From Alistipes sp. (GTDB taxonomy: Bacteria; Bacteroidota; Bacteroidia; Bacteroidales; Rikenellaceae), in assembly GCA_017504265.1 (NCBI GenBank), contig JAFVRN010000008.1:1-56238 (forward strand): a DNA stretch of 56,238 nt, written 5' to 3'. A program made the translations under genes and the position numbers. The notes below the pieces were generated by a model. The model made no database searches and had not been told where the DNA came from. It saw nothing but the letters and a program-made list of their open reading frames with translations. Positions 1 through 56,238 of the stretch are shown piece after piece. Position 1 is the first letter of the stretch, and the number at the start of each line of letters is the position of its first letter.

Positions 1-127
1 TATAGAGAGTTTAATGCTATTTAGTTGATTTCCCTAAACTCCTTAAATTCTCTAAATTCTCTTTGGTTTCGAAATCAAAAAAGCCCTCCCAAGTGGGAAA
101 GCCATAACCATCCAAAGCGCGAGACCA
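1..127. other. Intergenic edge sequence, no gene supported
   Basis: This AT-rich stretch leads into the tandem hairpin array. The minus strand is open here, but the product has repetitive composition and no recognisable domain, and the frame continues into the hairpin units. I see no promoter, RNA gene or coding feature that I can support. Confidence 0.5.
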
Positions 128-252
128 ATTTTTTGTCAGAGTGGCGCAGATGTTGCACCGATTAAGAAGTTGGCTCGGATGGATAGTACTTGGCGTACAT
201 TCCATTCGAGCCAACGATTGAGGTGCGACAGATGCGCCGCTATCACAAAAAT
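128..252. repeat. Tandem structured repeat, unit 1
   Basis: This is the first of three units that fold into a long imperfect hairpin. The ends pair as ATTTTTTGT (128-136) with ACAAAAAT (245-252). Moving inward, TGGCGCA (142-148) pairs with TGCGCCG (233-239), GCACC (155-159) with GGTGC (222-226), TTGGCTCG (170-177) with CGAGCCAA (207-214), ATGG (179-182) with CCAT (202-205), and GTAC (186-189) with GTAC (195-198). The apical loop is TTGGC. A 22-bp spacer (253-274) that resembles the next spacer follows. Confidence 0.85.
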
Positions 253-274
253 CCCAATCAGCGGTAAGACCCAA

Positions 275-398
275 ATTTTTGTCAGAAGGGGTTAGCTGTG
301 GCCTCGATTAAGAGATTGCCCCGGATGGATAGTACCTAGCGTACATTCCATTCGGGGCAATGATTGAGAGGTCGCAGATGACCCCTTATCACAAAAAT
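275..398. repeat. Tandem structured repeat, unit 2
   Basis: Unit 2 has the same architecture as unit 1 but different stem bases. AGGGGT (287-292) pairs with ACCCCT (381-386), GGCC (300-303) with GGTC (370-373) through one G-U pair, and TTGCCCCG (316-323) with CGGGGCAA (353-360). The apical stem is GTAC/GTAC and the loop is CTAGC. Both arms changed together relative to unit 1, which argues for a conserved fold rather than a conserved sequence. A 22-bp spacer (399-420) follows. Confidence 0.85.
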
Positions 399-420
399 CC
401 AAATTAGCGGTTATACCCTA

Positions 421-542
421 ATTTTTGTCAGAGTGGCGCAGTAGTGGCGCTGACACGAGAAAGGGCGGATGGGACATACTAAGCGTATTTCCCATTCGCC
501 CTTTGGACTGAAGCGTCGCTAATGCGCCGCTATCACAAAAAT
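421..542. repeat. Tandem structured repeat, unit 3, abutting the ilvE stop codon
   Basis: In unit 3, TGGCGCA (434-440) pairs with TGCGCCG (523-529), GGCGCT (446-451) with AGCGTC (512-517), AAAGGGCG (460-467) with CGCCCTTT (497-504), ATGGGA (469-474) with TCCCAT (490-495), and ATAC (476-479) with GTAT (485-488). The loop is TAAGC. The last base is shared with the minus-strand ilvE stop codon, so the array would form the 3' untranslated region of the metG-ilvE transcript if transcription continues. Confidence 0.85.
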
Positions 543-1555
543 TACATTACTTCTACATTCCAATTGTGCACATCCTCAACACGGCCGTACTGAATGCCCT
601 GAAGATGGTCGTACATCTTCTTGCAAGTCTCACCAACCTTCATACCGTAGTCGTAGGTAACACCATTGTCGAGATCGTATAGAGCACCGATAGGAGAGAT
701 TACTGCTGCTGTACCGCAAGCACCTGCCTCCTCGAATGTAGCAAGCTCCTCAACAGGGATGTCGCGCTCCTCAACAGTAAGACCAAGATCGGCAGCAATC
801 TGACGAAGGCTCTTGTTGGTAATAGATGGAAGAATAGACGATGACTTAGGTGTAACGTAGGTGTTATTCTTGATACCGAAGAAGTTGGCAGCACCAAACT
901 CCTCAACCTTAGAGTGTGTTGCAGCATCGAGATACAATACGTTTGAGAAGCCCTTCTGGTGAGCAGACTCCAAAGACCAGATAGATGAAGCATAGTTACC
1001 ACCAACCTTAACATCACCTGTTCCACGTGGAGCAGCACGGTCCTGATCACGCATAATAAGAGCCTTGATAGCACTCATACCACCCTTGAAGTATGGACCA
1101 ACAGGGGCGCAGAAGATGATGAGATCTGCCTCATCAACAGCACGTACACCCAAACAAGGCTTTGTACCAAGAAGCGTAGGACGCAAGTAGAGTGATGCAC
1201 CTGTCTCATAAGGAGGAATGAAGTCGGCATTGCGACGTACACACTCAACACAACCCTCAACGAACTGCTCAACAGTAGGTGCTGGCAAACATAGACGGTT
1301 AGCAGAGTTAATCATACGCTTAGCATTCTCGTCGGGACGGAATAAGCGTACCTTACCATCAACACCACGGAAGGCTTTAAGACCCTCGAAAATCTCCAAG
1401 CCATAGTGCAAACAAGCAGCCGACATATGCATCTTAATGTACTCGTCGTCGGTAACCTGCATTGCGCTCCACTCACCATTAGCATAGTGGTAACGAACAT
1501 TGAAAGCGGTCTTGTAGTACGCAAAACCAAGCTCTCCCCATTTGATGTTTTCCAT
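542..1555 (-). CDS. ilvE: Branched-chain amino acid aminotransferase
   Basis: This 337-residue protein is a fold-type-IV PLP aminotransferase that interconverts Val, Leu and Ile with their 2-oxo acids, using 2-oxoglutarate/glutamate, in the cytosol. The PLP lysine is K183 in the context GDVKVGGNYA, and the N-terminal EIFEGLKAFR motif (about 54-63) is typical of the family. The length is normal for the long bacterial/eukaryotic type of branched-chain aminotransferase. It lies 79 bp downstream of metG on the same strand, with no obvious promoter between, so the two may be cotranscribed. The tandem hairpin array starts directly at its stop codon. Confidence 0.95.
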   Translation of the reverse strand: MENIKWGELGFAYYKTAFNVRYHYANGEWSAMQVTDDEYIKMHMSAACLHYGLEIFEGLKAFRGVDGKVRLFRPDENAKRMINSANRLCLPAPTVEQFVEGCVECVRRNADFIPPYETGASLYLRPTLLGTKPCLGVRAVDEADLIIFCAPVGPYFKGGMSAIKALIMRDQDRAAPRGTGDVKVGGNYASSIWSLESAHQKGFSNVLYLDAATHSKVEEFGAANFFGIKNNTYVTPKSSSILPSITNKSLRQIAADLGLTVEERDIPVEELATFEEAGACGTAAVISPIGALYDLDNGVTYDYGMKVGETCKKMYDHLQGIQYGRVEDVHNWNVEVM

Positions 1556-1634
1556 AAAGTTAAGTTAAAAGTTTTTGGTTATATTTTTATTTAGGCTGTC
1601 TAATTAGGCTAACCCATTGTGTTTCAATTGTTTA

Positions 1635-3677
1635 TTATCCGACCATCGCGCCAGACATCGTCTTATCCTCGGGGCTGAGAAGCACCAAACGACCCAAAGC
1701 ATCCTCGGCCATAAGAATCATACCTCGTGACTCGATACCCTTGATCTCGCGAGGAGCAAGGTTGGCCAACACCAACACCTGACGACCTACAAGCTGCTCC
1801 GGTGTGTAATACTCGGCGATACCCGAAACAATAGTGCGCTTATCGATACCTGTATCGATGGTGAGTTTGAGCAACTTCTTGGTCTTGGCAACCTTCTCAG
1901 CCTCCAAGATGGTAGATACTCGTATATCCATCTTCTGGAAGTCGTCGAACGATACCTCTGCCTTCTGCTCCGTAACATTCTGAGCAGCCTCGGCAGCAAG
2001 CTTAGCACGACGTGATGCCTCCAACTTGTCCAACTGCTTCTGTATCACGTCGTCCTCGATCTTCTCGAAGAGCAACTGAGGCTCACCAATAGCGTGTCCC
2101 GCAGCGATAAGCTCCATAGAGCCAAGCTCCTCCCAGCCAAACTTATCAACAGAGAGCATATCCAAAATCTTACGTGCCGAGAATGGCATAAACGGCTCGA
2201 TAGCGATAGCTATATTGGCGGTAATCTGCAAAGCAATGTTGAGTATGGTCTTAACCCTCTCAGGATCGCTCTTGACAACCTTCCAAGGCTCGGTATCGGC
2301 CAAATACTTGTTACCGATACGTGAGTAGGCCATGGCATCTTTCAACGCCTCACGGAAGTGATAGTGCTCTATATTGCGCTCCAATGATACCTTGATCTTC
2401 TGCAACTCATCGATAGTGGCTGCATCATACTCCGTAAGCTCACCACGCTCGGGAACAACACCCTCATAATACTTCTTGGTGAGCACCAACGCACGGTTTA
2501 CAAAGTTACCCAAGACCGCTACAAGCTCCGAATTGTTGCGCGACTGATAGTCCTTCCATGTGAAGTCGTTATCCTTGGTCTCGGGAGCATTGGCACACAA
2601 CACGTAGCGCAATACATCCTCCTTGCCGGGGAACTCATCCAAATATTCGTGCAACCACACCGCCCAATTCTGCGAGGTAGATATCTTGTCACCCTCAAGG
2701 TTAAGGAACTCGTTGGCAGGGACATTCTCGGGGAGAATATAGTCACCGTGAGCCTTCAACATCGAGGGGAATACAATACAGTGGAAAACGATGTTATCCT
2801 TACCTATAAAGTGGACCATCTTGGTGTCTTCGCTCTTCCAATATTTTTCCCAGTCGGGAGTAAGATCCTTGGTAGCAGAGATATAGCCGATAGGCGCATC
2901 AAACCATACGTATAGCACCTTGCCCTCGGCACCCTCGACAGGAACAGGAATACCCCAATCCAAGTCGCGGCTTACGGCACGTGGCTGCAAGCCCAAATCG
3001 AGCCAACTCTTACACTGACCATATACGTTGGACTTCCACTCCTTGTGTCCCTCCAATATCCACTCACGCAAGAAACCTTCGTACTTATCCAAAGGCAGAT
3101 ACCAATGCTTGGTCTCACGCTTTACGGGCACCGAGCCAGAGACGGCACTACGTGGGTTGATAAGCTCGTCTGACGATAGCGTAGAGCCACACTTCTCACA
3201 CTGATCGCCATAAGCCTTCTCGTTCTGGCAGTGAGGACACGTACCTACAATATAACGATCGGCAAGGAATGTCTGCGCCTCCTCATCGTAATATTGCTCC
3301 GAGGTCTGCTCGATGAACTTACCCTCGTCGTATAGCTTGCGGAAGAACTCCGAGGCCGTGACACGATGTGTGGGTGACGAGGTGCGAGAATATATGTCAA
3401 AAGACATACCCAGACGACGGAACGACTTCTCGATAATCTCGTGATAGCGGTCTACAACCTGCTGAGGAGTAATACCCTCCTTACGTGCCTTAATGGTGAT
3501 GGGCACACCATGCTCATCGCTACCACATACAGAGATGACATCGTGACCTTTAAGACGTAGATAACGTGTGTATATATCCGACGGCACATATACACCTGCT
3601 AAGTGACCTATATGTACAGGACCATTGGCATAGGGGAGTGCCGAAGTAATAAGGTATCGTTTGTATTGCTTACTCAC
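1635..3677 (-). CDS. metG: Methionyl-tRNA synthetase
   Basis: The 680-residue enzyme charges tRNA-Met with methionine in the cytosol. The class I HIGH motif is at residues 22-25, a KMSKS-like KISTS motif follows in the catalytic core, and a zinc knuckle with CPHC and CEKC pairs lies in the connective domain. The last 110 or so residues form an EMAP/Trbp111-type tRNA-binding domain (from about [12 protein letters not shown]), as in the long dimeric bacterial form. A good Bacteroidetes promoter lies about 90 bp upstream at 3767-3797. ilvE follows in the same direction. Confidence 0.97.
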
Positions 3678-3766
3678 TTGTCAGAATATTTAATTATTTT
3701 ACTCTAAATCGCTGATGCTTGGAGAGTAAGCACAACGCGTGCTACGCTCCCGCGCATAATACGTAA

Positions 3767-3797
3767 CAAAGATATAAATTTTTTAGGAAAATAACAA
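3767..3797 (-). promoter_or_regulatory. Bacteroidetes-type promoter for metG
   Basis: Read on the minus strand, a -33 TTG (3795-3797) is followed by 20 bases and TATCTTTG (3767-3774), which matches the TAnnTTTG -7 consensus. The predicted leader to the metG start is about 85 nt. Confidence 0.7.
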
Positions 3798-3827
3798 TAG
3801 CAAACAGACAATATATTGCAGAGCAGA

Positions 3828-3956
3828 GCCCTGCCCTCTGCTGTGCAGAGGAAAGGGTAGTTCACGCCTGCGGCGTTAAAGGGTAGTTGAAGGGTAGTTA
3901 AAGGGAGCGGGGATTTTGTTTTGCAGGGCTGCGCCCTGCCACTGCGGAGCAGTGTG
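3828..3956. repeat. Left arm of a 129-bp inverted repeat flanking the IS
   Basis: This arm is the reverse complement, with few mismatches, of 5601-5728. It is itself a chain of short palindromes, for example CTCTGC/GCAGAG, a GCAGGGC-GCCCTGC type and CACTGC/GCAGTG, separated by repeats of GGGTAGTT. It runs directly into the left end of the IS. This is probably a dispersed intergenic repeat family. Confidence 0.85.
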
Positions 3957-3995
3957 TCTTGTACGGGAAAAAGTTGACTCATAAAATAAATAATT

Positions 3996-4361
3996 ATGAG
4001 ACGCGAACTACAAGCCCGTTATCTGTCAGAAGTCCTAGAACTTCGTAAACTTGGATATAGTATTCCATCAATATCCAAGAAATTACCCGTCAGTAAGAGT
4101 GCAATTCAGCGCTGGATTGTTAAATTTGCACCTGAATATCGTGAACTAACACTTGAGCAAATGGCACGCAAGTACAAAGGACAGCCCGAGAAGAGTGTAT
4201 CACAGAGTGATGATGTTAAGGCGTTGCAAGCAGAAATCAAGCGATTACAACAACAGCTAGAGTTGGCAGAAATACGCGCCGAGGTATACGACAAGATGAT
4301 TGACATTGCCGAGGCAACCTTTAACATCCCGATACGAAAAAAATCTGGCACCAAACAGTAA
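3996..4361 (+). CDS. IS3-family OrfA (helix-turn-helix regulator half of transposase)
   Basis: The 121-residue protein begins with a helix-turn-helix (about residues 8-48, with LRKLGYSIPSISKKL and SAIQRWIVKF) and has a leucine-zipper-like coiled coil around 72-105. OrfA proteins of IS3 elements bind the terminal repeats and repress or modulate transposition. Seven A residues at 4337-4343 in the frame cgA AAA AAA form a -1 slippery site, 18 bases before the stop. Slippage joins this protein to the OrfB frame. Confidence 0.88.
   Translation: MRRELQARYLSEVLELRKLGYSIPSISKKLPVSKSAIQRWIVKFAPEYRELTLEQMARKYKGQPEKSVSQSDDVKALQAEIKRLQQQLELAEIRAEVYDKMIDIAEATFNIPIRKKSGTKQ
4337..4343 (+). promoter_or_regulatory. 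Programmed -1 ribosomal frameshift site
   Basis: The heptamer A AAA AAA sits in the OrfA frame. A -1 slip here enters a frame that is open from 4325 through the OrfB stop at 5374 and reads through LCGLFGVTKQAYYK, the usual N-terminus of IS3 OrfB. The predicted fusion is about 459 residues. This follows the known expression mode of IS3 transposases. Confidence 0.8.
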
Positions 4362-5374
4362 GGTGTCTGCACACAGAGAGTGCTACGCGTTATCGCGTAA
4401 GTACTCTTTGTGGGCTGTTTGGTGTTACAAAGCAGGCATACTACAAACTCGATGATAACATATCCCATCGCAAGGCTGTGCAAGAGGAGTTTGTACTACG
4501 CTATGTACGCGATATTCGTACTCGAGACCGTGGCATAGGAGGCAACAAGCTATGGTATATGTACTGCCGTGATTTCGGTAACAACTTCCCCGTAGGTCGT
4601 GATCGTTTCTACGACATACTATCGAAGTATGGTCTAAAGCTACGCCGCAAACAGCGTACAACACGCACTACAAACTCTCAACACGGATATAGACTATATC
4701 CTAACTTAGTCCGTGATTTTATTCCTACCGCAGCTAATCAGCTATGGGTGAGTGATATAAGCTATATTATTATACGCCCTATAGATGCTCAACCGAGGTT
4801 TTCGTACCTATCGCTTGTACTGGATGCGTATAGTGAGGAGATTGTCGGTTGGAGTCTTGGCTCTACGCTCGAAACACTCTATCCAATTAAGGCACTGCGT
4901 ATGGCGCTATGCCGTATTGATGGCAAGAAAACAGAACTTATACACCACTCGGATAGAGGGTGTCAATATGCCAGTGGCGAGTATGTATCGCTACTTAAGG
5001 AGCACGGCATTAGCATAAGTATGACCGAGAGTGGCGACCCTAAGGAGAACGCCCAAGCTGAGCGTATTAATAATACCATGAAGAACGAACTATTGAAAGA
5101 TTGTCGTTTTGAGAGCGAGGAGGAGGCACGCATGATAATTGCCGAGGTTATAGCTTTTTACAACAATGAGCGACCTCATATGAGTATTGATATGATGACA
5201 CCTACGGAAGCTGCGCAATGTGCAGGCGAGATAAAAAAGAGGTGGTATAGCTACCGTGTGGCGGCGATAAAGAGAGAGTCGATTTGTGATATTACGCAAA
5301 ATGGTTTACCTTTGCCGCGCAGCGCGGGGTCGCCTTCGGGGCTACGCCCCTCCGTCAACCCCGCGCAGGGATAA
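4343..5374 (+). CDS. IS3-family OrfB transposase (integrase core, expressed by -1 frameshift)
   Basis: This frame encodes the catalytic half of the transposase. A GTG at 4478 is the first internal start, but family knowledge favours production as an OrfAB fusion from the slip at 4337-4343. Counting from the GTG, the catalytic triad is D93 (LWVSDISYI), D159 (HHSDRGCQYAS) and E195 (AQAERINN), with exactly 35 residues between the last two, so an rve-type DDE core. The final 24 or so residues (from NGLPLPRSAG) are encoded by an inserted GC-rich palindrome and are not normal family sequence. The true family C-terminus is probably near the SYRVAAIK stretch. Confidence 0.85.
   Translation: MWHQTVRCLHTESATRYRVSTLCGLFGVTKQAYYKLDDNISHRKAVQEEFVLRYVRDIRTRDRGIGGNKLWYMYCRDFGNNFPVGRDRFYDILSKYGLKLRRKQRTTRTTNSQHGYRLYPNLVRDFIPTAANQLWVSDISYIIIRPIDAQPRFSYLSLVLDAYSEEIVGWSLGSTLETLYPIKALRMALCRIDGKKTELIHHSDRGCQYASGEYVSLLKEHGISISMTESGDPKENAQAERINNTMKNELLKDCRFESEEEARMIIAEVIAFYNNERPHMSIDMMTPTEAAQCAGEIKKRWYSYRVAAIKRESICDITQNGLPLPRSAGSPSGLRPSVNPAQG
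5316..5370 (+). repeat. GC-rich palindrome inserted at the 3' end of the transposase gene
   Basis: GCGCGGGGT (5322-5330) pairs with ACCCCGCGC (5358-5366), and an inner GGGGC (5338-5342) pairs with GCCCC (5346-5350). The element is read through in frame and replaces the transposase tail. Its composition differs sharply from the AT-richer sequence on both sides. Confidence 0.75.
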
Positions 5375-5497
5375 GACTCAACTTAGTAAACTTTTACAAG
5401 GAATAGTAAACATTTATCAGTTTTATCATTTAACCAGAGTCTAACTTTATTCCTTTATTCAAGACTATACAGTCAACCTTTTTCAGGAAACGACACT

Positions 5498-5601
5498 ATG
5501 GGTTCAGTGGGTTTTGTGGGTTCTGTGTGCTCTGTGGGTTCGGTGGGTTCGGTGGAAAATCCCCATCTGACCCATTGGACCCATTTAACCCATCTGACCC
5601 A
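5498..5601. repeat. Short TGGGTTCTG-type minisatellite with conserved ACCCA tail (copy A)
   Basis: Degenerate 9-bp units of the type GGGTTCTGT occupy 5498-5553. A tail at 5554-5601 begins GGAAAATCCCCATCT and consists of ACCCAT/TTAACCCAT steps. The same combination recurs at 55376-55848, almost 50 kb away, with a nearly identical tail but a much longer repeat tract. Confidence 0.8.
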
Positions 5602-5728
5602 CACTGCTTCGCAGTGGCAGGGCGCAGCCCTGCAACACAAAAGCAACGCTCCCTTCAGCTACCCTTCAACTACCCTTTAACGCCGCAGGCGTGAACTACC
5701 CTTTCCTCTGCAAAGCAGAGGGCAGGGC
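5601..5728. repeat. Right arm of the inverted repeat flanking the IS
   Basis: This arm is the reverse complement of 3828-3956 over 128 bp, with the same order of small palindromes. Unlike the left arm it does not touch the IS, because the minisatellite block lies between them. Confidence 0.85.
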
Positions 5729-5787
5729 CCTGCCCTGCAAGGCCTGTCTGTCCCTTGCACCGTTTGGGATAGGGCATCGCCCTGAAA

Positions 5788-6564
5788 CTACTCCTTGCAG
5801 TGTGGGCACTCTTTGTGTTGGCCGAGGACGGTATGAGGAATATTGCCGTGCGATATTAGCTGTATAGGACAGTTGTAGTTGCGCAGCTGCTCCTCGGTAA
5901 TGATATTTGAGTCGTGTCTATGCACATGGCGATTGACGCATACTATACTGCGCACAACGCTCGATATAGTGCCTACATCGTGTGACACCATGACGATTGC
6001 CATCTGCTCGGATAGGTGGTGCAACATATTATACAGCTCGTTCTCGAAGCGGTTATCTACGAAGTTTGTAGGCTCGTCGAGCACCAGTACCTTAGGCTCG
6101 GAGATGATAGCGCGGCAGAGCATCACGCGTTGAAGCTGTCCTCCCGATAGCTCGCCTATGGCACGTCGTGTCACATCGCCAAGTGCTGCACGCTCCAAGA
6201 GTGCCTCGGCACGCCTCTTCTGCTCACGGCTATATCTACGCCATAGACCGTGTTCGTATTGTAGTCCCGACATCACAACTTCACGTACCGATATGGGGAA
6301 CGACTTGTCGAAAGATGTTATCTGCGGAAGATAACCTATATGCGGTTTAGAGCCTCGACATATACTCTTGTCGTATGCTATAGAGCCGCTATACGCTGTT
6401 ATGCCCATTATGGCTTTTACCAGTGAGCTCTTGCCACCACCATTAGGGCCTATAATGCCCACAAAATCATCCGCATAAATGTCGAGATTGACGTGCTCGA
6501 GAGCTACGGTATTATCGTAGCGCACGCCAAGGTTGCGGATGCTTATGATACTCTCCCTACTCAT
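5788..6564 (-). CDS. znuC: Zinc/manganese ABC importer ATP-binding protein (ZnuC/MntB-like)
   Basis: The 258-residue cytosolic ATPase powers metal import. It has Walker A GPNGGGKS (39-46), the signature LSGGQLQRV, Walker B VLVLDEP and a switch histidine in MVSHD. The C-terminus (about 225-258) carries several Cys and His residues, including CPHCKE at the end. Its start overlaps the end of the upstream binding-protein gene by 8 bp, so the two are translationally coupled. No permease gene follows: the operon runs into the repeat/IS cluster. Assignment to zinc or manganese rests on the partner protein. Confidence 0.85.
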   Translation of the reverse strand: MSRESIISIRNLGVRYDNTVALEHVNLDIYADDFVGIIGPNGGGKSSLVKAIMGITAYSGSIAYDKSICRGSKPHIGYLPQITSFDKSFPISVREVVMSGLQYEHGLWRRYSREQKRRAEALLERAALGDVTRRAIGELSGGQLQRVMLCRAIISEPKVLVLDEPTNFVDNRFENELYNMLHHLSEQMAIVMVSHDVGTISSVVRSIVCVNRHVHRHDSNIITEEQLRNYNCPIQLISHGNIPHTVLGQHKECPHCKE

Positions 6565-7414
6565 CGTCTTTGCAGATAAGTGTTGTTATACGCTCAATCT
6601 CTGCCATAATATCTTCAGATAGCGGGTCGCTGACAACAATATCCACATTGGCTTGGTCGGCAATACTACGCAACTTATCCTCGCTATATTGCGGCTGATA
6701 GAAAATAGTGCTAATATTCTTCGATTTGATATCTTCCAGCAGTGTGATAAGTTGTTTGGGTGTAGGCTCCTTGCCATCCTGCTCTATGGCAATCTGCTCT
6801 ATGCCATAGTCTTGTGCATAATAGGTATATGCGGGGTGGTATATCATCATAGCCTTGACATCTGCGGCGGCAATGCGCTCTGCACAGTGTGCATCCAGCA
6901 TCTCAATGCGCTCGATAAGTTGCTGTGCTGCTCGATCATACTTTGTCGAGTCGGGGTATATCTCCATAACGGCATTGCGTATATTTTGTGCCATAGTGCG
7001 CAACGAGCGCGGTGCAGTCCAAATATGTGGGTCGATACCGTGGTGATGCTGGCAGTGGTGATGTGAGCAGCTTCCCTCCATTGGGGTTATACCCTGACTG
7101 AGGTCTACGACCTTACTACTATTGCCGATATTCTGCGTTAAGCTATGCTCGAAATCTATGAGACCTACCTTAAACAGCAATTGCGCATTGTTGAGTAGTG
7201 TGAGGTGGCGAGGTGTAGGCTCAAATGTCTCAGGGCTGGCACCCTTAGGGACAAGCACCTCTACGCTAAAATCACCACACGTAATCTCCTCCACAATGCT
7301 GCGTAGTGGTGTGATGGTAACATAGATGGTATCGCTATCGGCTGAGCCTGTTTTCTCTCGGTTGCACGACAGCATAGCCAATGCAAGTATAGATGTAAGT
7401 ATCAATCTAATCAT
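6557..7414 (-). CDS. znuA: Metal-binding lipoprotein of a ZnuA/TroA-type ABC importer
   Basis: The 285-residue protein has a lipoprotein signal peptide with Cys17 (LAMLSC) and the cluster A-I binding-protein fold. It should capture Zn2+ (or Mn2+) in the periplasm. A His-rich loop lies at residues 118-130 (HHHCQHHHG followed by DPHIW), which is typical of zinc binders. Further likely ligands are the His in YHPAYTYYA and the acidic residue near the C-terminus. It is the first gene of a two-gene unit with the ATPase. A -7 box is at 7437-7444. Zur control is plausible, but no operator was identified. Confidence 0.85.
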   Translation of the reverse strand: MIRLILTSILALAMLSCNREKTGSADSDTIYVTITPLRSIVEEITCGDFSVEVLVPKGASPETFEPTPRHLTLLNNAQLLFKVGLIDFEHSLTQNIGNSSKVVDLSQGITPMEGSCSHHHCQHHHGIDPHIWTAPRSLRTMAQNIRNAVMEIYPDSTKYDRAAQQLIERIEMLDAHCAERIAAADVKAMMIYHPAYTYYAQDYGIEQIAIEQDGKEPTPKQLITLLEDIKSKNISTIFYQPQYSEDKLRSIADQANVDIVVSDPLSEDIMAEIERITTLICKDDE

Positions 7415-7436
7415 AATTCAAAAAATTTTAGTCATG

Positions 7437-7444
7437 CAAAGGTA
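7437..7444 (-). promoter_or_regulatory. -7 element for the metal ABC importer genes
   Basis: On the minus strand TACCTTTG matches TAnnTTTG, with the ATG at 7414 some 22 nt downstream. No convincing TTTG was found at the expected -33 distance, so the promoter may need an activator or be weak. Confidence 0.45.
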
Positions 7445-7463
7445 TAAAAAAGTATGCAAAAAT

Positions 7464-7494
7464 TTTGATTTTACGATGAAAATTTAGAAATTTG
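7464..7494 (+). promoter_or_regulatory. Promoter for the flavo-diiron gene
   Basis: TTTG (7464-7467), a 19-base spacer and GAAATTTG (7487-7494) give a Bacteroidetes promoter with one mismatch in the -7 box. It lies in the divergent region shared with the metal importer. Confidence 0.55.
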
Positions 7495-7522
7495 CACCAT
7501 CCTAAAACTAATATACATATTT

Positions 7523-8710
7523 ATGATAAAGAATGTTACAGATAAGATAGTATATGTCGGTGTTGATGACACCGATATCGATCTCTTTGAGAGTCAATAT
7601 ATTGTGCCTAATGGCGTGTCGTATAACTCATATGTTATCTTGGATGATAAGATCGCCATTATGGATACGGTAGATCCGCGCAAGAGCGAAGAGTGGTTGC
7701 AGAATTTGGCATCGGTATTGGGCGCACGTCGTCCTGATTACCTCGTTGTTCAGCACCTCGAACCCGATCATGCCGGTACTATAGCTAAGGTTATGGCAAT
7801 ATATCCCGAGATGCAGGTTGTAGCCTCGGAGAAAGCTATTAAGATGTTGCCTCAGTTCTTCTACGGCACAACATTCGATGGTCGCGTAATAGGAGTTAAG
7901 GAGGGTGGTACTCTCTCGCTTGGTGGTCGCACACTCCACTTCGCTATGGCACCTATGGTGCATTGGCCGGAGGTTATGGTGACATACGATAGTACCGATA
8001 AGGTGCTCTTCTCGGCTGATGGCTTTGGTAAGTTTGGTGCTTTGTGCCATGAGGAGGAGTGGATAGATGAGGCTCGTCGCTATTACATCAATATTTGTGG
8101 CAAATACGGAGCACCGGTACAGGCCCTGTTGAAGAAGGCTGCAGCTCTCGATATAAGCATTATATGCCCACTGCACGGTCCGGTACTTACCGAGAATCTC
8201 GGTTACTACATCGGGCTCTACGACACTTGGAGCAGCTATAAGCCAGAGTCGGATGGCGTATTGGTAGCATATGCCTCAATACACGGCAATACAGCTGCCA
8301 TAGCTCGTAAGTTTGCCGATATTCTGCGTGCTAAGGGTGCCAAGGAGGTTGTAGTATTGGATCTCAGTCGTTGCGATATGGCTGTTGCTGTCAGTGAGGC
8401 TTTCCGCCTTGGACGTATGGTTGTTGCGGCAGCGTCGTACGACTCGGATGTATTCCCACCTATGCATGACTTCCTATATCACCTATTTATGAAGGGATAC
8501 ACGAAGCGCCGTGTAGGTATCATTGAGAATGGCTCATGGGCACCATCGGCCGGTCGTGCTATGCGTAATCTTCTGGATAGATGCAAGGATTTGTTGATTG
8601 TAGAGCAGATGGTAACCATACTCTCTACGATGAAACCATCGGATGTCCCTGCTCTCGAGAACTTGGCAGATGAGATTATCTCATGCAAGTGCGATCGCTG
8701 CTCAATGTAG
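7523..8710 (+). CDS. fprA: A-type flavoprotein (flavo-diiron protein, FprA family)
   Basis: The 395-residue protein has an N-terminal metallo-beta-lactamase-like diiron domain and a C-terminal flavodoxin domain. The diiron ligands are all present: H78, E80, D82 and H83 (HLEPDH), H147, D166 and H218. The FMN loop is around 252-261 (SIHGNTAAIA). Proteins of this family reduce O2 to water and/or NO to N2O in anaerobes, which fits an oxygen-sensitive Bacteroidales. It appears to be monocistronic, with a promoter at 7464-7494 and a hairpin terminator at 8728-8760. The sequence does not decide between O2 and NO. Confidence 0.93.
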   Translation: MIKNVTDKIVYVGVDDTDIDLFESQYIVPNGVSYNSYVILDDKIAIMDTVDPRKSEEWLQNLASVLGARRPDYLVVQHLEPDHAGTIAKVMAIYPEMQVVASEKAIKMLPQFFYGTTFDGRVIGVKEGGTLSLGGRTLHFAMAPMVHWPEVMVTYDSTDKVLFSADGFGKFGALCHEEEWIDEARRYYINICGKYGAPVQALLKKAAALDISIICPLHGPVLTENLGYYIGLYDTWSSYKPESDGVLVAYASIHGNTAAIARKFADILRAKGAKEVVVLDLSRCDMAVAVSEAFRLGRMVVAAASYDSDVFPPMHDFLYHLFMKGYTKRRVGIIENGSWAPSAGRAMRNLLDRCKDLLIVEQMVTILSTMKPSDVPALENLADEIISCKCDRCSM

Positions 8711-8727
8711 TGGTAGCTATATATAAA

Positions 8728-8760
8728 ATAACGAGGTGTTCGTGACGAGCACCTCGTTAT
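8728..8760. terminator. Bidirectional hairpin terminator
   Basis: A 16-bp stem with one G-U pair, ATAACGAGGTGTTCGT (8728-8743) with ACGAGCACCTCGTTAT (8745-8760), lies between convergent genes. It is T-rich on the plus-strand side (TATTTTAT) and A-rich on the other. Confidence 0.85.
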
Positions 8761-8778
8761 TATTTTATCAGCTTAACA

Positions 8779-9249
8779 CTATTTTACAGTTGCTGTATAC
8801 TCTACGTAGTATTCGCCACACATAAACGTAAGCTCCATTGTCTTGTCGCTGATTACACCTTCTAAGTCGGTGATAGTGAACTGAGGAAACTCGCCACCCA
8901 TGGCAAGTGGTATGATATTGTCGCCGCTCACACCATAGTATTTATCTGTCATAAGGTAGCTAACTCCGGGAATTGTCATGTCAAGCTCAATAGGCATAGC
9001 CTCGGCGAACTTAACCTTGTGCATAACGATGTCCATTGAAATTTCGTTATTTAGTTTGTACTCAACCTCGACACCCTCCTTCTCGAATATCGAGCCGTCG
9101 TTCTGGTCTACCTTGATTGTGCCAATAAAGCTCTGCTCCTTAGCTGGTGGGGTAGGCTTATTGCCGTTCTGCGTATTGTCGTCATTCTCGCATGCTGTGA
9201 GTACGGCCAATGCGCATAATGCGCTGATAATGTAGTTTACAAGTTTCAT
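8779..9249 (-). CDS. Calycin-like lipoprotein
   Basis: The 156-residue protein has a lipoprotein signal (LAVLTAC, Cys20), a low-complexity linker and a beta-rich domain resembling the Bacteroidales calycin-like family. It should sit in the outer or inner membrane facing the periplasm or the surface. It follows the TonB-dependent receptor gene by 32 bp on the same strand, so it is probably an accessory to that receptor, perhaps helping ligand capture. The exact ligand is unknown. Confidence 0.6.
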   Translation of the reverse strand: MKLVNYIISALCALAVLTACENDDNTQNGNKPTPPAKEQSFIGTIKVDQNDGSIFEKEGVEVEYKLNNEISMDIVMHKVKFAEAMPIELDMTIPGVSYLMTDKYYGVSGDNIIPLAMGGEFPQFTITDLEGVISDKTMELTFMCGEYYVEYTATVK

Positions 9250-9281
9250 ATTTGCAATTTGTTAAATGTTAATATTTGTTA

Positions 9282-11525
9282 CTAAAAATTTATGTTTAGA
9301 CGTATGCCGCCGTGTATTGGTGCTCCCTGCGAGAAGAACTCCTTACCTACACTTTTGAAGTAGAACGTGTCGTACTGAGTGTTTGTCAGGTTACGTCCCC
9401 AGAGTGTCAGTGTCACAATGTTCATGCGCATGGACAGTTGTGCCCCAAGCAACGAGTAGAATGGCTGACGCAGGCTATTCTCCTCGTTCCAGTATATTGC
9501 GCCAACACCGCGCCAATCTGCCGAGAGGGTTATGCTTTGTAGGTTGCGCGCGCCAATCTGCCATGTATATGCTGCCACAGCCGAAAGGGTATTCGATGGT
9601 GCGTAGGGTAGATGCTTACCACCATACTCCTGCTTGCCATCGTTATAGTGGCGGAAGCGAGCATCGGTGTGACCATAGTCGAGGCTCAGCCCCAATCCTC
9701 GGTAGGTATACGATAGCGATAGTTCGGCACCTATGCTGCGTGCTCGTGCAGCATTACTCATCATACGCCCCGTATTATTACCCTCCGGAAGTACCGTAAC
9801 CTGCTGGTCGAAGCACTCAATCCAAAAGAGTGCGCCATCCACCTTTAATCCCTCCACAGGACTCAGATGTGCTCCAATCTCGAAATTCCAACTCGTCTCC
9901 GGCTTGTAGCGTGTTGCCGATGCTGAGTCGTATGTCGTAGTGCCTACATTGTCGAGATAAACGCCGAGGTCGCCCATCATGTCGTTCATCATCTTTACTT
10001 GCAGGATGTCGGAGAATATCTGCGTGTTGAAACCTCCCGACTTATACCCTCGTGTTATGGTGGCATATATCGGTCCTATCGCAGTGTTGTATTCGGCAGA
10101 TAGCTTTGGTAATATCTCGAAAAAATCCTGTGCCTCGCTACCCTCGAACTTGGTTGTCAGACTCTTGTACTCCTCCATCGTGAGGTCGAACATATAGTCT
10201 ATCGTACCATTCGAGTTGTAGTGCATTGAGGTATGCTCATAGTCAAAACGTATGCCTGCCGTGATGTTCCACGCTCCCAATTGCCAATTGGATTGGTGGT
10301 ATAGTGCCACGCCATAGGTGGGGATTTTGAAGTCGCTGTTTATGACGAAGCTGTCGCCGGCAATATCGATGTTGTTATCCGGAAATACGGTGTGTAACCC
10401 TTTGTTTGCATTTGCCAATATCAGCTCCTCAATGCCGTCACGCTTGAATGTTACGGGCGACGACATATCCAGCCACTTGCCAAAGGCGAATAGACCCGTA
10501 AGCCACTGCCAGCGTTGCTGTCGATTGCTGTTGCGTAGCACAATCTCTTCGGTTATGGTATGTTCACGTTGCATCTGCTGCATCGTAAACATCGATTTTG
10601 GCGAGAAGTCCTGATCGAGGGTCATTGTATCGTCGAGATACTGATAGCTTGTAACACTCGACAGGCGTACCTTGTCGCCCTCATATTTGGCAACAAAACC
10701 CTCGTTGATGCTCAGTCGTTCATAGCCGGAGGGGTCGTTGTATGCTATCGGATCGTATGTTGCCGTATCGCTGTTGTAGTGGCGGTAGGCATATCCTCCC
10801 TCGTTTGTGTAGCTTGCAGTAAGTGCATTGTCGAAAGACCAACGTCCGGCAAGCCATTGCAGACGTAGGCGCATGGAGCCTCCATCACCCTTATCGCACA
10901 TCTCATCGGTATAGCTGTTGCGGAAGAAGCCCCCATCGTGGTGATATGCAGCAGCGAGTGATACCGCAAAGTGCTGTGTGGGTTGTACGTAGTATGCTGC
11001 CGAGGCTCGTGCCGAACTCATTGTGCCATACTCGGCCATAAGGCGTACTCCCTGCCAGGCAAATGGCGATAAGGTGGTAATGTTCATTACGCCTCCCGAT
11101 GTATTTCGTCCATAGAGTGTTCCCTGCGGGCCACGTAGCAGGTCAATACGTCGTATATCGTAGAAGTCGAAGTCGTAGCTGTTCTTATTCATCACCGGTA
11201 TATCGTCAATCACAACTCCGAGTGTGGGCTGGTCTATACGAGAGCCAAAGCCTCGCACATATATCGATGAGGTTATAGATGAACCGTAGTCGGGTTGATA
11301 GAAGTTGGGCGATACGAGCGATACATCCTTGATTGTGTTTATGCCCTGCATCTCTATGCGTTGCATATTCAGCGATGTAGACGATATAGGTGTGCGCAGC
11401 ACGTCGTCTTGCTTCAACGATGCGGTAATCTCCACGCTATCGAAATGATATAGCGTGTCGGCGGGCTCATAATCCGGGGTAGGCTCGGCCGTAAATAATG
11501 ATAATGCAGCAATAAGTACTTTCAC
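9282..11525 (-). CDS. TonB-dependent outer-membrane receptor
   Basis: The 747-residue protein has a short signal peptide (residues 1-13), a plug domain (about 28-150, with SIYVRGFGSRI and LLRGPQGTLYGRNTSGG) and a 22-strand type barrel ending in LRLNINF-like aromatic sequence. It lacks the N-terminal carboxypeptidase-like domain of SusC proteins and resembles siderophore, haem or cobalamin receptors. The start codon is GTG and lies only 4 nt after a good -7 box, so the mRNA may be leaderless. It forms a pair with the calycin-like lipoprotein. The substrate is not readable from the sequence. Confidence 0.9.
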   Translation of the reverse strand: MKVLIAALSLFTAEPTPDYEPADTLYHFDSVEITASLKQDDVLRTPISSTSLNMQRIEMQGINTIKDVSLVSPNFYQPDYGSSITSSIYVRGFGSRIDQPTLGVVIDDIPVMNKNSYDFDFYDIRRIDLLRGPQGTLYGRNTSGGVMNITTLSPFAWQGVRLMAEYGTMSSARASAAYYVQPTQHFAVSLAAAYHHDGGFFRNSYTDEMCDKGDGGSMRLRLQWLAGRWSFDNALTASYTNEGGYAYRHYNSDTATYDPIAYNDPSGYERLSINEGFVAKYEGDKVRLSSVTSYQYLDDTMTLDQDFSPKSMFTMQQMQREHTITEEIVLRNSNRQQRWQWLTGLFAFGKWLDMSSPVTFKRDGIEELILANANKGLHTVFPDNNIDIAGDSFVINSDFKIPTYGVALYHQSNWQLGAWNITAGIRFDYEHTSMHYNSNGTIDYMFDLTMEEYKSLTTKFEGSEAQDFFEILPKLSAEYNTAIGPIYATITRGYKSGGFNTQIFSDILQVKMMNDMMGDLGVYLDNVGTTTYDSASATRYKPETSWNFEIGAHLSPVEGLKVDGALFWIECFDQQVTVLPEGNNTGRMMSNAARARSIGAELSLSYTYRGLGLSLDYGHTDARFRHYNDGKQEYGGKHLPYAPSNTLSAVAAYTWQIGARNLQSITLSADWRGVGAIYWNEENSLRQPFYSLLGAQLSMRMNIVTLTLWGRNLTNTQYDTFYFKSVGKEFFSQGAPIHGGIRLNINF

Positions 11526-11529
11526 GATG

Positions 11530-11560
11530 CAAAAGTATAATCAATAAAAAGAATAAACAA
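11530..11560 (-). promoter_or_regulatory. Promoter of the TonB receptor, overlapping a terminator stem
   Basis: On the minus strand TTG (11558-11560), a 20-base spacer and TACTTTTG (11530-11537) form the promoter. The -33 element lies inside the stem of the upstream terminator (11555-11582). Only four bases separate the -7 box from the GTG start. Confidence 0.65.
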
Positions 11561-11582
11561 CCCTCATTAATGAGAGTTGTTT
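11555..11582 (-). terminator. Hairpin terminator after rpiB
   Basis: A 28-bp near-perfect palindrome, AAACAACCCTCAT pairing with ATGAGAGTTGTTT, is followed on the minus strand by T-rich sequence. It ends the typA-rpiB transcript. Confidence 0.75.
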
Positions 11583-11613
11583 ACCTGTTTTTGACAATAT
11601 TTTGCTATAACCG

Positions 11614-12054
11614 CTACTTGGCAATAGGCATCTTGTCAAGACGACGCTGGTGACGGCCGCCCTCGAACTCGGTATTGAGCCAGATGTCAAGCATAGCGAT
11701 AGCCTCGTCGTTAGAGATGAAGCGTGCAGGCATACATAAGATGTTTGAGTTGTTGTGCTCGCGTGATAGCTTTGCTATCTCTGGAATCCAACATAGTGCT
11801 GCACGGATAGCCTGATGCTTGTTTAATGTCATCGAGATACCCTCGCCTGAACCACACAGACCAACACCGCGCTCCAACTCGCCATTCTCGATAGCCTCGG
11901 CAAGAGGGTGTGCAAAGTCCGGATAATCGACACTCTCCTCAGAGTGGCAACCGAAGTCTACTACCTCGAAACCCTTTGTCGAGAGATAGCCTACGAGGAA
12001 CTCTTTAAGCTCGTATGCCGCATGGTCGCAAGCAATACCAATTTTCTTGTCCAT
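11614..12054 (-). CDS. rpiB: Ribose-5-phosphate isomerase B
   Basis: The 146-residue cytosolic enzyme interconverts ribose 5-phosphate and ribulose 5-phosphate in the pentose phosphate pathway. Family motifs are the N-terminal ACDHAAYELK, the VDYPDFAH segment and the GLCGSGEGISM phosphate-binding loop. The length matches RpiB/LacAB family members. It lies 65 bp downstream of typA on the same strand and is followed by a terminator, which suggests cotranscription. Confidence 0.93.
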   Translation of the reverse strand: MDKKIGIACDHAAYELKEFLVGYLSTKGFEVVDFGCHSEESVDYPDFAHPLAEAIENGELERGVGLCGSGEGISMTLNKHQAIRAALCWIPEIAKLSREHNNSNILCMPARFISNDEAIAMLDIWLNTEFEGGRHQRRLDKMPIAK

Positions 12055-12119
12055 AGTGTTATAGTTTTTAGGATTGTTACTATTATGCTCTATTCTATTA
12101 TCTTATCGCGTTGTTAGGC

Positions 12120-13922
12120 TTACTCTTTTGAAGCACGCTTACGGTCTACCTCCGATAGCAGTATCTTACGCAGTCGAATAGCCTTCGGGGTTACCTCTAC
12201 ATATTCATCCTCACGTATGTACTCCAATGCCTCCTCCAACGAAAAGATTACGGGAGGTGCAATCGAGGCTTTCTCGTCCGAGCCGGATGCGCGCATGTTG
12301 GTAAGCTGCTTGGCCTTGGTTACATTTACCGTAATATCGTTGGAGCGAGTATGCTCGCCAATTACCTGACCGCAGTATACCTGCTCCATAGGCGATATAA
12401 AGAACTTGCCTCTATCTTGTAGCTTGTCGATAGAGTAAGCATAGGCCGTACCTGTTTCAGAGGCTATGATGGCTCCCACCGAGCGGTTGTCTATCTCGCC
12501 CATCCAAGGCTCAAAGTCTTTAAGACGGTGCGTCATAATTGCTTCGCCTGCGGTTGCTGTGATCATCGTCGAGCGAAGGCCGATAATGCCTCGTGACGGT
12601 ATAATAAACTCCAAACGAGTACGCTCATTTGCCGACTCCATATTCACGAGTTGTCCCTTGCGGCGTGTGGTAAGCTCGATAACCGTACCTGCACAGTCGT
12701 CGGGGCAATCTACGGTCATCTCCTCCACAGGCTCACATTTCACGCCATCGATTTGCTTTGTGATAACCTTGGGCTGACCCACTTGCAACTCATATCCCTC
12801 GCGGCGCATCGTCTCGATAAGTACCGATAGGTGCAATACGCCACGGCCATATACGACGAATGAGTCGGCATTTTGACCTGGCTCAACGTGCAGTGCAAGG
12901 TTCTTCTCCAACTCTCTATCCAGACGCTCCTTGATATGGCGTGATGTGACATACTTGCCATCCTTGCCGAAGAATGGCGAGTTGTTGATTGTAAACAGCA
13001 TCGACATCGTAGGCTCATCAATGGCAATGGGTGGCAATGGCTCAGGATTGGTGAAATCGCATATCGTGTCACCGATTTCGAAGCCCTCGATGCCTATAAG
13101 TGCGCATATCTCGCCACACTCAACCCTCTCGGCCTTATTCTTGCCTAAGCCTTCAAAGACCATCAAATCCTTAATCTTGGTCTTGACCATCGATCCGTCA
13201 CGCTTGGCAAGCGTAACATTCTCACCGGCACTGAGAGTGCCACGTGTAATCTTACCTACGGCAATACGACCTACATATGGCGAGTATTCCAACGATGTGA
13301 TAAGCATTTGTGCCGTACCCTCTCGCTTCTCAGGCTCGGGTATCTCATCGATGATTGTGTCGAGAAGTGGTGCTATGGAGTCGGTACGCTCCGAGAGTAC
13401 GTGCGACATCCATCCCTGCTTGGCAGAGCCATATATCGTCTTGTAGTCGAGTTGTTCCTCGGTAGCTCCCAGCGTGAACATCAAATCGAATACCTGCTCG
13501 TTTACCACCTCGGGACGGCAATTCTCCTTGTCCACCTTGTTGATGACGACTATCGGTTTCTTGCCCAGTGCAAGAGCCTTCTGCAATACGAAGCGTGTCT
13601 GAGGCATTGTGCCCTCAAAGGCATCAACAAGTAGCAACACACCGTCACACATATTCAGCACACGTTCTACCTCGCCACCAAAATCGGCGTGTCCCGGAGT
13701 ATCTATGATGTTAATCTTGTAGTCTTTGTATATTACCGATACATTCTTCGAAAGGATGGTTATACCTCGCTCTCGCTCGATATCGTTGTTATCGAGAATC
13801 AAATCACCCCCTGTCTGTTCGTTACCACGCAGGATGTTACCCTGCATAATCATCTTGTCCACGAGTGTCGTTTTGCCGTGGTCTACGTGGGCGATAATTG
13901 CTATGTTGCGTAGTTTTCGCAT
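12120..13922 (-). CDS. typA: Ribosome-associated GTPase TypA/BipA
   Basis: The 600-residue translational GTPase binds the 70S ribosome and affects 50S assembly and stress adaptation. G1 is [11 protein letters not shown]3 is [14 protein letters not shown], and G4 is NKVD. EF-G-like domains and the BipA-specific C-terminus follow. I chose the ATG at 13922 ([12 protein letters not shown]). A longer frame from a GTG at 13952 is unlikely because that GTG overlaps the -7 box TATCTTTG (13952-13959). The resulting leader is about 25 nt. Confidence 0.95.
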
Positions 13923-13951
13923 ACTTATGTATAATGACTGAAATTTCGGCA

Positions 13952-13959
13952 CAAAGATA
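13952..13959 (-). promoter_or_regulatory. -7 element for typA-rpiB
   Basis: On the minus strand TATCTTTG matches TAnnTTTG, with a TTG about 17 bases upstream. Its position rules out the upstream GTG as the typA start. Confidence 0.6.
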
Positions 13960-14024
13960 CTAAAACTTCTTCAAAACAACGAAAGAACGACCTAAATTTA
14001 AGGGCAATTATAATAACTCCGACA

Positions 14025-14066
14025 GATAAGGGGTTGCTCAACATACTTGTCGTGCAACCCCTTATC
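14025..14066. terminator. Hairpin terminator after the DUF4301 gene
   Basis: GATAAGGGGTTG (14025-14036) pairs perfectly with CAACCCCTTATC (14055-14066) around an 18-nt loop, 20 bp downstream of the DUF4301 stop on the minus strand. There is no strong T tract, so efficiency is uncertain. Confidence 0.65.
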
Positions 14067-14085
14067 GTTATATAGAAACAATATG

Positions 14086-15519
14086 CTATTGATGCTCAGG
14101 ACGAAGCAGATCCTGAACAACCTTAACGGGCGAGAAGGTCGAGATAGGAACCTCTACAAAGAGGGTATTCCAATTTGCCATAGCACCATTCCATAGACCC
14201 GGAAGCTCTTGTGCGCGTAGCTCACGGCCGCCTGCCGACTTCGACGAGATGAAGCCGGTCTGTGGATCGGTATACTTGGTAAGGTCATACTTAGTGCCGT
14301 CGTAACGCATAACACCGCATACCAAATCCACGGGGTTGAAGTGCGTTGCCTCCTTCATAAGGTGCATATCATCCTTGGATATCTGACTCGACTCTGCGAT
14401 TTGAAGCTGTTCACGACCTTTGTTGTCGCGTACCCAGAATGGGCCACCACCCGGCTCACCTTCATTCTTAACCATGCCGCATACTCGGATAGGACGATCG
14501 AGGCTCTCTATGATAAGCTCGCGTGATGCTCCTTGAGGAAGACGGCAACATAGCTCGTCGCTTAGAAGTGCCAACGCTTCGGCATCTCTATCCTCGCCAC
14601 GCTCATAGCCACGCAAGATGTCGAATATCTTGGTCTGTAAGCGTAGCAACTCGCCTGCCAATGCCTTCTTGTACTCTACGGTCTCCTCCTTGCGCTCGTC
14701 TGTTGTGACGTTGTCGATGTTCTTTACAAAGACAATGTCGGCGTTGAGCTTGTCGAGGTTGGCAATAAGTGCGCCGTGTCCTGCCGGACGGAACAGTAGC
14801 GAGCCGTCATCGTTGCGGAATGGGGTGTTGTCGGGATTTACGGCAATAGTGTCGGTAGCGGGGCTCTGAATAGAGAAGCTCACGTCATACTTAATGCCAA
14901 ACATCTCTTCGTAGTGTCCCTGACGCTCGCGCAATAGCTCCTCGAAGCCGGCCTGATGCTCGGGAGATACGGTGAAGTGTATCGCAGCACGCTCTCCGCT
15001 ACGAGCATATAGCGCAGCCTCTACAAGGTGCTCCTCGACGGGCTTACGGCCGCCCTGCTTGTATGCGTGGAAAGTGACAAGTCCCTTAGGCTTAGAGCCA
15101 TAACCGAGTCCGTCTATAATGATGTTGCGCACAACCTCCTTATCCTCGATTTGAGGTTTGAGATATTTGGCAAGTTCGGGGAAGAATGCAAACTTTTCCA
15201 GATTAACGATAAGACGGTCTATGCCCTCGGTACGTTTGTCGTCATTGACATACTCGAATAGCTCCTTGAACATACGTGTGGCAGCTCCCGATGCAGGTAC
15301 GAACTTAACCACTTTAAGGTTCTTGCTGCCCTCTTCATAATGGGCCACGGCCTCGCTGCGCTCCTCGTCGCTCAGGCGGCAGATGCCGTCGCCTACCGAC
15401 GCAGCACGTACAACAGGAAGTGATGGGAATCCGGCCTTGAAGTTGTCGATCTGTTTCTCTACGGCCTCAACACTCAGTCCTCGGGCTTCAATTTGTGAAA
15501 TATCCTTAGGTGTAAACAT
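14086..15519 (-). CDS. DUF4301 family protein
   Basis: The 477-residue cytosolic protein matches the DUF4301 family known mainly from Bacteroidetes. Its function is not established. It contains VPASGAATRMFKEL (about 77-90), which looks like the sugar-nucleotide or phosphate loop of a nucleotidyltransferase-like fold, and a GGGPFWVRD segment in the C-terminal half. No signal peptide or membrane segment is seen. It is divergent from murB, with only about 108 bp between the starts, and has its own terminator. Confidence 0.85.
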   Translation of the reverse strand: MFTPKDISQIEARGLSVEAVEKQIDNFKAGFPSLPVVRAASVGDGICRLSDEERSEAVAHYEEGSKNLKVVKFVPASGAATRMFKELFEYVNDDKRTEGIDRLIVNLEKFAFFPELAKYLKPQIEDKEVVRNIIIDGLGYGSKPKGLVTFHAYKQGGRKPVEEHLVEAALYARSGERAAIHFTVSPEHQAGFEELLRERQGHYEEMFGIKYDVSFSIQSPATDTIAVNPDNTPFRNDDGSLLFRPAGHGALIANLDKLNADIVFVKNIDNVTTDERKEETVEYKKALAGELLRLQTKIFDILRGYERGEDRDAEALALLSDELCCRLPQGASRELIIESLDRPIRVCGMVKNEGEPGGGPFWVRDNKGREQLQIAESSQISKDDMHLMKEATHFNPVDLVCGVMRYDGTKYDLTKYTDPQTGFISSKSAGGRELRAQELPGLWNGAMANWNTLFVEVPISTFSPVKVVQDLLRPEHQ

Positions 15520-15615
15520 AGTGTGTATAGATTAATAGTTAATATTTCTGGCGATAAAACTAAGGTCTATTTTGCAAATGTCGCAAATAATCTCTCAAAT
15601 ATAATAAAAATTTTT

Positions 15616-15623
15616 TAACTTTG
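15616..15623 (+). promoter_or_regulatory. -7 element directly before the murB start
   Basis: TAACTTTG matches TAnnTTTG and ends four bases before the murB ATG at 15628. No good -33 TTTG is present at the usual distance. If used, the transcript would start at or near the ATG. Confidence 0.5.
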
Positions 15624-15627
15624 CCCT

Positions 15628-16641
15628 ATGAAACGAATTTATAGTGACATAAATCTATCTGAGCGTAACAGTTTTGGCGTTGTGCAACGAGCATCCACTC
15701 TTGTGGAGTTTGATAGTGCCGACGACCTGCGTCAATATTTCGAGGAGTATAATCCACAGAAGTGGTATGTACTTGGTGCCGGTAACAATACCCTCTTTAT
15801 GCAGGACTACGATGGGGTGTTGCTCACTCCCACGGCACGTGGTATAGAGGTGTTGTCCGATACCTCTGAGTATGTCGATGTGCGTGTTATGGCAGGCGAG
15901 CTATGGGATGAGTTTGTGGAGTGGTGTGTCGAGCGTGAGCTTTGGGGTGTTGAGAACCTCACGGCTATACCAAGTTCGGTAGGTGCTGCACCGGTACAGA
16001 ATATCGGAGCATATGGAGCCGAGGTTAAGGATTGTATCACAACGGTGGAGTATTTTGATACGGATAGCCGCAGGGTAGTACGATTGGATAATTCGGAGTG
16101 CTACTTTGCATATCGAGAGAGTATCTTCAAGCACGAGTTACGCGGTAGGGGTATAATCCTTGCGGTGGAGTTCAGACTGAGTAAGGTGGCGTGCCCAAAC
16201 CTCGGTTACGGCGATGTGATAAAGGAGGTAGAGGTGCGAGGTGGTGCTACGTTGCGTAATATTCGGGCAGCCATTGCCGATATCAGGGCGCGTAAACTTC
16301 CTGACCCTAAGGCGCTGGGTAATGCCGGCAGCTTCTTCAAAAATCCTATCGTGGAGCGTGAGGTCGCAGAGCGTTTGCTCTCTACATATCCCGATATGCC
16401 ACACTATGCCGTGTCGGACGATGCAACAAAGATAAAACTTGCGGCAGGCTGGCTCATAGATAAGGTCGGATTGAAGGGCTATCGTGAGGGAAGTGTCGGT
16501 GTTCACACCAATCAGGCGTTGGTCTTGGTAAACTATGGCGGTGCTACCGGCAAGGAGGTTATGGCCTTAGCCGCGAAGGTAAGCCGTAGTGTTTATGAAA
16601 CCTTTGGCGTGGAGATATCACCCGAGGTAAATATTTTGTAG
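15628..16641 (+). CDS. murB: UDP-N-acetylenolpyruvoylglucosamine reductase
   Basis: The 337-residue cytosolic flavoenzyme reduces UDP-GlcNAc-enolpyruvate to UDP-MurNAc with NADPH. The FAD-binding motif VLGAGNNTLF (about 48-57), IPSSVGAAPVQNIGAYG (112-128) and the active-site region GNAGSFFKNP (about 230-239) are all present. This is the type I MurB of about 340 residues. It opens a tight run with tilS (2 bp gap), holA and the class IV PLP homologue. Confidence 0.96.
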   Translation: MKRIYSDINLSERNSFGVVQRASTLVEFDSADDLRQYFEEYNPQKWYVLGAGNNTLFMQDYDGVLLTPTARGIEVLSDTSEYVDVRVMAGELWDEFVEWCVERELWGVENLTAIPSSVGAAPVQNIGAYGAEVKDCITTVEYFDTDSRRVVRLDNSECYFAYRESIFKHELRGRGIILAVEFRLSKVACPNLGYGDVIKEVEVRGGATLRNIRAAIADIRARKLPDPKALGNAGSFFKNPIVEREVAERLLSTYPDMPHYAVSDDATKIKLAAGWLIDKVGLKGYREGSVGVHTNQALVLVNYGGATGKEVMALAAKVSRSVYETFGVEISPEVNIL

Positions 16642-16643
16642 TT

Positions 16644-17987
16644 ATGTATCTACTTGAAGAGTTTGAAAAATATATAGAGGAGAACGAGCTATTCTCGCAT
16701 AATGATAAGATACTTCTGACCGTGTCGGGAGGTGTCGATTCTATGGTTATGATGGCACTTACGGCGGCTACGGGCTATCGCTTTGGTGTCGCTCACTGCA
16801 ATTTCAGTCTTCGTGGCAAGGAGAGTGACGACGACGAGCAGTTGGTTGCAGACGAGGCGCAGCGTTACGGCGTGGAGTTCTTCAATAAGCGGTTTGATAC
16901 GCTTGCCGAGATGGAGCGTACGGGAGAGTCTATGGAGATGGCGGCACGCCGTCTGCGTTATGCGTGGTTCAGGGAGCTATGCGATGAGCATGGCTATACG
17001 GTGATTGCCATTGCCCACCACGTAAATGACTCTATCGAGACCTTCTTTATAAATATGCTCAGAGGTACGGGCTTGCGTGGTCTTACGGGCATAAATACAC
17101 AGCTTGGCCGTGTGGTGCGACCAATGATGTTTGCCACACGCAAAGATATTCATGACTATGCCGTAGCTCATCACATCCCATTTCGTGAGGACTCGTCAAA
17201 TCGCTCTACGAAGTATCTCCGCAATAAGGTGCGCCTTGGCCTGGTTCCTATGCTTAAAGAGATTAAGCCGCAGTTCACGACAATCATGCGCCGTAACATA
17301 GCACGCCTGAGTCAGGCTCAGGAGTATATAAATGCATCAATGGCGATAATCAAAGAGCGTGTCATCGAGCATAACGACGGCATAGACATCCTCTACCTGG
17401 AACGCATCGATGCGCTACTGCCTCGTAACTACGTAATATATGAAATACTAAATTCGGAGTATGGCTTCAAGGGGGATGTTGTCGATGCTTTGTGTCACGC
17501 CATAGATGGTGGCAGCTCCGGACGCAGATTCTATTCGCGTGAGTGGGTGGCCGTTACCGACCGAGGCAATATCGTTGTATCACGTATTGCCGAGGAGGAT
17601 GCCTGTGAGACGCTTGTCGAGCGTAATATGATACGCTCATATGCAGGTGGCTCGGTGCTATATTTCGAATATTGCAATATTGATTTTATAGATAGCTATG
17701 ATCTCGGCGATAACGTGGCTCTTATCGATGCCGACAAGCTGCAATACCCCTTGCATCTGCGTCGCTGGCGTGATGGCGACTGGTTTATACCATTGGGTAT
17801 GAGCGGCCGCAAGAAGCTCAGTGATTATCTCATAGATAAGAAGGTGTCGCTAACCGAGAAGAAACGCCAGTTTGTATTGGTATCGGGCGAGGATGTAGTG
17901 TGGGTTGTAGGACGTAGGTTGGACGATAGATTCTGCATCACACGTCACACCGAGAATGTAGTGAAGATAACCAAAGATACGTTGTAG
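16644..17987 (+). CDS. tilS: tRNA(Ile)-lysidine synthase
   Basis: The 447-residue enzyme converts C34 of the CAU-anticodon tRNA-Ile to lysidine with ATP and lysine. The PP-loop motif SGGVDSM is at about residues 29-35, the LRGKESDDDE segment follows, and the C-terminal tRNA-binding domain covers about 370-445. It lies 2 bp after murB and 7 bp before holA, so the three are almost certainly cotranscribed. Confidence 0.95.
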   Translation: MYLLEEFEKYIEENELFSHNDKILLTVSGGVDSMVMMALTAATGYRFGVAHCNFSLRGKESDDDEQLVADEAQRYGVEFFNKRFDTLAEMERTGESMEMAARRLRYAWFRELCDEHGYTVIAIAHHVNDSIETFFINMLRGTGLRGLTGINTQLGRVVRPMMFATRKDIHDYAVAHHIPFREDSSNRSTKYLRNKVRLGLVPMLKEIKPQFTTIMRRNIARLSQAQEYINASMAIIKERVIEHNDGIDILYLERIDALLPRNYVIYEILNSEYGFKGDVVDALCHAIDGGSSGRRFYSREWVAVTDRGNIVVSRIAEEDACETLVERNMIRSYAGGSVLYFEYCNIDFIDSYDLGDNVALIDADKLQYPLHLRRWRDGDWFIPLGMSGRKKLSDYLIDKKVSLTEKKRQFVLVSGEDVVWVVGRRLDDRFCITRHTENVVKITKDTL

Positions 17988-17994
17988 TAAAGCG

Positions 17995-19083
17995 ATGGCA
18001 AAGTCCCTGAAATTCAGCGATACTCTTGCTCAATATAACTCTATTATGAGCGATATTGCGGCACGACGTTTTGCCCCCATATATCTGCTGTGTGGCGATG
18101 AGGGTTACTTCATCGATGCTATATGCGATGCTTTGGGCTCGTCGATTTTGGATGAGGCGCAACGAGCCTTCAACCAAATTACGGTGTATGGACTCGATAG
18201 CGATGTGGGTAAGATAGTAAACCTATGTCGCCAGTTGCCTATGATGGGTAGCTATGAGGTTATCATCGTGCGCGAGGCACAACAACTCTCCAAGATAGAG
18301 AACCTGGTTCATTATACATCTTCCCCACAAACTACTACAATCCTTGTCATATGCTATAAAAATAAGGAGCAGGGGCGAGGTATCGACAAACGCACGGCAT
18401 TCTACAAGAGTTGCCAAAAGAGTGGCGTAGTCTTCGAGTCGGTGCGACCACGAGATTACGAGGTGGATACGTGGCTCGGCGCGTATATTAAGTCGTCGGG
18501 GCTTAACGTAGACCCAAAGGCTCAGGCAATGCTCAAGGAGTATGTCGGTATGGATCTGGGACGTATGTCCAGTGAGATAGATAAGCTTGCGGTGGCCATG
18601 AGTGGCAGTGATGGCAGAGTTACGGATAGGCATATCGAGGAGTATATCGGCATATCCAAAGATTTTAATACCTTCGAGCTTAATGATGCGGTGCTCAAGC
18701 GTGACGTGGCTCGCGCTATGCGTATTGCCGACCACTTCGGGCATAATCCCAAGAGCTACCCCGTGACCCTCACCATAACCATCCTCTTCGGACTTTTCCA
18801 GCAGATATTCCTGTACAACTACCTGCTATGGCAGTCACGCACGTCGCGCTTACCCATACCTTCGGATGTCGAGCTGATGACAAAGATACGAGCCAACAAT
18901 CTATATGCCGTACGAGAGATAAAGTCCAATATCGGTTATTGGAGCAACAATCGCAGCGTCTTTGCGGTGCTTGGCCTGCTTCGTGAGTACGATGCCAAGA
19001 GCAAGGGTATAGATAGTGGTGGCCTGGATGGAGGCGAACTTCTCAAAGAGTTCCTTTTGAAGATATTTGCTTTGCCTAAATAG
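17995..19083 (+). CDS. holA: DNA polymerase III, delta subunit
   Basis: The 362-residue clamp-loader subunit opens the beta clamp during replication. The N-terminal AAA+-like domain begins with FAPIYLLCGDEGYFIDAI (about 23-40) and the C-terminal collar domain carries the helix bundle. As is usual for delta, there is no functional Walker motif. The length and domain order fit HolA of Bacteroidetes. Confidence 0.9.
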   Translation: MAKSLKFSDTLAQYNSIMSDIAARRFAPIYLLCGDEGYFIDAICDALGSSILDEAQRAFNQITVYGLDSDVGKIVNLCRQLPMMGSYEVIIVREAQQLSKIENLVHYTSSPQTTTILVICYKNKEQGRGIDKRTAFYKSCQKSGVVFESVRPRDYEVDTWLGAYIKSSGLNVDPKAQAMLKEYVGMDLGRMSSEIDKLAVAMSGSDGRVTDRHIEEYIGISKDFNTFELNDAVLKRDVARAMRIADHFGHNPKSYPVTLTITILFGLFQQIFLYNYLLWQSRTSRLPIPSDVELMTKIRANNLYAVREIKSNIGYWSNNRSVFAVLGLLREYDAKSKGIDSGGLDGGELLKEFLLKIFALPK

Positions 19084-19092
19084 TCCTATGCT

Positions 19093-19854
19093 ATGAATTT
19101 ACAAGTGTGGTATGATGCTCAACTATGTGATGCTTGGTCGTTTCACCCCGACCAGCCATACGTTATGCAACGTGTGCATACGTTGAACTTGCAGGCTTAT
19201 AACCTCGACCACCATCTGCATCTGCTGCGTGAGGCTTCGGAGTACCTCTTCGGCTTTGCCTCGCTATGTTCGGCCAACGATGCACAACGCATCATATCTC
19301 GCCTTGTGGAGCGTTCTCGTGTAAACTTGTCGTATAGCATCCCTGTTGTTATCCGCCTTGATGCTCGTGGACGCTTGTCATTTGAGGTGGAGCGGCCTAC
19401 GTTTGGCTATGGGGCGTATCTGCGAGCCAAACGTCCACGAGGTGTATTTGTGCAGTGTCACGCACCACAAACCGTAGTGCAAACATCGGTTACGGAGGCT
19501 GTCGATGCCATGACCGAGAGCCGTGTGGCTATACAAGGGGGAGAGGTTGCCGTGTGGACCGATGAGTATGGAGGCCTTGTCAGCCGTCCGTGGCGGCCAA
19601 TATTTGCTGCCTACCGTAATAGGGTTTATACCCCGCAGACACACACTTCGGTGGAGTATGCGGTTGCCTGCCGGGCAATACAACGGGCAGGATATGAGTT
19701 GGAGGTGCGACCAATAAGCGGTGAGGCACTCTCTCGCATGGACGAAATCTTTGTTGTCGATATTATGGGTGTCTCGGCACTCTCCGAGATAAGACAACAT
19801 AGGCTCCTATCTGCCGTTGCAAAACGTGTTGCAGACAAGATGGAGCCTAAATAA
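19093..19854 (+). CDS. Fold-type-IV PLP-enzyme homologue (class IV aminotransferase/ADC lyase-like), probably inactive
   Basis: The 253-residue protein aligns with class IV aminotransferases and 4-amino-4-deoxychorismate lyase over most of its length, including the NLDHHLHLLREAS helix and the RVYTP strand at about 176-180. Where E. coli PabC has its Schiff-base lysine (LKTLNR), this protein has Gln130 (VQTSVT). The conserved Glu of the VTE motif is replaced by Ser164/Arg165. With both cofactor residues gone, PLP chemistry is unlikely, so the protein may bind a ligand or be degenerate. It ends the murB operon. The alignment was done by eye. Confidence 0.7.
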   Translation: MNLQVWYDAQLCDAWSFHPDQPYVMQRVHTLNLQAYNLDHHLHLLREASEYLFGFASLCSANDAQRIISRLVERSRVNLSYSIPVVIRLDARGRLSFEVERPTFGYGAYLRAKRPRGVFVQCHAPQTVVQTSVTEAVDAMTESRVAIQGGEVAVWTDEYGGLVSRPWRPIFAAYRNRVYTPQTHTSVEYAVACRAIQRAGYELEVRPISGEALSRMDEIFVVDIMGVSALSEIRQHRLLSAVAKRVADKMEPK

Positions 19855-19857
19855 TAG

Positions 19858-19953
19858 GAAGCTGTCTAGCAAGGCTCTTTTGGCATCTGCCTTGTCTGAA
19901 AAATGCTCATTTACGCTAAGTAAACTCCGCATTTACGGCCTGCGAGCAGCTTC
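19858..19953. repeat. Inverted-repeat element between convergent genes
   Basis: GAAGCTG (19858-19864) pairs with CAGCTTC (19947-19953), and AAATGC (19901-19906) pairs with GCATTT (19929-19934) inside it. CATTTACG also occurs twice as a direct repeat. It could end transcription from both sides or be a dispersed element. The two genes meet here tail to tail. Confidence 0.45.
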
Positions 19954-20037
19954 AAAATAGCTCTTGTTATATAACTTCTAACATAAAGAGCGTACCCAAA
20001 ACTTGTTGGACACGCCCAATAATACCGTCTATTCAAC

Positions 20038-21132
20038 TTAGATGTTGTCGATGGCGTATAAGTATGCGCCGAGCGATACAGCGGCACTTGCCCCAATATT
20101 CGATAGCGTTACGCCAATGCGTTTTTCAGGGTCATAACATATCTCACGGTCGCTGCCGTATACCTTCAATTTTCGTGAGTTGCCCTTTGCAAATGCCTTG
20201 AACTCAGCATCATCGTCAAGGTTGTACACCTTCATCTGTACTCTACTGAGTGTATCCCCCGAAAGGGTTTTTATCGATGAACGCATCTCGTCGAGCAACG
20301 CCGGCATAAAGTATTTGGCTGCACCTGTTAGGCCGCCGCCTATAACCACTATGCCATCCATAAGTGTTGCAGCTGTTGCCATAGCATCGCCGGCAACACG
20401 TCCCAGCGTCGCAAAGCTCTCCTGTGCAGCGCACTTGTCGCCCTCCATGTCGCCCTCGGCAATGCGGAATATGTCGTATGGCTCCAACTCACGCTCATCG
20501 CCCGATAGCTCCTTGTATACTCGCTTTACGGCACGTATCGCCACACCATCCTCAACGATGCAGTCGGCCATATCGCGATGTTTCAGACAGAATGTCTCCA
20601 CACACGAGTTGTCGCCGAGGTTTAGCTTGCCATCCATAACAAAGCCAAATCCGAAGCCTGTACCAAAGGTGTAGCCCAAGAGGTTGCGATAACGCTTCTC
20701 TACACCCATCTCTTCCAGACGGCGGTTTATGCGTTGCAGAGCACCGCCCATAGCCTCGCCATAGGCAAAGAGGTCGGCATCGTTGTTAATGAATACGGGA
20801 ATGCCGAATTCGGCTTCGAGCATCGGGCCGAGAGCTACACCGTCACGGAACGATGGGAAGTTGGGCAGGTATCCGCCGATAATGCCGTTGCGATAATCCG
20901 CCGGCCCGGGAAAGGCGAAACTGATAGCCACGGGAGGCTCCTCCAACGAGTCTATTATTTGGCGAAAGCCTTTGAGCAGTGTCCCCAAACATAGGTCGAG
21001 GTCGTGTGCCGAAGAGGGCATGGTAAGCGGTTCGGTGATGGGCTTGCCATCACGCATAGCTCCAAATACGAAGTTGGTGCCTCCGGCATCAAGCGTGACT
21101 ACCGTAGGCATATGATCGTTATTCTGTTTCAT
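20038..21132 (-). CDS. ROK family sugar kinase
   Basis: The 364-residue cytosolic protein has the actin-like ATP-binding motif LDAGGTNFVFG near its N-terminus and NNDADLFAYGEAMGG in the middle with the catalytic Asp. GTGFGFGFV and VVIGGGLTGAA follow. It lacks the CxCGxxGC zinc motif of most ROK proteins and has NSCVETFCLKH instead, a variant whose metal binding is uncertain. It should phosphorylate a hexose or amino sugar. The start may be the ATG at 21132 or the one at 21111 (MPTVVTLD). The second fits the family N-terminus and gives a normal leader after the promoter at 21140-21168. Confidence 0.85.
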   Translation of the reverse strand: MKQNNDHMPTVVTLDAGGTNFVFGAMRDGKPITEPLTMPSSAHDLDLCLGTLLKGFRQIIDSLEEPPVAISFAFPGPADYRNGIIGGYLPNFPSFRDGVALGPMLEAEFGIPVFINNDADLFAYGEAMGGALQRINRRLEEMGVEKRYRNLLGYTFGTGFGFGFVMDGKLNLGDNSCVETFCLKHRDMADCIVEDGVAIRAVKRVYKELSGDERELEPYDIFRIAEGDMEGDKCAAQESFATLGRVAGDAMATAATLMDGIVVIGGGLTGAAKYFMPALLDEMRSSIKTLSGDTLSRVQMKVYNLDDDAEFKAFAKGNSRKLKVYGSDREICYDPEKRIGVTLSNIGASAAVSLGAYLYAIDNI

Positions 21133-21139
21133 GGTGAAA

Positions 21140-21168
21140 CAAAGATACTAATTTTTATTTATATACAA
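21140..21168 (-). promoter_or_regulatory. Promoter for the ROK kinase gene
   Basis: On the minus strand TTG (21166-21168), an 18-base spacer and TATCTTTG (21140-21147) form the promoter. The first ATG is only 7 nt beyond the -7 box, which favours the second ATG or a near-leaderless transcript. Confidence 0.65.
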
Positions 21169-21214
21169 GACCTATCGCACCATTTTTTCTTCGACTCTGT
21201 TGTGGTGCCTGCGC

Positions 21215-21231
21215 CATAGACATAGTCTATG
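21215..21231. repeat. Small perfect palindrome
   Basis: CATAGAC (21215-21221) pairs with GTCTATG (21225-21231) around an ATA loop. It lies upstream of the ROK promoter, in the 237-bp gap between two minus-strand genes. It may be an operator or part of a dispersed repeat. Confidence 0.35.
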
Positions 21232-21284
21232 TGTTGTCTATCTTCGTTGGGCTGTATGAAAGTAGTTCGGTTTGCGACGTAGAA

Positions 21285-21321
21285 AGCCCCCGAGGTCAGC
21301 CTTGCGGAGCTCTCGGGGGCT
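21285..21321 (-). terminator. GC-rich hairpin after the lipocalin-like gene
   Basis: AGCCCCCGAG (21285-21294) pairs perfectly with CTCGGGGGCT (21312-21321). It is about 50 bp downstream of the lipoprotein stop on the minus strand. There is only a short T run after it. Confidence 0.6.
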
Positions 21322-21369
21322 AATACGTGTTTTAGAAAACCCTGAACATATCCTTAAAAATTATAAATA

Positions 21370-22176
21370 CTACTCGATGCCATTCTCAGCCTTGAAGTTG
21401 CTGTAAACCGTTTCTGCACCATCATTTTTCGTTCTCAGATATAGCTTTGTGCCATCGATACGATAGTATTTGACAATCTTCGCATGGTCACCGGCAGCCT
21501 CTGCACCTATCGGTGTTATGTAAACCTTCTTGTCGTCAAACTCATATCTGAACTCGTAGTGCCATGTTGGTCTATCTGGTGCCTCATTAGGATCGTCATA
21601 TATAATTTTGTATGTGTATCCGTATGTAGGGGTAATAAATTTATAGTGATAAACCTCATACTTTCCCTTGTCATTTATGTATGTTGTACTCCAGTCCGCA
21701 ACCAACCTGTCGTCGGCATCCTCTGTCTTTGTAAACTCATATATATACTCTTTACCTTCAATATAGTCGGTAATAAACAGTTTGTCTCCCTCAAATAGGT
21801 ATTTCACTTCCGACGGCTCCTTGTTCGTTCTGGTAAGGCATAGTAGACCATCCTTAATCTCATACTTCAAGCCGCCTGAAGAGAACCCTATTATAGAGCC
21901 CAATTCGTTGTAGTGATCAATTCTCATATGACCTGTTCCGTCTTTATAGAAACGCAGCTCCCACTTATCCGTACGCAATATTTGACCATCATGTTCATAG
22001 CTGCCTTCTCGAGTCCAGAAGCCTACAAACTTCGCCATCTCCTCCATATCGGGTGTAATCACCTCTTCTATTCCATTTTCTGCTCCTGAAATCGGATTCA
22101 CTTCCTCTACCTTGTCGCATGCAGCGGCAATACCAACCACTACGAGCAACACCGTCCAAAACTTAAACTTTCTCAT
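21370..22176 (-). CDS. Lipocalin-like lipoprotein
   Basis: The 268-residue protein has a lipoprotein signal with Cys20 (VVVGIAAAC). Two beta-barrel-like repeats follow: one starts with the FVGFWTREGSYEHDG motif around residues 50-65, and a related strand series covers about 155-260. Such proteins are common surface or periplasmic lipoproteins in Bacteroidales, without an assigned ligand. A hairpin lies about 34 bp upstream of the start and a GC-rich terminator follows the gene. Confidence 0.6.
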   Translation of the reverse strand: MRKFKFWTVLLVVVGIAAACDKVEEVNPISGAENGIEEVITPDMEEMAKFVGFWTREGSYEHDGQILRTDKWELRFYKDGTGHMRIDHYNELGSIIGFSSGGLKYEIKDGLLCLTRTNKEPSEVKYLFEGDKLFITDYIEGKEYIYEFTKTEDADDRLVADWSTTYINDKGKYEVYHYKFITPTYGYTYKIIYDDPNEAPDRPTWHYEFRYEFDDKKVYITPIGAEAAGDHAKIVKYYRIDGTKLYLRTKNDGAETVYSNFKAENGIE

Positions 22177-22209
22177 AGCTGTAAAAATTAAAAGTTAATA
22201 AAATATTTT

Positions 22210-22239
22210 GATAGCTGCCTAAATATGGTGGCAGCTATC
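22210..22239 (-). terminator. Hairpin upstream of the lipocalin-like gene
   Basis: GATAGCTGCC (22210-22219) pairs perfectly with GGCAGCTATC (22230-22239). On the minus strand AT-rich sequence with T runs follows, so it may terminate transcription from the small upstream frame at 22485-22583. It could instead act as a leader structure. Confidence 0.5.
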
Positions 22240-22484
22240 GAGTTTTTATAATGTTAGTTGCCCTCATCAATAACTGTTGCCTATTCTCTCATTTTGCAAC
22301 AGATATTCATCATCGGCTTTCCATAACCATATACGCAAAGATAACAATTATTATTCTAATATCCAATTAAATACATAGACATGTACACGGAATATATCTA
22401 TTTGAACTAATTGTTATATTGATTTGAACCAATTTTGATATTTTAATACTCTTTTTAGCTCAAAGTTGGTTGTTAAGTGTTTTC
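22240..22484. other. AT-rich gene-free stretch
   Basis: This part of the 609-bp gap between the lipocalin-like gene and the DUF3244 gene is AT-rich with no coding frame I can support. On the minus strand it could hold the promoter of the lipocalin-like gene: TATCTTTG occurs at 22337-22344. I see no other feature. Confidence 0.4.
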
Positions 22485-22583
22485 TTATGGGTATGTTGCA
22501 GTCTGTGGAATGTTTGTGATTTCCTGCTGACAGCTGATAGCAAACATTGCTACCAATGCTGATAAAGATAAAAGTTTTCTCAT
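22485..22583 (-). pseudogene. 32-residue lipoprotein remnant or mini-lipoprotein
   Basis: The minus-strand frame encodes a complete lipoprotein signal (MRKLLSLSALVAMFAISC, Cys18) followed by only 14 residues (QQEITNIPQTATYP) and a TAA stop. No related frame continues downstream, so it is most simply the surviving 5' end of a deleted lipoprotein gene. A functional micro-lipoprotein cannot be ruled out. Confidence 0.5.
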
Positions 22584-22692
22584 AGTTGTAATTTTAAGGG
22601 ATTGGTTTTGATAGTTTCTCTCCTTGTGTCGCTACTGCTGTTTAAGGAGTAGCGTTGTCGGGTAGATATTGTGGGCCTGATTAGCTTTCGTT

Positions 22693-22782
22693 GTATCACA
22701 ACATCTCCACTCACCCCACTATGGCGTTTGCGTATGTGGGGTGTGTGAAGTATTCGCTTGATTCGTTGTGATACCATAGTGG
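22693..22782. other. Compact structured element after the DUF3244 stop
   Basis: GTATCACAAC (22693-22702) pairs with GTTGTGATAC (22765-22774), enclosing a second hairpin CACCCCAC (22712-22719) with GTGGGGTG (22736-22743). A third segment, CCACTATGG (22716-22724), can pair with CCATAGTGG (22774-22782) and competes with both. It lies within 4 bp of the DUF3244 stop, in its 3' untranslated region. Confidence 0.6.
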
Positions 22783-22785
22783 CTG

Positions 22786-23160
22786 TTACAATACAAACTC
22801 ACCGGTATATGCGCCGTTTTCGGTATCTATGTATATCATATAGTTACCACTGTCGCCCGATAAGTAGAGCGATGTCGAGCCGATACCATCGTACGATGCA
22901 CTCCTCGTATCGCCTGTATTGATATTGATTACGTCGATGATGCAATTGCCCAAATCTGCATTAAAGACAAAGGTTATAGCTTCCATATAGTATGTTGCCT
23001 CGATATCGGGCGCAACAAATGACAGAGGACGAGTTGTGGAAGATGGAATTTTTGGCTTTTGAGGTAGAATAACGATGTCTGCAGGTTTGTTGGTAGGGTT
23101 ATCTGCAATAACAGGGAATGTAATAAACATTGCAACTAATACGATAAAAATTCTTTTCAT
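22786..23160 (-). CDS. DUF3244 family secreted protein
   Basis: The 124-residue protein has a cleavable signal peptide (MKRIFIVLVAMFITFPVIA) and a small beta-sandwich DUF3244 domain of about 85 residues. DUF3244 proteins are frequent in Bacteroidales and have no known function. I chose the ATG at 23160 because the longer frame from 23187 overlaps the -7 box at 23185-23192. Its upstream neighbour on the same strand is the TPR/HTH regulator, which may control it. Confidence 0.75.
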   Translation of the reverse strand: MKRIFIVLVAMFITFPVIADNPTNKPADIVILPQKPKIPSSTTRPLSFVAPDIEATYYMEAITFVFNADLGNCIIDVININTGDTRSASYDGIGSTSLYLSGDSGNYMIYIDTENGAYTGEFVL

Positions 23161-23184
23161 AATTATTTTGTGTTTAAGTTTTTG

Positions 23185-23217
23185 CAAAATTACATCTTTC
23201 TATTGTAATATTCCAAA
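23185..23217 (-). promoter_or_regulatory. Promoter for the DUF3244 gene
   Basis: On the minus strand TTTG (23214-23217), a 21-base spacer and TAATTTTG (23185-23192) form the promoter, giving a leader of about 20 nt to the ATG at 23160. Confidence 0.6.
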
Positions 23218-23368
23218 TAATTAGTGCAGTAAAAAACTCCCTTATCAATTTGTAATATATTGATAATCAGTAAAATAAAATAGGGGAGATTGTGAAAAAC
23301 CTCCCCTGCCTGATAATCAGATAGTTACGAATGTTATATATTGCTATCTGTATGTAATATCCTGTATA

Positions 23369-25048
23369 TTAGTGTATTAACCTCTCGCTGTTTGTGATCT
23401 CATCCCAATATGTAGCATTTTCTTTTGTAATTTTGCTCTTTACTTTGTATCTCAAGCGTGAAACAGCATCTAAATCGCAATTAAGTAACATTCCAATAGC
23501 CCGAGAAGAAAAACCAACAATTGTGTATAGCACAAATTGCATCTCTTTGGTGTTTAGAGTACCACTTTCTCTTAATCGTTTTATGATATTATTGCAGTGT
23601 GCATTTGTAATATCTTCAAGTTTTTGAAGTCTAATACTGTCGTGACGGATAGCATCAACGATATCTATGACAGCTGATAACACTTTTGATGCTTCGCGAG
23701 ATGTGCCACCATGCGTATAGAATAACTCGGAAAGTTTATTTAGGTCTTTAAGGTAGTCGTCATATATTGCGAGGGCGGATGTTTTTATTTGGGACAACTG
23801 CATAGAACTCTGTTCATTGCGAAGCTCCTCAATAGTATCAAGATATGATGTGACAATATTTTTATATTCCTTTTTAGTTTTTCTCCAATGTATGTACATG
23901 AGTAGTATAATGATGGAGATAGTAACATATAGTATTGTGTTGCGCTGATTAATAAGCTCTTGTTCTCGTCGCTCACTATCCAATTTATCGTATAGATATT
24001 TAATTTGTCTATTAAGTATTGGAAAGTTGAGTGCGGAAATTATACAAGTGTCTTGTTGCTCAACCATACCACTATATAGAGTGTAGGCATCTTGGTAATT
24101 GTTTGTAGCAATTGCTACCATGTATTTTGCGTGTGACAATAAAGCATCAAACTCTGTAATATTGTTTTCTGCTAAGCTAAGAAAGTATGATGCCGCAGAA
24201 GTATCGTTTGAATATGCGGCGATAATAGCCTTAAAACAGTAATAGTCGGAGTGATAGTATAAAAGGCAATCGTGATTATCAAATAGTTCAATAGTTGTTC
24301 TGCATTTTTCGTAATCATCAGTTTGAATATAGATGCAGCACAAATTGTACAAAGCGTGGCATAATAGGTGTTTGTCACCATTAGTAATAGCTTTATCTGC
24401 TGTTTCCATTAAAATTGTTTCGGCATCCTCAAATAATCTCATTCTGTGAGTGTTAATACCGATATCTAACATTGCGTATGCGCTATGTGTTTCGCATCCT
24501 GCTTTGTCGAAATACTCCTTTGAAAGAGAGTACGCATCCAAGGCGTTGCTAAATAGCATCTCTTTGCTATATATATCGCCCATAGTGCGGTATATTAAAC
24601 CATGTAGCTTACAGTTCTCGGAAGTGTTTAGAGATCTGTCGGCTTCAAGTAAAGAGAAAAGAGCATCGGCATATCTCTCGGCATTATCCATTACAAGTGC
24701 ATATTGATATAGTGCTCGTGCTCGTTCAGAGTGGTTATTGTCGTGGTGTATATAGTACCGCATCATAGGCCCTACAAGCGTGTCGCAGTCGGAGTCTATG
24801 CGGTTGTAGTATAGAGCCTCGCTATAAGCCAAGGCATAGCGAGCGCGGTTGTGTTCGCCGTGTAGCTTGTTTGGGTCGATAGAGCGTATCTGTTCGAGAG
24901 CCTCGGCAGGATGCTCCTCGGCAGTGGCAAGCACCTGTTCCACACTTTCGAGGGCAGCTTTATCGCTGCAGCCAACAGTTGTAAGGCTATATAGAAATGC
25001 AACAAATGGTAGGATTATACGATAGATGTGTAATGAATATATTCTCAT
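23369..25048 (-). CDS. Membrane-anchored TPR sensor with C-terminal HTH
   Basis: The 559-residue protein begins with a possible lipoprotein signal (Cys27, SLTTVGC). An all-helical TPR array covers about residues 35-350, a single membrane helix about 370-388, a coiled coil about 395-440, and a LuxR-like helix-turn-helix about 505-540 (TIVGFSSRAIGMLLNCDLDAVSRLRYKVK). This layout belongs to the Bacteroidetes one-component regulators with periplasmic TPRs and a cytosolic DNA-binding end. Its likely target is the adjacent DUF3244 gene. Lipidation plus a membrane helix would be unusual, so the N-terminus may simply be a signal peptide. Confidence 0.75.
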   Translation of the reverse strand: MRIYSLHIYRIILPFVAFLYSLTTVGCSDKAALESVEQVLATAEEHPAEALEQIRSIDPNKLHGEHNRARYALAYSEALYYNRIDSDCDTLVGPMMRYYIHHDNNHSERARALYQYALVMDNAERYADALFSLLEADRSLNTSENCKLHGLIYRTMGDIYSKEMLFSNALDAYSLSKEYFDKAGCETHSAYAMLDIGINTHRMRLFEDAETILMETADKAITNGDKHLLCHALYNLCCIYIQTDDYEKCRTTIELFDNHDCLLYYHSDYYCFKAIIAAYSNDTSAASYFLSLAENNITEFDALLSHAKYMVAIATNNYQDAYTLYSGMVEQQDTCIISALNFPILNRQIKYLYDKLDSERREQELINQRNTILYVTISIIILLMYIHWRKTKKEYKNIVTSYLDTIEELRNEQSSMQLSQIKTSALAIYDDYLKDLNKLSELFYTHGGTSREASKVLSAVIDIVDAIRHDSIRLQKLEDITNAHCNNIIKRLRESGTLNTKEMQFVLYTIVGFSSRAIGMLLNCDLDAVSRLRYKVKSKITKENATYWDEITNSERLIH

Positions 25049-25075
25049 GCGACAGAAGATTAGGTTTCTAACTTA

Positions 25076-25106
25076 CAAAGTTACGTATTATTTTGAAGAT
25101 ATCAAA
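25076..25106 (-). promoter_or_regulatory. Promoter for the TPR/HTH regulator
   Basis: On the minus strand TTTG (25103-25106), a 19-base spacer and TAACTTTG (25076-25083) match the consensus exactly. The leader to the ATG is about 22 nt. Confidence 0.75.
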
Positions 25107-25184
25107 TTTATCTATATTCAAATTTGAGGTGTATGAACCTATGTGGAGTTTTTCTCCGGCTTGCACAAAATAAAGGCAAATAAA

Positions 25185-25216
25185 TTTGATAATCGCAAAA
25201 ATATATCCTATATTTG
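25185..25216 (+). promoter_or_regulatory. Promoter for the V-type ATPase operon
   Basis: TTTG (25185-25188), a 20-base spacer and TATATTTG (25209-25216) match the Bacteroidetes consensus. The predicted leader is about 100 nt and includes a small CTCC/GGAG hairpin near 25259-25274. Confidence 0.75.
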
Positions 25217-25324
25217 TGAGAATTTTGGGATAGTGTAAATGCGGATTACGTTTTTACCTCCCGAGGTCGGAGATCGAAATAGCGCAAAATTGAAGAAAAT
25301 ATAATACTTAAAACTATTTTAACT

Positions 25325-25936
25325 ATGGAGAACAACAAACTTCAAGAACTTACTCAAAAACTCTACAACGAGGGTTTGGAGAAGGGACGTGCCGAGGCAG
25401 AGCGTTTGGTAGCAGATGCAAAGCTTGAGGCTGCAAAGATTTTGGCCGATGCCCGTGCCGAGGCTGATGCAATAGCTAAGGCGGCAGAGGATCGCGCCGA
25501 GGATATTGCCAAGAATGCAATGACCGAGATCGCGCTCGCAGGTCGTCAGGCTGTCTCTAAGATCAAGAACGAGCTCTGTGAGGCAATCATCTTCAAGACT
25601 ACGGGTGAGGCTGTTAAGGCTGCATCTGCCGATGCTACATTTGTAAAGGATATGTTGCTTGCTGTTGCCGGCAACTGGAAGTCTAACACCTCGGATGTGT
25701 CGCTCCAGGCACTTCTCCCCGAGGATAAGAAGGCCGAGTTTGATGCCGTAGTTAAGAAGAGTGCCGACGCATTGCTTAAAGCCGGTGTTGAGGTTGGTTA
25801 TTCAAAGGCTGTTAAGAACGGCTTTAAGGTTGGCGAGAAGAATGGCGGATACTATATCTCGTTTACCGACGAGAGCTTCGATGCTCTATTGAAGGAGTAT
25901 CTCCGCGAGAAGGTTGCTAATATGCTTTATAAGTAG
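25325..25936 (+). CDS. atpE: V-type ATPase subunit E (peripheral stalk)
   Basis: The 203-residue protein has a long Ala/Glu/Lys-rich N-terminal helix (about 1-80) and a mixed alpha/beta C-terminal head, as in V/A-ATPase subunit E. It would link the catalytic A3B3 head to subunit I as part of the peripheral stalk. It is the first gene of the operon, directly behind a consensus promoter. No subunit G/H partner is seen. Confidence 0.88.
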   Translation: MENNKLQELTQKLYNEGLEKGRAEAERLVADAKLEAAKILADARAEADAIAKAAEDRAEDIAKNAMTEIALAGRQAVSKIKNELCEAIIFKTTGEAVKAASADATFVKDMLLAVAGNWKSNTSDVSLQALLPEDKKAEFDAVVKKSADALLKAGVEVGYSKAVKNGFKVGEKNGGYYISFTDESFDALLKEYLREKVANMLYK

Positions 25937-25939
25937 GCT

Positions 25940-26788
25940 ATGTTCTCGGCCGAGTACTACTATTTGGTCGCCGGTCTGAGGGAGTGGACTCTCGACTCGG
26001 ATACCAAGGGATTCGATATTCGCGAGATTGTTGATGAAATTCTCGACGGTATATCGAATAGCGATCGTGAGGCTGTAGGTCTGCTATATGCCTATTACGA
26101 TTGCGAAAATATAATCGCTGCCCGTACAGCTCAGTCGCGATATAATCCGCTGGGCAACCTGTCACGAGAGCAGATCGAGACTCTCCTCGCTGAGCGTAAC
26201 TACGAGCTGCTTCCGAAGAATGTGGGTGAGGTTGTTAAGGCCTATGTCGAGGCGGAGGACGAGGATAGGGATAATGACGATAATGTAGAGCTTGATGAGC
26301 GTTTCGAACGTGCAATATTCGAGGCCTACTATCGTGACCTTGCCGAGTCTAAGTTCCGCTTCCTACGTGGCTGGGGTGAATTTGATCGCAACCTTCGCAA
26401 TATCTCTGCTGCGCTTGCTGCCCGTGAGTCGGGACGCAGTGTCGCAGATGTTACGGTAGGTGGTGGCGAGATTGTGGAACAACTAAAACGCTCTTCTGCC
26501 GCCGACTTCGGCCTGCGTGGAGAGCTGCCATACATCGATTCGGTTATAGCTGCCGTAAGCGATGAACCAAATATCGTTGAAAAGGAGCGCAAGATAGATG
26601 CTATACGCTGGGCCGAGGCCGAGGCAATAGCCGTTCTGGACTTCTTTACCATCGACTATATCCTCTCATATCTTGTCAAGGTCAATATCGTTGCACGTTG
26701 GATGCTGCTCTCGCCTGAGAAGGGTCGTGAGATGCTTAACCGACTGATGAAAGAGCTTGATGCCAAGGAGCTTGTGAATAAACAATAA
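25940..26788 (+). CDS. DUF2764 protein of the V-type ATPase operon
   Basis: The 282-residue, highly charged helical protein starts MFSAEYYYLVAGL, a typical DUF2764 N-terminus, 3 bp after the subunit E stop. DUF2764 proteins occupy this slot in V-type ATPase operons of Bacteroidetes, Chlamydiae and spirochaetes. The gene order suggests a replacement for subunit C, the rotor-ring adaptor, which is otherwise missing here. That role is inference. Confidence 0.8.
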   Translation: MFSAEYYYLVAGLREWTLDSDTKGFDIREIVDEILDGISNSDREAVGLLYAYYDCENIIAARTAQSRYNPLGNLSREQIETLLAERNYELLPKNVGEVVKAYVEAEDEDRDNDDNVELDERFERAIFEAYYRDLAESKFRFLRGWGEFDRNLRNISAALAARESGRSVADVTVGGGEIVEQLKRSSAADFGLRGELPYIDSVIAAVSDEPNIVEKERKIDAIRWAEAEAIAVLDFFTIDYILSYLVKVNIVARWMLLSPEKGREMLNRLMKELDAKELVNKQ

Positions 26789-26804
26789 AAACATAAATAA
26801 ACGA

Positions 26805-28562
26805 ATGAAAACATTAGGACGTGTAAACGGTATTATCTCGAACATCGTTATCGCCAAGGTTGATGGCGCGGTGGGTCAGAACGAGATATGCTACGTATAT
26901 TGCGGTGGAACCCGTATGATGGCCGAGGTTATCAAGGTCATCGGCGATGAGGCCTATGTACAGGTCTATGATAGTACGCGCGGTCTGAAAATCGGAGATA
27001 AGGTGGAGTTCGAAGGCCATATGCTCGAGGCAACATTGGCTCCGGGTCTTCTATCGCGTAACTATGACGGTTTGCAGAACGACTTGGAGAAGATGGATGG
27101 TCTTTTCATCAACCGTGGTTCTATTACCGACCCCATCGATTTCGATGCCAAGTGGGCTTTCAAGCCTCTTGCCAAGGCCGGTGATAAGGTTACGGCAGGC
27201 TCTTGGCTCGGTGAGGTTAAGGAGCAGTGGGTCATGCACAAGATAATGGTTCCCTTCGTAATGCAGGGTAACTATACAGTAAAGAGTGTTGTCGCTGCCG
27301 GAGAGTATAAGGTAACAGACACTATCGCCGTTGTTAGCGATGCAGATGGCAACGATTACAATATCACAATGGTTCAGAAGTGGCCCGTAAAGCAGGCTAT
27401 CCGTTGCTTCACGGAGAAACCTCGTCCATCGCGTGTCATGGAGACAGGTGTTCGTGCTATCGATACATTCAATCCTCTTGCCGAGGGTGGTACCGGCTTT
27501 ATCCCCGGTCCTTTCGGTGCAGGTAAAACGGTGTTGCAGCACGCCATATCTAAGCAGGCTGAGGCCGATGTAATCATCATCGTAGCATGCGGTGAGCGTG
27601 CCAACGAGGTGGTTGAGATCTTCGCCGAGTTCCCTGAGCTGGTGGATCCACGTACAGGCCACAAACTTATGGAGCGTACCATCATCATCTGTAACACCTC
27701 AAATATGCCTGTGGCAGCGCGTGAGGCATCTGTATACACGGGTATGACCATCGGCGAGTACTACCGCTCTATGGGTTTGAAGGTGTTGGTTATGGCCGAC
27801 TCGACATCACGTTGGGCTCAGGCATTGCGTGAGATGTCTAACCGCTTGGAGGAGCTTCCCGGTCAGGATGCTTTCCCAATGGACCTCTCGGCCGTTATCT
27901 CTAACTTCTATGCTCGTGCCGGTCTTGTTAAGCTAAACAATGGCGAGACAGGTTCTGTAACATTCCTCGGTACTGTATCGCCTGCGGGTGGTAACCTCAA
28001 AGAGCCTGTTACGGAGTCTACAAAGAAGGCCGCTCGTTGCTTCTATGCACTATCACAGAGCCGTGCCGACTCAAAGCGTTATCCTGCTATCGACCCGCTC
28101 GACTCATACTCTAAGTATTTGGAGTATCCCGAGATTCGTGAGTATCTCGACGAGCATATCGAGAAGAACTGGGTAGATGCCGTATACGAGGGTAAGACTA
28201 TCGTACAGCGTGGTAAGGAGGCCAACGACCAGATCAACATCCTTGGTGATGACGGTGTGCCTGTTGAGTACCACGAGCGTTTTTGGAAGAGCGAGCTTGT
28301 CGATTCGGTAATATTGCAGCAGGATGCTTTCGACTCGATCGATGCTAACTGTCCTATCGAGCGTCAGCAGATGATGTACAACATGGTGCTTGATATCTGT
28401 CGTAAGTCGTTCGTATTTGCCGATTTCGAGGAGTGTTCTAAGTTCTTCAAGGAGCTTATCTATCTGCTCCGTCAGATGAACTACTCGGAGTGGAAGTCGG
28501 AGCAGTTCGATAACTTCCGTGCAAAGGTTGATGCCTTGGTAAACGAAAAAATTGCTAAATAA
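26805..28562 (+). CDS. atpA: V-type ATPase catalytic subunit A
   Basis: The 585-residue nucleotide-hydrolysing subunit has a P-loop GPFGAGKTV at 235-243 and the A-subunit non-homologous insert before it (about 110-195). The catalytic Glu lies in the CGERANEV segment, and the ADSTSRWAQALRE motif follows. It would form the A3B3 hexamer with the next gene. The gap to subunit B is 12 bp. Confidence 0.97.
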   Translation: MKTLGRVNGIISNIVIAKVDGAVGQNEICYVYCGGTRMMAEVIKVIGDEAYVQVYDSTRGLKIGDKVEFEGHMLEATLAPGLLSRNYDGLQNDLEKMDGLFINRGSITDPIDFDAKWAFKPLAKAGDKVTAGSWLGEVKEQWVMHKIMVPFVMQGNYTVKSVVAAGEYKVTDTIAVVSDADGNDYNITMVQKWPVKQAIRCFTEKPRPSRVMETGVRAIDTFNPLAEGGTGFIPGPFGAGKTVLQHAISKQAEADVIIIVACGERANEVVEIFAEFPELVDPRTGHKLMERTIIICNTSNMPVAAREASVYTGMTIGEYYRSMGLKVLVMADSTSRWAQALREMSNRLEELPGQDAFPMDLSAVISNFYARAGLVKLNNGETGSVTFLGTVSPAGGNLKEPVTESTKKAARCFYALSQSRADSKRYPAIDPLDSYSKYLEYPEIREYLDEHIEKNWVDAVYEGKTIVQRGKEANDQINILGDDGVPVEYHERFWKSELVDSVILQQDAFDSIDANCPIERQQMMYNMVLDICRKSFVFADFEECSKFFKELIYLLRQMNYSEWKSEQFDNFRAKVDALVNEKIAK

Positions 28563-28574
28563 GGAGGAGTAGTT

Positions 28575-29894
28575 ATGACAACACGTGCATTTCAGAAAGT
28601 ATATACAAAGATTGATAATATCACCAAGGCTACCATCACGTTGCGTGCAACGGGTGTTGGTAACGACGAGCTTGCTACGGTAGGTGGTCGTTTGGCGCAG
28701 GTGGTAAAGATTATGGGTGACAAGGTTACCTTGCAGGTATTTGCAGGTACTGAGGGTCTTGCTACCGACTCGGAGGTCGTATTCCACGGTGAGCCTCCCG
28801 TATTGCGTGTGTCGGATGCTTTGGCCGGTCGTTTCTTCAATGCTTATGGTGAGCCATTGGAGGGTGGAGAGCAGATCGAGGGTGAGGCACGACAGATCGG
28901 TGGCCCTACGGTAAACCCATTCCGTCGTATCCAGCCATCGGAGCTTATCGCTACGGGTATCGCTGGTATCGACCTCAACAATACTATCGTGTCGGGACAG
29001 AAGATTCCATTCTTCGCCGATCCTGACCAGCCATACAACGCCGTTATGGCAAACGTGGCACTTCGTGCTAAGGCCGACAAGATTATCCTTGGTGGTATGG
29101 GTCTTACCAACGATGACTTCCTATACTTCAAACAGGTCTTCGAGAATGCCGGTGCTTTGGATCGTATCGTATCGTTCGTCAATACTACGGACAACCCGCC
29201 TGTTGAGCGTCTGTTGGTTCCCGATATGGCACTTACTGCTGCAGAGTACTTCGCAGTGGATAAGGGCGAGAAGGTCTTGGTGCTCCTTACCGATATGACC
29301 CTTTATGCCGATGCTTTGGCTATCGTGTCAAACCGTATGGATCAGATTCCATCGAAGGACTCTATGCCCGGTTCGCTCTATTCGGACTTGGCGAAGATCT
29401 ACGAGAAGGCCGTGCAGTTGCCTAACGGAGGTTCTATTACGATTATCGCCGTTACGACACTTTCGGGTGGCGATATCACCCACGCTATTCCGGATAATAC
29501 GGGATATATTACCGAGGGTCAGCTCTTCTTGCGTAACGACTCGGATACCGGTAAGGTTATCGTCGATCCATTCCGTTCGCTATCGCGTTTGAAGCAGCTC
29601 GTTATTGGTAAGAAGACACGTGAGGATCACCCTCAGGTTATGAACGCCTGCGTACGTTTGTATGCCGATGCAGCCAATGCCAAGACTAAGTTGGAGAATG
29701 GTTTCGACCTATCGGACTATGACGAGCGTGCATTGAAGTTTGCCCACGACTATTCGGAGAAGTTGCTCTCTATCGACGTTAATATCGAGATTGAGCAGAT
29801 GCTCGACACGGCGTGGTCACTCTTTGCTAAGTACTTCTCTAAGGGTGAGGTAAGCATCAAGCAGGAGCTCTCGGATAAATATTGGAAAGCATAG
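28575..29894 (+). CDS. atpB: V-type ATPase subunit B
   Basis: The 439-residue non-catalytic subunit alternates with A in the head. It has no P-loop; SGQKIPFFADPDQPYN stands in that region, as expected for B. It retains the LTDMTLYADALA and GSLYSDLAKIYE segments and the C-terminal helical domain. It lies 12 bp after atpA and 9 bp before atpD. Confidence 0.96.
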   Translation: MTTRAFQKVYTKIDNITKATITLRATGVGNDELATVGGRLAQVVKIMGDKVTLQVFAGTEGLATDSEVVFHGEPPVLRVSDALAGRFFNAYGEPLEGGEQIEGEARQIGGPTVNPFRRIQPSELIATGIAGIDLNNTIVSGQKIPFFADPDQPYNAVMANVALRAKADKIILGGMGLTNDDFLYFKQVFENAGALDRIVSFVNTTDNPPVERLLVPDMALTAAEYFAVDKGEKVLVLLTDMTLYADALAIVSNRMDQIPSKDSMPGSLYSDLAKIYEKAVQLPNGGSITIIAVTTLSGGDITHAIPDNTGYITEGQLFLRNDSDTGKVIVDPFRSLSRLKQLVIGKKTREDHPQVMNACVRLYADAANAKTKLENGFDLSDYDERALKFAHDYSEKLLSIDVNIEIEQMLDTAWSLFAKYFSKGEVSIKQELSDKYWKA

Positions 29895-29903
29895 TAAAGG
29901 CAT

Positions 29904-30518
29904 ATGGCAATCAAATTTCAATATAATAAAACCTCGCTCGGCGAATTGGGCAAGCAGCTCAAAATCCGAAAGAATGCCCTTCCTACAATCAAGAGTAAGG
30001 AGAGTGCATTGCGTTCGGAGGTAAAGCGTGCGAAGGACTCTGCATTGGCTTTCCGTAAGGAGTTGGACGAGCTTATTGCACGTTACGACTATATGGTACA
30101 GCTGTGGGGAGAGTTTGATTGTGACCTTATCCGCATTGAGGGTGTAGAACTATCATCGCTCAAAATTGCGGGCGTCCGCACACCTATATTAAATAACATT
30201 ATTTATAAGGAGAAGCCTTATGATCTCTTCTCTGCTCCGGTATGGTATGCCGAGGGCATCAGAGTACTCAAAGAGATGTCTCGTCTGGGTATCGAGTTTG
30301 AGGTCTATAATCGCAAGATGGAGCTTCTGGATTATGCGCGACGCAAAACCACTCAAAAGGTAAACCTCTACGAGAAGGTTCAAATTCCCGGATATGAGGA
30401 TGCCATACGTAAGATAAAGCGATTTATGGAGGACGAGGAGAACCTAAGTAAGTCGGCTCAGAAGATCGTTAAAACTCGTCAGGCGCAAGCCGAGGCTATG
30501 GAGGAGCCTAACGTATGA
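29904..30518 (+). CDS. atpD: V-type ATPase subunit D (central rotor shaft)
   Basis: The 204-residue protein consists mainly of two long helices at its ends (about 8-70 and 135-200), which form the antiparallel coiled coil of the rotor inside A3B3. Its stop codon overlaps the start of subunit I (ATGA, 4 bp). No subunit F gene, the usual partner of D, is present in the operon. Confidence 0.93.
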   Translation: MAIKFQYNKTSLGELGKQLKIRKNALPTIKSKESALRSEVKRAKDSALAFRKELDELIARYDYMVQLWGEFDCDLIRIEGVELSSLKIAGVRTPILNNIIYKEKPYDLFSAPVWYAEGIRVLKEMSRLGIEFEVYNRKMELLDYARRKTTQKVNLYEKVQIPGYEDAIRKIKRFMEDEENLSKSAQKIVKTRQAQAEAMEEPNV

Positions 30519-32374
30519 TTAGTAAGATGATACGCTACGATTTAGTGTTGTTTGCCGGTGAGCAGGAACACTTCGTTGAGCAGCTTCGTGAGCTCGGCCT
30601 TGTAGATATTACAACTACGGGCTGGGAGCCGAGCGAGCATGACCGTGAGCTATTATATGGTATCGAGTCGTACAGAAAGGCTCTTGAATTCCTCTCGTCG
30701 TTTAAGAATAGTGAATATTTCGATAGTAATGCCATGCCATACAGCTCCGGCGAGGAGGCCTTCGATGCCTACAACCATGTGCGTAACGAGCGCACACGCC
30801 TGCAGCAGGAGGTGGCACGTCTCGAGAAGCTCTCTTCGGAGGTAGCACCTTGGGGCGAGTTCTCAACGGAGGATATAGCACGCCTATCCGAGCGAGGTGT
30901 CACTTTGCGCTATTTCGTTGCTCAGGAGGCGGCCTACAACAAGTTTGTTGAGGAGATTCCGCAGGGGGTAACTATCGTGGAGATCAATCGCATGTCGGCT
31001 GCAGTATACTTTGCTGCGGTTACTACGGATGCTACGGCTGTTGTGGTCGATGGTCAGGAGGTTCGTCTGCCTGCCAAGTGTAGCCGTGAGTTGCTTGCCG
31101 ATGCAGAGCGTCTGCGTGCAGAGGATATGGCCAACAATGCCATGCTGTCACGCGCAGCACTATCCTTGGAGCTTATCTTGGCGCATTATGCCGAGCTCAA
31201 AGAGCAGTTGCAAGGCTTGAAGGTGGGTGCTATGGCTCAGCGTGAGGCAGATGGCGAGCTTGTTATCATGGAGGGTTGGGCTGAGGCCGATACCGCTGAT
31301 AGGGTAGATGCCTTATTGGAGACCTATCCCAACCTCGTGTATATTAAGCGTGATGCTACCATAGATGACAATGCTCCCGTGAAGCTTAAGAACAATAAGT
31401 TTGCGCGCTTGTTCGAGCTTATTGGTGCTATGTACGCGTTGCCTAAGTATGGTACTCTGGACCTTACGGCGGTATTCGGCCCATTCTATATGCTCTTCTT
31501 TGCCATATGTTTGAATGATGCCGGATATGGAGCCGTGTTGCTGGCTTTGGGTATTGCACTCCTTAAGAAGGGTGGTGCTAAGATGCGTCAGGCTGCGTGG
31601 TTGTCCATCGTCTGCGCCACGGCAACGATTATCTTCGGTACGTATACCGGCTCGTTGTTTGGTATGAGTATTCCTGCGTTGCTGGGATATGAGGCAGGTG
31701 AACCTACACCATTCCTCGACTTCCCCAACCAGTTCTTCTCTATTGCATTGGCAATTGGCGTCGTCCAGATTCTGATAGGTATGGCAATCAATATCTATAT
31801 GCAGACCAAACTCTTTGGCTTTACCTCGACATTTGGCCTGTTAGGATGGTTTATAATCATTCTATCTGGCTCTATTGCTGTAGGCTTGCCTATGTTTGGT
31901 TTAGGTATACCCGGCTTTGATGCTTCGTCACCGATATTCTACGCATGTATGGGCGTGGGTGCGGTCTTGATGTTGTTGCTCAATAATATCAAGCGTAATC
32001 CGCTTATCAACTTCGGTGCCGGTCTATGGGATGCATATAACAATATCACAGGTCTGCTGAGTGACGTGTTGAGCTACATCCGTCTGTTTGCCATCGGTCT
32101 TTCGGGTGGTGTGTTGGCTCAGGTGTTTAACTCGCTGGCTATGGGCTTGTCGGGCCTGTCGGAGGGTATAGGCGACTCGGCATGGTATGTTGTGGCATTG
32201 CAGATTGTGGCAGCATCGGCCATATTGATTATCGGTCACGGTATCAATCTATTCATGTCGGCAATATCGTCGTTCGTGCATCCAATGCGTTTGACGTTTG
32301 TCGAGTTTTATAAGAATGCGGGTTTCGAGATGGGCCAACGCTCGTTCGATCCTGTGCGTAAAATGAAGGAATAA
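30515..32374 (+). CDS. atpI: V-type ATPase subunit I (membrane stator)
   Basis: The 619-residue protein has a soluble N-terminal half (about 1-310) that binds the peripheral stalk. The C-terminal membrane half has about seven or eight helices from around 320. The conserved Arg in SYIRLFAIGLSGG faces the ion-binding Glu of the K ring. Length and topology are normal for bacterial subunit I. Confidence 0.95.
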   Translation: MISKMIRYDLVLFAGEQEHFVEQLRELGLVDITTTGWEPSEHDRELLYGIESYRKALEFLSSFKNSEYFDSNAMPYSSGEEAFDAYNHVRNERTRLQQEVARLEKLSSEVAPWGEFSTEDIARLSERGVTLRYFVAQEAAYNKFVEEIPQGVTIVEINRMSAAVYFAAVTTDATAVVVDGQEVRLPAKCSRELLADAERLRAEDMANNAMLSRAALSLELILAHYAELKEQLQGLKVGAMAQREADGELVIMEGWAEADTADRVDALLETYPNLVYIKRDATIDDNAPVKLKNNKFARLFELIGAMYALPKYGTLDLTAVFGPFYMLFFAICLNDAGYGAVLLALGIALLKKGGAKMRQAAWLSIVCATATIIFGTYTGSLFGMSIPALLGYEAGEPTPFLDFPNQFFSIALAIGVVQILIGMAINIYMQTKLFGFTSTFGLLGWFIIILSGSIAVGLPMFGLGIPGFDASSPIFYACMGVGAVLMLLLNNIKRNPLINFGAGLWDAYNNITGLLSDVLSYIRLFAIGLSGGVLAQVFNSLAMGLSGLSEGIGDSAWYVVALQIVAASAILIIGHGINLFMSAISSFVHPMRLTFVEFYKNAGFEMGQRSFDPVRKMKE

Positions 32375-32412
32375 ACAAATAATAATTAACAACTTAAAAA
32401 CATTTAACAATC

Positions 32413-32868
32413 ATGAATGCAGGTTTAATTTTGGCTTATTTGGGCGTTGTCCTAATGGTAGGTGTATCAGGTTTGGCTTCAGCCGTTGCAACAGCACGTT
32501 GCGGTATGGCATCAGTAGGTGCTTTGAAGAAGAATTCAGGTGCTTTCGGTAGCTACATGATTCTTTCAGCGTTGCCAGGCTCACAGGGTCTTTATGGCTT
32601 CGTTGGCTACTTTATGGTCAGCGGTCTTATCTCTGCTGAGATGCCTATGCTTACAGCTGTTGGTATCTTTGGTGCCGGTTTGTTGATGGCTATCGTATGT
32701 CTTTCATCGGCATTGTTCCAGGCTAAGGTTTGTGCCAACGGTATCGTAGCTATCGGTAACGGTAATGATGTTATGGGTAAGACCCTTATCCTTGCTGCGT
32801 TCCCTGAGCTTTATGCTATCTTGGGTGTTGCTGCAACCTTCCTTATCTCATCAGCTATCGCTTACTAA
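32413..32868 (+). CDS. atpK: V-type ATPase subunit K (c-ring), with Na+-type ligands
   Basis: The 151-residue double-hairpin proteolipid has four membrane helices. The ion-carrying Glu is E132 (FPELYAI). L54, S57, Q58 and Q103 are also present. These five positions correspond, at a constant offset of seven, to L61, T64, Q65, Q110 and E139 of the Enterococcus hirae Na+-ATPase NtpK, with Ser for Thr as the only change. This predicts Na+ rather than H+ coupling. It is the last gene of the operon and is followed by a strong terminator. Confidence 0.93.
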   Translation: MNAGLILAYLGVVLMVGVSGLASAVATARCGMASVGALKKNSGAFGSYMILSALPGSQGLYGFVGYFMVSGLISAEMPMLTAVGIFGAGLLMAIVCLSSALFQAKVCANGIVAIGNGNDVMGKTLILAAFPELYAILGVAATFLISSAIAY

Positions 32869-32882
32869 ACTGCATACGCAGT

Positions 32883-32923
32883 AAAAGATATAGCCTCGCA
32901 ACTTTTGCGAGGCTATATCTTTT
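32883..32923. terminator. Strong bidirectional terminator
   Basis: A perfect 19-bp stem, AAAAGATATAGCCTCGCAA (32883-32901) with TTGCGAGGCTATATCTTTT (32905-32923), has a 3-nt loop. It sits between the convergent atpK and ruvB genes with T runs on both sides. Confidence 0.93.
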
Positions 32924-32942
32924 ATGATAGTTTGACAGCCTA

Positions 32943-33959
32943 TCAGAACAAAGATTGCTCTTCGTTGCTTTGATAGGTGTATCCTAAGTGCTTGTATGCT
33001 TGTTCGGTAGCTTCACGGCCACGAGGCGTGCGCTTCAGGAATCCCTCCTTTATTAGAAATGGCTCGTATACCTCCTCTATTGTTCCGGCCTCTTCGCTTA
33101 CTGCCGTAGCTACGGTGTTCAGACCAACAGGGCCACCGTTGAATTTTTCGATGATTGTAGCCAATATCTTATTGTCCATTTGGTCGAGACCTCGGGCATC
33201 GATATTCAGTGCTGCAAGTGCGATACGGGTTATCTCTATGTCGATATGTCCTTCACCCTCAACCATCGCAAAGTCGCGTACGCGGCGTAGCAGGGCATTG
33301 GCTATACGTGGTGTGCCGCGTGAACGCAGGGCAATCTCCAAGGCAGCGTCATCGTCTATCGATATATCGAGTATCGATGCCGAACGCTTTACGATGGCAG
33401 CCAGCACCGGTGCATCGTAATACTCCAAGTGGCATGTTATACCAAAGCGGGCACGCAGTGGCGATGTGAGTAGTCCGCTACGTGTTGTAGCACCCACAAG
33501 CGTAAATGGCGCAAGCTCGATCTGAATACTTCGTGCAGCCGGGCCCTTATCTAAGACGATGTCGATTTTGAAGTCCTCCATTGCCGAGTATAGATACTCC
33601 TCGACAATAGGGCTTAGGCGGTGTATCTCGTCGATGAAGAGTACGTCGCCCGGATTTAGGTTTGTCAGTAGTCCTGCCAAATCTCCTGGCTTGTCGAGTA
33701 CCGGTCCCGATGTCACCTTCAGTTGCGCTCCCATCTCGTTGGCTATGATGTTGGCAAGCGTTGTTTTGCCGAGTCCCGGAGGGCCGTGTAGCAATACGTG
33801 GTCGAGGGAGTCGCCACGCATCAGTGCCGCCTTGATAAATATTTTGAGGTTGGCGACAATCTTATCCTGTCCGGCAAAGTATTGCAGGGCTTGCGGACGG
33901 ATGCGATTTTCAAACTCCTTGTCGCTCTCAATGTTTCTCATATTTCTATCTACACCCAT
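32943..33959 (-). CDS. ruvB: Holliday junction branch-migration ATPase RuvB
   Basis: The 338-residue AAA+ motor drives branch migration with RuvA in recombination and repair. Walker A is GPPGLGKTT, Walker B is LFIDEIHRL, sensor 1 is GATTRSG and the arginine finger region is [10 protein letters not shown]-terminal winged helix with [10 protein letters not shown] follows. A -7 box (TATATTTG on the minus strand, near 33990) gives a leader of about 30 nt. Confidence 0.96.
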
Positions 33960-34120
33960 TCCTGTCGGTGGTTTTATGTTCGAAACGCAAATATACGAAA
34001 ATAGTGTGAATAATGCAATTTTCTTGATTTTTAGTTGAGCGTATAACGATAGTTGTAGGATGAAGTTTGTGTTTTATGAAAAGAAATTATGAATTATTTC
34101 ATAATTTATAAATTTAGTTG

Positions 34121-34128
34121 TATCTTTG
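34121..34128 (+). promoter_or_regulatory. -7 element for the large OB/BACON lipoprotein
   Basis: TATCTTTG matches the consensus, with a TTTC about 20 bases upstream as a near -33 match. The leader is about 66 nt. Confidence 0.55.
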
Positions 34129-34199
34129 TGGGTTGGTAACTGTGTATTAATTTTTGAGATTAGAAACACAATAAATATCTTTATAAAAACTCACTAATT

Positions 34200-37100
34200 A
34201 TGGGAAACAAACTTATGAAATCCCTCTTTGTTTATGCGATGATCGTGGGCGCGGCTCTCGGTTTTACAGCATGTGAGGAGGGTACGAAGGAGGTGACTAA
34301 TCCTACTGTTGAGGTTTCGGTCAGCTCATTGAATTTCTCAAACGAAGAGGATACTCAGAGTGTTGAGATTACAGCTAATGGTGACTGGAAGGTTACCGTA
34401 GATTATGTAACCGGCGAGGATTGGGTTACTGTCACTCCATCTGCCGGCAATGGTAATGCCGCTATTTCGGTATCTGTACCCCGCAATGATTCGGGTGCTA
34501 TCCGTGAGGCATCTATCAAGGTTATCGCTTTGCATCCTACGTATGGTAACTGGGATGTGAAGAAGATTAGCGTGTCGCAGTCATCAACCGATACTCCTCC
34601 CGCAGAGGAGACGTTGCTCTATGGCGACAACTTCGACGGTGCTAAGGCCGAGAAGGGCGAGTATTGGCCTTATCCCAAGGATTTCCCTCAGTTTGCTAAT
34701 GCCGAGGGTCCTGCTGCAGCTGACGTAACCTATGAGGGTTCGGGTGTTACTGTTCGCGCTAATTCCGAGTCTAACGGTAGCTATTCAGACTATGCAGGTT
34801 CGGGTGTAAATAACATATTCTTCGGTAAGAGTGCCTATTTCCAGATTAATGGTATTGCTCTTACTGCAGAGCAGACAAACCTTAAGCTCACTTTCGGTAC
34901 TGAGAAGTATTCGCAGGATAACGGTAGCTTGTTCAAGAACGAAGAGTTCCACGTATATCTCTCGGCCGATGGTCAGAAGTGGACTGAGATAGAGTACACC
35001 TTCGCAGGCGAGGCTGAGGGTCGCTGGAATGTGGCTACTGCCAACTTTACACTAAAGGAGGCTCCTGCGTCGTTGAGCATCAAGTTTGCTGCCGATGTTG
35101 CAAGCTCATACCGTCTCGATGACGTTAAGCTCTTTACGGGTAATGGTGGCCAGGAGGTTGATTTGGCTGCCGGCAATGCAGGTGGTGGCGGTGGCGACAC
35201 TCCAGGTGGCGAAGTTCCGGCAGATGCTGTTGAGGCTACTGTTGCCGAGTTCTTGGCTGCTGCCGAGGATGCTACGGTATATCTTCTTACTGGTAAGATT
35301 ACACGTGTTGCCAACACACAGTGGGGTAACTTCGACCTTACCGATGATACAGGCACTGTTTATATCTATGGTCTTCTCTCTCCTACGGGTGAGGAAAAAG
35401 TGCAGTGGGCTGCTGCCGGCCTCAAAGAGGGTGACACTATCACCGTTTACGGTAAGCGTACTTCGTATAATGATACGCCTCAGATGGCTGATGCCGTATA
35501 TGTATCGCACGAGGTAGGTACAGGTGGTGGTAATGAAGGTGGCGAGGAGCCTGTGACACCTGCCGAGGGCGAGTACGCATCAGATGTCGCTTTTGTATGC
35601 TCTGCGGATGATTCTGAGAATGCAGTCTATACCCACGGTGATACAATGATTGGTAGCGAGGCTGTTACCGGCTTTAAGCTCGGTACGTCTAAGAAGGCAG
35701 GTGTCTTCACCTCACAGGAGGTAGGCGTTTCCGGCGATAAGTATCTCAACTTCTACGCCGTTGCTTGGAAGGGTAAGAGTGCTACTATCTATTTCAAGGT
35801 TGATGGCGGTGCTGTTCAGTCACAGACGCTTGTAGCTAACGATGGTGCAACGGGTCTTCCTCCATATACGGCTCTATCATTCGCTACTACCGACCACTAC
35901 TCATTCAAACTAACAGGCCTGACAGCTTCATCGAAGATTCTCTTCTCAACAAGCGAGAACTTCGATACGGCCGAGTCTACGGATGCACGTGCTATCGTTT
36001 GTGGTGTCAAGCTCACTGATCAGCCTCTCGGCGACGAGGGCGGCAACGAAGGTGGCAACGAGGACGATAAGCCTGCCGAGCATAAGAAGGTTACAGTTAA
36101 GGAGTTCAAGGAGGCTGCCGAGGATGATACCCTCTACGAGCTTACAGGTACTATCTCGAATGTTATAGACGAGGAGTATGGCGACTTCGACCTTACCGAT
36201 GCAACAGGTACGGTTGCTATCCGTGGTCTTCTTACACCCGATGGTAAGTCTAAGACGCAGTGGAAGGCTGCCGGCTTGAAGGCAGGCGACACTATCACAC
36301 TCTATGGTAATCGTGCTACATACCGTGGCGAGGCTCGTATGAATGATGCTACTTATGTATCACACGAGGCCGGCAAGGTTGAGGATGACGAGCCTGTTGA
36401 GACCGTTAAGGCCACCATACGTGAGTTTAAGGCTGCCAAGGAGGATGACACTTTGTATGAGCTTACAGGTGAGATTACAAGGGTTGTAGACGATACCTAT
36501 GGCAACTTCAATATAGCCGATGAGACAGGTGAGGTATATATCTTTGGTCTTCTTACCCCTAATGGCGAGGAGGGCAAGCAGTGGAAGGCTGCCGGCTTGA
36601 AGCTTGGTGACACTATCACACTCTATGGTAAGCGTGCATCATCACCAAACAACCAGCCTCAGATGGTCGATGCGACATACGTATCGCATGTTGCAGGCAC
36701 CGAGGGTGGCGGTGAGGATGACGAGAAGGAGGCTACTCTTGCTGTTAATCCCACATCGTTGAACTTCACAGCTGCCGGTGGTACTGCTACCATCACGGCT
36801 ACTTTGACTAACTCGGATGAGACTATCACTGCCGAGTCGAGCAACGCTACTCAGTTTGCAGTGTCGGTAAGCGGTACTACAATTACCGTTACTGCTGCTG
36901 CCAACACAGCTACAACTGCTATGAATGCGACTATCACTGTTAAGGCGGGTACATTGAGCCAGACGGTATCTGTTACCCAGGCCGCAGCCGAGCAGCAGGG
37001 TGGCGAGGATGAGGAGTCATCGATTGCTGCTGCTCTCGAAAGCGAGGAGGGTGCATCAGTCGAGGCTACCGGTACGGTAATGGCGATGTGTACTAAAGGT

Positions 37101-38288
37101 TTTATTATCTCGGATAGTGTAGCATCAATTTATGTCTATACAGATTCTAAGCCTACGGTAGCCGTCGGTAATAAGGTTACAGTTAAGGGTACGTTTGCTA
37201 ACCACTATGGCACACTTCAGATTGCTACGCCTGAGATAGTGTCGAATGATAATTCAACAGCTAAGCCTACATATCCTACTCCTGTTGATTTAACATCGCA
37301 GAGCGCATACGATGCATATCAGACATTTGATGTAAATAATCCTTCAACATTCCCATTTGTAAAGATTCAGGGTACGTTATCTAAAGATCGATATATTACT
37401 GTTGGTTCATCAACCAAGCAGTCAATGTTTAATTACTCTGTTAATGACTACTCGGCTCTTAATGGTGCTGTGCTTACTACAACAGCTTATATTATAGGTT
37501 ATCACTCGACCAACAAATATTATCAGTTGATTGAGGTAAGTGTTGAGGCTGAGCCTTATGTTTCGGCATCAGGTGGTGGTACTGTTGCTGCAACTGCTAC
37601 ATCTACAAGTATCGCTATCAAGTCGAATGTCGCTTGGAGTGTTACTTGTGATGCAAGCTGGGTTAAGTCGTATACAAAATCGGGCAATCTCGATGGCACA
37701 ATCGCTGTTGCCTTTGATGCGAACTCTACGACTACTGCTCGTACAGCAGAATTTGTAATTACGGGTACTGGTGTTCAGACACCTGTAAAGGTTACGGTTA
37801 CGCAGAACGCAAGTGGAACAGATGACACTAAAGGCGTTTACTCATCTATGGACTTCCTATTTGATGGAGCAACAGGTGTAGAAGGTGATTCAAATGGAAA
37901 ACTTAACAAAGGGACAAATGCATATAAGCAGTTAGCGGCTGTGGGAGGAGCAGAGTATGATGTACTTAAACTTGGTAAATCTGATCAAAACGGCTCATAC
38001 ACGACAACCGCAGTAGGCGAAACTAACGTAAATACGCTTTCGTTCTACGCTGTTGGTTGGAAGGGTAAGACCGTTAAGCTTACCGTAACAGTTGATGGCA
38101 AGGCTACAGAACTTACTTTGACGGCTAATGATGGTGCATCAAGTAATCCTACATATACTATTACATTTAATGACCAGACAGATTATTATTCGATTCCACT
38201 AACAGGTGTAACAGCTAATTCAACTATTACTTTCGAGACTGATAGTAGCGGATGTCGTGCAATTATCTGTGGTGTTCAGCTACATTAA
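34200..38288 (+). CDS. Giant surface lipoprotein with BACON and repeated OB-like domains
   Basis: The 1362-residue protein has a lipoprotein signal with Cys25 (LGFTAC). By eye the domains are: BACON (about 35-125), beta-sandwich with a Gly-rich linker (140-335), OB-like (340-439), beta module B (457-610), OB-like (626-727), OB-like (733-834), BACON (844-930), OB-like of the DUF6359 type (939-1118), BACON (1118-1204), and a second copy of module B (1210-1361). The second and third OB copies share near-identical DNA around 36258 and 36578, a sign of recent duplication. OB folds often bind nucleic acid or sugar, and BACON domains occur in surface-exposed lipoproteins. The neighbours are two secreted nucleases, so nucleic-acid binding is a reasonable guess. 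A hairpin follows the gene. Confidence 0.75.
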   Translation: MGNKLMKSLFVYAMIVGAALGFTACEEGTKEVTNPTVEVSVSSLNFSNEEDTQSVEITANGDWKVTVDYVTGEDWVTVTPSAGNGNAAISVSVPRNDSGAIREASIKVIALHPTYGNWDVKKISVSQSSTDTPPAEETLLYGDNFDGAKAEKGEYWPYPKDFPQFANAEGPAAADVTYEGSGVTVRANSESNGSYSDYAGSGVNNIFFGKSAYFQINGIALTAEQTNLKLTFGTEKYSQDNGSLFKNEEFHVYLSADGQKWTEIEYTFAGEAEGRWNVATANFTLKEAPASLSIKFAADVASSYRLDDVKLFTGNGGQEVDLAAGNAGGGGGDTPGGEVPADAVEATVAEFLAAAEDATVYLLTGKITRVANTQWGNFDLTDDTGTVYIYGLLSPTGEEKVQWAAAGLKEGDTITVYGKRTSYNDTPQMADAVYVSHEVGTGGGNEGGEEPVTPAEGEYASDVAFVCSADDSENAVYTHGDTMIGSEAVTGFKLGTSKKAGVFTSQEVGVSGDKYLNFYAVAWKGKSATIYFKVDGGAVQSQTLVANDGATGLPPYTALSFATTDHYSFKLTGLTASSKILFSTSENFDTAESTDARAIVCGVKLTDQPLGDEGGNEGGNEDDKPAEHKKVTVKEFKEAAEDDTLYELTGTISNVIDEEYGDFDLTDATGTVAIRGLLTPDGKSKTQWKAAGLKAGDTITLYGNRATYRGEARMNDATYVSHEAGKVEDDEPVETVKATIREFKAAKEDDTLYELTGEITRVVDDTYGNFNIADETGEVYIFGLLTPNGEEGKQWKAAGLKLGDTITLYGKRASSPNNQPQMVDATYVSHVAGTEGGGEDDEKEATLAVNPTSLNFTAAGGTATITATLTNSDETITAESSNATQFAVSVSGTTITVTAAANTATTAMNATITVKAGTLSQTVSVTQAAAEQQGGEDEESSIAAALESEEGASVEATGTVMAMCTKGFIISDSVASIYVYTDSKPTVAVGNKVTVKGTFANHYGTLQIATPEIVSNDNSTAKPTYPTPVDLTSQSAYDAYQTFDVNNPSTFPFVKIQGTLSKDRYITVGSSTKQSMFNYSVNDYSALNGAVLTTTAYIIGYHSTNKYYQLIEVSVEAEPYVSASGGGTVAATATSTSIAIKSNVAWSVTCDASWVKSYTKSGNLDGTIAVAFDANSTTTARTAEFVITGTGVQTPVKVTVTQNASGTDDTKGVYSSMDFLFDGATGVEGDSNGKLNKGTNAYKQLAAVGGAEYDVLKLGKSDQNGSYTTTAVGETNVNTLSFYAVGWKGKTVKLTVTVDGKATELTLTANDGASSNPTYTITFNDQTDYYSIPLTGVTANSTITFETDSSGCRAIICGVQLH

Positions 38289-38309
38289 TTCTATTTAATC
38301 ATTCAATGG

Positions 38310-38340
38310 TTATGCTTCGGGTGTATTGCCCGAAGCATAA
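38310..38340 (+). terminator. Hairpin after the large lipoprotein gene
   Basis: TTATGCTTCGGG (38310-38321) pairs perfectly with CCCGAAGCATAA (38329-38340). There is no T tract, so it may attenuate rather than stop transcription into the nuclease gene 38 bp downstream. Confidence 0.6.
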
Positions 38341-38377
38341 GCCGTTGGGTGAATTGATTTGAAAACCATACCTCTTC

Positions 38378-39565
38378 ATGTTAAGAATGTCGATTTTGAA
38401 CCTACTTATCGCCTTGCTATCTGTTGGTTGCGAGGTGGCAGGTGGTGCGGGTGTTAAGAGCGAGGCCTCAATTCCTACAACCGAAATTAAGGGTACGGCG
38501 ACAAGCTGCGCTGTGGTGCTAAGAGCGCAACAGGGTATCTCGTATTCGGCAACGGTACTCTCGGAGGGTGATTGGGCGGTATTCGCAAATGACCTGACTA
38601 CGATCAGCGATACGATGCAGATAGAGGATAAGGTCGTATACATATATTTCGACAAAAACCTGTCGGGAGGTAGTCGTGAGGCTATTGTGCAGGTGCATTT
38701 CTCGGATGGTGCAAAGTTCGAAGGCAGTTTCGTGCAGCAAAGCCACGACAGCACCATTGCCATAAGCCGAGAGTGGGCAGAGTTGCCCGTATGCAAGGTG
38801 TCGGACAACTATATCTACAATACGCACTACGGACAGCTGGGAGCAAACAACAATGCTCGTAATTACAGCTATTGCTTCGACCCAAAGGTGCGTGCCTCGC
38901 TGTGGGTGGCATATCCGCTACATAAGGCGCATACTACGGGTAGTGGCAATCGCGATAACAGCAGTTTTGGCTACGACCCTACGGTGAGTACATCGTCGCA
39001 GGCAAATCTTGGTGCAGGCTCATACAAGGGTTGGTATGATAGAGGACATCAGTTGCCGGCAGCGGATCGTAAATGCTCGCAGCAGATGATGGATCAGACC
39101 TTCTATGCTACGAATATGACACCTCAGCAATCCAACTTCAACCAAGGAGTGTGGGGCGTGCTCGAAGGCCGTGTGCGTAACATGGTGTGTGCCGATACGC
39201 TGTATGTGGTGACGGGAGCATGGTTCGGTGGCGAGCATAACTCGTCGATAGATAGCTCGACAACGGATAAAACAGGTAATAAATGTCCTACTCCCACGCA
39301 CTACTACAAGGCGTTGCTGCGCACGGCAAAGGGTAATACCGGATATAGCATAGATGAGGTGAGGGATGCCACGCAGCTACGAGCCATAGTGATATGGCTG
39401 GAGCATAGAAATACGGCAAACAATACGATGATTACTGCGGCCGACTGCATATCGGTCAAGGAGTTGGAGCGTAGGACAGGCTTCGACTTCTTCCCAATGA
39501 TAGACGACTCGATTGAGGATAAGGTGGAGAGCACCGTAGAACCTATCGTTTGGGGTATAAATTAG
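38378..39565 (+). CDS. Secreted DNA/RNA non-specific endonuclease (lipoprotein)
   Basis: The 395-residue protein has a lipoprotein signal (Cys18, LLSVGC), a short BACON-like beta domain (about 35-125) and a beta-beta-alpha-metal nuclease domain (about 135-380). The active-site DRGH is at 221-224 and the metal-binding Asn lies in NMTPQQSNFNQGVW (246-259), followed by LEG. Enzymes of this family cut single- and double-stranded DNA and RNA outside the cytoplasm. It stands between the OB/BACON lipoprotein and the EEP-fold protein. Confidence 0.88.
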   Translation: MLRMSILNLLIALLSVGCEVAGGAGVKSEASIPTTEIKGTATSCAVVLRAQQGISYSATVLSEGDWAVFANDLTTISDTMQIEDKVVYIYFDKNLSGGSREAIVQVHFSDGAKFEGSFVQQSHDSTIAISREWAELPVCKVSDNYIYNTHYGQLGANNNARNYSYCFDPKVRASLWVAYPLHKAHTTGSGNRDNSSFGYDPTVSTSSQANLGAGSYKGWYDRGHQLPAADRKCSQQMMDQTFYATNMTPQQSNFNQGVWGVLEGRVRNMVCADTLYVVTGAWFGGEHNSSIDSSTTDKTGNKCPTPTHYYKALLRTAKGNTGYSIDEVRDATQLRAIVIWLEHRNTANNTMITAADCISVKELERRTGFDFFPMIDDSIEDKVESTVEPIVWGIN

Positions 39566-39606
39566 TGAGTTGGTAGAAAACGAACATACGAAATATTATA
39601 TACATT

Positions 39607-40644
39607 ATGAAAAAACTACTTATTATACTATGTGTAGCGATGCTATCTGTGGGTGCTGTATATGCTCAGGAGAAGCCATACACCATAGTATTCTACAATC
39701 TCGAAAACTTGTTCGACATCTACGATGACCCCGAGACCAACGATGGTGAGTTTACGCCCGACGGTGTCAAACAGTGGAACGAAACAAAGTATCAGAAGAA
39801 GCTATCGAACATGGAGCGTGTGCTATTCGATATAGCCAAGATACAGCGTGACTATCCGATAGTTATCGGCGTGTCGGAGATCGAAAACCGCTCGGTATTG
39901 GAGGATCTTATCTCGCAGCCATCGTTGCGTGGTGCCAATTACCGAATATGTCACTACGACTCGCCCGATGCCCGTGGCGTAGATGTGGCATTTCTCTATC
40001 GTGCCGATGTCTTTAAGCTCGAAGGCTCAGACAACATCAAGCTTGTTGTCGAGGAGTTGCCGAACTTCCGTACACGTGACTTTGTGACGATGTGGGGTAC
40101 GATAGAAGGCGAGCCATTCTACTTCCTTGTATCGCACTGGCCATCGCGTCTTGGTGGCAAGGAGGCTTCGGCATTTAAGCGTGAGGCCTGCGCACGTCAG
40201 ATACGTGAGATAAAGGATTCGTTGTTGGCTGCGAACCCTGCAACAAAGGTCGTTGTAATGGGCGACTTCAACGACGATGCTACCGATTCGAGCATCGTAC
40301 ATACGATGGGTGCCAAGGGTAAGATTAAGGAGTTGCAGAGTGGTGATTTCTTCAATCCCTACAATCAGATGTTGCGTGCAGGTCTTGGTACGTTGGCATA
40401 TCAGGATGCGTGGAACCTCTTCGATAATATCTGTGTTACGGAGAACTTGGTAAATGCCAAGGAGGGTGAGCTGCGCCTGGTCAAGGGCGAGGGTATGAAG
40501 TATTGGGGAAATATCTTCTCTCGTCCATATATGATACAGCAGGAGGGACAGTATAAGGGCTATCCGTTGCGTACGTTTGTTACGAATAACTTCCAGAACG
40601 GATTTAGCGACCACTTCCCTGTATATATCTATATAAGTAAGTAA
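39607..40644 (+). CDS. Secreted endonuclease/exonuclease/phosphatase-fold protein
   Basis: The 345-residue protein has a cleavable signal peptide ending at about residue 21 (VGAVYAQ) and a complete EEP fold. Motifs are FYNLENLFD (29-37), the GVSEIENR metal Glu, SHWPSR, MGDFNDD and the C-terminal SDHFPVY His. It should hydrolyse phosphodiester bonds in the periplasm or outside. It lies 17 bp before the TonB-dependent transporter gene, which suggests that cutting and import are coupled. Confidence 0.88.
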   Translation: MKKLLIILCVAMLSVGAVYAQEKPYTIVFYNLENLFDIYDDPETNDGEFTPDGVKQWNETKYQKKLSNMERVLFDIAKIQRDYPIVIGVSEIENRSVLEDLISQPSLRGANYRICHYDSPDARGVDVAFLYRADVFKLEGSDNIKLVVEELPNFRTRDFVTMWGTIEGEPFYFLVSHWPSRLGGKEASAFKREACARQIREIKDSLLAANPATKVVVMGDFNDDATDSSIVHTMGAKGKIKELQSGDFFNPYNQMLRAGLGTLAYQDAWNLFDNICVTENLVNAKEGELRLVKGEGMKYWGNIFSRPYMIQQEGQYKGYPLRTFVTNNFQNGFSDHFPVYIYISK

Positions 40645-40661
40645 TATTAAACTAAATAGGT

Positions 40662-43589
40662 ATGAAGAAATTTTTACTAACAATCGCAACTATCTGTATC
40701 TCGATTGCGGTATTTGCCCAAACAGGAGGAGTAAAAGGTGTTGTTGTGTCACGTGACGGCCGTGAACCGCTTGTTGGTGTTGTTGTAGCTGTCGATGGTA
40801 CTACTATCGATGTTACCACAAATCAGGAAGGCGAGTTCATTATCGAGGGCCTTGCTGCGGGAGAGCATCAGCTTACCTTTACTGTTGCAGATTTCGAGGA
40901 ACTCAACCTTATGGTACGTGTCAAGGAGCTTGTACACGATATGCAACAGGTGGTGATGATTCCTACTACGATGATTGCTGTCGATGACTCGGCCTTTGCC
41001 GAACTCGATACCGACGTGGAGAGTGCGGGTGACTCGCAATCTATGCCGTCGTCGTTGTCGGCATCGAAGGATGTATTCAACAATATTGCATCGTACCGCT
41101 TCTCAGAGATGCGATTCAATGTGCGTGGTTACGACTCGCAATACCAGGATGTATACCTCAATGGTATACGTTTCAATGATGCTCTTACGAGCTATGGTCC
41201 GTGGTCGTTGTGGAGTGGCCTGAACGACGCTACACGTAACCAGGAGATAACCTCGGGTCTGCAAATGTCGGACTACGGTTTGGGTGGTGTGGCAGGTACT
41301 ACCAATATCAATGCCCGTGCTTCGCAACTGCGTAAAGGCTTGCGTGTAAGTGTTGTGAACTCAACGCAGCTCTATCGTTTCCGTGCTATGGTAAGCTATG
41401 CCTCGGGTGCTTTGGACAATGGCTGGTCGTACGGCTTCTCGGTATCTACGCGTCAGGGTGGTAATGGCTATGTCAATGGCGTATATTACAACGCTTATGG
41501 CTACTTTGCATCTGCCGAGAAGGTGTTTAACTCGCGTCATCGTCTGTCGGCCACGATACTCGGTGCGCCTACAACACGTGGTGCGCAGCAGGCATCGACA
41601 CAGGAGGCATACGATATGTGGGGCGATAACTACTACAACCCTAACGTAGGTTTGCAGGCAGGTGATGAACGTAATGCCCGTGTGCGCCGTATGCACGAGC
41701 CTATCGCTATGCTTAACTACAACTGGCAGATAAGCGAGAATACGTCGCTGTCGGTGGCTACCTCTGTTCGCTTCGGCTTCAATGGCTACTCGGCACTAAC
41801 GTGGTACAAGGGCGAGGATCCACGTCCGGACTACTATCGTAAGTTACCATCATACTATGGCGACCGTTTGGAGCGTCGTTTGATGCTTAATAACTTTGCC
41901 GAGGCTAATGGTCAGACACCTCCATTTTCGGAGACCGATATTGAGACCGATAAGATGAAGTTCATAGAGTACTACCAGAATTGGGATGGCTATATCGACT
42001 TCGACGGTCTTATTCAGGACAATAAGATGGGTGATGTAGATTCTCGTTATGGCGAGGGTCACCGTTCTGTGGCGATGATAGAGGAGCGTCACACCGATCA
42101 GATTGACTATAACTTCGCAGCTCAGCTCAACCATGTATTCCGTGGCGGCTCGAAACTTACGGCCGGTGTGCGTGCCCGTATCAACCGTACGGAGTATTAC
42201 AGCGAGGTTAAGGACCTTCTTGGTGGTGACTACTGGCTCGATGTCGATAAGTTCGCAGAGCGTGACTTCGGCTCGGATGTAGAGTCTTATCAGAATAATA
42301 TGTCGTACTACCGTGAACACGGCCATGCTCAGGCAGTCAAGGAGGGCGATAAGTACAACTACGACTACTATGCACACGTGCGTCAAGGTCAGCTATGGGC
42401 TATGTACGAGGTGTCGGCAGGTGGCTTTACTGCAAATATCGGTGGCGAGGTAGGCTATTCGAATATGTGGCGTGAAGGTCTTTGGGAGAAGGGTCTCTTC
42501 ATGACCTCTAAGGCAGGTGGTGACATCGGTAAAACATCGGTTGGCGACTCGGAGCATATCGAGCATCTTACATATAAGGGTAAGATAAATCTTCGCTATC
42601 AGTTCTCGGGTGCGCACTCTTTGGAGGCTAATGCCACAATAATGCAGAATGCCCCTACGTTCAACAACGCCTTTGTTTCGGCACGTACACGTAACCAGAT
42701 AACCCCTGGTCTGCGTCCCGAGAAGATTTATGGCTTCGACCTTACATATAACTTGCGTACATCGTGGATGCGCGCACGTATCTCGGCATACTACACGCAG
42801 ATGATGGACCAGTCAAAGGTTATATCGTTCTATGACGATACGCAGAGTTCGTTTACCAACTTTGCTATGTCGGGTATAGATAAGCGTTATATGGGTATCG
42901 AGCTTGGCTTAAATATCCCTATCGCGTGGGGCTTGTCGTTGAATGGCGCAGTAAGCTATGGCGATTATATATACACCTCTAATCCCGAATTTACACAGAT
43001 GATCGACAATAGTGCTACGGATGTGGTGCACAGTACGGTTTCGTGGAAGGGAATGAAGGTGGAGAGTACTCCGCAGACTGCTATTAATGTGGGTCTTAAC
43101 TTCCGTGGCCCTAAGAATTGGTTTGCATCGGTGGACTTCAACTACTACGATCGTTTGTATCTCTCTATGAACCCTATGTATCGTACACAGTATCTGGCTC
43201 AGGAGATTATGCGTATCTACGACTTCCAAAATCTCGAATCGGGACGACAGAAGCAGTATGTCGTAGATATTATCGACGGTATACGCGCTCAGGAGGAGCT
43301 GGGTAATGCCTATACGTTGAGTGCAAGTATCGGTAAGAACTGGTATATCAAGTATCGTTATACTCTTGGCTTCAGCCTGCAAGTAAACAACATACTCAAT
43401 TGCCAGACTATCCGCACAGGTGGTTACGAGCAGATGCGTCTTAACAAGATTTCCGATCCTATCATCTTCCCAAATGCCGAGGAGGGTATGTCGATTATTC
43501 AGAAGCCTACAACCTACTCGCGTTTTGACTCTAAGTACTTCTATATGAATGGTCTGAACTACTACCTTAATATCTATTTCAGATTCTAA
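40662..43589 (+). CDS. TonB-dependent transporter with N-terminal carboxypeptidase-like domain
   Basis: The 975-residue outer-membrane protein has a signal peptide (1-19), a CarboxypepD_reg-like domain (about 23-108), a plug with FNVRGYDSQYQDVYLNGIRF (about 150-170) and a large barrel ending in the YYLNIYFRF terminal strand. It is flanked by the EEP nuclease upstream and a DUF5689 lipoprotein 12 bp downstream, which may take the place of a SusD partner. Import of nucleic-acid fragments, nucleotides or phosphate is inferred from these neighbours only. Confidence 0.88.
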   Translation: MKKFLLTIATICISIAVFAQTGGVKGVVVSRDGREPLVGVVVAVDGTTIDVTTNQEGEFIIEGLAAGEHQLTFTVADFEELNLMVRVKELVHDMQQVVMIPTTMIAVDDSAFAELDTDVESAGDSQSMPSSLSASKDVFNNIASYRFSEMRFNVRGYDSQYQDVYLNGIRFNDALTSYGPWSLWSGLNDATRNQEITSGLQMSDYGLGGVAGTTNINARASQLRKGLRVSVVNSTQLYRFRAMVSYASGALDNGWSYGFSVSTRQGGNGYVNGVYYNAYGYFASAEKVFNSRHRLSATILGAPTTRGAQQASTQEAYDMWGDNYYNPNVGLQAGDERNARVRRMHEPIAMLNYNWQISENTSLSVATSVRFGFNGYSALTWYKGEDPRPDYYRKLPSYYGDRLERRLMLNNFAEANGQTPPFSETDIETDKMKFIEYYQNWDGYIDFDGLIQDNKMGDVDSRYGEGHRSVAMIEERHTDQIDYNFAAQLNHVFRGGSKLTAGVRARINRTEYYSEVKDLLGGDYWLDVDKFAERDFGSDVESYQNNMSYYREHGHAQAVKEGDKYNYDYYAHVRQGQLWAMYEVSAGGFTANIGGEVGYSNMWREGLWEKGLFMTSKAGGDIGKTSVGDSEHIEHLTYKGKINLRYQFSGAHSLEANATIMQNAPTFNNAFVSARTRNQITPGLRPEKIYGFDLTYNLRTSWMRARISAYYTQMMDQSKVISFYDDTQSSFTNFAMSGIDKRYMGIELGLNIPIAWGLSLNGAVSYGDYIYTSNPEFTQMIDNSATDVVHSTVSWKGMKVESTPQTAINVGLNFRGPKNWFASVDFNYYDRLYLSMNPMYRTQYLAQEIMRIYDFQNLESGRQKQYVVDIIDGIRAQEELGNAYTLSASIGKNWYIKYRYTLGFSLQVNNILNCQTIRTGGYEQMRLNKISDPIIFPNAEEGMSIIQKPTTYSRFDSKYFYMNGLNYYLNIYFRF

Positions 43590-43601
43590 ACGATTAACAG
43601 T

Positions 43602-44927
43602 ATGAGCGTTATGAAAATTACTAAGATATTAGCAATTATTGCAATGGCATTGGGTGTCGCTGGATGCTACGAGCAACACTCGGATGTGGCACCACGTGAG
43701 TATATCGCAGATGATGAGAGTTTCGAGGCTATGTTCCCCGAGGCTGTGCATATCTCTATCGCTGAGCTTAAGGCTGCGTTTGGACCTATAAGTAAGACAG
43801 GTGTAAATAGTAGTTGGTCAAATACCATATATAAACTTATCGGCGAGGATATTTTCGCAGGTCACGATGTATATATCAGGGGTAAGGTTGTATCGAACGA
43901 TGATGAGGGTAATGTCTACAAGTCGTTGTATATACAGGATGAGACCACCGGTATTGAGCTTAAACTCAATAATAACGTCGGTTTGCGCTATAAGTATGGC
44001 ACGTGGGTGTATGTGCGTCTTACGGGCCTCTATTTGGGTAACTATCGTATGATGTTATCGCTTGGCGGCGCACCTTCGGAGTCGTATAACAAGGCGGGTG
44101 AGCATAAGTATTATGCCAACTCCAATATCGAGCTTCAGGAGATTATCGACGAGCATGTGTTTGCAGGTCGCAAGGCTGAGCTTGTCGAGGGCGACTACGA
44201 CCAGTGGCTGCGTTATAGCCCCTCGGTAGATATCATTAAGGTTACGAAGGATAACTACAAGGAGGTATTCTCGTCGGAGACAATGGAACTTGAAGGTAAG
44301 TTTATCGGAACGAACAGCACCGATGCTAATGGCCTTACTCGTAAGTTGTTTACAATGCCGCGCCGTGAGCTTATGTTTGGTCGTTTGATGCGTTTCGAGG
44401 GTCTGACATGTCGTTATGCAGGTGTTCCTAATCAGGATGGCGTTACAAACCCTGCGTTGAAGAGCGGCTCGTTTGAGAATATCTATCCAAGTTGGTTATA
44501 TACAGATCCGCGTCCTACGGTATCTAAGGGCTGGTATCAGTGGGCCTATAAGGAGGAGATTACGGGTCGTAGCCTCTATGGTTCGGTACTCTTTACCTAT
44601 AACCCTAATCCGGTATATTGCTCGGAGGATGGCGTATATGCTCTTCGTACAAGTGGCTATTCACGTTTTGCCCGTCGCAACGTATGCAAAGATGGCGAGG
44701 TTGTCGATATTAGAGCTATCTATGGTATCTATGCTCAGCAGTCTACCTATGCGGGAAATGCCGATGACTACGCTTCGTATCAGCTTACCATCAGTAGCTA
44801 CTCGGATTTGAAGTTCCATAACGGTGAGTCGGCTCTGCTTACGGATGAGCAGGTGGAGCGCATGACTACCCCGGATATGAAGTATGTACCTTGGATAGAT
44901 GAGGAGGGAGAGAGTGATGTAATGTAA
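43602..44927 (+). CDS. DUF5689 lipoprotein
   Basis: The 441-residue protein has a lipoprotein signal with Cys22 (LGVAGC). Its DUF5689 region (about 50-290) includes an OB-like segment with YIRGKVVSNDDEGN and LYIQDETTGIELKL, and a C-terminal beta domain lies around 300-430. DUF5689 lipoproteins commonly accompany TonB transporters in Bacteroidetes. It ends the locus and is followed by a terminator. The start may be the ATG at 43602 or the one at 43611. Confidence 0.8.
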   Translation: MSVMKITKILAIIAMALGVAGCYEQHSDVAPREYIADDESFEAMFPEAVHISIAELKAAFGPISKTGVNSSWSNTIYKLIGEDIFAGHDVYIRGKVVSNDDEGNVYKSLYIQDETTGIELKLNNNVGLRYKYGTWVYVRLTGLYLGNYRMMLSLGGAPSESYNKAGEHKYYANSNIELQEIIDEHVFAGRKAELVEGDYDQWLRYSPSVDIIKVTKDNYKEVFSSETMELEGKFIGTNSTDANGLTRKLFTMPRRELMFGRLMRFEGLTCRYAGVPNQDGVTNPALKSGSFENIYPSWLYTDPRPTVSKGWYQWAYKEEITGRSLYGSVLFTYNPNPVYCSEDGVYALRTSGYSRFARRNVCKDGEVVDIRAIYGIYAQQSTYAGNADDYASYQLTISSYSDLKFHNGESALLTDEQVERMTTPDMKYVPWIDEEGESDVM

Positions 44928-44958
44928 TTGCACGATACCCAACTCGGATATACCGACC

Positions 44959-45000
44959 ATTAGGCCGAAGCGGAGTCTTGTTGCTCTGTTTCGGCCTAAT
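44959..45000 (+). terminator. Terminator closing the nuclease/TonB locus
   Basis: ATTAGGCCGAA (44959-44969) pairs perfectly with TTCGGCCTAAT (44990-45000), followed by a TTTTG run. It lies 32 bp after the DUF5689 stop. Confidence 0.8.
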
Positions 45001-45084
45001 TTTGTCTCTGATATTACGCCCAAATGTGGCTATTGACATTCTGCAAGAAGTTATCTGTAAATGGTAATTTATCTGCATAAGAGA

Positions 45085-45114
45085 TTGCAATTTGCAAATT
45101 GTTTTGTATCTTTG
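45085..45114 (+). promoter_or_regulatory. Promoter of the yicC operon
   Basis: TTG (45085-45087), a 19-base spacer and TATCTTTG (45107-45114) form the promoter. The leader to yicC is about 55 nt. Confidence 0.7.
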
Positions 45115-45173
45115 CAAGATAATGTTAGAATTGCATTGGGCAATTCGGTAGTAGCTTAAAAATAGGTTAAGGT

Positions 45174-46046
45174 ATGATAAAATCTATGACTGGCTTCGGC
45201 AAGGGAGAAGCCGTTTATGGGGATAAAAAATTCCGTGTGGAGTTGCGCTCGCTGAACTCTAAGCAGTTGGATCTCAGTGTTAAGCTTCCTAGTAAATATC
45301 GCGCAGCCGAGGCTGAGGTGCGTGCTATTCTGACACGTGGGTTGCTGCGAGGTAAGGTGGACTGCTTTATCTCGGTGGAGGCTGCGCAGGTGGATACCTC
45401 TGCACATATCAACCGTGATGCCTTTAATGCCTATGCAGATGAGCTGCGTGCCGTGTGTGATGCAAATCTGATCTCGGCAGATGGCGATGCTATCCTTCGT
45501 GCCGTGTTGCGTATGCCGGATGTAATCACTACCGAGGAGCAGGAGGTGTCGGTAGATGAATTGGCAGCCATCGTAGAGGCTGCGCACAAGGCGGTTGCCG
45601 AGCTTGATTCATTCCGCTGTCAGGAGGGTGCTATTCTTATCGCAGACCTTCTTAAACGTATAGACCTTATAGAGAAGTATCGACACGATGTAGAGCCATA
45701 TGAGGCTACCCGTGTGGATGTTATAAAGAACCGTATCAGGGATAATATAGAGAAGCTTGCTATCGAGGTAGATAACAATCGTTTGGAGCAGGAGATGATA
45801 TACTATATCGAGAAGCTCGATATTACGGAGGAGAAGGTGCGTTTGGATAATCATTGCCGCTATTTCAGAGAGGTTGCAGCGGGTGAAGATGCCCCTGGCC
45901 GTAAGCTCGGATTTATTGCTCAGGAACTCGGACGTGAGATCAATACTATGGGTTCGAAGTCCAACGAGGCAGAGATGCAGCGTCTTGTGGTGCAGATGAA
46001 GGATGAGCTTGAGAAGATTAAAGAACAGGTACTCAATATTTTATAA
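45174..46046 (+). CDS. yicC: YicC family endoribonuclease
   Basis: The 290-residue cytosolic protein has the N-terminal MTGFGKGE motif and the C-terminal DUF1732 segment with KLGFIAQELGREINTMGSKSNE. YicC proteins are linked to RNA processing and stationary-phase survival. It opens an operon with gmk, the usual neighbour in many bacteria, at an 8-bp gap. Confidence 0.93.
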   Translation: MIKSMTGFGKGEAVYGDKKFRVELRSLNSKQLDLSVKLPSKYRAAEAEVRAILTRGLLRGKVDCFISVEAAQVDTSAHINRDAFNAYADELRAVCDANLISADGDAILRAVLRMPDVITTEEQEVSVDELAAIVEAAHKAVAELDSFRCQEGAILIADLLKRIDLIEKYRHDVEPYEATRVDVIKNRIRDNIEKLAIEVDNNRLEQEMIYYIEKLDITEEKVRLDNHCRYFREVAAGEDAPGRKLGFIAQELGREINTMGSKSNEAEMQRLVVQMKDELEKIKEQVLNIL

Positions 46047-46054
46047 TTGCTATT

Positions 46055-46615
46055 ATGGGTAAGCTGGTGATATTTTCTGCCCCGAGTGGTTCGGGTAAGA
46101 CAACAATAGTACGTGAGTTGTTGAAATATTTTCCCAATTTGGAGTTCTCTATATCGGCCACTTCGCGTGCGCCCCGAGGTAAGGAGCAGCATGGTGTGGA
46201 TTACTATTTCCTATCGCAGCAGGAGTTTGCCGAGCGTGTCGAGCGCAATGAGTTTGTTGAGTGGGAGGAGGTATATCAGGGTACGTGTTACGGTACGCTG
46301 CGAAGCGAGATGGAGCGTATATGGTCTAAGGGTAATGTCATTATCTTTGATGTAGATGTTATGGGTGGCATTAACCTAAAACGCCTCTTTGGTGATGATG
46401 CCTGCTCGGTATTTATCATGCCTCCATCTATCGAGGAGTTGGAGCGCAGATTGCGCGGTCGTGGTACGGATAGCGAGGAGGTTATCGAGAAGCGTATAGG
46501 CAAGGCCGAGTTTGAACTATCCAAGTCATCGGCTTTCGACTATACCGTGATAAATGATGATTTACAGGTCGCCATAAAGCATACGGCGGCTATCATCGAA
46601 CAATTCATAAAGTAG
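46055..46615 (+). CDS. gmk: Guanylate kinase
   Basis: The 186-residue enzyme phosphorylates GMP to GDP. The P-loop SAPSGSGKTT is at residues 8-17. The GMP-binding SATSRAPRGKEQHGVDYYF segment and the lid motif RLRGRGTDSEEVIEKR are intact. Its length is normal. It lies 8 bp before nadD. Confidence 0.96.
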   Translation: MGKLVIFSAPSGSGKTTIVRELLKYFPNLEFSISATSRAPRGKEQHGVDYYFLSQQEFAERVERNEFVEWEEVYQGTCYGTLRSEMERIWSKGNVIIFDVDVMGGINLKRLFGDDACSVFIMPPSIEELERRLRGRGTDSEEVIEKRIGKAEFELSKSSAFDYTVINDDLQVAIKHTAAIIEQFIK

Positions 46616-46623
46616 ACAAGAGA

Positions 46624-47439
46624 ATGAAAAAGAATATGTTATTATATTTCGGCTCGTTTGACCCTATTCATAATGGGCATATAGCGTTAGCCGAGTATGC
46701 CATTGAGCGCGGTCTTGCCGACGAGGTGGCACTTATTATCTCTCCGCAGAACCCTTTTAAGAGGGATGTGCTGCAAACACCCGAGATGATGCGCTACGAG
46801 ATGGCTGAGATGGCTTGTCAGGCATCGCGTTATGGCGATCGTATCAAGCCCTCGGTTGTGGAGTTTGTCCTGGAGAAGCCATCGTATACGATAAATACGC
46901 TCGATTATCTCCGTGAGAATAATGGTGCTGAGATGAACTTTTCGATAATTACGGGTAGTGATATTTGGGCGCGTTTCGACGAGTGGAAGGATTATGAACG
47001 TATACTCAATGAGTATAAGATATACGTATATCCGCGCAAGGGCTATGCTGTTGAGAAGTTCGCCGATCGTGTTACACTTCTGGAAGATGCCCCCTTTGTG
47101 GAGTATTCGTCTACGGAGGTGCGAGGCAAGGTTGAGCGTGGCGAGGATATATCGACGATGGTTGCGCAACCTGTTGCCGACTATATCAAGCAAAATCAGC
47201 TGTGGACTATTGCCGGCAATATCGTACGTCTTAGCTCGATGATTGATGGCGGGGATGCAAGTGCTACACTGTATATCGAGCGTGGTAAGTGCTATTATCG
47301 CCATAATGAGTGGGGTAAGGCTATCAATGACTTCAATAAGGCCAAGCAGCTCGATCCTAAGAATGAGGAGGCGCAGCAGCTGATAGATATGACCTACGAG
47401 ATATTGTCTTTCCGCTATAAGGATATATATAACCCCTGA
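46624..47439 (+). CDS. nadD: Nicotinate-nucleotide adenylyltransferase fused to a TPR domain
   Basis: The 271-residue protein has a full NadD domain (about 1-195), with GSFDPIHNGH at 10-19, SIITGSDIWARFDEW in the middle and YSSTEVRG near its end. It makes deamido-NAD from nicotinate mononucleotide and ATP. Residues about 200-271 form an extra TPR-like helical pair (ATLYIERGKCYYRHNEWGKA, then LDPKNEEAQQLID). Ordinary NadD stops near 190-200 residues. The frame is continuous and the fusion is visible in the sequence, but its purpose is unknown. Confidence 0.9.
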   Translation: MKKNMLLYFGSFDPIHNGHIALAEYAIERGLADEVALIISPQNPFKRDVLQTPEMMRYEMAEMACQASRYGDRIKPSVVEFVLEKPSYTINTLDYLRENNGAEMNFSIITGSDIWARFDEWKDYERILNEYKIYVYPRKGYAVEKFADRVTLLEDAPFVEYSSTEVRGKVERGEDISTMVAQPVADYIKQNQLWTIAGNIVRLSSMIDGGDASATLYIERGKCYYRHNEWGKAINDFNKAKQLDPKNEEAQQLIDMTYEILSFRYKDIYNP

Positions 47440-47451
47440 TTTGGCAATACG

Positions 47452-48027
47452 ATGATTGAGATAGATGATAAGATTGTCAGCGTAGACCTTCTACGTGAGG
47501 GCTTTGCGTGTGACTTGGGTGCGTGCAAGGGTATCTGCTGTGTCGAGGGCGACTCAGGAGCTCCGCTCGATATCGAGGAGGTAGACATCTTGGAGGAGGA
47601 GTGGGACAACTACTCCGAGTACATGACCGAGGAGGGGCGTGCTGCTGTCGAGGAGCAGGGCTTTATGGTTGTAGATGTCGATGGCGACTATACCACACCT
47701 CTTGTTAATAATGCGGCATGTGCCTACGCTTTCGAGGAGAACGGTATCACATTTTGTGCCATTGAGCGTGCCTACCGTGAGGGTAAGTGTTCGTTTATCA
47801 AGCCGGCATCGTGTCATCTCTATCCTATACGTGTCACGCGTTTCCGCAATGGCTCTATGGGTCTTAATTATCATCGTTGGGCGGTATGTAGTTCGGCACG
47901 TGAATGTGGTCAGAAGCTTGGTATTCCGGTCTACCGAGGTCTTAAAGAGCCTATCATTCGTGTCTTTGGTGAGGAGTTTTACCGTCAGTTGGAGCTGGCT
48001 GAGGATATGCTAAAATCGGAAAAGTAG
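47452..48027 (+). CDS. DUF3109 Cys-rich protein
   Basis: The 191-residue cytosolic protein has eight conserved cysteines at about 20, 25, 29, 30, 90, 102, 113 and 121, in the pattern of the DUF3109/YkgJ group of putative Fe- or Zn-binding proteins. No catalytic function is established. It sits 12 bp after nadD and 5 bp before the M23 gene. Tight packing in a housekeeping operon suggests constitutive expression. Confidence 0.85.
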   Translation: MIEIDDKIVSVDLLREGFACDLGACKGICCVEGDSGAPLDIEEVDILEEEWDNYSEYMTEEGRAAVEEQGFMVVDVDGDYTTPLVNNAACAYAFEENGITFCAIERAYREGKCSFIKPASCHLYPIRVTRFRNGSMGLNYHRWAVCSSARECGQKLGIPVYRGLKEPIIRVFGEEFYRQLELAEDMLKSEK

Positions 48028-48032
48028 TTGAT

Positions 48033-49124
48033 ATGAGTAAGTTACGATATATAATATCTCTTGTTATGCTCATCGCTGTCGCCCCTCTATCGGCGCAGGA
48101 GGAGCCTGTGGATAGTGTTGCTATGGTGGCGCGAGAGGGTAGTGAGCCCACGATGTTCGACAGCCTTGCCATGTCGCGCACTATTGACTCGTTGCAACGC
48201 GCTCTCGACTCGCTTCGTCGTGTCAAGCCGGCCCCCGTATCGCCTATACGTACTTTGGGTCAGGTGAGTGTTATCGATACGCTTCCTACCGAGAATGAGG
48301 CACTTCGCATACTGCTGTTCAACGACAATACGTGGCGTTATGTCCTATCCGAGGAGTATAAGCAGGATACCACTGTCTTCAACGATCATTGGAATGTCGA
48401 AAAGACTCACGCCTATGCCGATGTTGAGCTTAGCTCGCTACCCGAGAGTATTGTCATACGCCTTGTCGATTCGTTGTCGAGCTATCATTATCCGTATAAG
48501 GGACGACTAAGTTCTCGTTATGGGCCGCGTCGTGGCCGTCCGCATCAGGGTGTGGATCTTCCGTTGAAGGTTGGCGATCCTATCTATGCCGCTTTTGATG
48601 GTAAGGTGCGTTACTCTAAGGTTGCAGGCAACTATGGCAACCTTGTTGTCATTCGCCATAACAATGGCCTTGAAACCTACTATGCACACCTCTCGGCACG
48701 TAGCGTCGAGGTCGGTGAGTGGGTTGTTGCCGGTCAGCAGATAGGTTTGGGTGGTAATACAGGTCGTAGTACCGGTCCGCACCTTCACTTCGAGGTAAGA
48801 TACCGAGGACAATCCTTTGATCCGGAGCGTATTATCGATTTTTCTACGGGCGATATGCGTCGTTCCGAGTTGCTGTTGAAGCGTCGTTATTTCAGCATAT
48901 ATTCTAAGTATGAGCAGGATTTCGACGATGAGATAGAAGCCGAGAAGCAGGAGGAGGCCGAGCGCAAGGCTGCCGCTGCTGTCAAGTACCATACAATCCG
49001 TTCGGGTGATACGCTTGGTGCTCTTGCGCGTAAGTATGGCACAACGGTAACGCGCCTCTGTCAGCTCAATGGCATTAAGTCTACCTCGATATTGCGTATC
49101 GGTCAGCGACTTAGGGTTTCGTAA
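48033..49124 (+). CDS. Secreted M23 metallopeptidase with C-terminal LysM domain
   Basis: The 363-residue protein has a signal peptide (1-21), a coiled-coil stretch (about 45-65), an M23/LytM domain (about 155-270) and a LysM domain (318-362, YHTIRSGDTLGALARKYG). The zinc ligands HQGVD (173-177) and HLHFE are intact, so it should be an active peptidoglycan endopeptidase. A Lys/Glu/Ala-rich helix joins the two domains. Confidence 0.92.
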   Translation: MSKLRYIISLVMLIAVAPLSAQEEPVDSVAMVAREGSEPTMFDSLAMSRTIDSLQRALDSLRRVKPAPVSPIRTLGQVSVIDTLPTENEALRILLFNDNTWRYVLSEEYKQDTTVFNDHWNVEKTHAYADVELSSLPESIVIRLVDSLSSYHYPYKGRLSSRYGPRRGRPHQGVDLPLKVGDPIYAAFDGKVRYSKVAGNYGNLVVIRHNNGLETYYAHLSARSVEVGEWVVAGQQIGLGGNTGRSTGPHLHFEVRYRGQSFDPERIIDFSTGDMRRSELLLKRRYFSIYSKYEQDFDDEIEAEKQEEAERKAAAAVKYHTIRSGDTLGALARKYGTTVTRLCQLNGIKSTSILRIGQRLRVS

Positions 49125-49135
49125 TCACACGTTGT

Positions 49136-51316
49136 ATGATACTTCGAGCTATCACATTGCTCCTTTGTTGCATTTTCATCTATGTTGCGGATCTATCTGC
49201 CGAGAGTCCCACTCTTTTGCCGTCGCCGCGCAGCTATGTGACCCACAATGACTGCTACCTGCTATCGGCGGATGCCACAGTCGGTTATACGTGCGATATT
49301 CTTGCCCCTGCTGCCGGCTACCTTTGTGAGCATATGTCACTCAGTGTTGGTGATGCGCTTGACTCCGATATACGCCTAAGTGTCGATACGACACTCGCTG
49401 CCGAGGATTACCGCCTTGTTGTTGCCGACGATGGTGTTACGATATATGGTGGTGGTTATGGTGGCGTTTTCAATGGCATAACCACACTCTTTGAGCTTCT
49501 TCCTGCCGAGGTCTATTCTCATAATCTCAGCTATCCTGTTGCGATAGGGTGTTGTACTGTCGATGATGGGCCACGCTTCTCGTACCGAGGTTTTATGCTC
49601 GACGTATGCCGTACGTGGATAGATAAGGAGGCTGTCAAGGAGTATATCGAGCTCCTTGCCTACCATAAGATAAACCATCTGCGCCTGCACCTTACCGATG
49701 ATGAGGCGTGGCGTATCGAGATTAAGTCGCATCCCGAACTTGCCGAGGTTGGAGGCTTCCGTGGTGGTGATAGTCCTATCTGGCCGCGCTATGGCAAGTG
49801 GACAGAGCGGTGGGGTGGCTACTACACGCAGGACGATATGCGCGATATCATCGAGTTCGCGCGTATACGTAATATATGTATCGTTCCGGAGATTGATCTC
49901 CCGGGTCATAGCTTGTGCATCGCTACGCTCCACCCCGAGATACTATGCCGCTATACACCCTCTACCGAGAGCTCTTTGGGCTATGATGACCGCACGGCCT
50001 TCTGTGCTGCGCGTGAGCCAAACTACGAATTGTTGGACGATATCCTCGGCGAGGTCTGCCGGCTCTTCCCTTCGGAGTATATACATATAGGTGGCGATGA
50101 GGTAGATATGTCGCAGTGGCGACGCTGCCCCGACTGTATGGCTCTTATGCGCCGTATGTCGCTCGATGGCGAGGCGGCATTGCAGTCGCACTTTATGTCG
50201 CGCCTTAACGATATTGTCGCTCGCTATGGTAAGCGTGCTGCCGTGTGGAATGAGGCTGTCAAGGGTGGTATGCTTCCCTCCTGTACACGTGTCTATGGCT
50301 GGGAGAGTGTTGCTGCATGCCGTTCTGCTGCTGCCGATGGTTATCCTACGATTGTTGTCCCGGGTGAGTACTTCTACTTCGATATGAAGCAGTCGCCACG
50401 AGAACCGGGCCACGATTGGGCCGCTATCTTCGATCTGCGTAAGGTCTACGAGTTCTCGTTGCGTGGTGTAGGGTTTAGTGATGCAGAGATAGAGAGTGTC
50501 GAGGGTTTCGAGGCCACTTTCTTCAGCGAGCTCTACGCCTCGCACACTCCCGAACGTGCCGACTATCTTCATTATCAGACCTTTCCGCGCCTGTTGTCCT
50601 TTGCGTCTGTCGCTTGGTGTCACTCCGAGGAGCGTTCGTGGGATGCGTTCTATTCGGCTGTCAGGGAGCATTATCGACGTATGGATGCTATGGGTGTCGC
50701 CTATCGCCTTATGCCTCCTGTTGTCAGCTATGCCGATGGTCATCTTTCTGTTGCTGTTGATGATGGTTCCGATATATACTATCGTCGTGAGCCTATGACA
50801 GTTGAGATGCTCTATCGTGGCCCTATCGCTACTACTGCACCCGAGGAATATAGCTTTATTTCCCGCCGTGATAGTGGTGCTCATTCACCCGTTGTGGCTG
50901 TCGCTAAGCACTTTAAGGTCAGCCACCCACGCTACTCCATAACCTCGTCTATGGGGTGTAGCGAGCGGTTTTCGTTCTCTGCTGCCGAGGGTTATGGCCG
51001 TCTTGCCCGTACATCGAGGGCTGCCGGTGTGGGGGATTGGATTATGTTCACTTTTGCCGATGCTGTCGATTGCCGTATGATGACCGTCGCTACGGGTAAT
51101 TTCCAGCTGCCACGCTATATTATCGAGCAGGGATATGTCGAGGTCAGCTACGATGGCACGACCTTCGAGTATGCCGGTGTTCTCGACTGCGGAATGTTCT
51201 CTATTTCCTATCCCAAACACCCCATTAAGGCGGTGCGTATCACCTCTACCTCCGAGGGAAATGGAGCTCGTTGGGTCTCTGTACAGCCACCTGTCGTCTA
51301 CCCAAAACTACGCTAA
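49136..51316 (+). CDS. GH20 beta-N-acetylhexosaminidase
   Basis: The 726-residue secreted enzyme (signal peptide about 1-22) has a GH20b N-terminal domain (about 25-140), the catalytic barrel (about 143-480) and C-terminal beta domains. The catalytic Asp-Glu pair is in HIGGDEVDMSQW, and the substrate-pocket HLTDDEAWRIEIK and LPGHS motifs are present. It releases terminal GlcNAc or GalNAc from glycans such as mucin, chitooligosaccharides or peptidoglycan fragments. It ends the yicC operon, next to the M23 peptidase. Confidence 0.95.
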   Translation: MILRAITLLLCCIFIYVADLSAESPTLLPSPRSYVTHNDCYLLSADATVGYTCDILAPAAGYLCEHMSLSVGDALDSDIRLSVDTTLAAEDYRLVVADDGVTIYGGGYGGVFNGITTLFELLPAEVYSHNLSYPVAIGCCTVDDGPRFSYRGFMLDVCRTWIDKEAVKEYIELLAYHKINHLRLHLTDDEAWRIEIKSHPELAEVGGFRGGDSPIWPRYGKWTERWGGYYTQDDMRDIIEFARIRNICIVPEIDLPGHSLCIATLHPEILCRYTPSTESSLGYDDRTAFCAAREPNYELLDDILGEVCRLFPSEYIHIGGDEVDMSQWRRCPDCMALMRRMSLDGEAALQSHFMSRLNDIVARYGKRAAVWNEAVKGGMLPSCTRVYGWESVAACRSAAADGYPTIVVPGEYFYFDMKQSPREPGHDWAAIFDLRKVYEFSLRGVGFSDAEIESVEGFEATFFSELYASHTPERADYLHYQTFPRLLSFASVAWCHSEERSWDAFYSAVREHYRRMDAMGVAYRLMPPVVSYADGHLSVAVDDGSDIYYRREPMTVEMLYRGPIATTAPEEYSFISRRDSGAHSPVVAVAKHFKVSHPRYSITSSMGCSERFSFSAAEGYGRLARTSRAAGVGDWIMFTFADAVDCRMMTVATGNFQLPRYIIEQGYVEVSYDGTTFEYAGVLDCGMFSISYPKHPIKAVRITSTSEGNGARWVSVQPPVVYPKLR

Positions 51317-51608
51317 AACGTATGCTGCAATTGGGGTATATAACCCCTGTTTTATGGCTATATAACAAATGTGGAGAGCTATAAAATATGCGCTATTTCT
51401 CTTCCCTATATCTTGGTCTGTTTACCTTCGAATATCTATGTTTTTCTATTAAATAAGAGTAGTTTTTTCGATAGTGACAAAAAAATATTGATTTTGGCTC
51501 AATGATATAATATACTGATTATCAGTGTGCAATATATTCGTATTTTCCCGTAAAAGGTCAAACATTCGATTTTTCTTAAATTTTTTGTAAAAATATTTTG
51601 TGCAGGTG
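51317..51608. other. AT-rich gene-free stretch upstream of the coiled-coil promoter
   Basis: This stretch of about 290 bp after the GH20 gene has GGGGTATATAACCCC at 51336-51350 as a small palindrome soon after the GH20 stop. The rest is AT-rich with no coding frame, and it ends at the promoter at 51609. Confidence 0.5.
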
Positions 51609-51639
51609 TTTGCAGTTAGAAAAAAAATGTTTATCTTTG
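51609..51639 (+). promoter_or_regulatory. Consensus promoter of the coiled-coil lipoprotein operon
   Basis: TTTG (51609-51612), exactly 19 bases, and TATCTTTG (51632-51639) form one of the closest consensus matches in the window. Transcription should start near 51645. Confidence 0.85.
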
Positions 51640-51644
51640 CTATT

Positions 51645-51993
51645 GTTTAATGCGTGTAAGAGAACACGAGTGCAATACCCCACCCCTCCCTATAAGAGAA
51701 ACGGAGAGGGGTTGCATAGGTTGAGTTTACAGATTAAGGCATTAGACGGATGTGTAAAACAGAACACTTTTAATGGTTGAAAGCTTACTTATGTGCCGGT
51801 TGTGTATTGAGCCGTAATTGTTTCGTTTTCAACGCTGTTGCTGGCTTTATATTGAGCGGTTATTGAGGTGGGCTGTTTGAGAAGCGTGAAGAAAAATTGA
51901 CAAATGCTATTATAAAAGCAAAACGAAAATAAACAGAAAACCAAACCAATTTATTTTTTAATTTTTATTTATTAACTCAAATTTTTTTCGATT
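51645..51993 (+). promoter_or_regulatory. Long structured 5' leader of about 350 nt
   Basis: Between the predicted start of transcription and the ATG at 51994 lies a leader with a strong hairpin near 51670-51718: TGCAA/TTGCA outside and CCCCTCC with GGAGAGGGG inside. Further on there are two similar TTGAGC-GTTATTG-like stretches. It does not match tmRNA, RNase P or SRP RNA motifs that I know. It could be a cis-acting mRNA leader or a separate small RNA gene. Confidence 0.5.
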
Positions 51994-54501
51994 ATGAAAA
52001 AGTTTTTATTAGCAACAGTTTGCTTGGCCCTTGCGCTAAGTAGCTGTGTTAAGAATGAGCTGAATGAGGCTACTGAGAATCTTATCAATTCTCAGTCTCA
52101 GTTGATTCTTTCTGAGGCAGAGCTTAACAAGGCTACTGCCGAGGCAACCAAGCTTCTTGCAGAGGCTGAGGCTGCTCTTATTACTGCTCAGGCTGAGGCT
52201 CAGAAGGTTGAGACTGCAATCCGCGAGATCTACAAGCAGCTTGCAGAGGTTGAGCTCGAGGAGGCTAAGGCTAAGCTTGAGGTATTGCTTGCAGAGCTTG
52301 AGGCTAAGAAGGCTCAGATTGCTGCTGACGTAGAGTTGGCAAAGGTTAAGGCTGAGCAGGCTTTGGTTGAGGCTCAGGAGGCTTTGGCTAACGCTAAGGC
52401 TCAGTATCTTGAGACTCTTGAGGGTCTTGAGGCTTACAAGGCTGCTAAGCTTGCTACTCTTTACTCAAAGTGGAGCGATGCTATGGAGGCTTTGATCGAG
52501 GCTAAGGGCCAGCTCACTACAGCTAACGCTAATGTTGTAGCTGCTGAGAACGACTTGGTTGACGCTGAGGCTCTTCTCGCTGAGAACATCGCTGCTGCTG
52601 AGAAGGAGATCGCTAACCTTAAGCTTACTATTGCTCACTATGAGGCATACATCGCTATTGCTTCTGAGTACATCGAGTACACTACTGAGGAGCTTATTCC
52701 TATCTTGACTGAGGCTGATCTCGCTGCTGAGGCTGCATGGCGTGCTCTTTTGGCAGTTGAAGAGGAGACTGATGCTGTTCAGGATGAGTTGCTTGCTCTT
52801 GATTTCACAACTGTTCCTTTCTACCAGTTGCTTAACGGTGGTTACGATGAGGATGGTAATTATATCCCATCTTTGGGTGAGCTCGCTGGCCTTTCTATTC
52901 AGGTTATAGATAATCTTGCTTGGTATGGCTACTATGTATACGATGAAACAGCTGATGCTCTTAATCCTAATGGTAAGGATAACTTCTTCCCAGTTTATCC
53001 TTTGGCTTACTTCGAGGAGTATTCTCAGGATCCTTATGGTAACGATGTGTTTACAGAGTACGTTTACAACCTATATGGCGAGAACAAATCTGTAGCATAC
53101 AAGTATGAGAACGATATGCTTGCTAATCCTATTGAGATGGAGTTGGAGTATGATCAGTTGGCTACTCTTGGCGAGATCGATGTTGAGGCTCTAAATGCAT
53201 ATATCGAGGTACTTAAGGGCTACCGTGATGGTGACCTTGCTAACTTGGATATGAGCTATTATAATGAGATAGCTATACCTGCTCTTGAGGCTCTTGCTAA
53301 GGTTGCCTATGAGTGGAAATTAGCTCAGGAGGCTTACGATATGTGGGCTGAATCTGTAATAGTTCGTGGCCCTATGGGTGGTGGTATGATGCCTATGCCT
53401 GGCGGTCCTGCTACTGAGCCTGAGTATACTGTAGGTGAGAAGGTATTTATCGCAGAGGAGGAGTTGTTCTTTGCTAAGGAGGCTGAGGCTGCTGCTAAGG
53501 CTGAGAGCGATAAGTACAATGCTGAGAAGACAGGTCTTGTAGCTGTTGCTGGTGATAATTTGGCTAACTATAAGAAGGCTGAGGAGACTGCTAAGAAGGC
53601 ATACGAGGATGCTAAGGCTACTTACGAGAAGGATGTAACTAACGAGACTAATAAGGCTGCTTACGAGGTGGCTAAGGATGCTTACGAGGAGGCTCAGCTT
53701 GCTACACAGCGCGCTCAGTATGAGCTTGATAAGATCAAGGGTGAGGCTAAGGCTGCTGCTGATGCTTATGCTGCTGCTCAGAAGGCTACTAAGGCTGCCG
53801 AGAAGGCTCTTGCTGATGCTGAGGCTGCTTTGTTCGCCGAGAAGCAGAAGGAGGTTGAGTACCTTGAGGCTGTTGATGCTGCACAGGCTGCTTACAACGA
53901 TGTACGTGCTGAGTGGGCTGAGAAGGGCTTTGAGTACTATTATGATACAGATAACGGTGTAGAAGCATATGATTTCATCTATTATAGCTACTATCAGCCA
54001 ATGGTAGAGGAGGTTGAGGATATGACTGAGTTTATGGAGTTCTACGCTCAGCAGATTGAGAATGGTTACGCTGTTATCGGTTACTTGGAGGGTGTAGTTG
54101 CTGCTCTTCCTGAGTTGGAGGCTAATGCTGAGGCATTCGTAGCTGCTTACAACGAGGCTAACACATACTTCTACGAGGAGGCTATGGTTGCTTACCTCAA
54201 TGCATCTCTTGACTATGAGATTGCTGAGGCATTCTACTATGCTGTATCTGACCTCTACGATGGTGCTGAGTATGCTGAGATGGAGATCGCTGAGTACCAG
54301 TTCTACATCGACGCTGCTAACGACATGATCGCTGATTACGAGCGTTACATTGAGCAGGCTAACACAGCTGACGCTGCTGACGCTGTAGAGTTCGCTAAGA
54401 TGCGTGCTGAGATGGCAGCTAAGAAGGTAGAGGTTTACCAGGCACAGGTAGACGCTGCTGCTGCTGCTCTCAAGGCTGCTCAGGAGGCTTCTGCTGAGTA
54501 A
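51994..54501 (+). CDS. Ala/Glu-rich coiled-coil lipoprotein
   Basis: The 835-residue protein has a lipoprotein signal with Cys18 (LALALSSC). Long heptad-rich Ala/Glu/Lys coiled coils (about 22-265 and 500-640) are separated by a Tyr-rich, aromatic and less helical middle (about 275-400), and a third helical region (about 680-835) ends in KAAQEASAE. A short Gly/Met/Pro loop lies near residues 450-470. Codon use is strongly skewed to GCT and GAG, unlike the neighbours, which suits very high expression. The protein could be a fibrous spacer in the envelope anchored by lipid. It is followed 41 bp later by a beta-barrel gene. The family is not recognised. Confidence 0.75.
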   Translation: MKKFLLATVCLALALSSCVKNELNEATENLINSQSQLILSEAELNKATAEATKLLAEAEAALITAQAEAQKVETAIREIYKQLAEVELEEAKAKLEVLLAELEAKKAQIAADVELAKVKAEQALVEAQEALANAKAQYLETLEGLEAYKAAKLATLYSKWSDAMEALIEAKGQLTTANANVVAAENDLVDAEALLAENIAAAEKEIANLKLTIAHYEAYIAIASEYIEYTTEELIPILTEADLAAEAAWRALLAVEEETDAVQDELLALDFTTVPFYQLLNGGYDEDGNYIPSLGELAGLSIQVIDNLAWYGYYVYDETADALNPNGKDNFFPVYPLAYFEEYSQDPYGNDVFTEYVYNLYGENKSVAYKYENDMLANPIEMELEYDQLATLGEIDVEALNAYIEVLKGYRDGDLANLDMSYYNEIAIPALEALAKVAYEWKLAQEAYDMWAESVIVRGPMGGGMMPMPGGPATEPEYTVGEKVFIAEEELFFAKEAEAAAKAESDKYNAEKTGLVAVAGDNLANYKKAEETAKKAYEDAKATYEKDVTNETNKAAYEVAKDAYEEAQLATQRAQYELDKIKGEAKAAADAYAAAQKATKAAEKALADAEAALFAEKQKEVEYLEAVDAAQAAYNDVRAEWAEKGFEYYYDTDNGVEAYDFIYYSYYQPMVEEVEDMTEFMEFYAQQIENGYAVIGYLEGVVAALPELEANAEAFVAAYNEANTYFYEEAMVAYLNASLDYEIAEAFYYAVSDLYDGAEYAEMEIAEYQFYIDAANDMIADYERYIEQANTADAADAVEFAKMRAEMAAKKVEVYQAQVDAAAAALKAAQEASAE

Positions 54502-54542
54502 TTTACTCAACGGTATTTGAAACGGCTAAAACAAATAAAGTA

Positions 54543-55295
54543 ATGAATATTAAGAAACTTTTAATATCGGCCGTTCTACCCGTATTGTTCCTAACAACGG
54601 CTGTAGCACAGGAGGTCGAGCAGGCTGATAACAAGCCTAAGAAAAACGACTTCACTGTGGCTGCAACCGTGGGATACAACAGCACATTGTCGATCACAGC
54701 TATGCCCGGCGCAAGCAATAATGCTTATAGCGCAACTGCAATCCAGACCGATTGGACTGGTAAGCAGCTGATGGTAGGCATCGAGGGCGGCTGGTTTATG
54801 ACCGATCTTTGGAAGCTGACTTTGGGTGGAGGATTAACACACTCTGCTAACCCAGGACGTTCTGCTTATGGCTCTGCTGAGATTGATGGCGCAGTTGGTC
54901 TGCCATACTACGATGCAGTTCCTACAGAACAGTCATTCGGTTACAATGTTAATCTTGGCGCTGATCGCTACTTCAACTTGAAGGGCGTGAAGAACTTGAT
55001 GCTGTATGCCGGTGCTCGTGTAGGCTTCGCCTATGCTATGAACGAACAGTTCAATAACGAGGAGTGGAGAACTCCTTCGGCTGCTGAGACTTTCAACTTC
55101 CGCGCAGCTCTTACTGCAGGTGTTGATTACTTCGTTCTTCCTTCATTGTATATTGGAATTTCGGTTGATCCGTTCTGCTATACTTACAATGTAACGGCTT
55201 ACAGACCACACGTTGGTGTGCCTAACTTGAACGCTAAGGGTCATACTTTTAGCTATCTTGCAGCCCCAACAATCAGATTAGGATTTAAGTTCTAA
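54543..55295 (+). CDS. Small outer-membrane beta-barrel protein
   Basis: The 250-residue protein has a signal peptide (about 1-22, ending TAVAQ), a short charged linker and alternating beta strands ending in the aromatic RLGFKF signature, typical of OMPs of 8 to 10 strands. It resembles the BT1926-type barrel family of Bacteroidales. It is cotranscribed with the coiled-coil lipoprotein (gap 41 bp, no promoter between) and is followed by a strong terminator. A structural partnership with the lipoprotein is inference. Confidence 0.75.
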   Translation: MNIKKLLISAVLPVLFLTTAVAQEVEQADNKPKKNDFTVAATVGYNSTLSITAMPGASNNAYSATAIQTDWTGKQLMVGIEGGWFMTDLWKLTLGGGLTHSANPGRSAYGSAEIDGAVGLPYYDAVPTEQSFGYNVNLGADRYFNLKGVKNLMLYAGARVGFAYAMNEQFNNEEWRTPSAAETFNFRAALTAGVDYFVLPSLYIGISVDPFCYTYNVTAYRPHVGVPNLNAKGHTFSYLAAPTIRLGFKF

Positions 55296-55311
55296 TTGAT
55301 ATACTTCTTAG

Positions 55312-55342
55312 AAATAGCCCGATTCGTCGGGCTATTTTTTTT
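55312..55342 (+). terminator. Rho-independent terminator
   Basis: AAATAGCCCGA (55312-55322), loop TTCG, TCGGGCTATTT (55327-55337) and a T8 tract follow the beta-barrel gene by 16 bp. This is a canonical terminator. Confidence 0.95.
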
Positions 55343-55375
55343 GTCCCTGCGTAAAAGTATCTGGTAGATACACAA

Positions 55376-55799
55376 ATGTGTTCTATGGGTTCTGCGGGTT
55401 CTGTGCGTTCTGTGGGTCCTGTGGGTTCTATGGGTTCTGTGGGTTTTGTGGGTTCTATGCGTTCTATGAGTTCTGTGGGTTCTATGAGTTCTGTGGGTTC
55501 TGTGGGTTCTGCGGGTTCTGTGGGTTCTGTGGGTTCTGTAGGATTTGTGGGTTTTGTGGGTTTTGTGGGTTCTGCGGGTTCTGTGGGTTCTGTGGGTTCT
55601 GTGGGTTCTGCGGGCTCTATGGGTTCTGTGGCTCTGTGCGTTTTGTGGGTTCTGTGCGTTCTGTGAGTTCTGTGGGTTCTATGGGTTCTGTAGGATTTGT
55701 GGGTTTTGTGGGTTTTGTGGGTTCTGCGGGTTCTGTGGGTTCTGTGTGTTCTGCGCGTTTTGTGGGTTCTGTGGGTTCTATGGGTTTTGTGGGTTCTTG
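55376..55799. repeat. Large 9-bp minisatellite (GGGTTCTGT units)
   Basis: About 420 bp are made of 9-bp units of the type GGGTTCTGT, with variants such as GGGTTTTGT, GCGTTCTGT and GGGTTCTAT. Because the unit length is divisible by three, several frames stay open on both strands and yield Gly-Ser-Val, Gly-Phe-Cys or Thr-Glu-Pro repeats. None has a start region or a signal that I would call a gene. Confidence 0.9.
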
Positions 55800-55848
55800 G
55801 GAAAATCCCCATCTAACCCATTGGACTCATTTAACCCATTTAACCCAT
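55800..55848. repeat. Conserved ACCCAT tail after the minisatellite (copy B)
   Basis: This tail of about 49 bp starts GGAAAATCCCCATCT and continues in ACCCAT steps. It matches 5554-5601 with only a few changes, so the repeat tract and the tail form one dispersed module. The tail's AACCCA is complementary to the TGGGTT of the tract. Confidence 0.85.
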
Positions 55849-55851
55849 TAT

Positions 55852-56238
55852 CCCCCCCCCCTCAAAAAAAACACTCCCTCCCGCTGCACGGGTATGTAAA
55901 AGTATACCCGCATCGTGCCCCCTCGCTCCACCGCGTATGACACCCACCTACACCCACTCACACCCACTCGCACGCCACTCACCGCCACCACCACACCACA
56001 CATTATCCCCCTCCTCAAAAAAAACACCCCTCCCGCTGCACGGGTATGTAAAAGTATACCCGCGCCGTGCCCCCTTGCTCCACCGCGTATGACAACCACC
56101 TACACCCACTCGCACGCCACTCACCGCCACTCCGACACCACACATCGTCCCCCCCCCCAAAAAAAAACACCCCCTCCCGCTGCACGGGTATGTAAAAGTA
56201 TACCCGCACCGTGCCCCCTCGCTCCACTGCGTATGACA
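55852..56238. repeat. Three tandem units of about 150 bp with poly-C/poly-A runs and a hairpin
   Basis: Units are anchored at GCTGCACGGG at 55883, 56035 and 56179, so the spacings are 152 and 144 bp. The third unit is cut by the window edge. Each has a C run (10, 5 and 10) and an A run (8, 8 and 9), then a perfect 7-bp hairpin CGGGTAT/ATACCCG (first copy 55889-55895 with 55904-55910), then a C-rich tract of CACCCACT-like steps. No gene is supported. Frames on the minus strand repeat the same residues and look like by-products. Confidence 0.85.

Follow-up and report, generated by a model that had tools for sequence, protein, structure and literature searches.

The window, by which we mean the whole stretch of DNA analysed (56,238 nucleotides), is one entire contig of a 1.83-Mb, 48-contig genome assigned to Alistipes sp. 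Near its left end, three hairpin units stand in tandem beside a gene on the − strand (542–1555, an open frame of 337 aa) which we take to be ilvE, encoding a branched-chain aminotransferase; 54 of the 61 same-genus genomes contain a match to it at E 1e-100 or better. In the coordinates of a covariance model built from 13 copies, unit A, the farthest from ilvE, occupies 127–254 (114.9 bits), the middle unit B 273–400 (116.9 bits), and unit C, which adjoins ilvE, 419–544 (109 bits), all on the + strand. Each forms one long hairpin, so the three-unit array described in an earlier note on this DNA is real, and the stem sequences and compensatory changes among the three units are as given there. 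Measured at their left ends, the units are spaced 146 and 146 bp, and measured in their right halves, 146 and 144 bp. Two spacers of the same kind separate the units, one at 255–272, (C/A)AAT(C/T)AGCGGT(A/T)A(G/T)ACCC, and the other at 401–418, and a similar spacer stands before the tail in other copies.

The earlier note had the array abutting the ilvE stop codon, and the two are in fact closer than adjoining: the last three bases of unit C, TTA, are the stop codon itself (542–544), read as TAA on the − strand. Its suggestion that the array may continue past the window edge did not hold, as the distal tail at 1–124 (− strand) contains no further hairpin unit by the model and position 1 is the contig end. 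This tail carries a terminator-like stem at 82–103 (− strand) in a terminator scan, and is also found behind another copy in the same genome (locus L027).

The better-folding strand of the array is the + strand, antisense to ilvE. With RNA energies, units A, B, and C reach −71.6, −69.0, and −71.3 kcal/mol (z-scores −11.2, −9.7, and −10.5, with none of 200 shuffles as good), compared with −57.2, −53.1, and −57.6 kcal/mol on the − strand; with DNA energies the three units again beat shuffles on both strands, the + strand being the better. Unit B belongs to the commonest subfamily among the copies inspected in this genome, where its relatives are 94–97% identical. The paired changes claimed within the array are present but did not arise in it, the subfamilies that differ here being found at other loci of the same genome as well.

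A dispersed family of covarying hairpins

The covariance model and the search of the genome and of other Bacteroidales that the earlier note had proposed revealed a dispersed family far larger than three units. The window's own genome has 54 BLAST matches on many contigs, next to unrelated genes, as single, double, and triple units up to 98% identical (the window itself excepted). Among the 61 same-genus genomes, searched with stricter filters and with the best 57 candidates at most scored per genome, 39 have a model match, own genome included, and 22 have none at E 0.001; with 150 candidates scored in each, genomes G039 and G040 have 112 and 101 matches. Across the whole order, again with stricter filters and for the best 11 candidates per genome, 3 of 295 genomes match at E 1e-7: our own and two from two other families, G321 (one match, which the pattern search does not recover) and G387 (five matches). 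The genomes compared are draft assemblies, many of them incomplete. A pattern scan of a genome contig collection returned 16 stretches, of which 14 come from records of Alistipes sp., Rikenellaceae, or Muribaculaceae; L034 and L044, the remaining two, fold poorly and are taken as chance. Phages and plasmids gave no match to the element, nor viral contigs to its pattern. The hairpins are a real, widespread, dispersed family in gut Bacteroidales, undescribed as far as our literature searches reach, in that the titles and abstract beginnings searched hold no description of it.

Covariation over many copies, as scored by a program other than R-scape, is strong. In 94 copies (92 distinct), 31 of 37 pairs show double-sided changes and 93.1% of cells pair, in an alignment that was fitted to the covariance model and so favours the structure. 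The covariation score of 0.519 compares with 0.194 (sd 0.007) for shuffles, none of 500 of which reach it, and with 0.08–0.13 for slid structures. In a MAFFT alignment of 13 copies, from which the structure was itself derived, double-sided changes occur in 21 of 37 pairs. The covariation in the 92 distinct copies supports the earlier claim of selection on the structure, whether as RNA or as a folded strand of DNA. Among genomes, even the terminal stem covaries (TTTTTGT/ACAAAAA, TTCTTGT/ACAAGAA, TTGTTGT/ACAACAA), and beside it stand two motifs with little variation, TGTGATA(A/G) towards the gene and TCTGACA at the opposite side, which are complementary except at two bases.

Most of the 30 loci inspected in the window's genome share one layout: gene stop, hairpin or hairpins, spacer, a 9-bp repeat in variable number (TGGGTTCTG), and small GC-rich hairpins. 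In other genomes the hairpin is alike and the tail different, and the hairpin alone is therefore taken as the unit. By eye, the tails of the own-genome loci (L001–L030) stop at a nested set of positions on the side remote from the gene, as though shortened from that end. Two more copies of the tail module lie in the window at 5499–5740 and 55380–55860, neither with a hairpin unit in front, and consist of TGGGTTCTG repeats (47 units at 55380–55801) followed by CCCATTTAA-type repeats. The module at 5499 runs on into small GC-rich hairpins and lies beside an insertion sequence of two frames (3996–5374), presumably IS3-like, the start of which also interrupts the 9-bp repeat tail in L008/L029. The contig end (55960–56238) is a tandem duplication of period 144 with 91% matches, a C-rich repeat with GGGTATG...TATACCC. 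At a Muribaculaceae locus (L046, HAN063), CTGACAAAAATTTTTTGGATGCGGGTCTGAAGATCCCT is repeated behind the hairpin, as though only the right end had been duplicated.

Stop-codon junction, folding strand, and orientation

The position seen at ilvE is common in the family. The test set was 108 distinct arrays with 330 nt or more of upstream sequence; these are best-match loci rather than a random sample, and L034 and L044, taken as chance, are among them. In 68 of the 108, an open frame of at least 100 codons ends within −4 to +1 of the hairpin start, 67 with TAA and one with TAG; at the far end, the same test gives 2 of 96. As background, 529 open frames of G039 and G040 end with TAA 320 times (60%), TAG 178 times, and TGA 31 times. 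In the 40 arrays outside the strict window, the stop is 5–250 nt upstream (25) or inside the element (5), or there is no long frame (10). In G004, by eye, four of five orthologous genes end with TAG and the fifth with TAA, the length being equal in four. In G387, of another family, the TAA of a presumably GroEL-like gene lies four bases ahead of the hairpin and that of a presumably MetG-like gene at the hairpin, and three stops lie inside the hairpin; the Muribaculaceae copy (L046) stands behind what we take to be a ribosomal protein S16-like gene. The genes at the junctions may be highly expressed.

The ilvE site itself was compared in 30 of 35 clade genomes, and by eye 21 of these carry the element, intact or decayed, at the stop, often as different subfamilies. 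The other nine (G022, G035, G058, G089, G109, G114, G117, G124, and G130) are without it and have an ordinary terminator-like stem instead. Presence and absence are thus seen between relatives, the empty sites all coming from other species. In G058, G130, and G103 the last 300 nt of ilvE are 95–96% identical, and only G103 has the left arm of the hairpin, between the ilvE stop and the same native terminator. G132 and G134 share flanks but differ in the hairpin that these enclose, and downstream they retain the right half of an older hairpin that is complete in G021. The left end follows TA, and in 99 copies the right end AAATT is followed by T (37), G (28), A (27), or C (7); from these right-end flanks, no target-site duplication is demonstrable. 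The codons just ahead of the 68 junctions also have a composition of their own: third positions at −7 and −4 are C at a frequency of 0.51 (background 0.24 and 0.25), and AAA, the third commonest last codon in the background (46/529), is outside the top twelve.

The strand antisense to the upstream gene is the more stable in 130 of 138 distinct copies with RNA energies (mean −66.4, against −50.6 kcal/mol for the other strand) and in 132 of the 138 with DNA energies, and in all displayed hairpins of G387 and of the Muribaculaceae locus L046. GU pairs make up 688 of 6504 pairs on the antisense strand (10.6%), compared with 76 of 5761 (1.3%) on the other. From this folding bias and GU asymmetry between strands, we infer selection on the antisense strand. 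Mutation bias was rejected as the source of the asymmetry by reasoning, since a leading-strand C-to-T bias would place the wobble pairs on the sense strand, contrary to observation. On the 3′ side of the apical helix, a T-rich stretch is found on the sense strand in 79 of 138 copies and on the antisense strand in 18.

Orientation follows GC skew. In G039 and G040, the model matches are largely one-stranded across entire contigs; 150 of their 213 matches, forming 122 arrays, made up the orientation set, of which 82 arrays on nine contigs with sampled skew were counted and 40 left out. The folding strand is on the C-rich strand in 74 of the 82, compared with 254 of 479 genes on the G-rich strand in the sampled stretches (arrays against genes, binomial p 5e-13). 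The uncounted arrays include those of G039 contig 10, which has mixed skew (+0.014, −0.007, +0.019, +0.070) with nine arrays on − and two on +. By convention, we treat the G-rich strand as the leading one. Of the marker genes, tuf and rpoB in contig 4 and, in contig 6, gyrA together with fusA (a weak match) are on the G-rich strand and groL (contig 4) is off it, with six tRNAs on the G-rich strand and seven on the other. Should the G-rich strand indeed be the leading one, the genes at the arrays would point in the direction of the fork, and the folding strand would serve as template of the leading strand. In the window's own genome, orientation is uniform in 8 of 10 contigs with several matches (40 of 54 matches used). 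The window has a skew of +0.066 overall and of −0.018 and −0.008 in its first two 8-kb pieces, where the array lies, so that its polarity is not clear. The orientation would have been kept either by selection or by loss of copies in the other orientation.

Enzyme searches and competing explanations

These hairpins join genes at their stop codons, fold better on one strand, and are oriented with GC skew, a combination that matches none of the families tested. We give about even credence to the reading of a non-autonomous mobile element that is processed as a folded single DNA strand by a trans-acting enzyme and joined at stop codons. The array at ilvE would then be three copies of a dispersed element of about 120–146 bp, active as single-stranded DNA of the strand antisense to the upstream gene. 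This strand would fold into a long imperfect hairpin, with recognition through its shape and through the conserved bases that adjoin the terminal stem, TGTCAGAAG and CTTATCACA as read on the folding strand. Copies would be joined at the TA of the stop codon, leaving the gene with a TAA end and its length kept; further copies joining at the same place would give arrays; and copies would persist where the folding strand is the leading-strand template, being seldom single-stranded there. We likewise infer that the folded strand acts as DNA and that the element is moved by a trans-acting recombinase or transposase.

A linked enzyme of this kind, which the earlier note had proposed to look for, did not emerge above cut-off in searches for Y1 transposase, integron integrase, and DDE_3. 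Y1 transposase (PF01797) was found in 5 of 14 control genomes and in none of the 61 same-genus genomes, own genome included, which rules out REP/RAYT and a derivative of IS200/IS605, whose TnpA is of the Y1 family. Integron integrase (TIGR02249) gave no match above cut-off in the 61 genomes, with weaker matches in all 61, and none in the 14 controls either, so that this search has no positive control. IS630-type DDE_3 (PF13358) was above cut-off in none of 20 genomes, 14 of them copy-rich (one weak match, in G002; controls 2/14), which weakens an IS630-type MITE. A reverse-transcribed, SINE-like element, suggested by the exact gene junction and ragged tails, is weakened too: reverse transcriptase (RVT_1, PF00078) occurs in 20 of 61 genomes and is absent from the copy-rich G000, G017, G055, and G058 (87–94% complete), where a SINE-like or group II retroelement would need it. 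Tyrosine recombinase (PF00589) has two matches each in the copy-rich G039 and G022. Those of G039, a 98% complete genome with its 112 element matches, are its only two and are probably XerC and XerD, so Xer action on the hairpin is possible. No copy with an internal gene appeared in the 977,626 bases scanned for wider end pairs; six of the seven pairs found are separated by 180–277 bp, like the ends of double or adjacent hairpins, and the seventh (3.9 kb, L037) was not accepted as an autonomous copy as it starts in a complete hairpin. No Rfam family exceeded its gathering score in the window, where three sub-threshold matches are microRNA models (best E 0.025). The earlier note had recognised neither attC, nor a REP, nor a known RNA class, and with attC boxes in none of 138 hairpins, no Y1 transposase, and no Rfam match above threshold, this judgement stands.

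The hairpin could instead be a structured RNA, transcribed from the antisense strand and spread by gene conversion; it might, for instance, block or process antisense transcripts heading for the end of the gene. An antisense GU share of about 11% would fit RNA as well as DNA, and together with strong covariation is usual in functional RNA; a fixed place at gene ends also speaks for this. We nevertheless consider it unlikely, as replication polarity is unexpected for an RNA and the sequence upstream of the hairpin on the antisense strand differs among genomes, so that no shared promoter is seen. Positions 1–1000 of the window hold no sigma-70-like promoter, although the promoters of Bacteroidetes belong to a different type. 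A 3′-end element of the upstream gene, a terminator or mRNA stabiliser spread mainly through its usefulness there, would account for the stop-codon position, which recurs in another family, for the T-rich stretch being mostly on the sense strand, and for the ordinary terminators in its place in the nine clade genomes without it. Terminator as main function is weakened because the antisense strand folds better, the mRNA strand being the poorer fold, and because the terminator scan is negative in the three units and positive in the tail; G103 moreover keeps its native terminator downstream, and a terminator has no need of replication polarity. We regard this explanation as rather improbable.

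Size, palindromic form, the TA beside the left end (TA, then ATTT), and the AAATTAATTT junctions in three tandem pairs (L095, L100, and L105) would suit a MITE-like element, in the manner of ERIC, Correia, and RUP, that belongs to a DDE transposase inserting at TA. Stop codons would not, however, be singled out by insertion at any intergenic TA, the right flank has no TA enrichment, strand polarity is unexpected, and DDE_3, the sole DDE family searched, was lacking above cut-off as described, which together make such an origin very doubtful. Scarcely credible, finally, is a non-mobile polar feature of the chromosome, serving replication, repair, or segregation and copied by gene conversion, with orientation under selection through the loss of hairpins that sit on the lagging-strand template. 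The orientation along GC skew and the different hairpins between the same flanks in G132 and G134 agree with it, but the 22 same-genus genomes without a match at E 0.001, with the stricter filters, make the hairpin seem dispensable, and the exactness at stop codons is left unexplained.

Returning to a mobile folded strand, a bolder version can be put forward tentatively, as a possibility that we hold at somewhat under even confidence: a new class of mobile DNA in Bacteroidales, in which a hairpin travels at the replication fork in the form of one folded strand and is aimed at stop codons by an as yet undiscovered enzyme, with dozens of genes per genome ending in a copy and keeping their function. 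We know of no mobile element that targets stop codons. If real, it would show how a repeat can multiply without harm, to about a hundred copies in a genome of 2 Mb, and would hint at an undiscovered recombinase or fork-linked process. Because copies, decayed copies, and empty sites share the same gene in close relatives, the family is also a natural test of the interplay between hairpin DNA and the direction of replication.

Relation to known systems

In size, copy number, and long stem-loops, the family resembles ERIC, YPAL, Correia/NEMIS, and RUP, which are described as about 100–200 bp long, with many copies and long stem-loops (PMC2229807). It differs from them in standing at stop codons, in its GC-skew orientation, in pairs that covary widely between species, and in that the right ends of 99 copies demonstrate no TA duplication. 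REP/RAYT and IS200/IS605 are like the reading favoured here in that their secondary structures are reported to be used as single-stranded DNA, with a link to the lagging-strand template (PMC6006769). REPs measure 20–40 bp (PMC3733652), compared with about 120 bp here, and the Y1 transposase of REP/RAYT is missing from all 61 genomes.

The family also resembles the attC sites of integrons. An attC site is a long imperfect hairpin downstream of a gene, with its shape kept more than its sequence and one strand active, and its boxes have the consensus R″ RYYYAAC and R′ GTTRRRY. The family here shares the long imperfect hairpin, the conservation of structure with variable sequence, the better folding of one strand, and the place behind a gene. 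In contrast to attC, none of the 138 distinct hairpins has the R″ and R′ boxes on either strand, integron integrase is not found above cut-off in the 61 genomes, and the copies are dispersed singly at ordinary genes rather than gathered in one cassette array. Membership is therefore rejected, and attC is retained as an analogue. The orientation polarity of the folding strand is the same as that of sedentary chromosomal integrons, reported for 25 of 30 (PMC5371416); inverting one such integron leads to more cassette excision and impaired growth (PMC11023631). The element looks like attC and may work like it.
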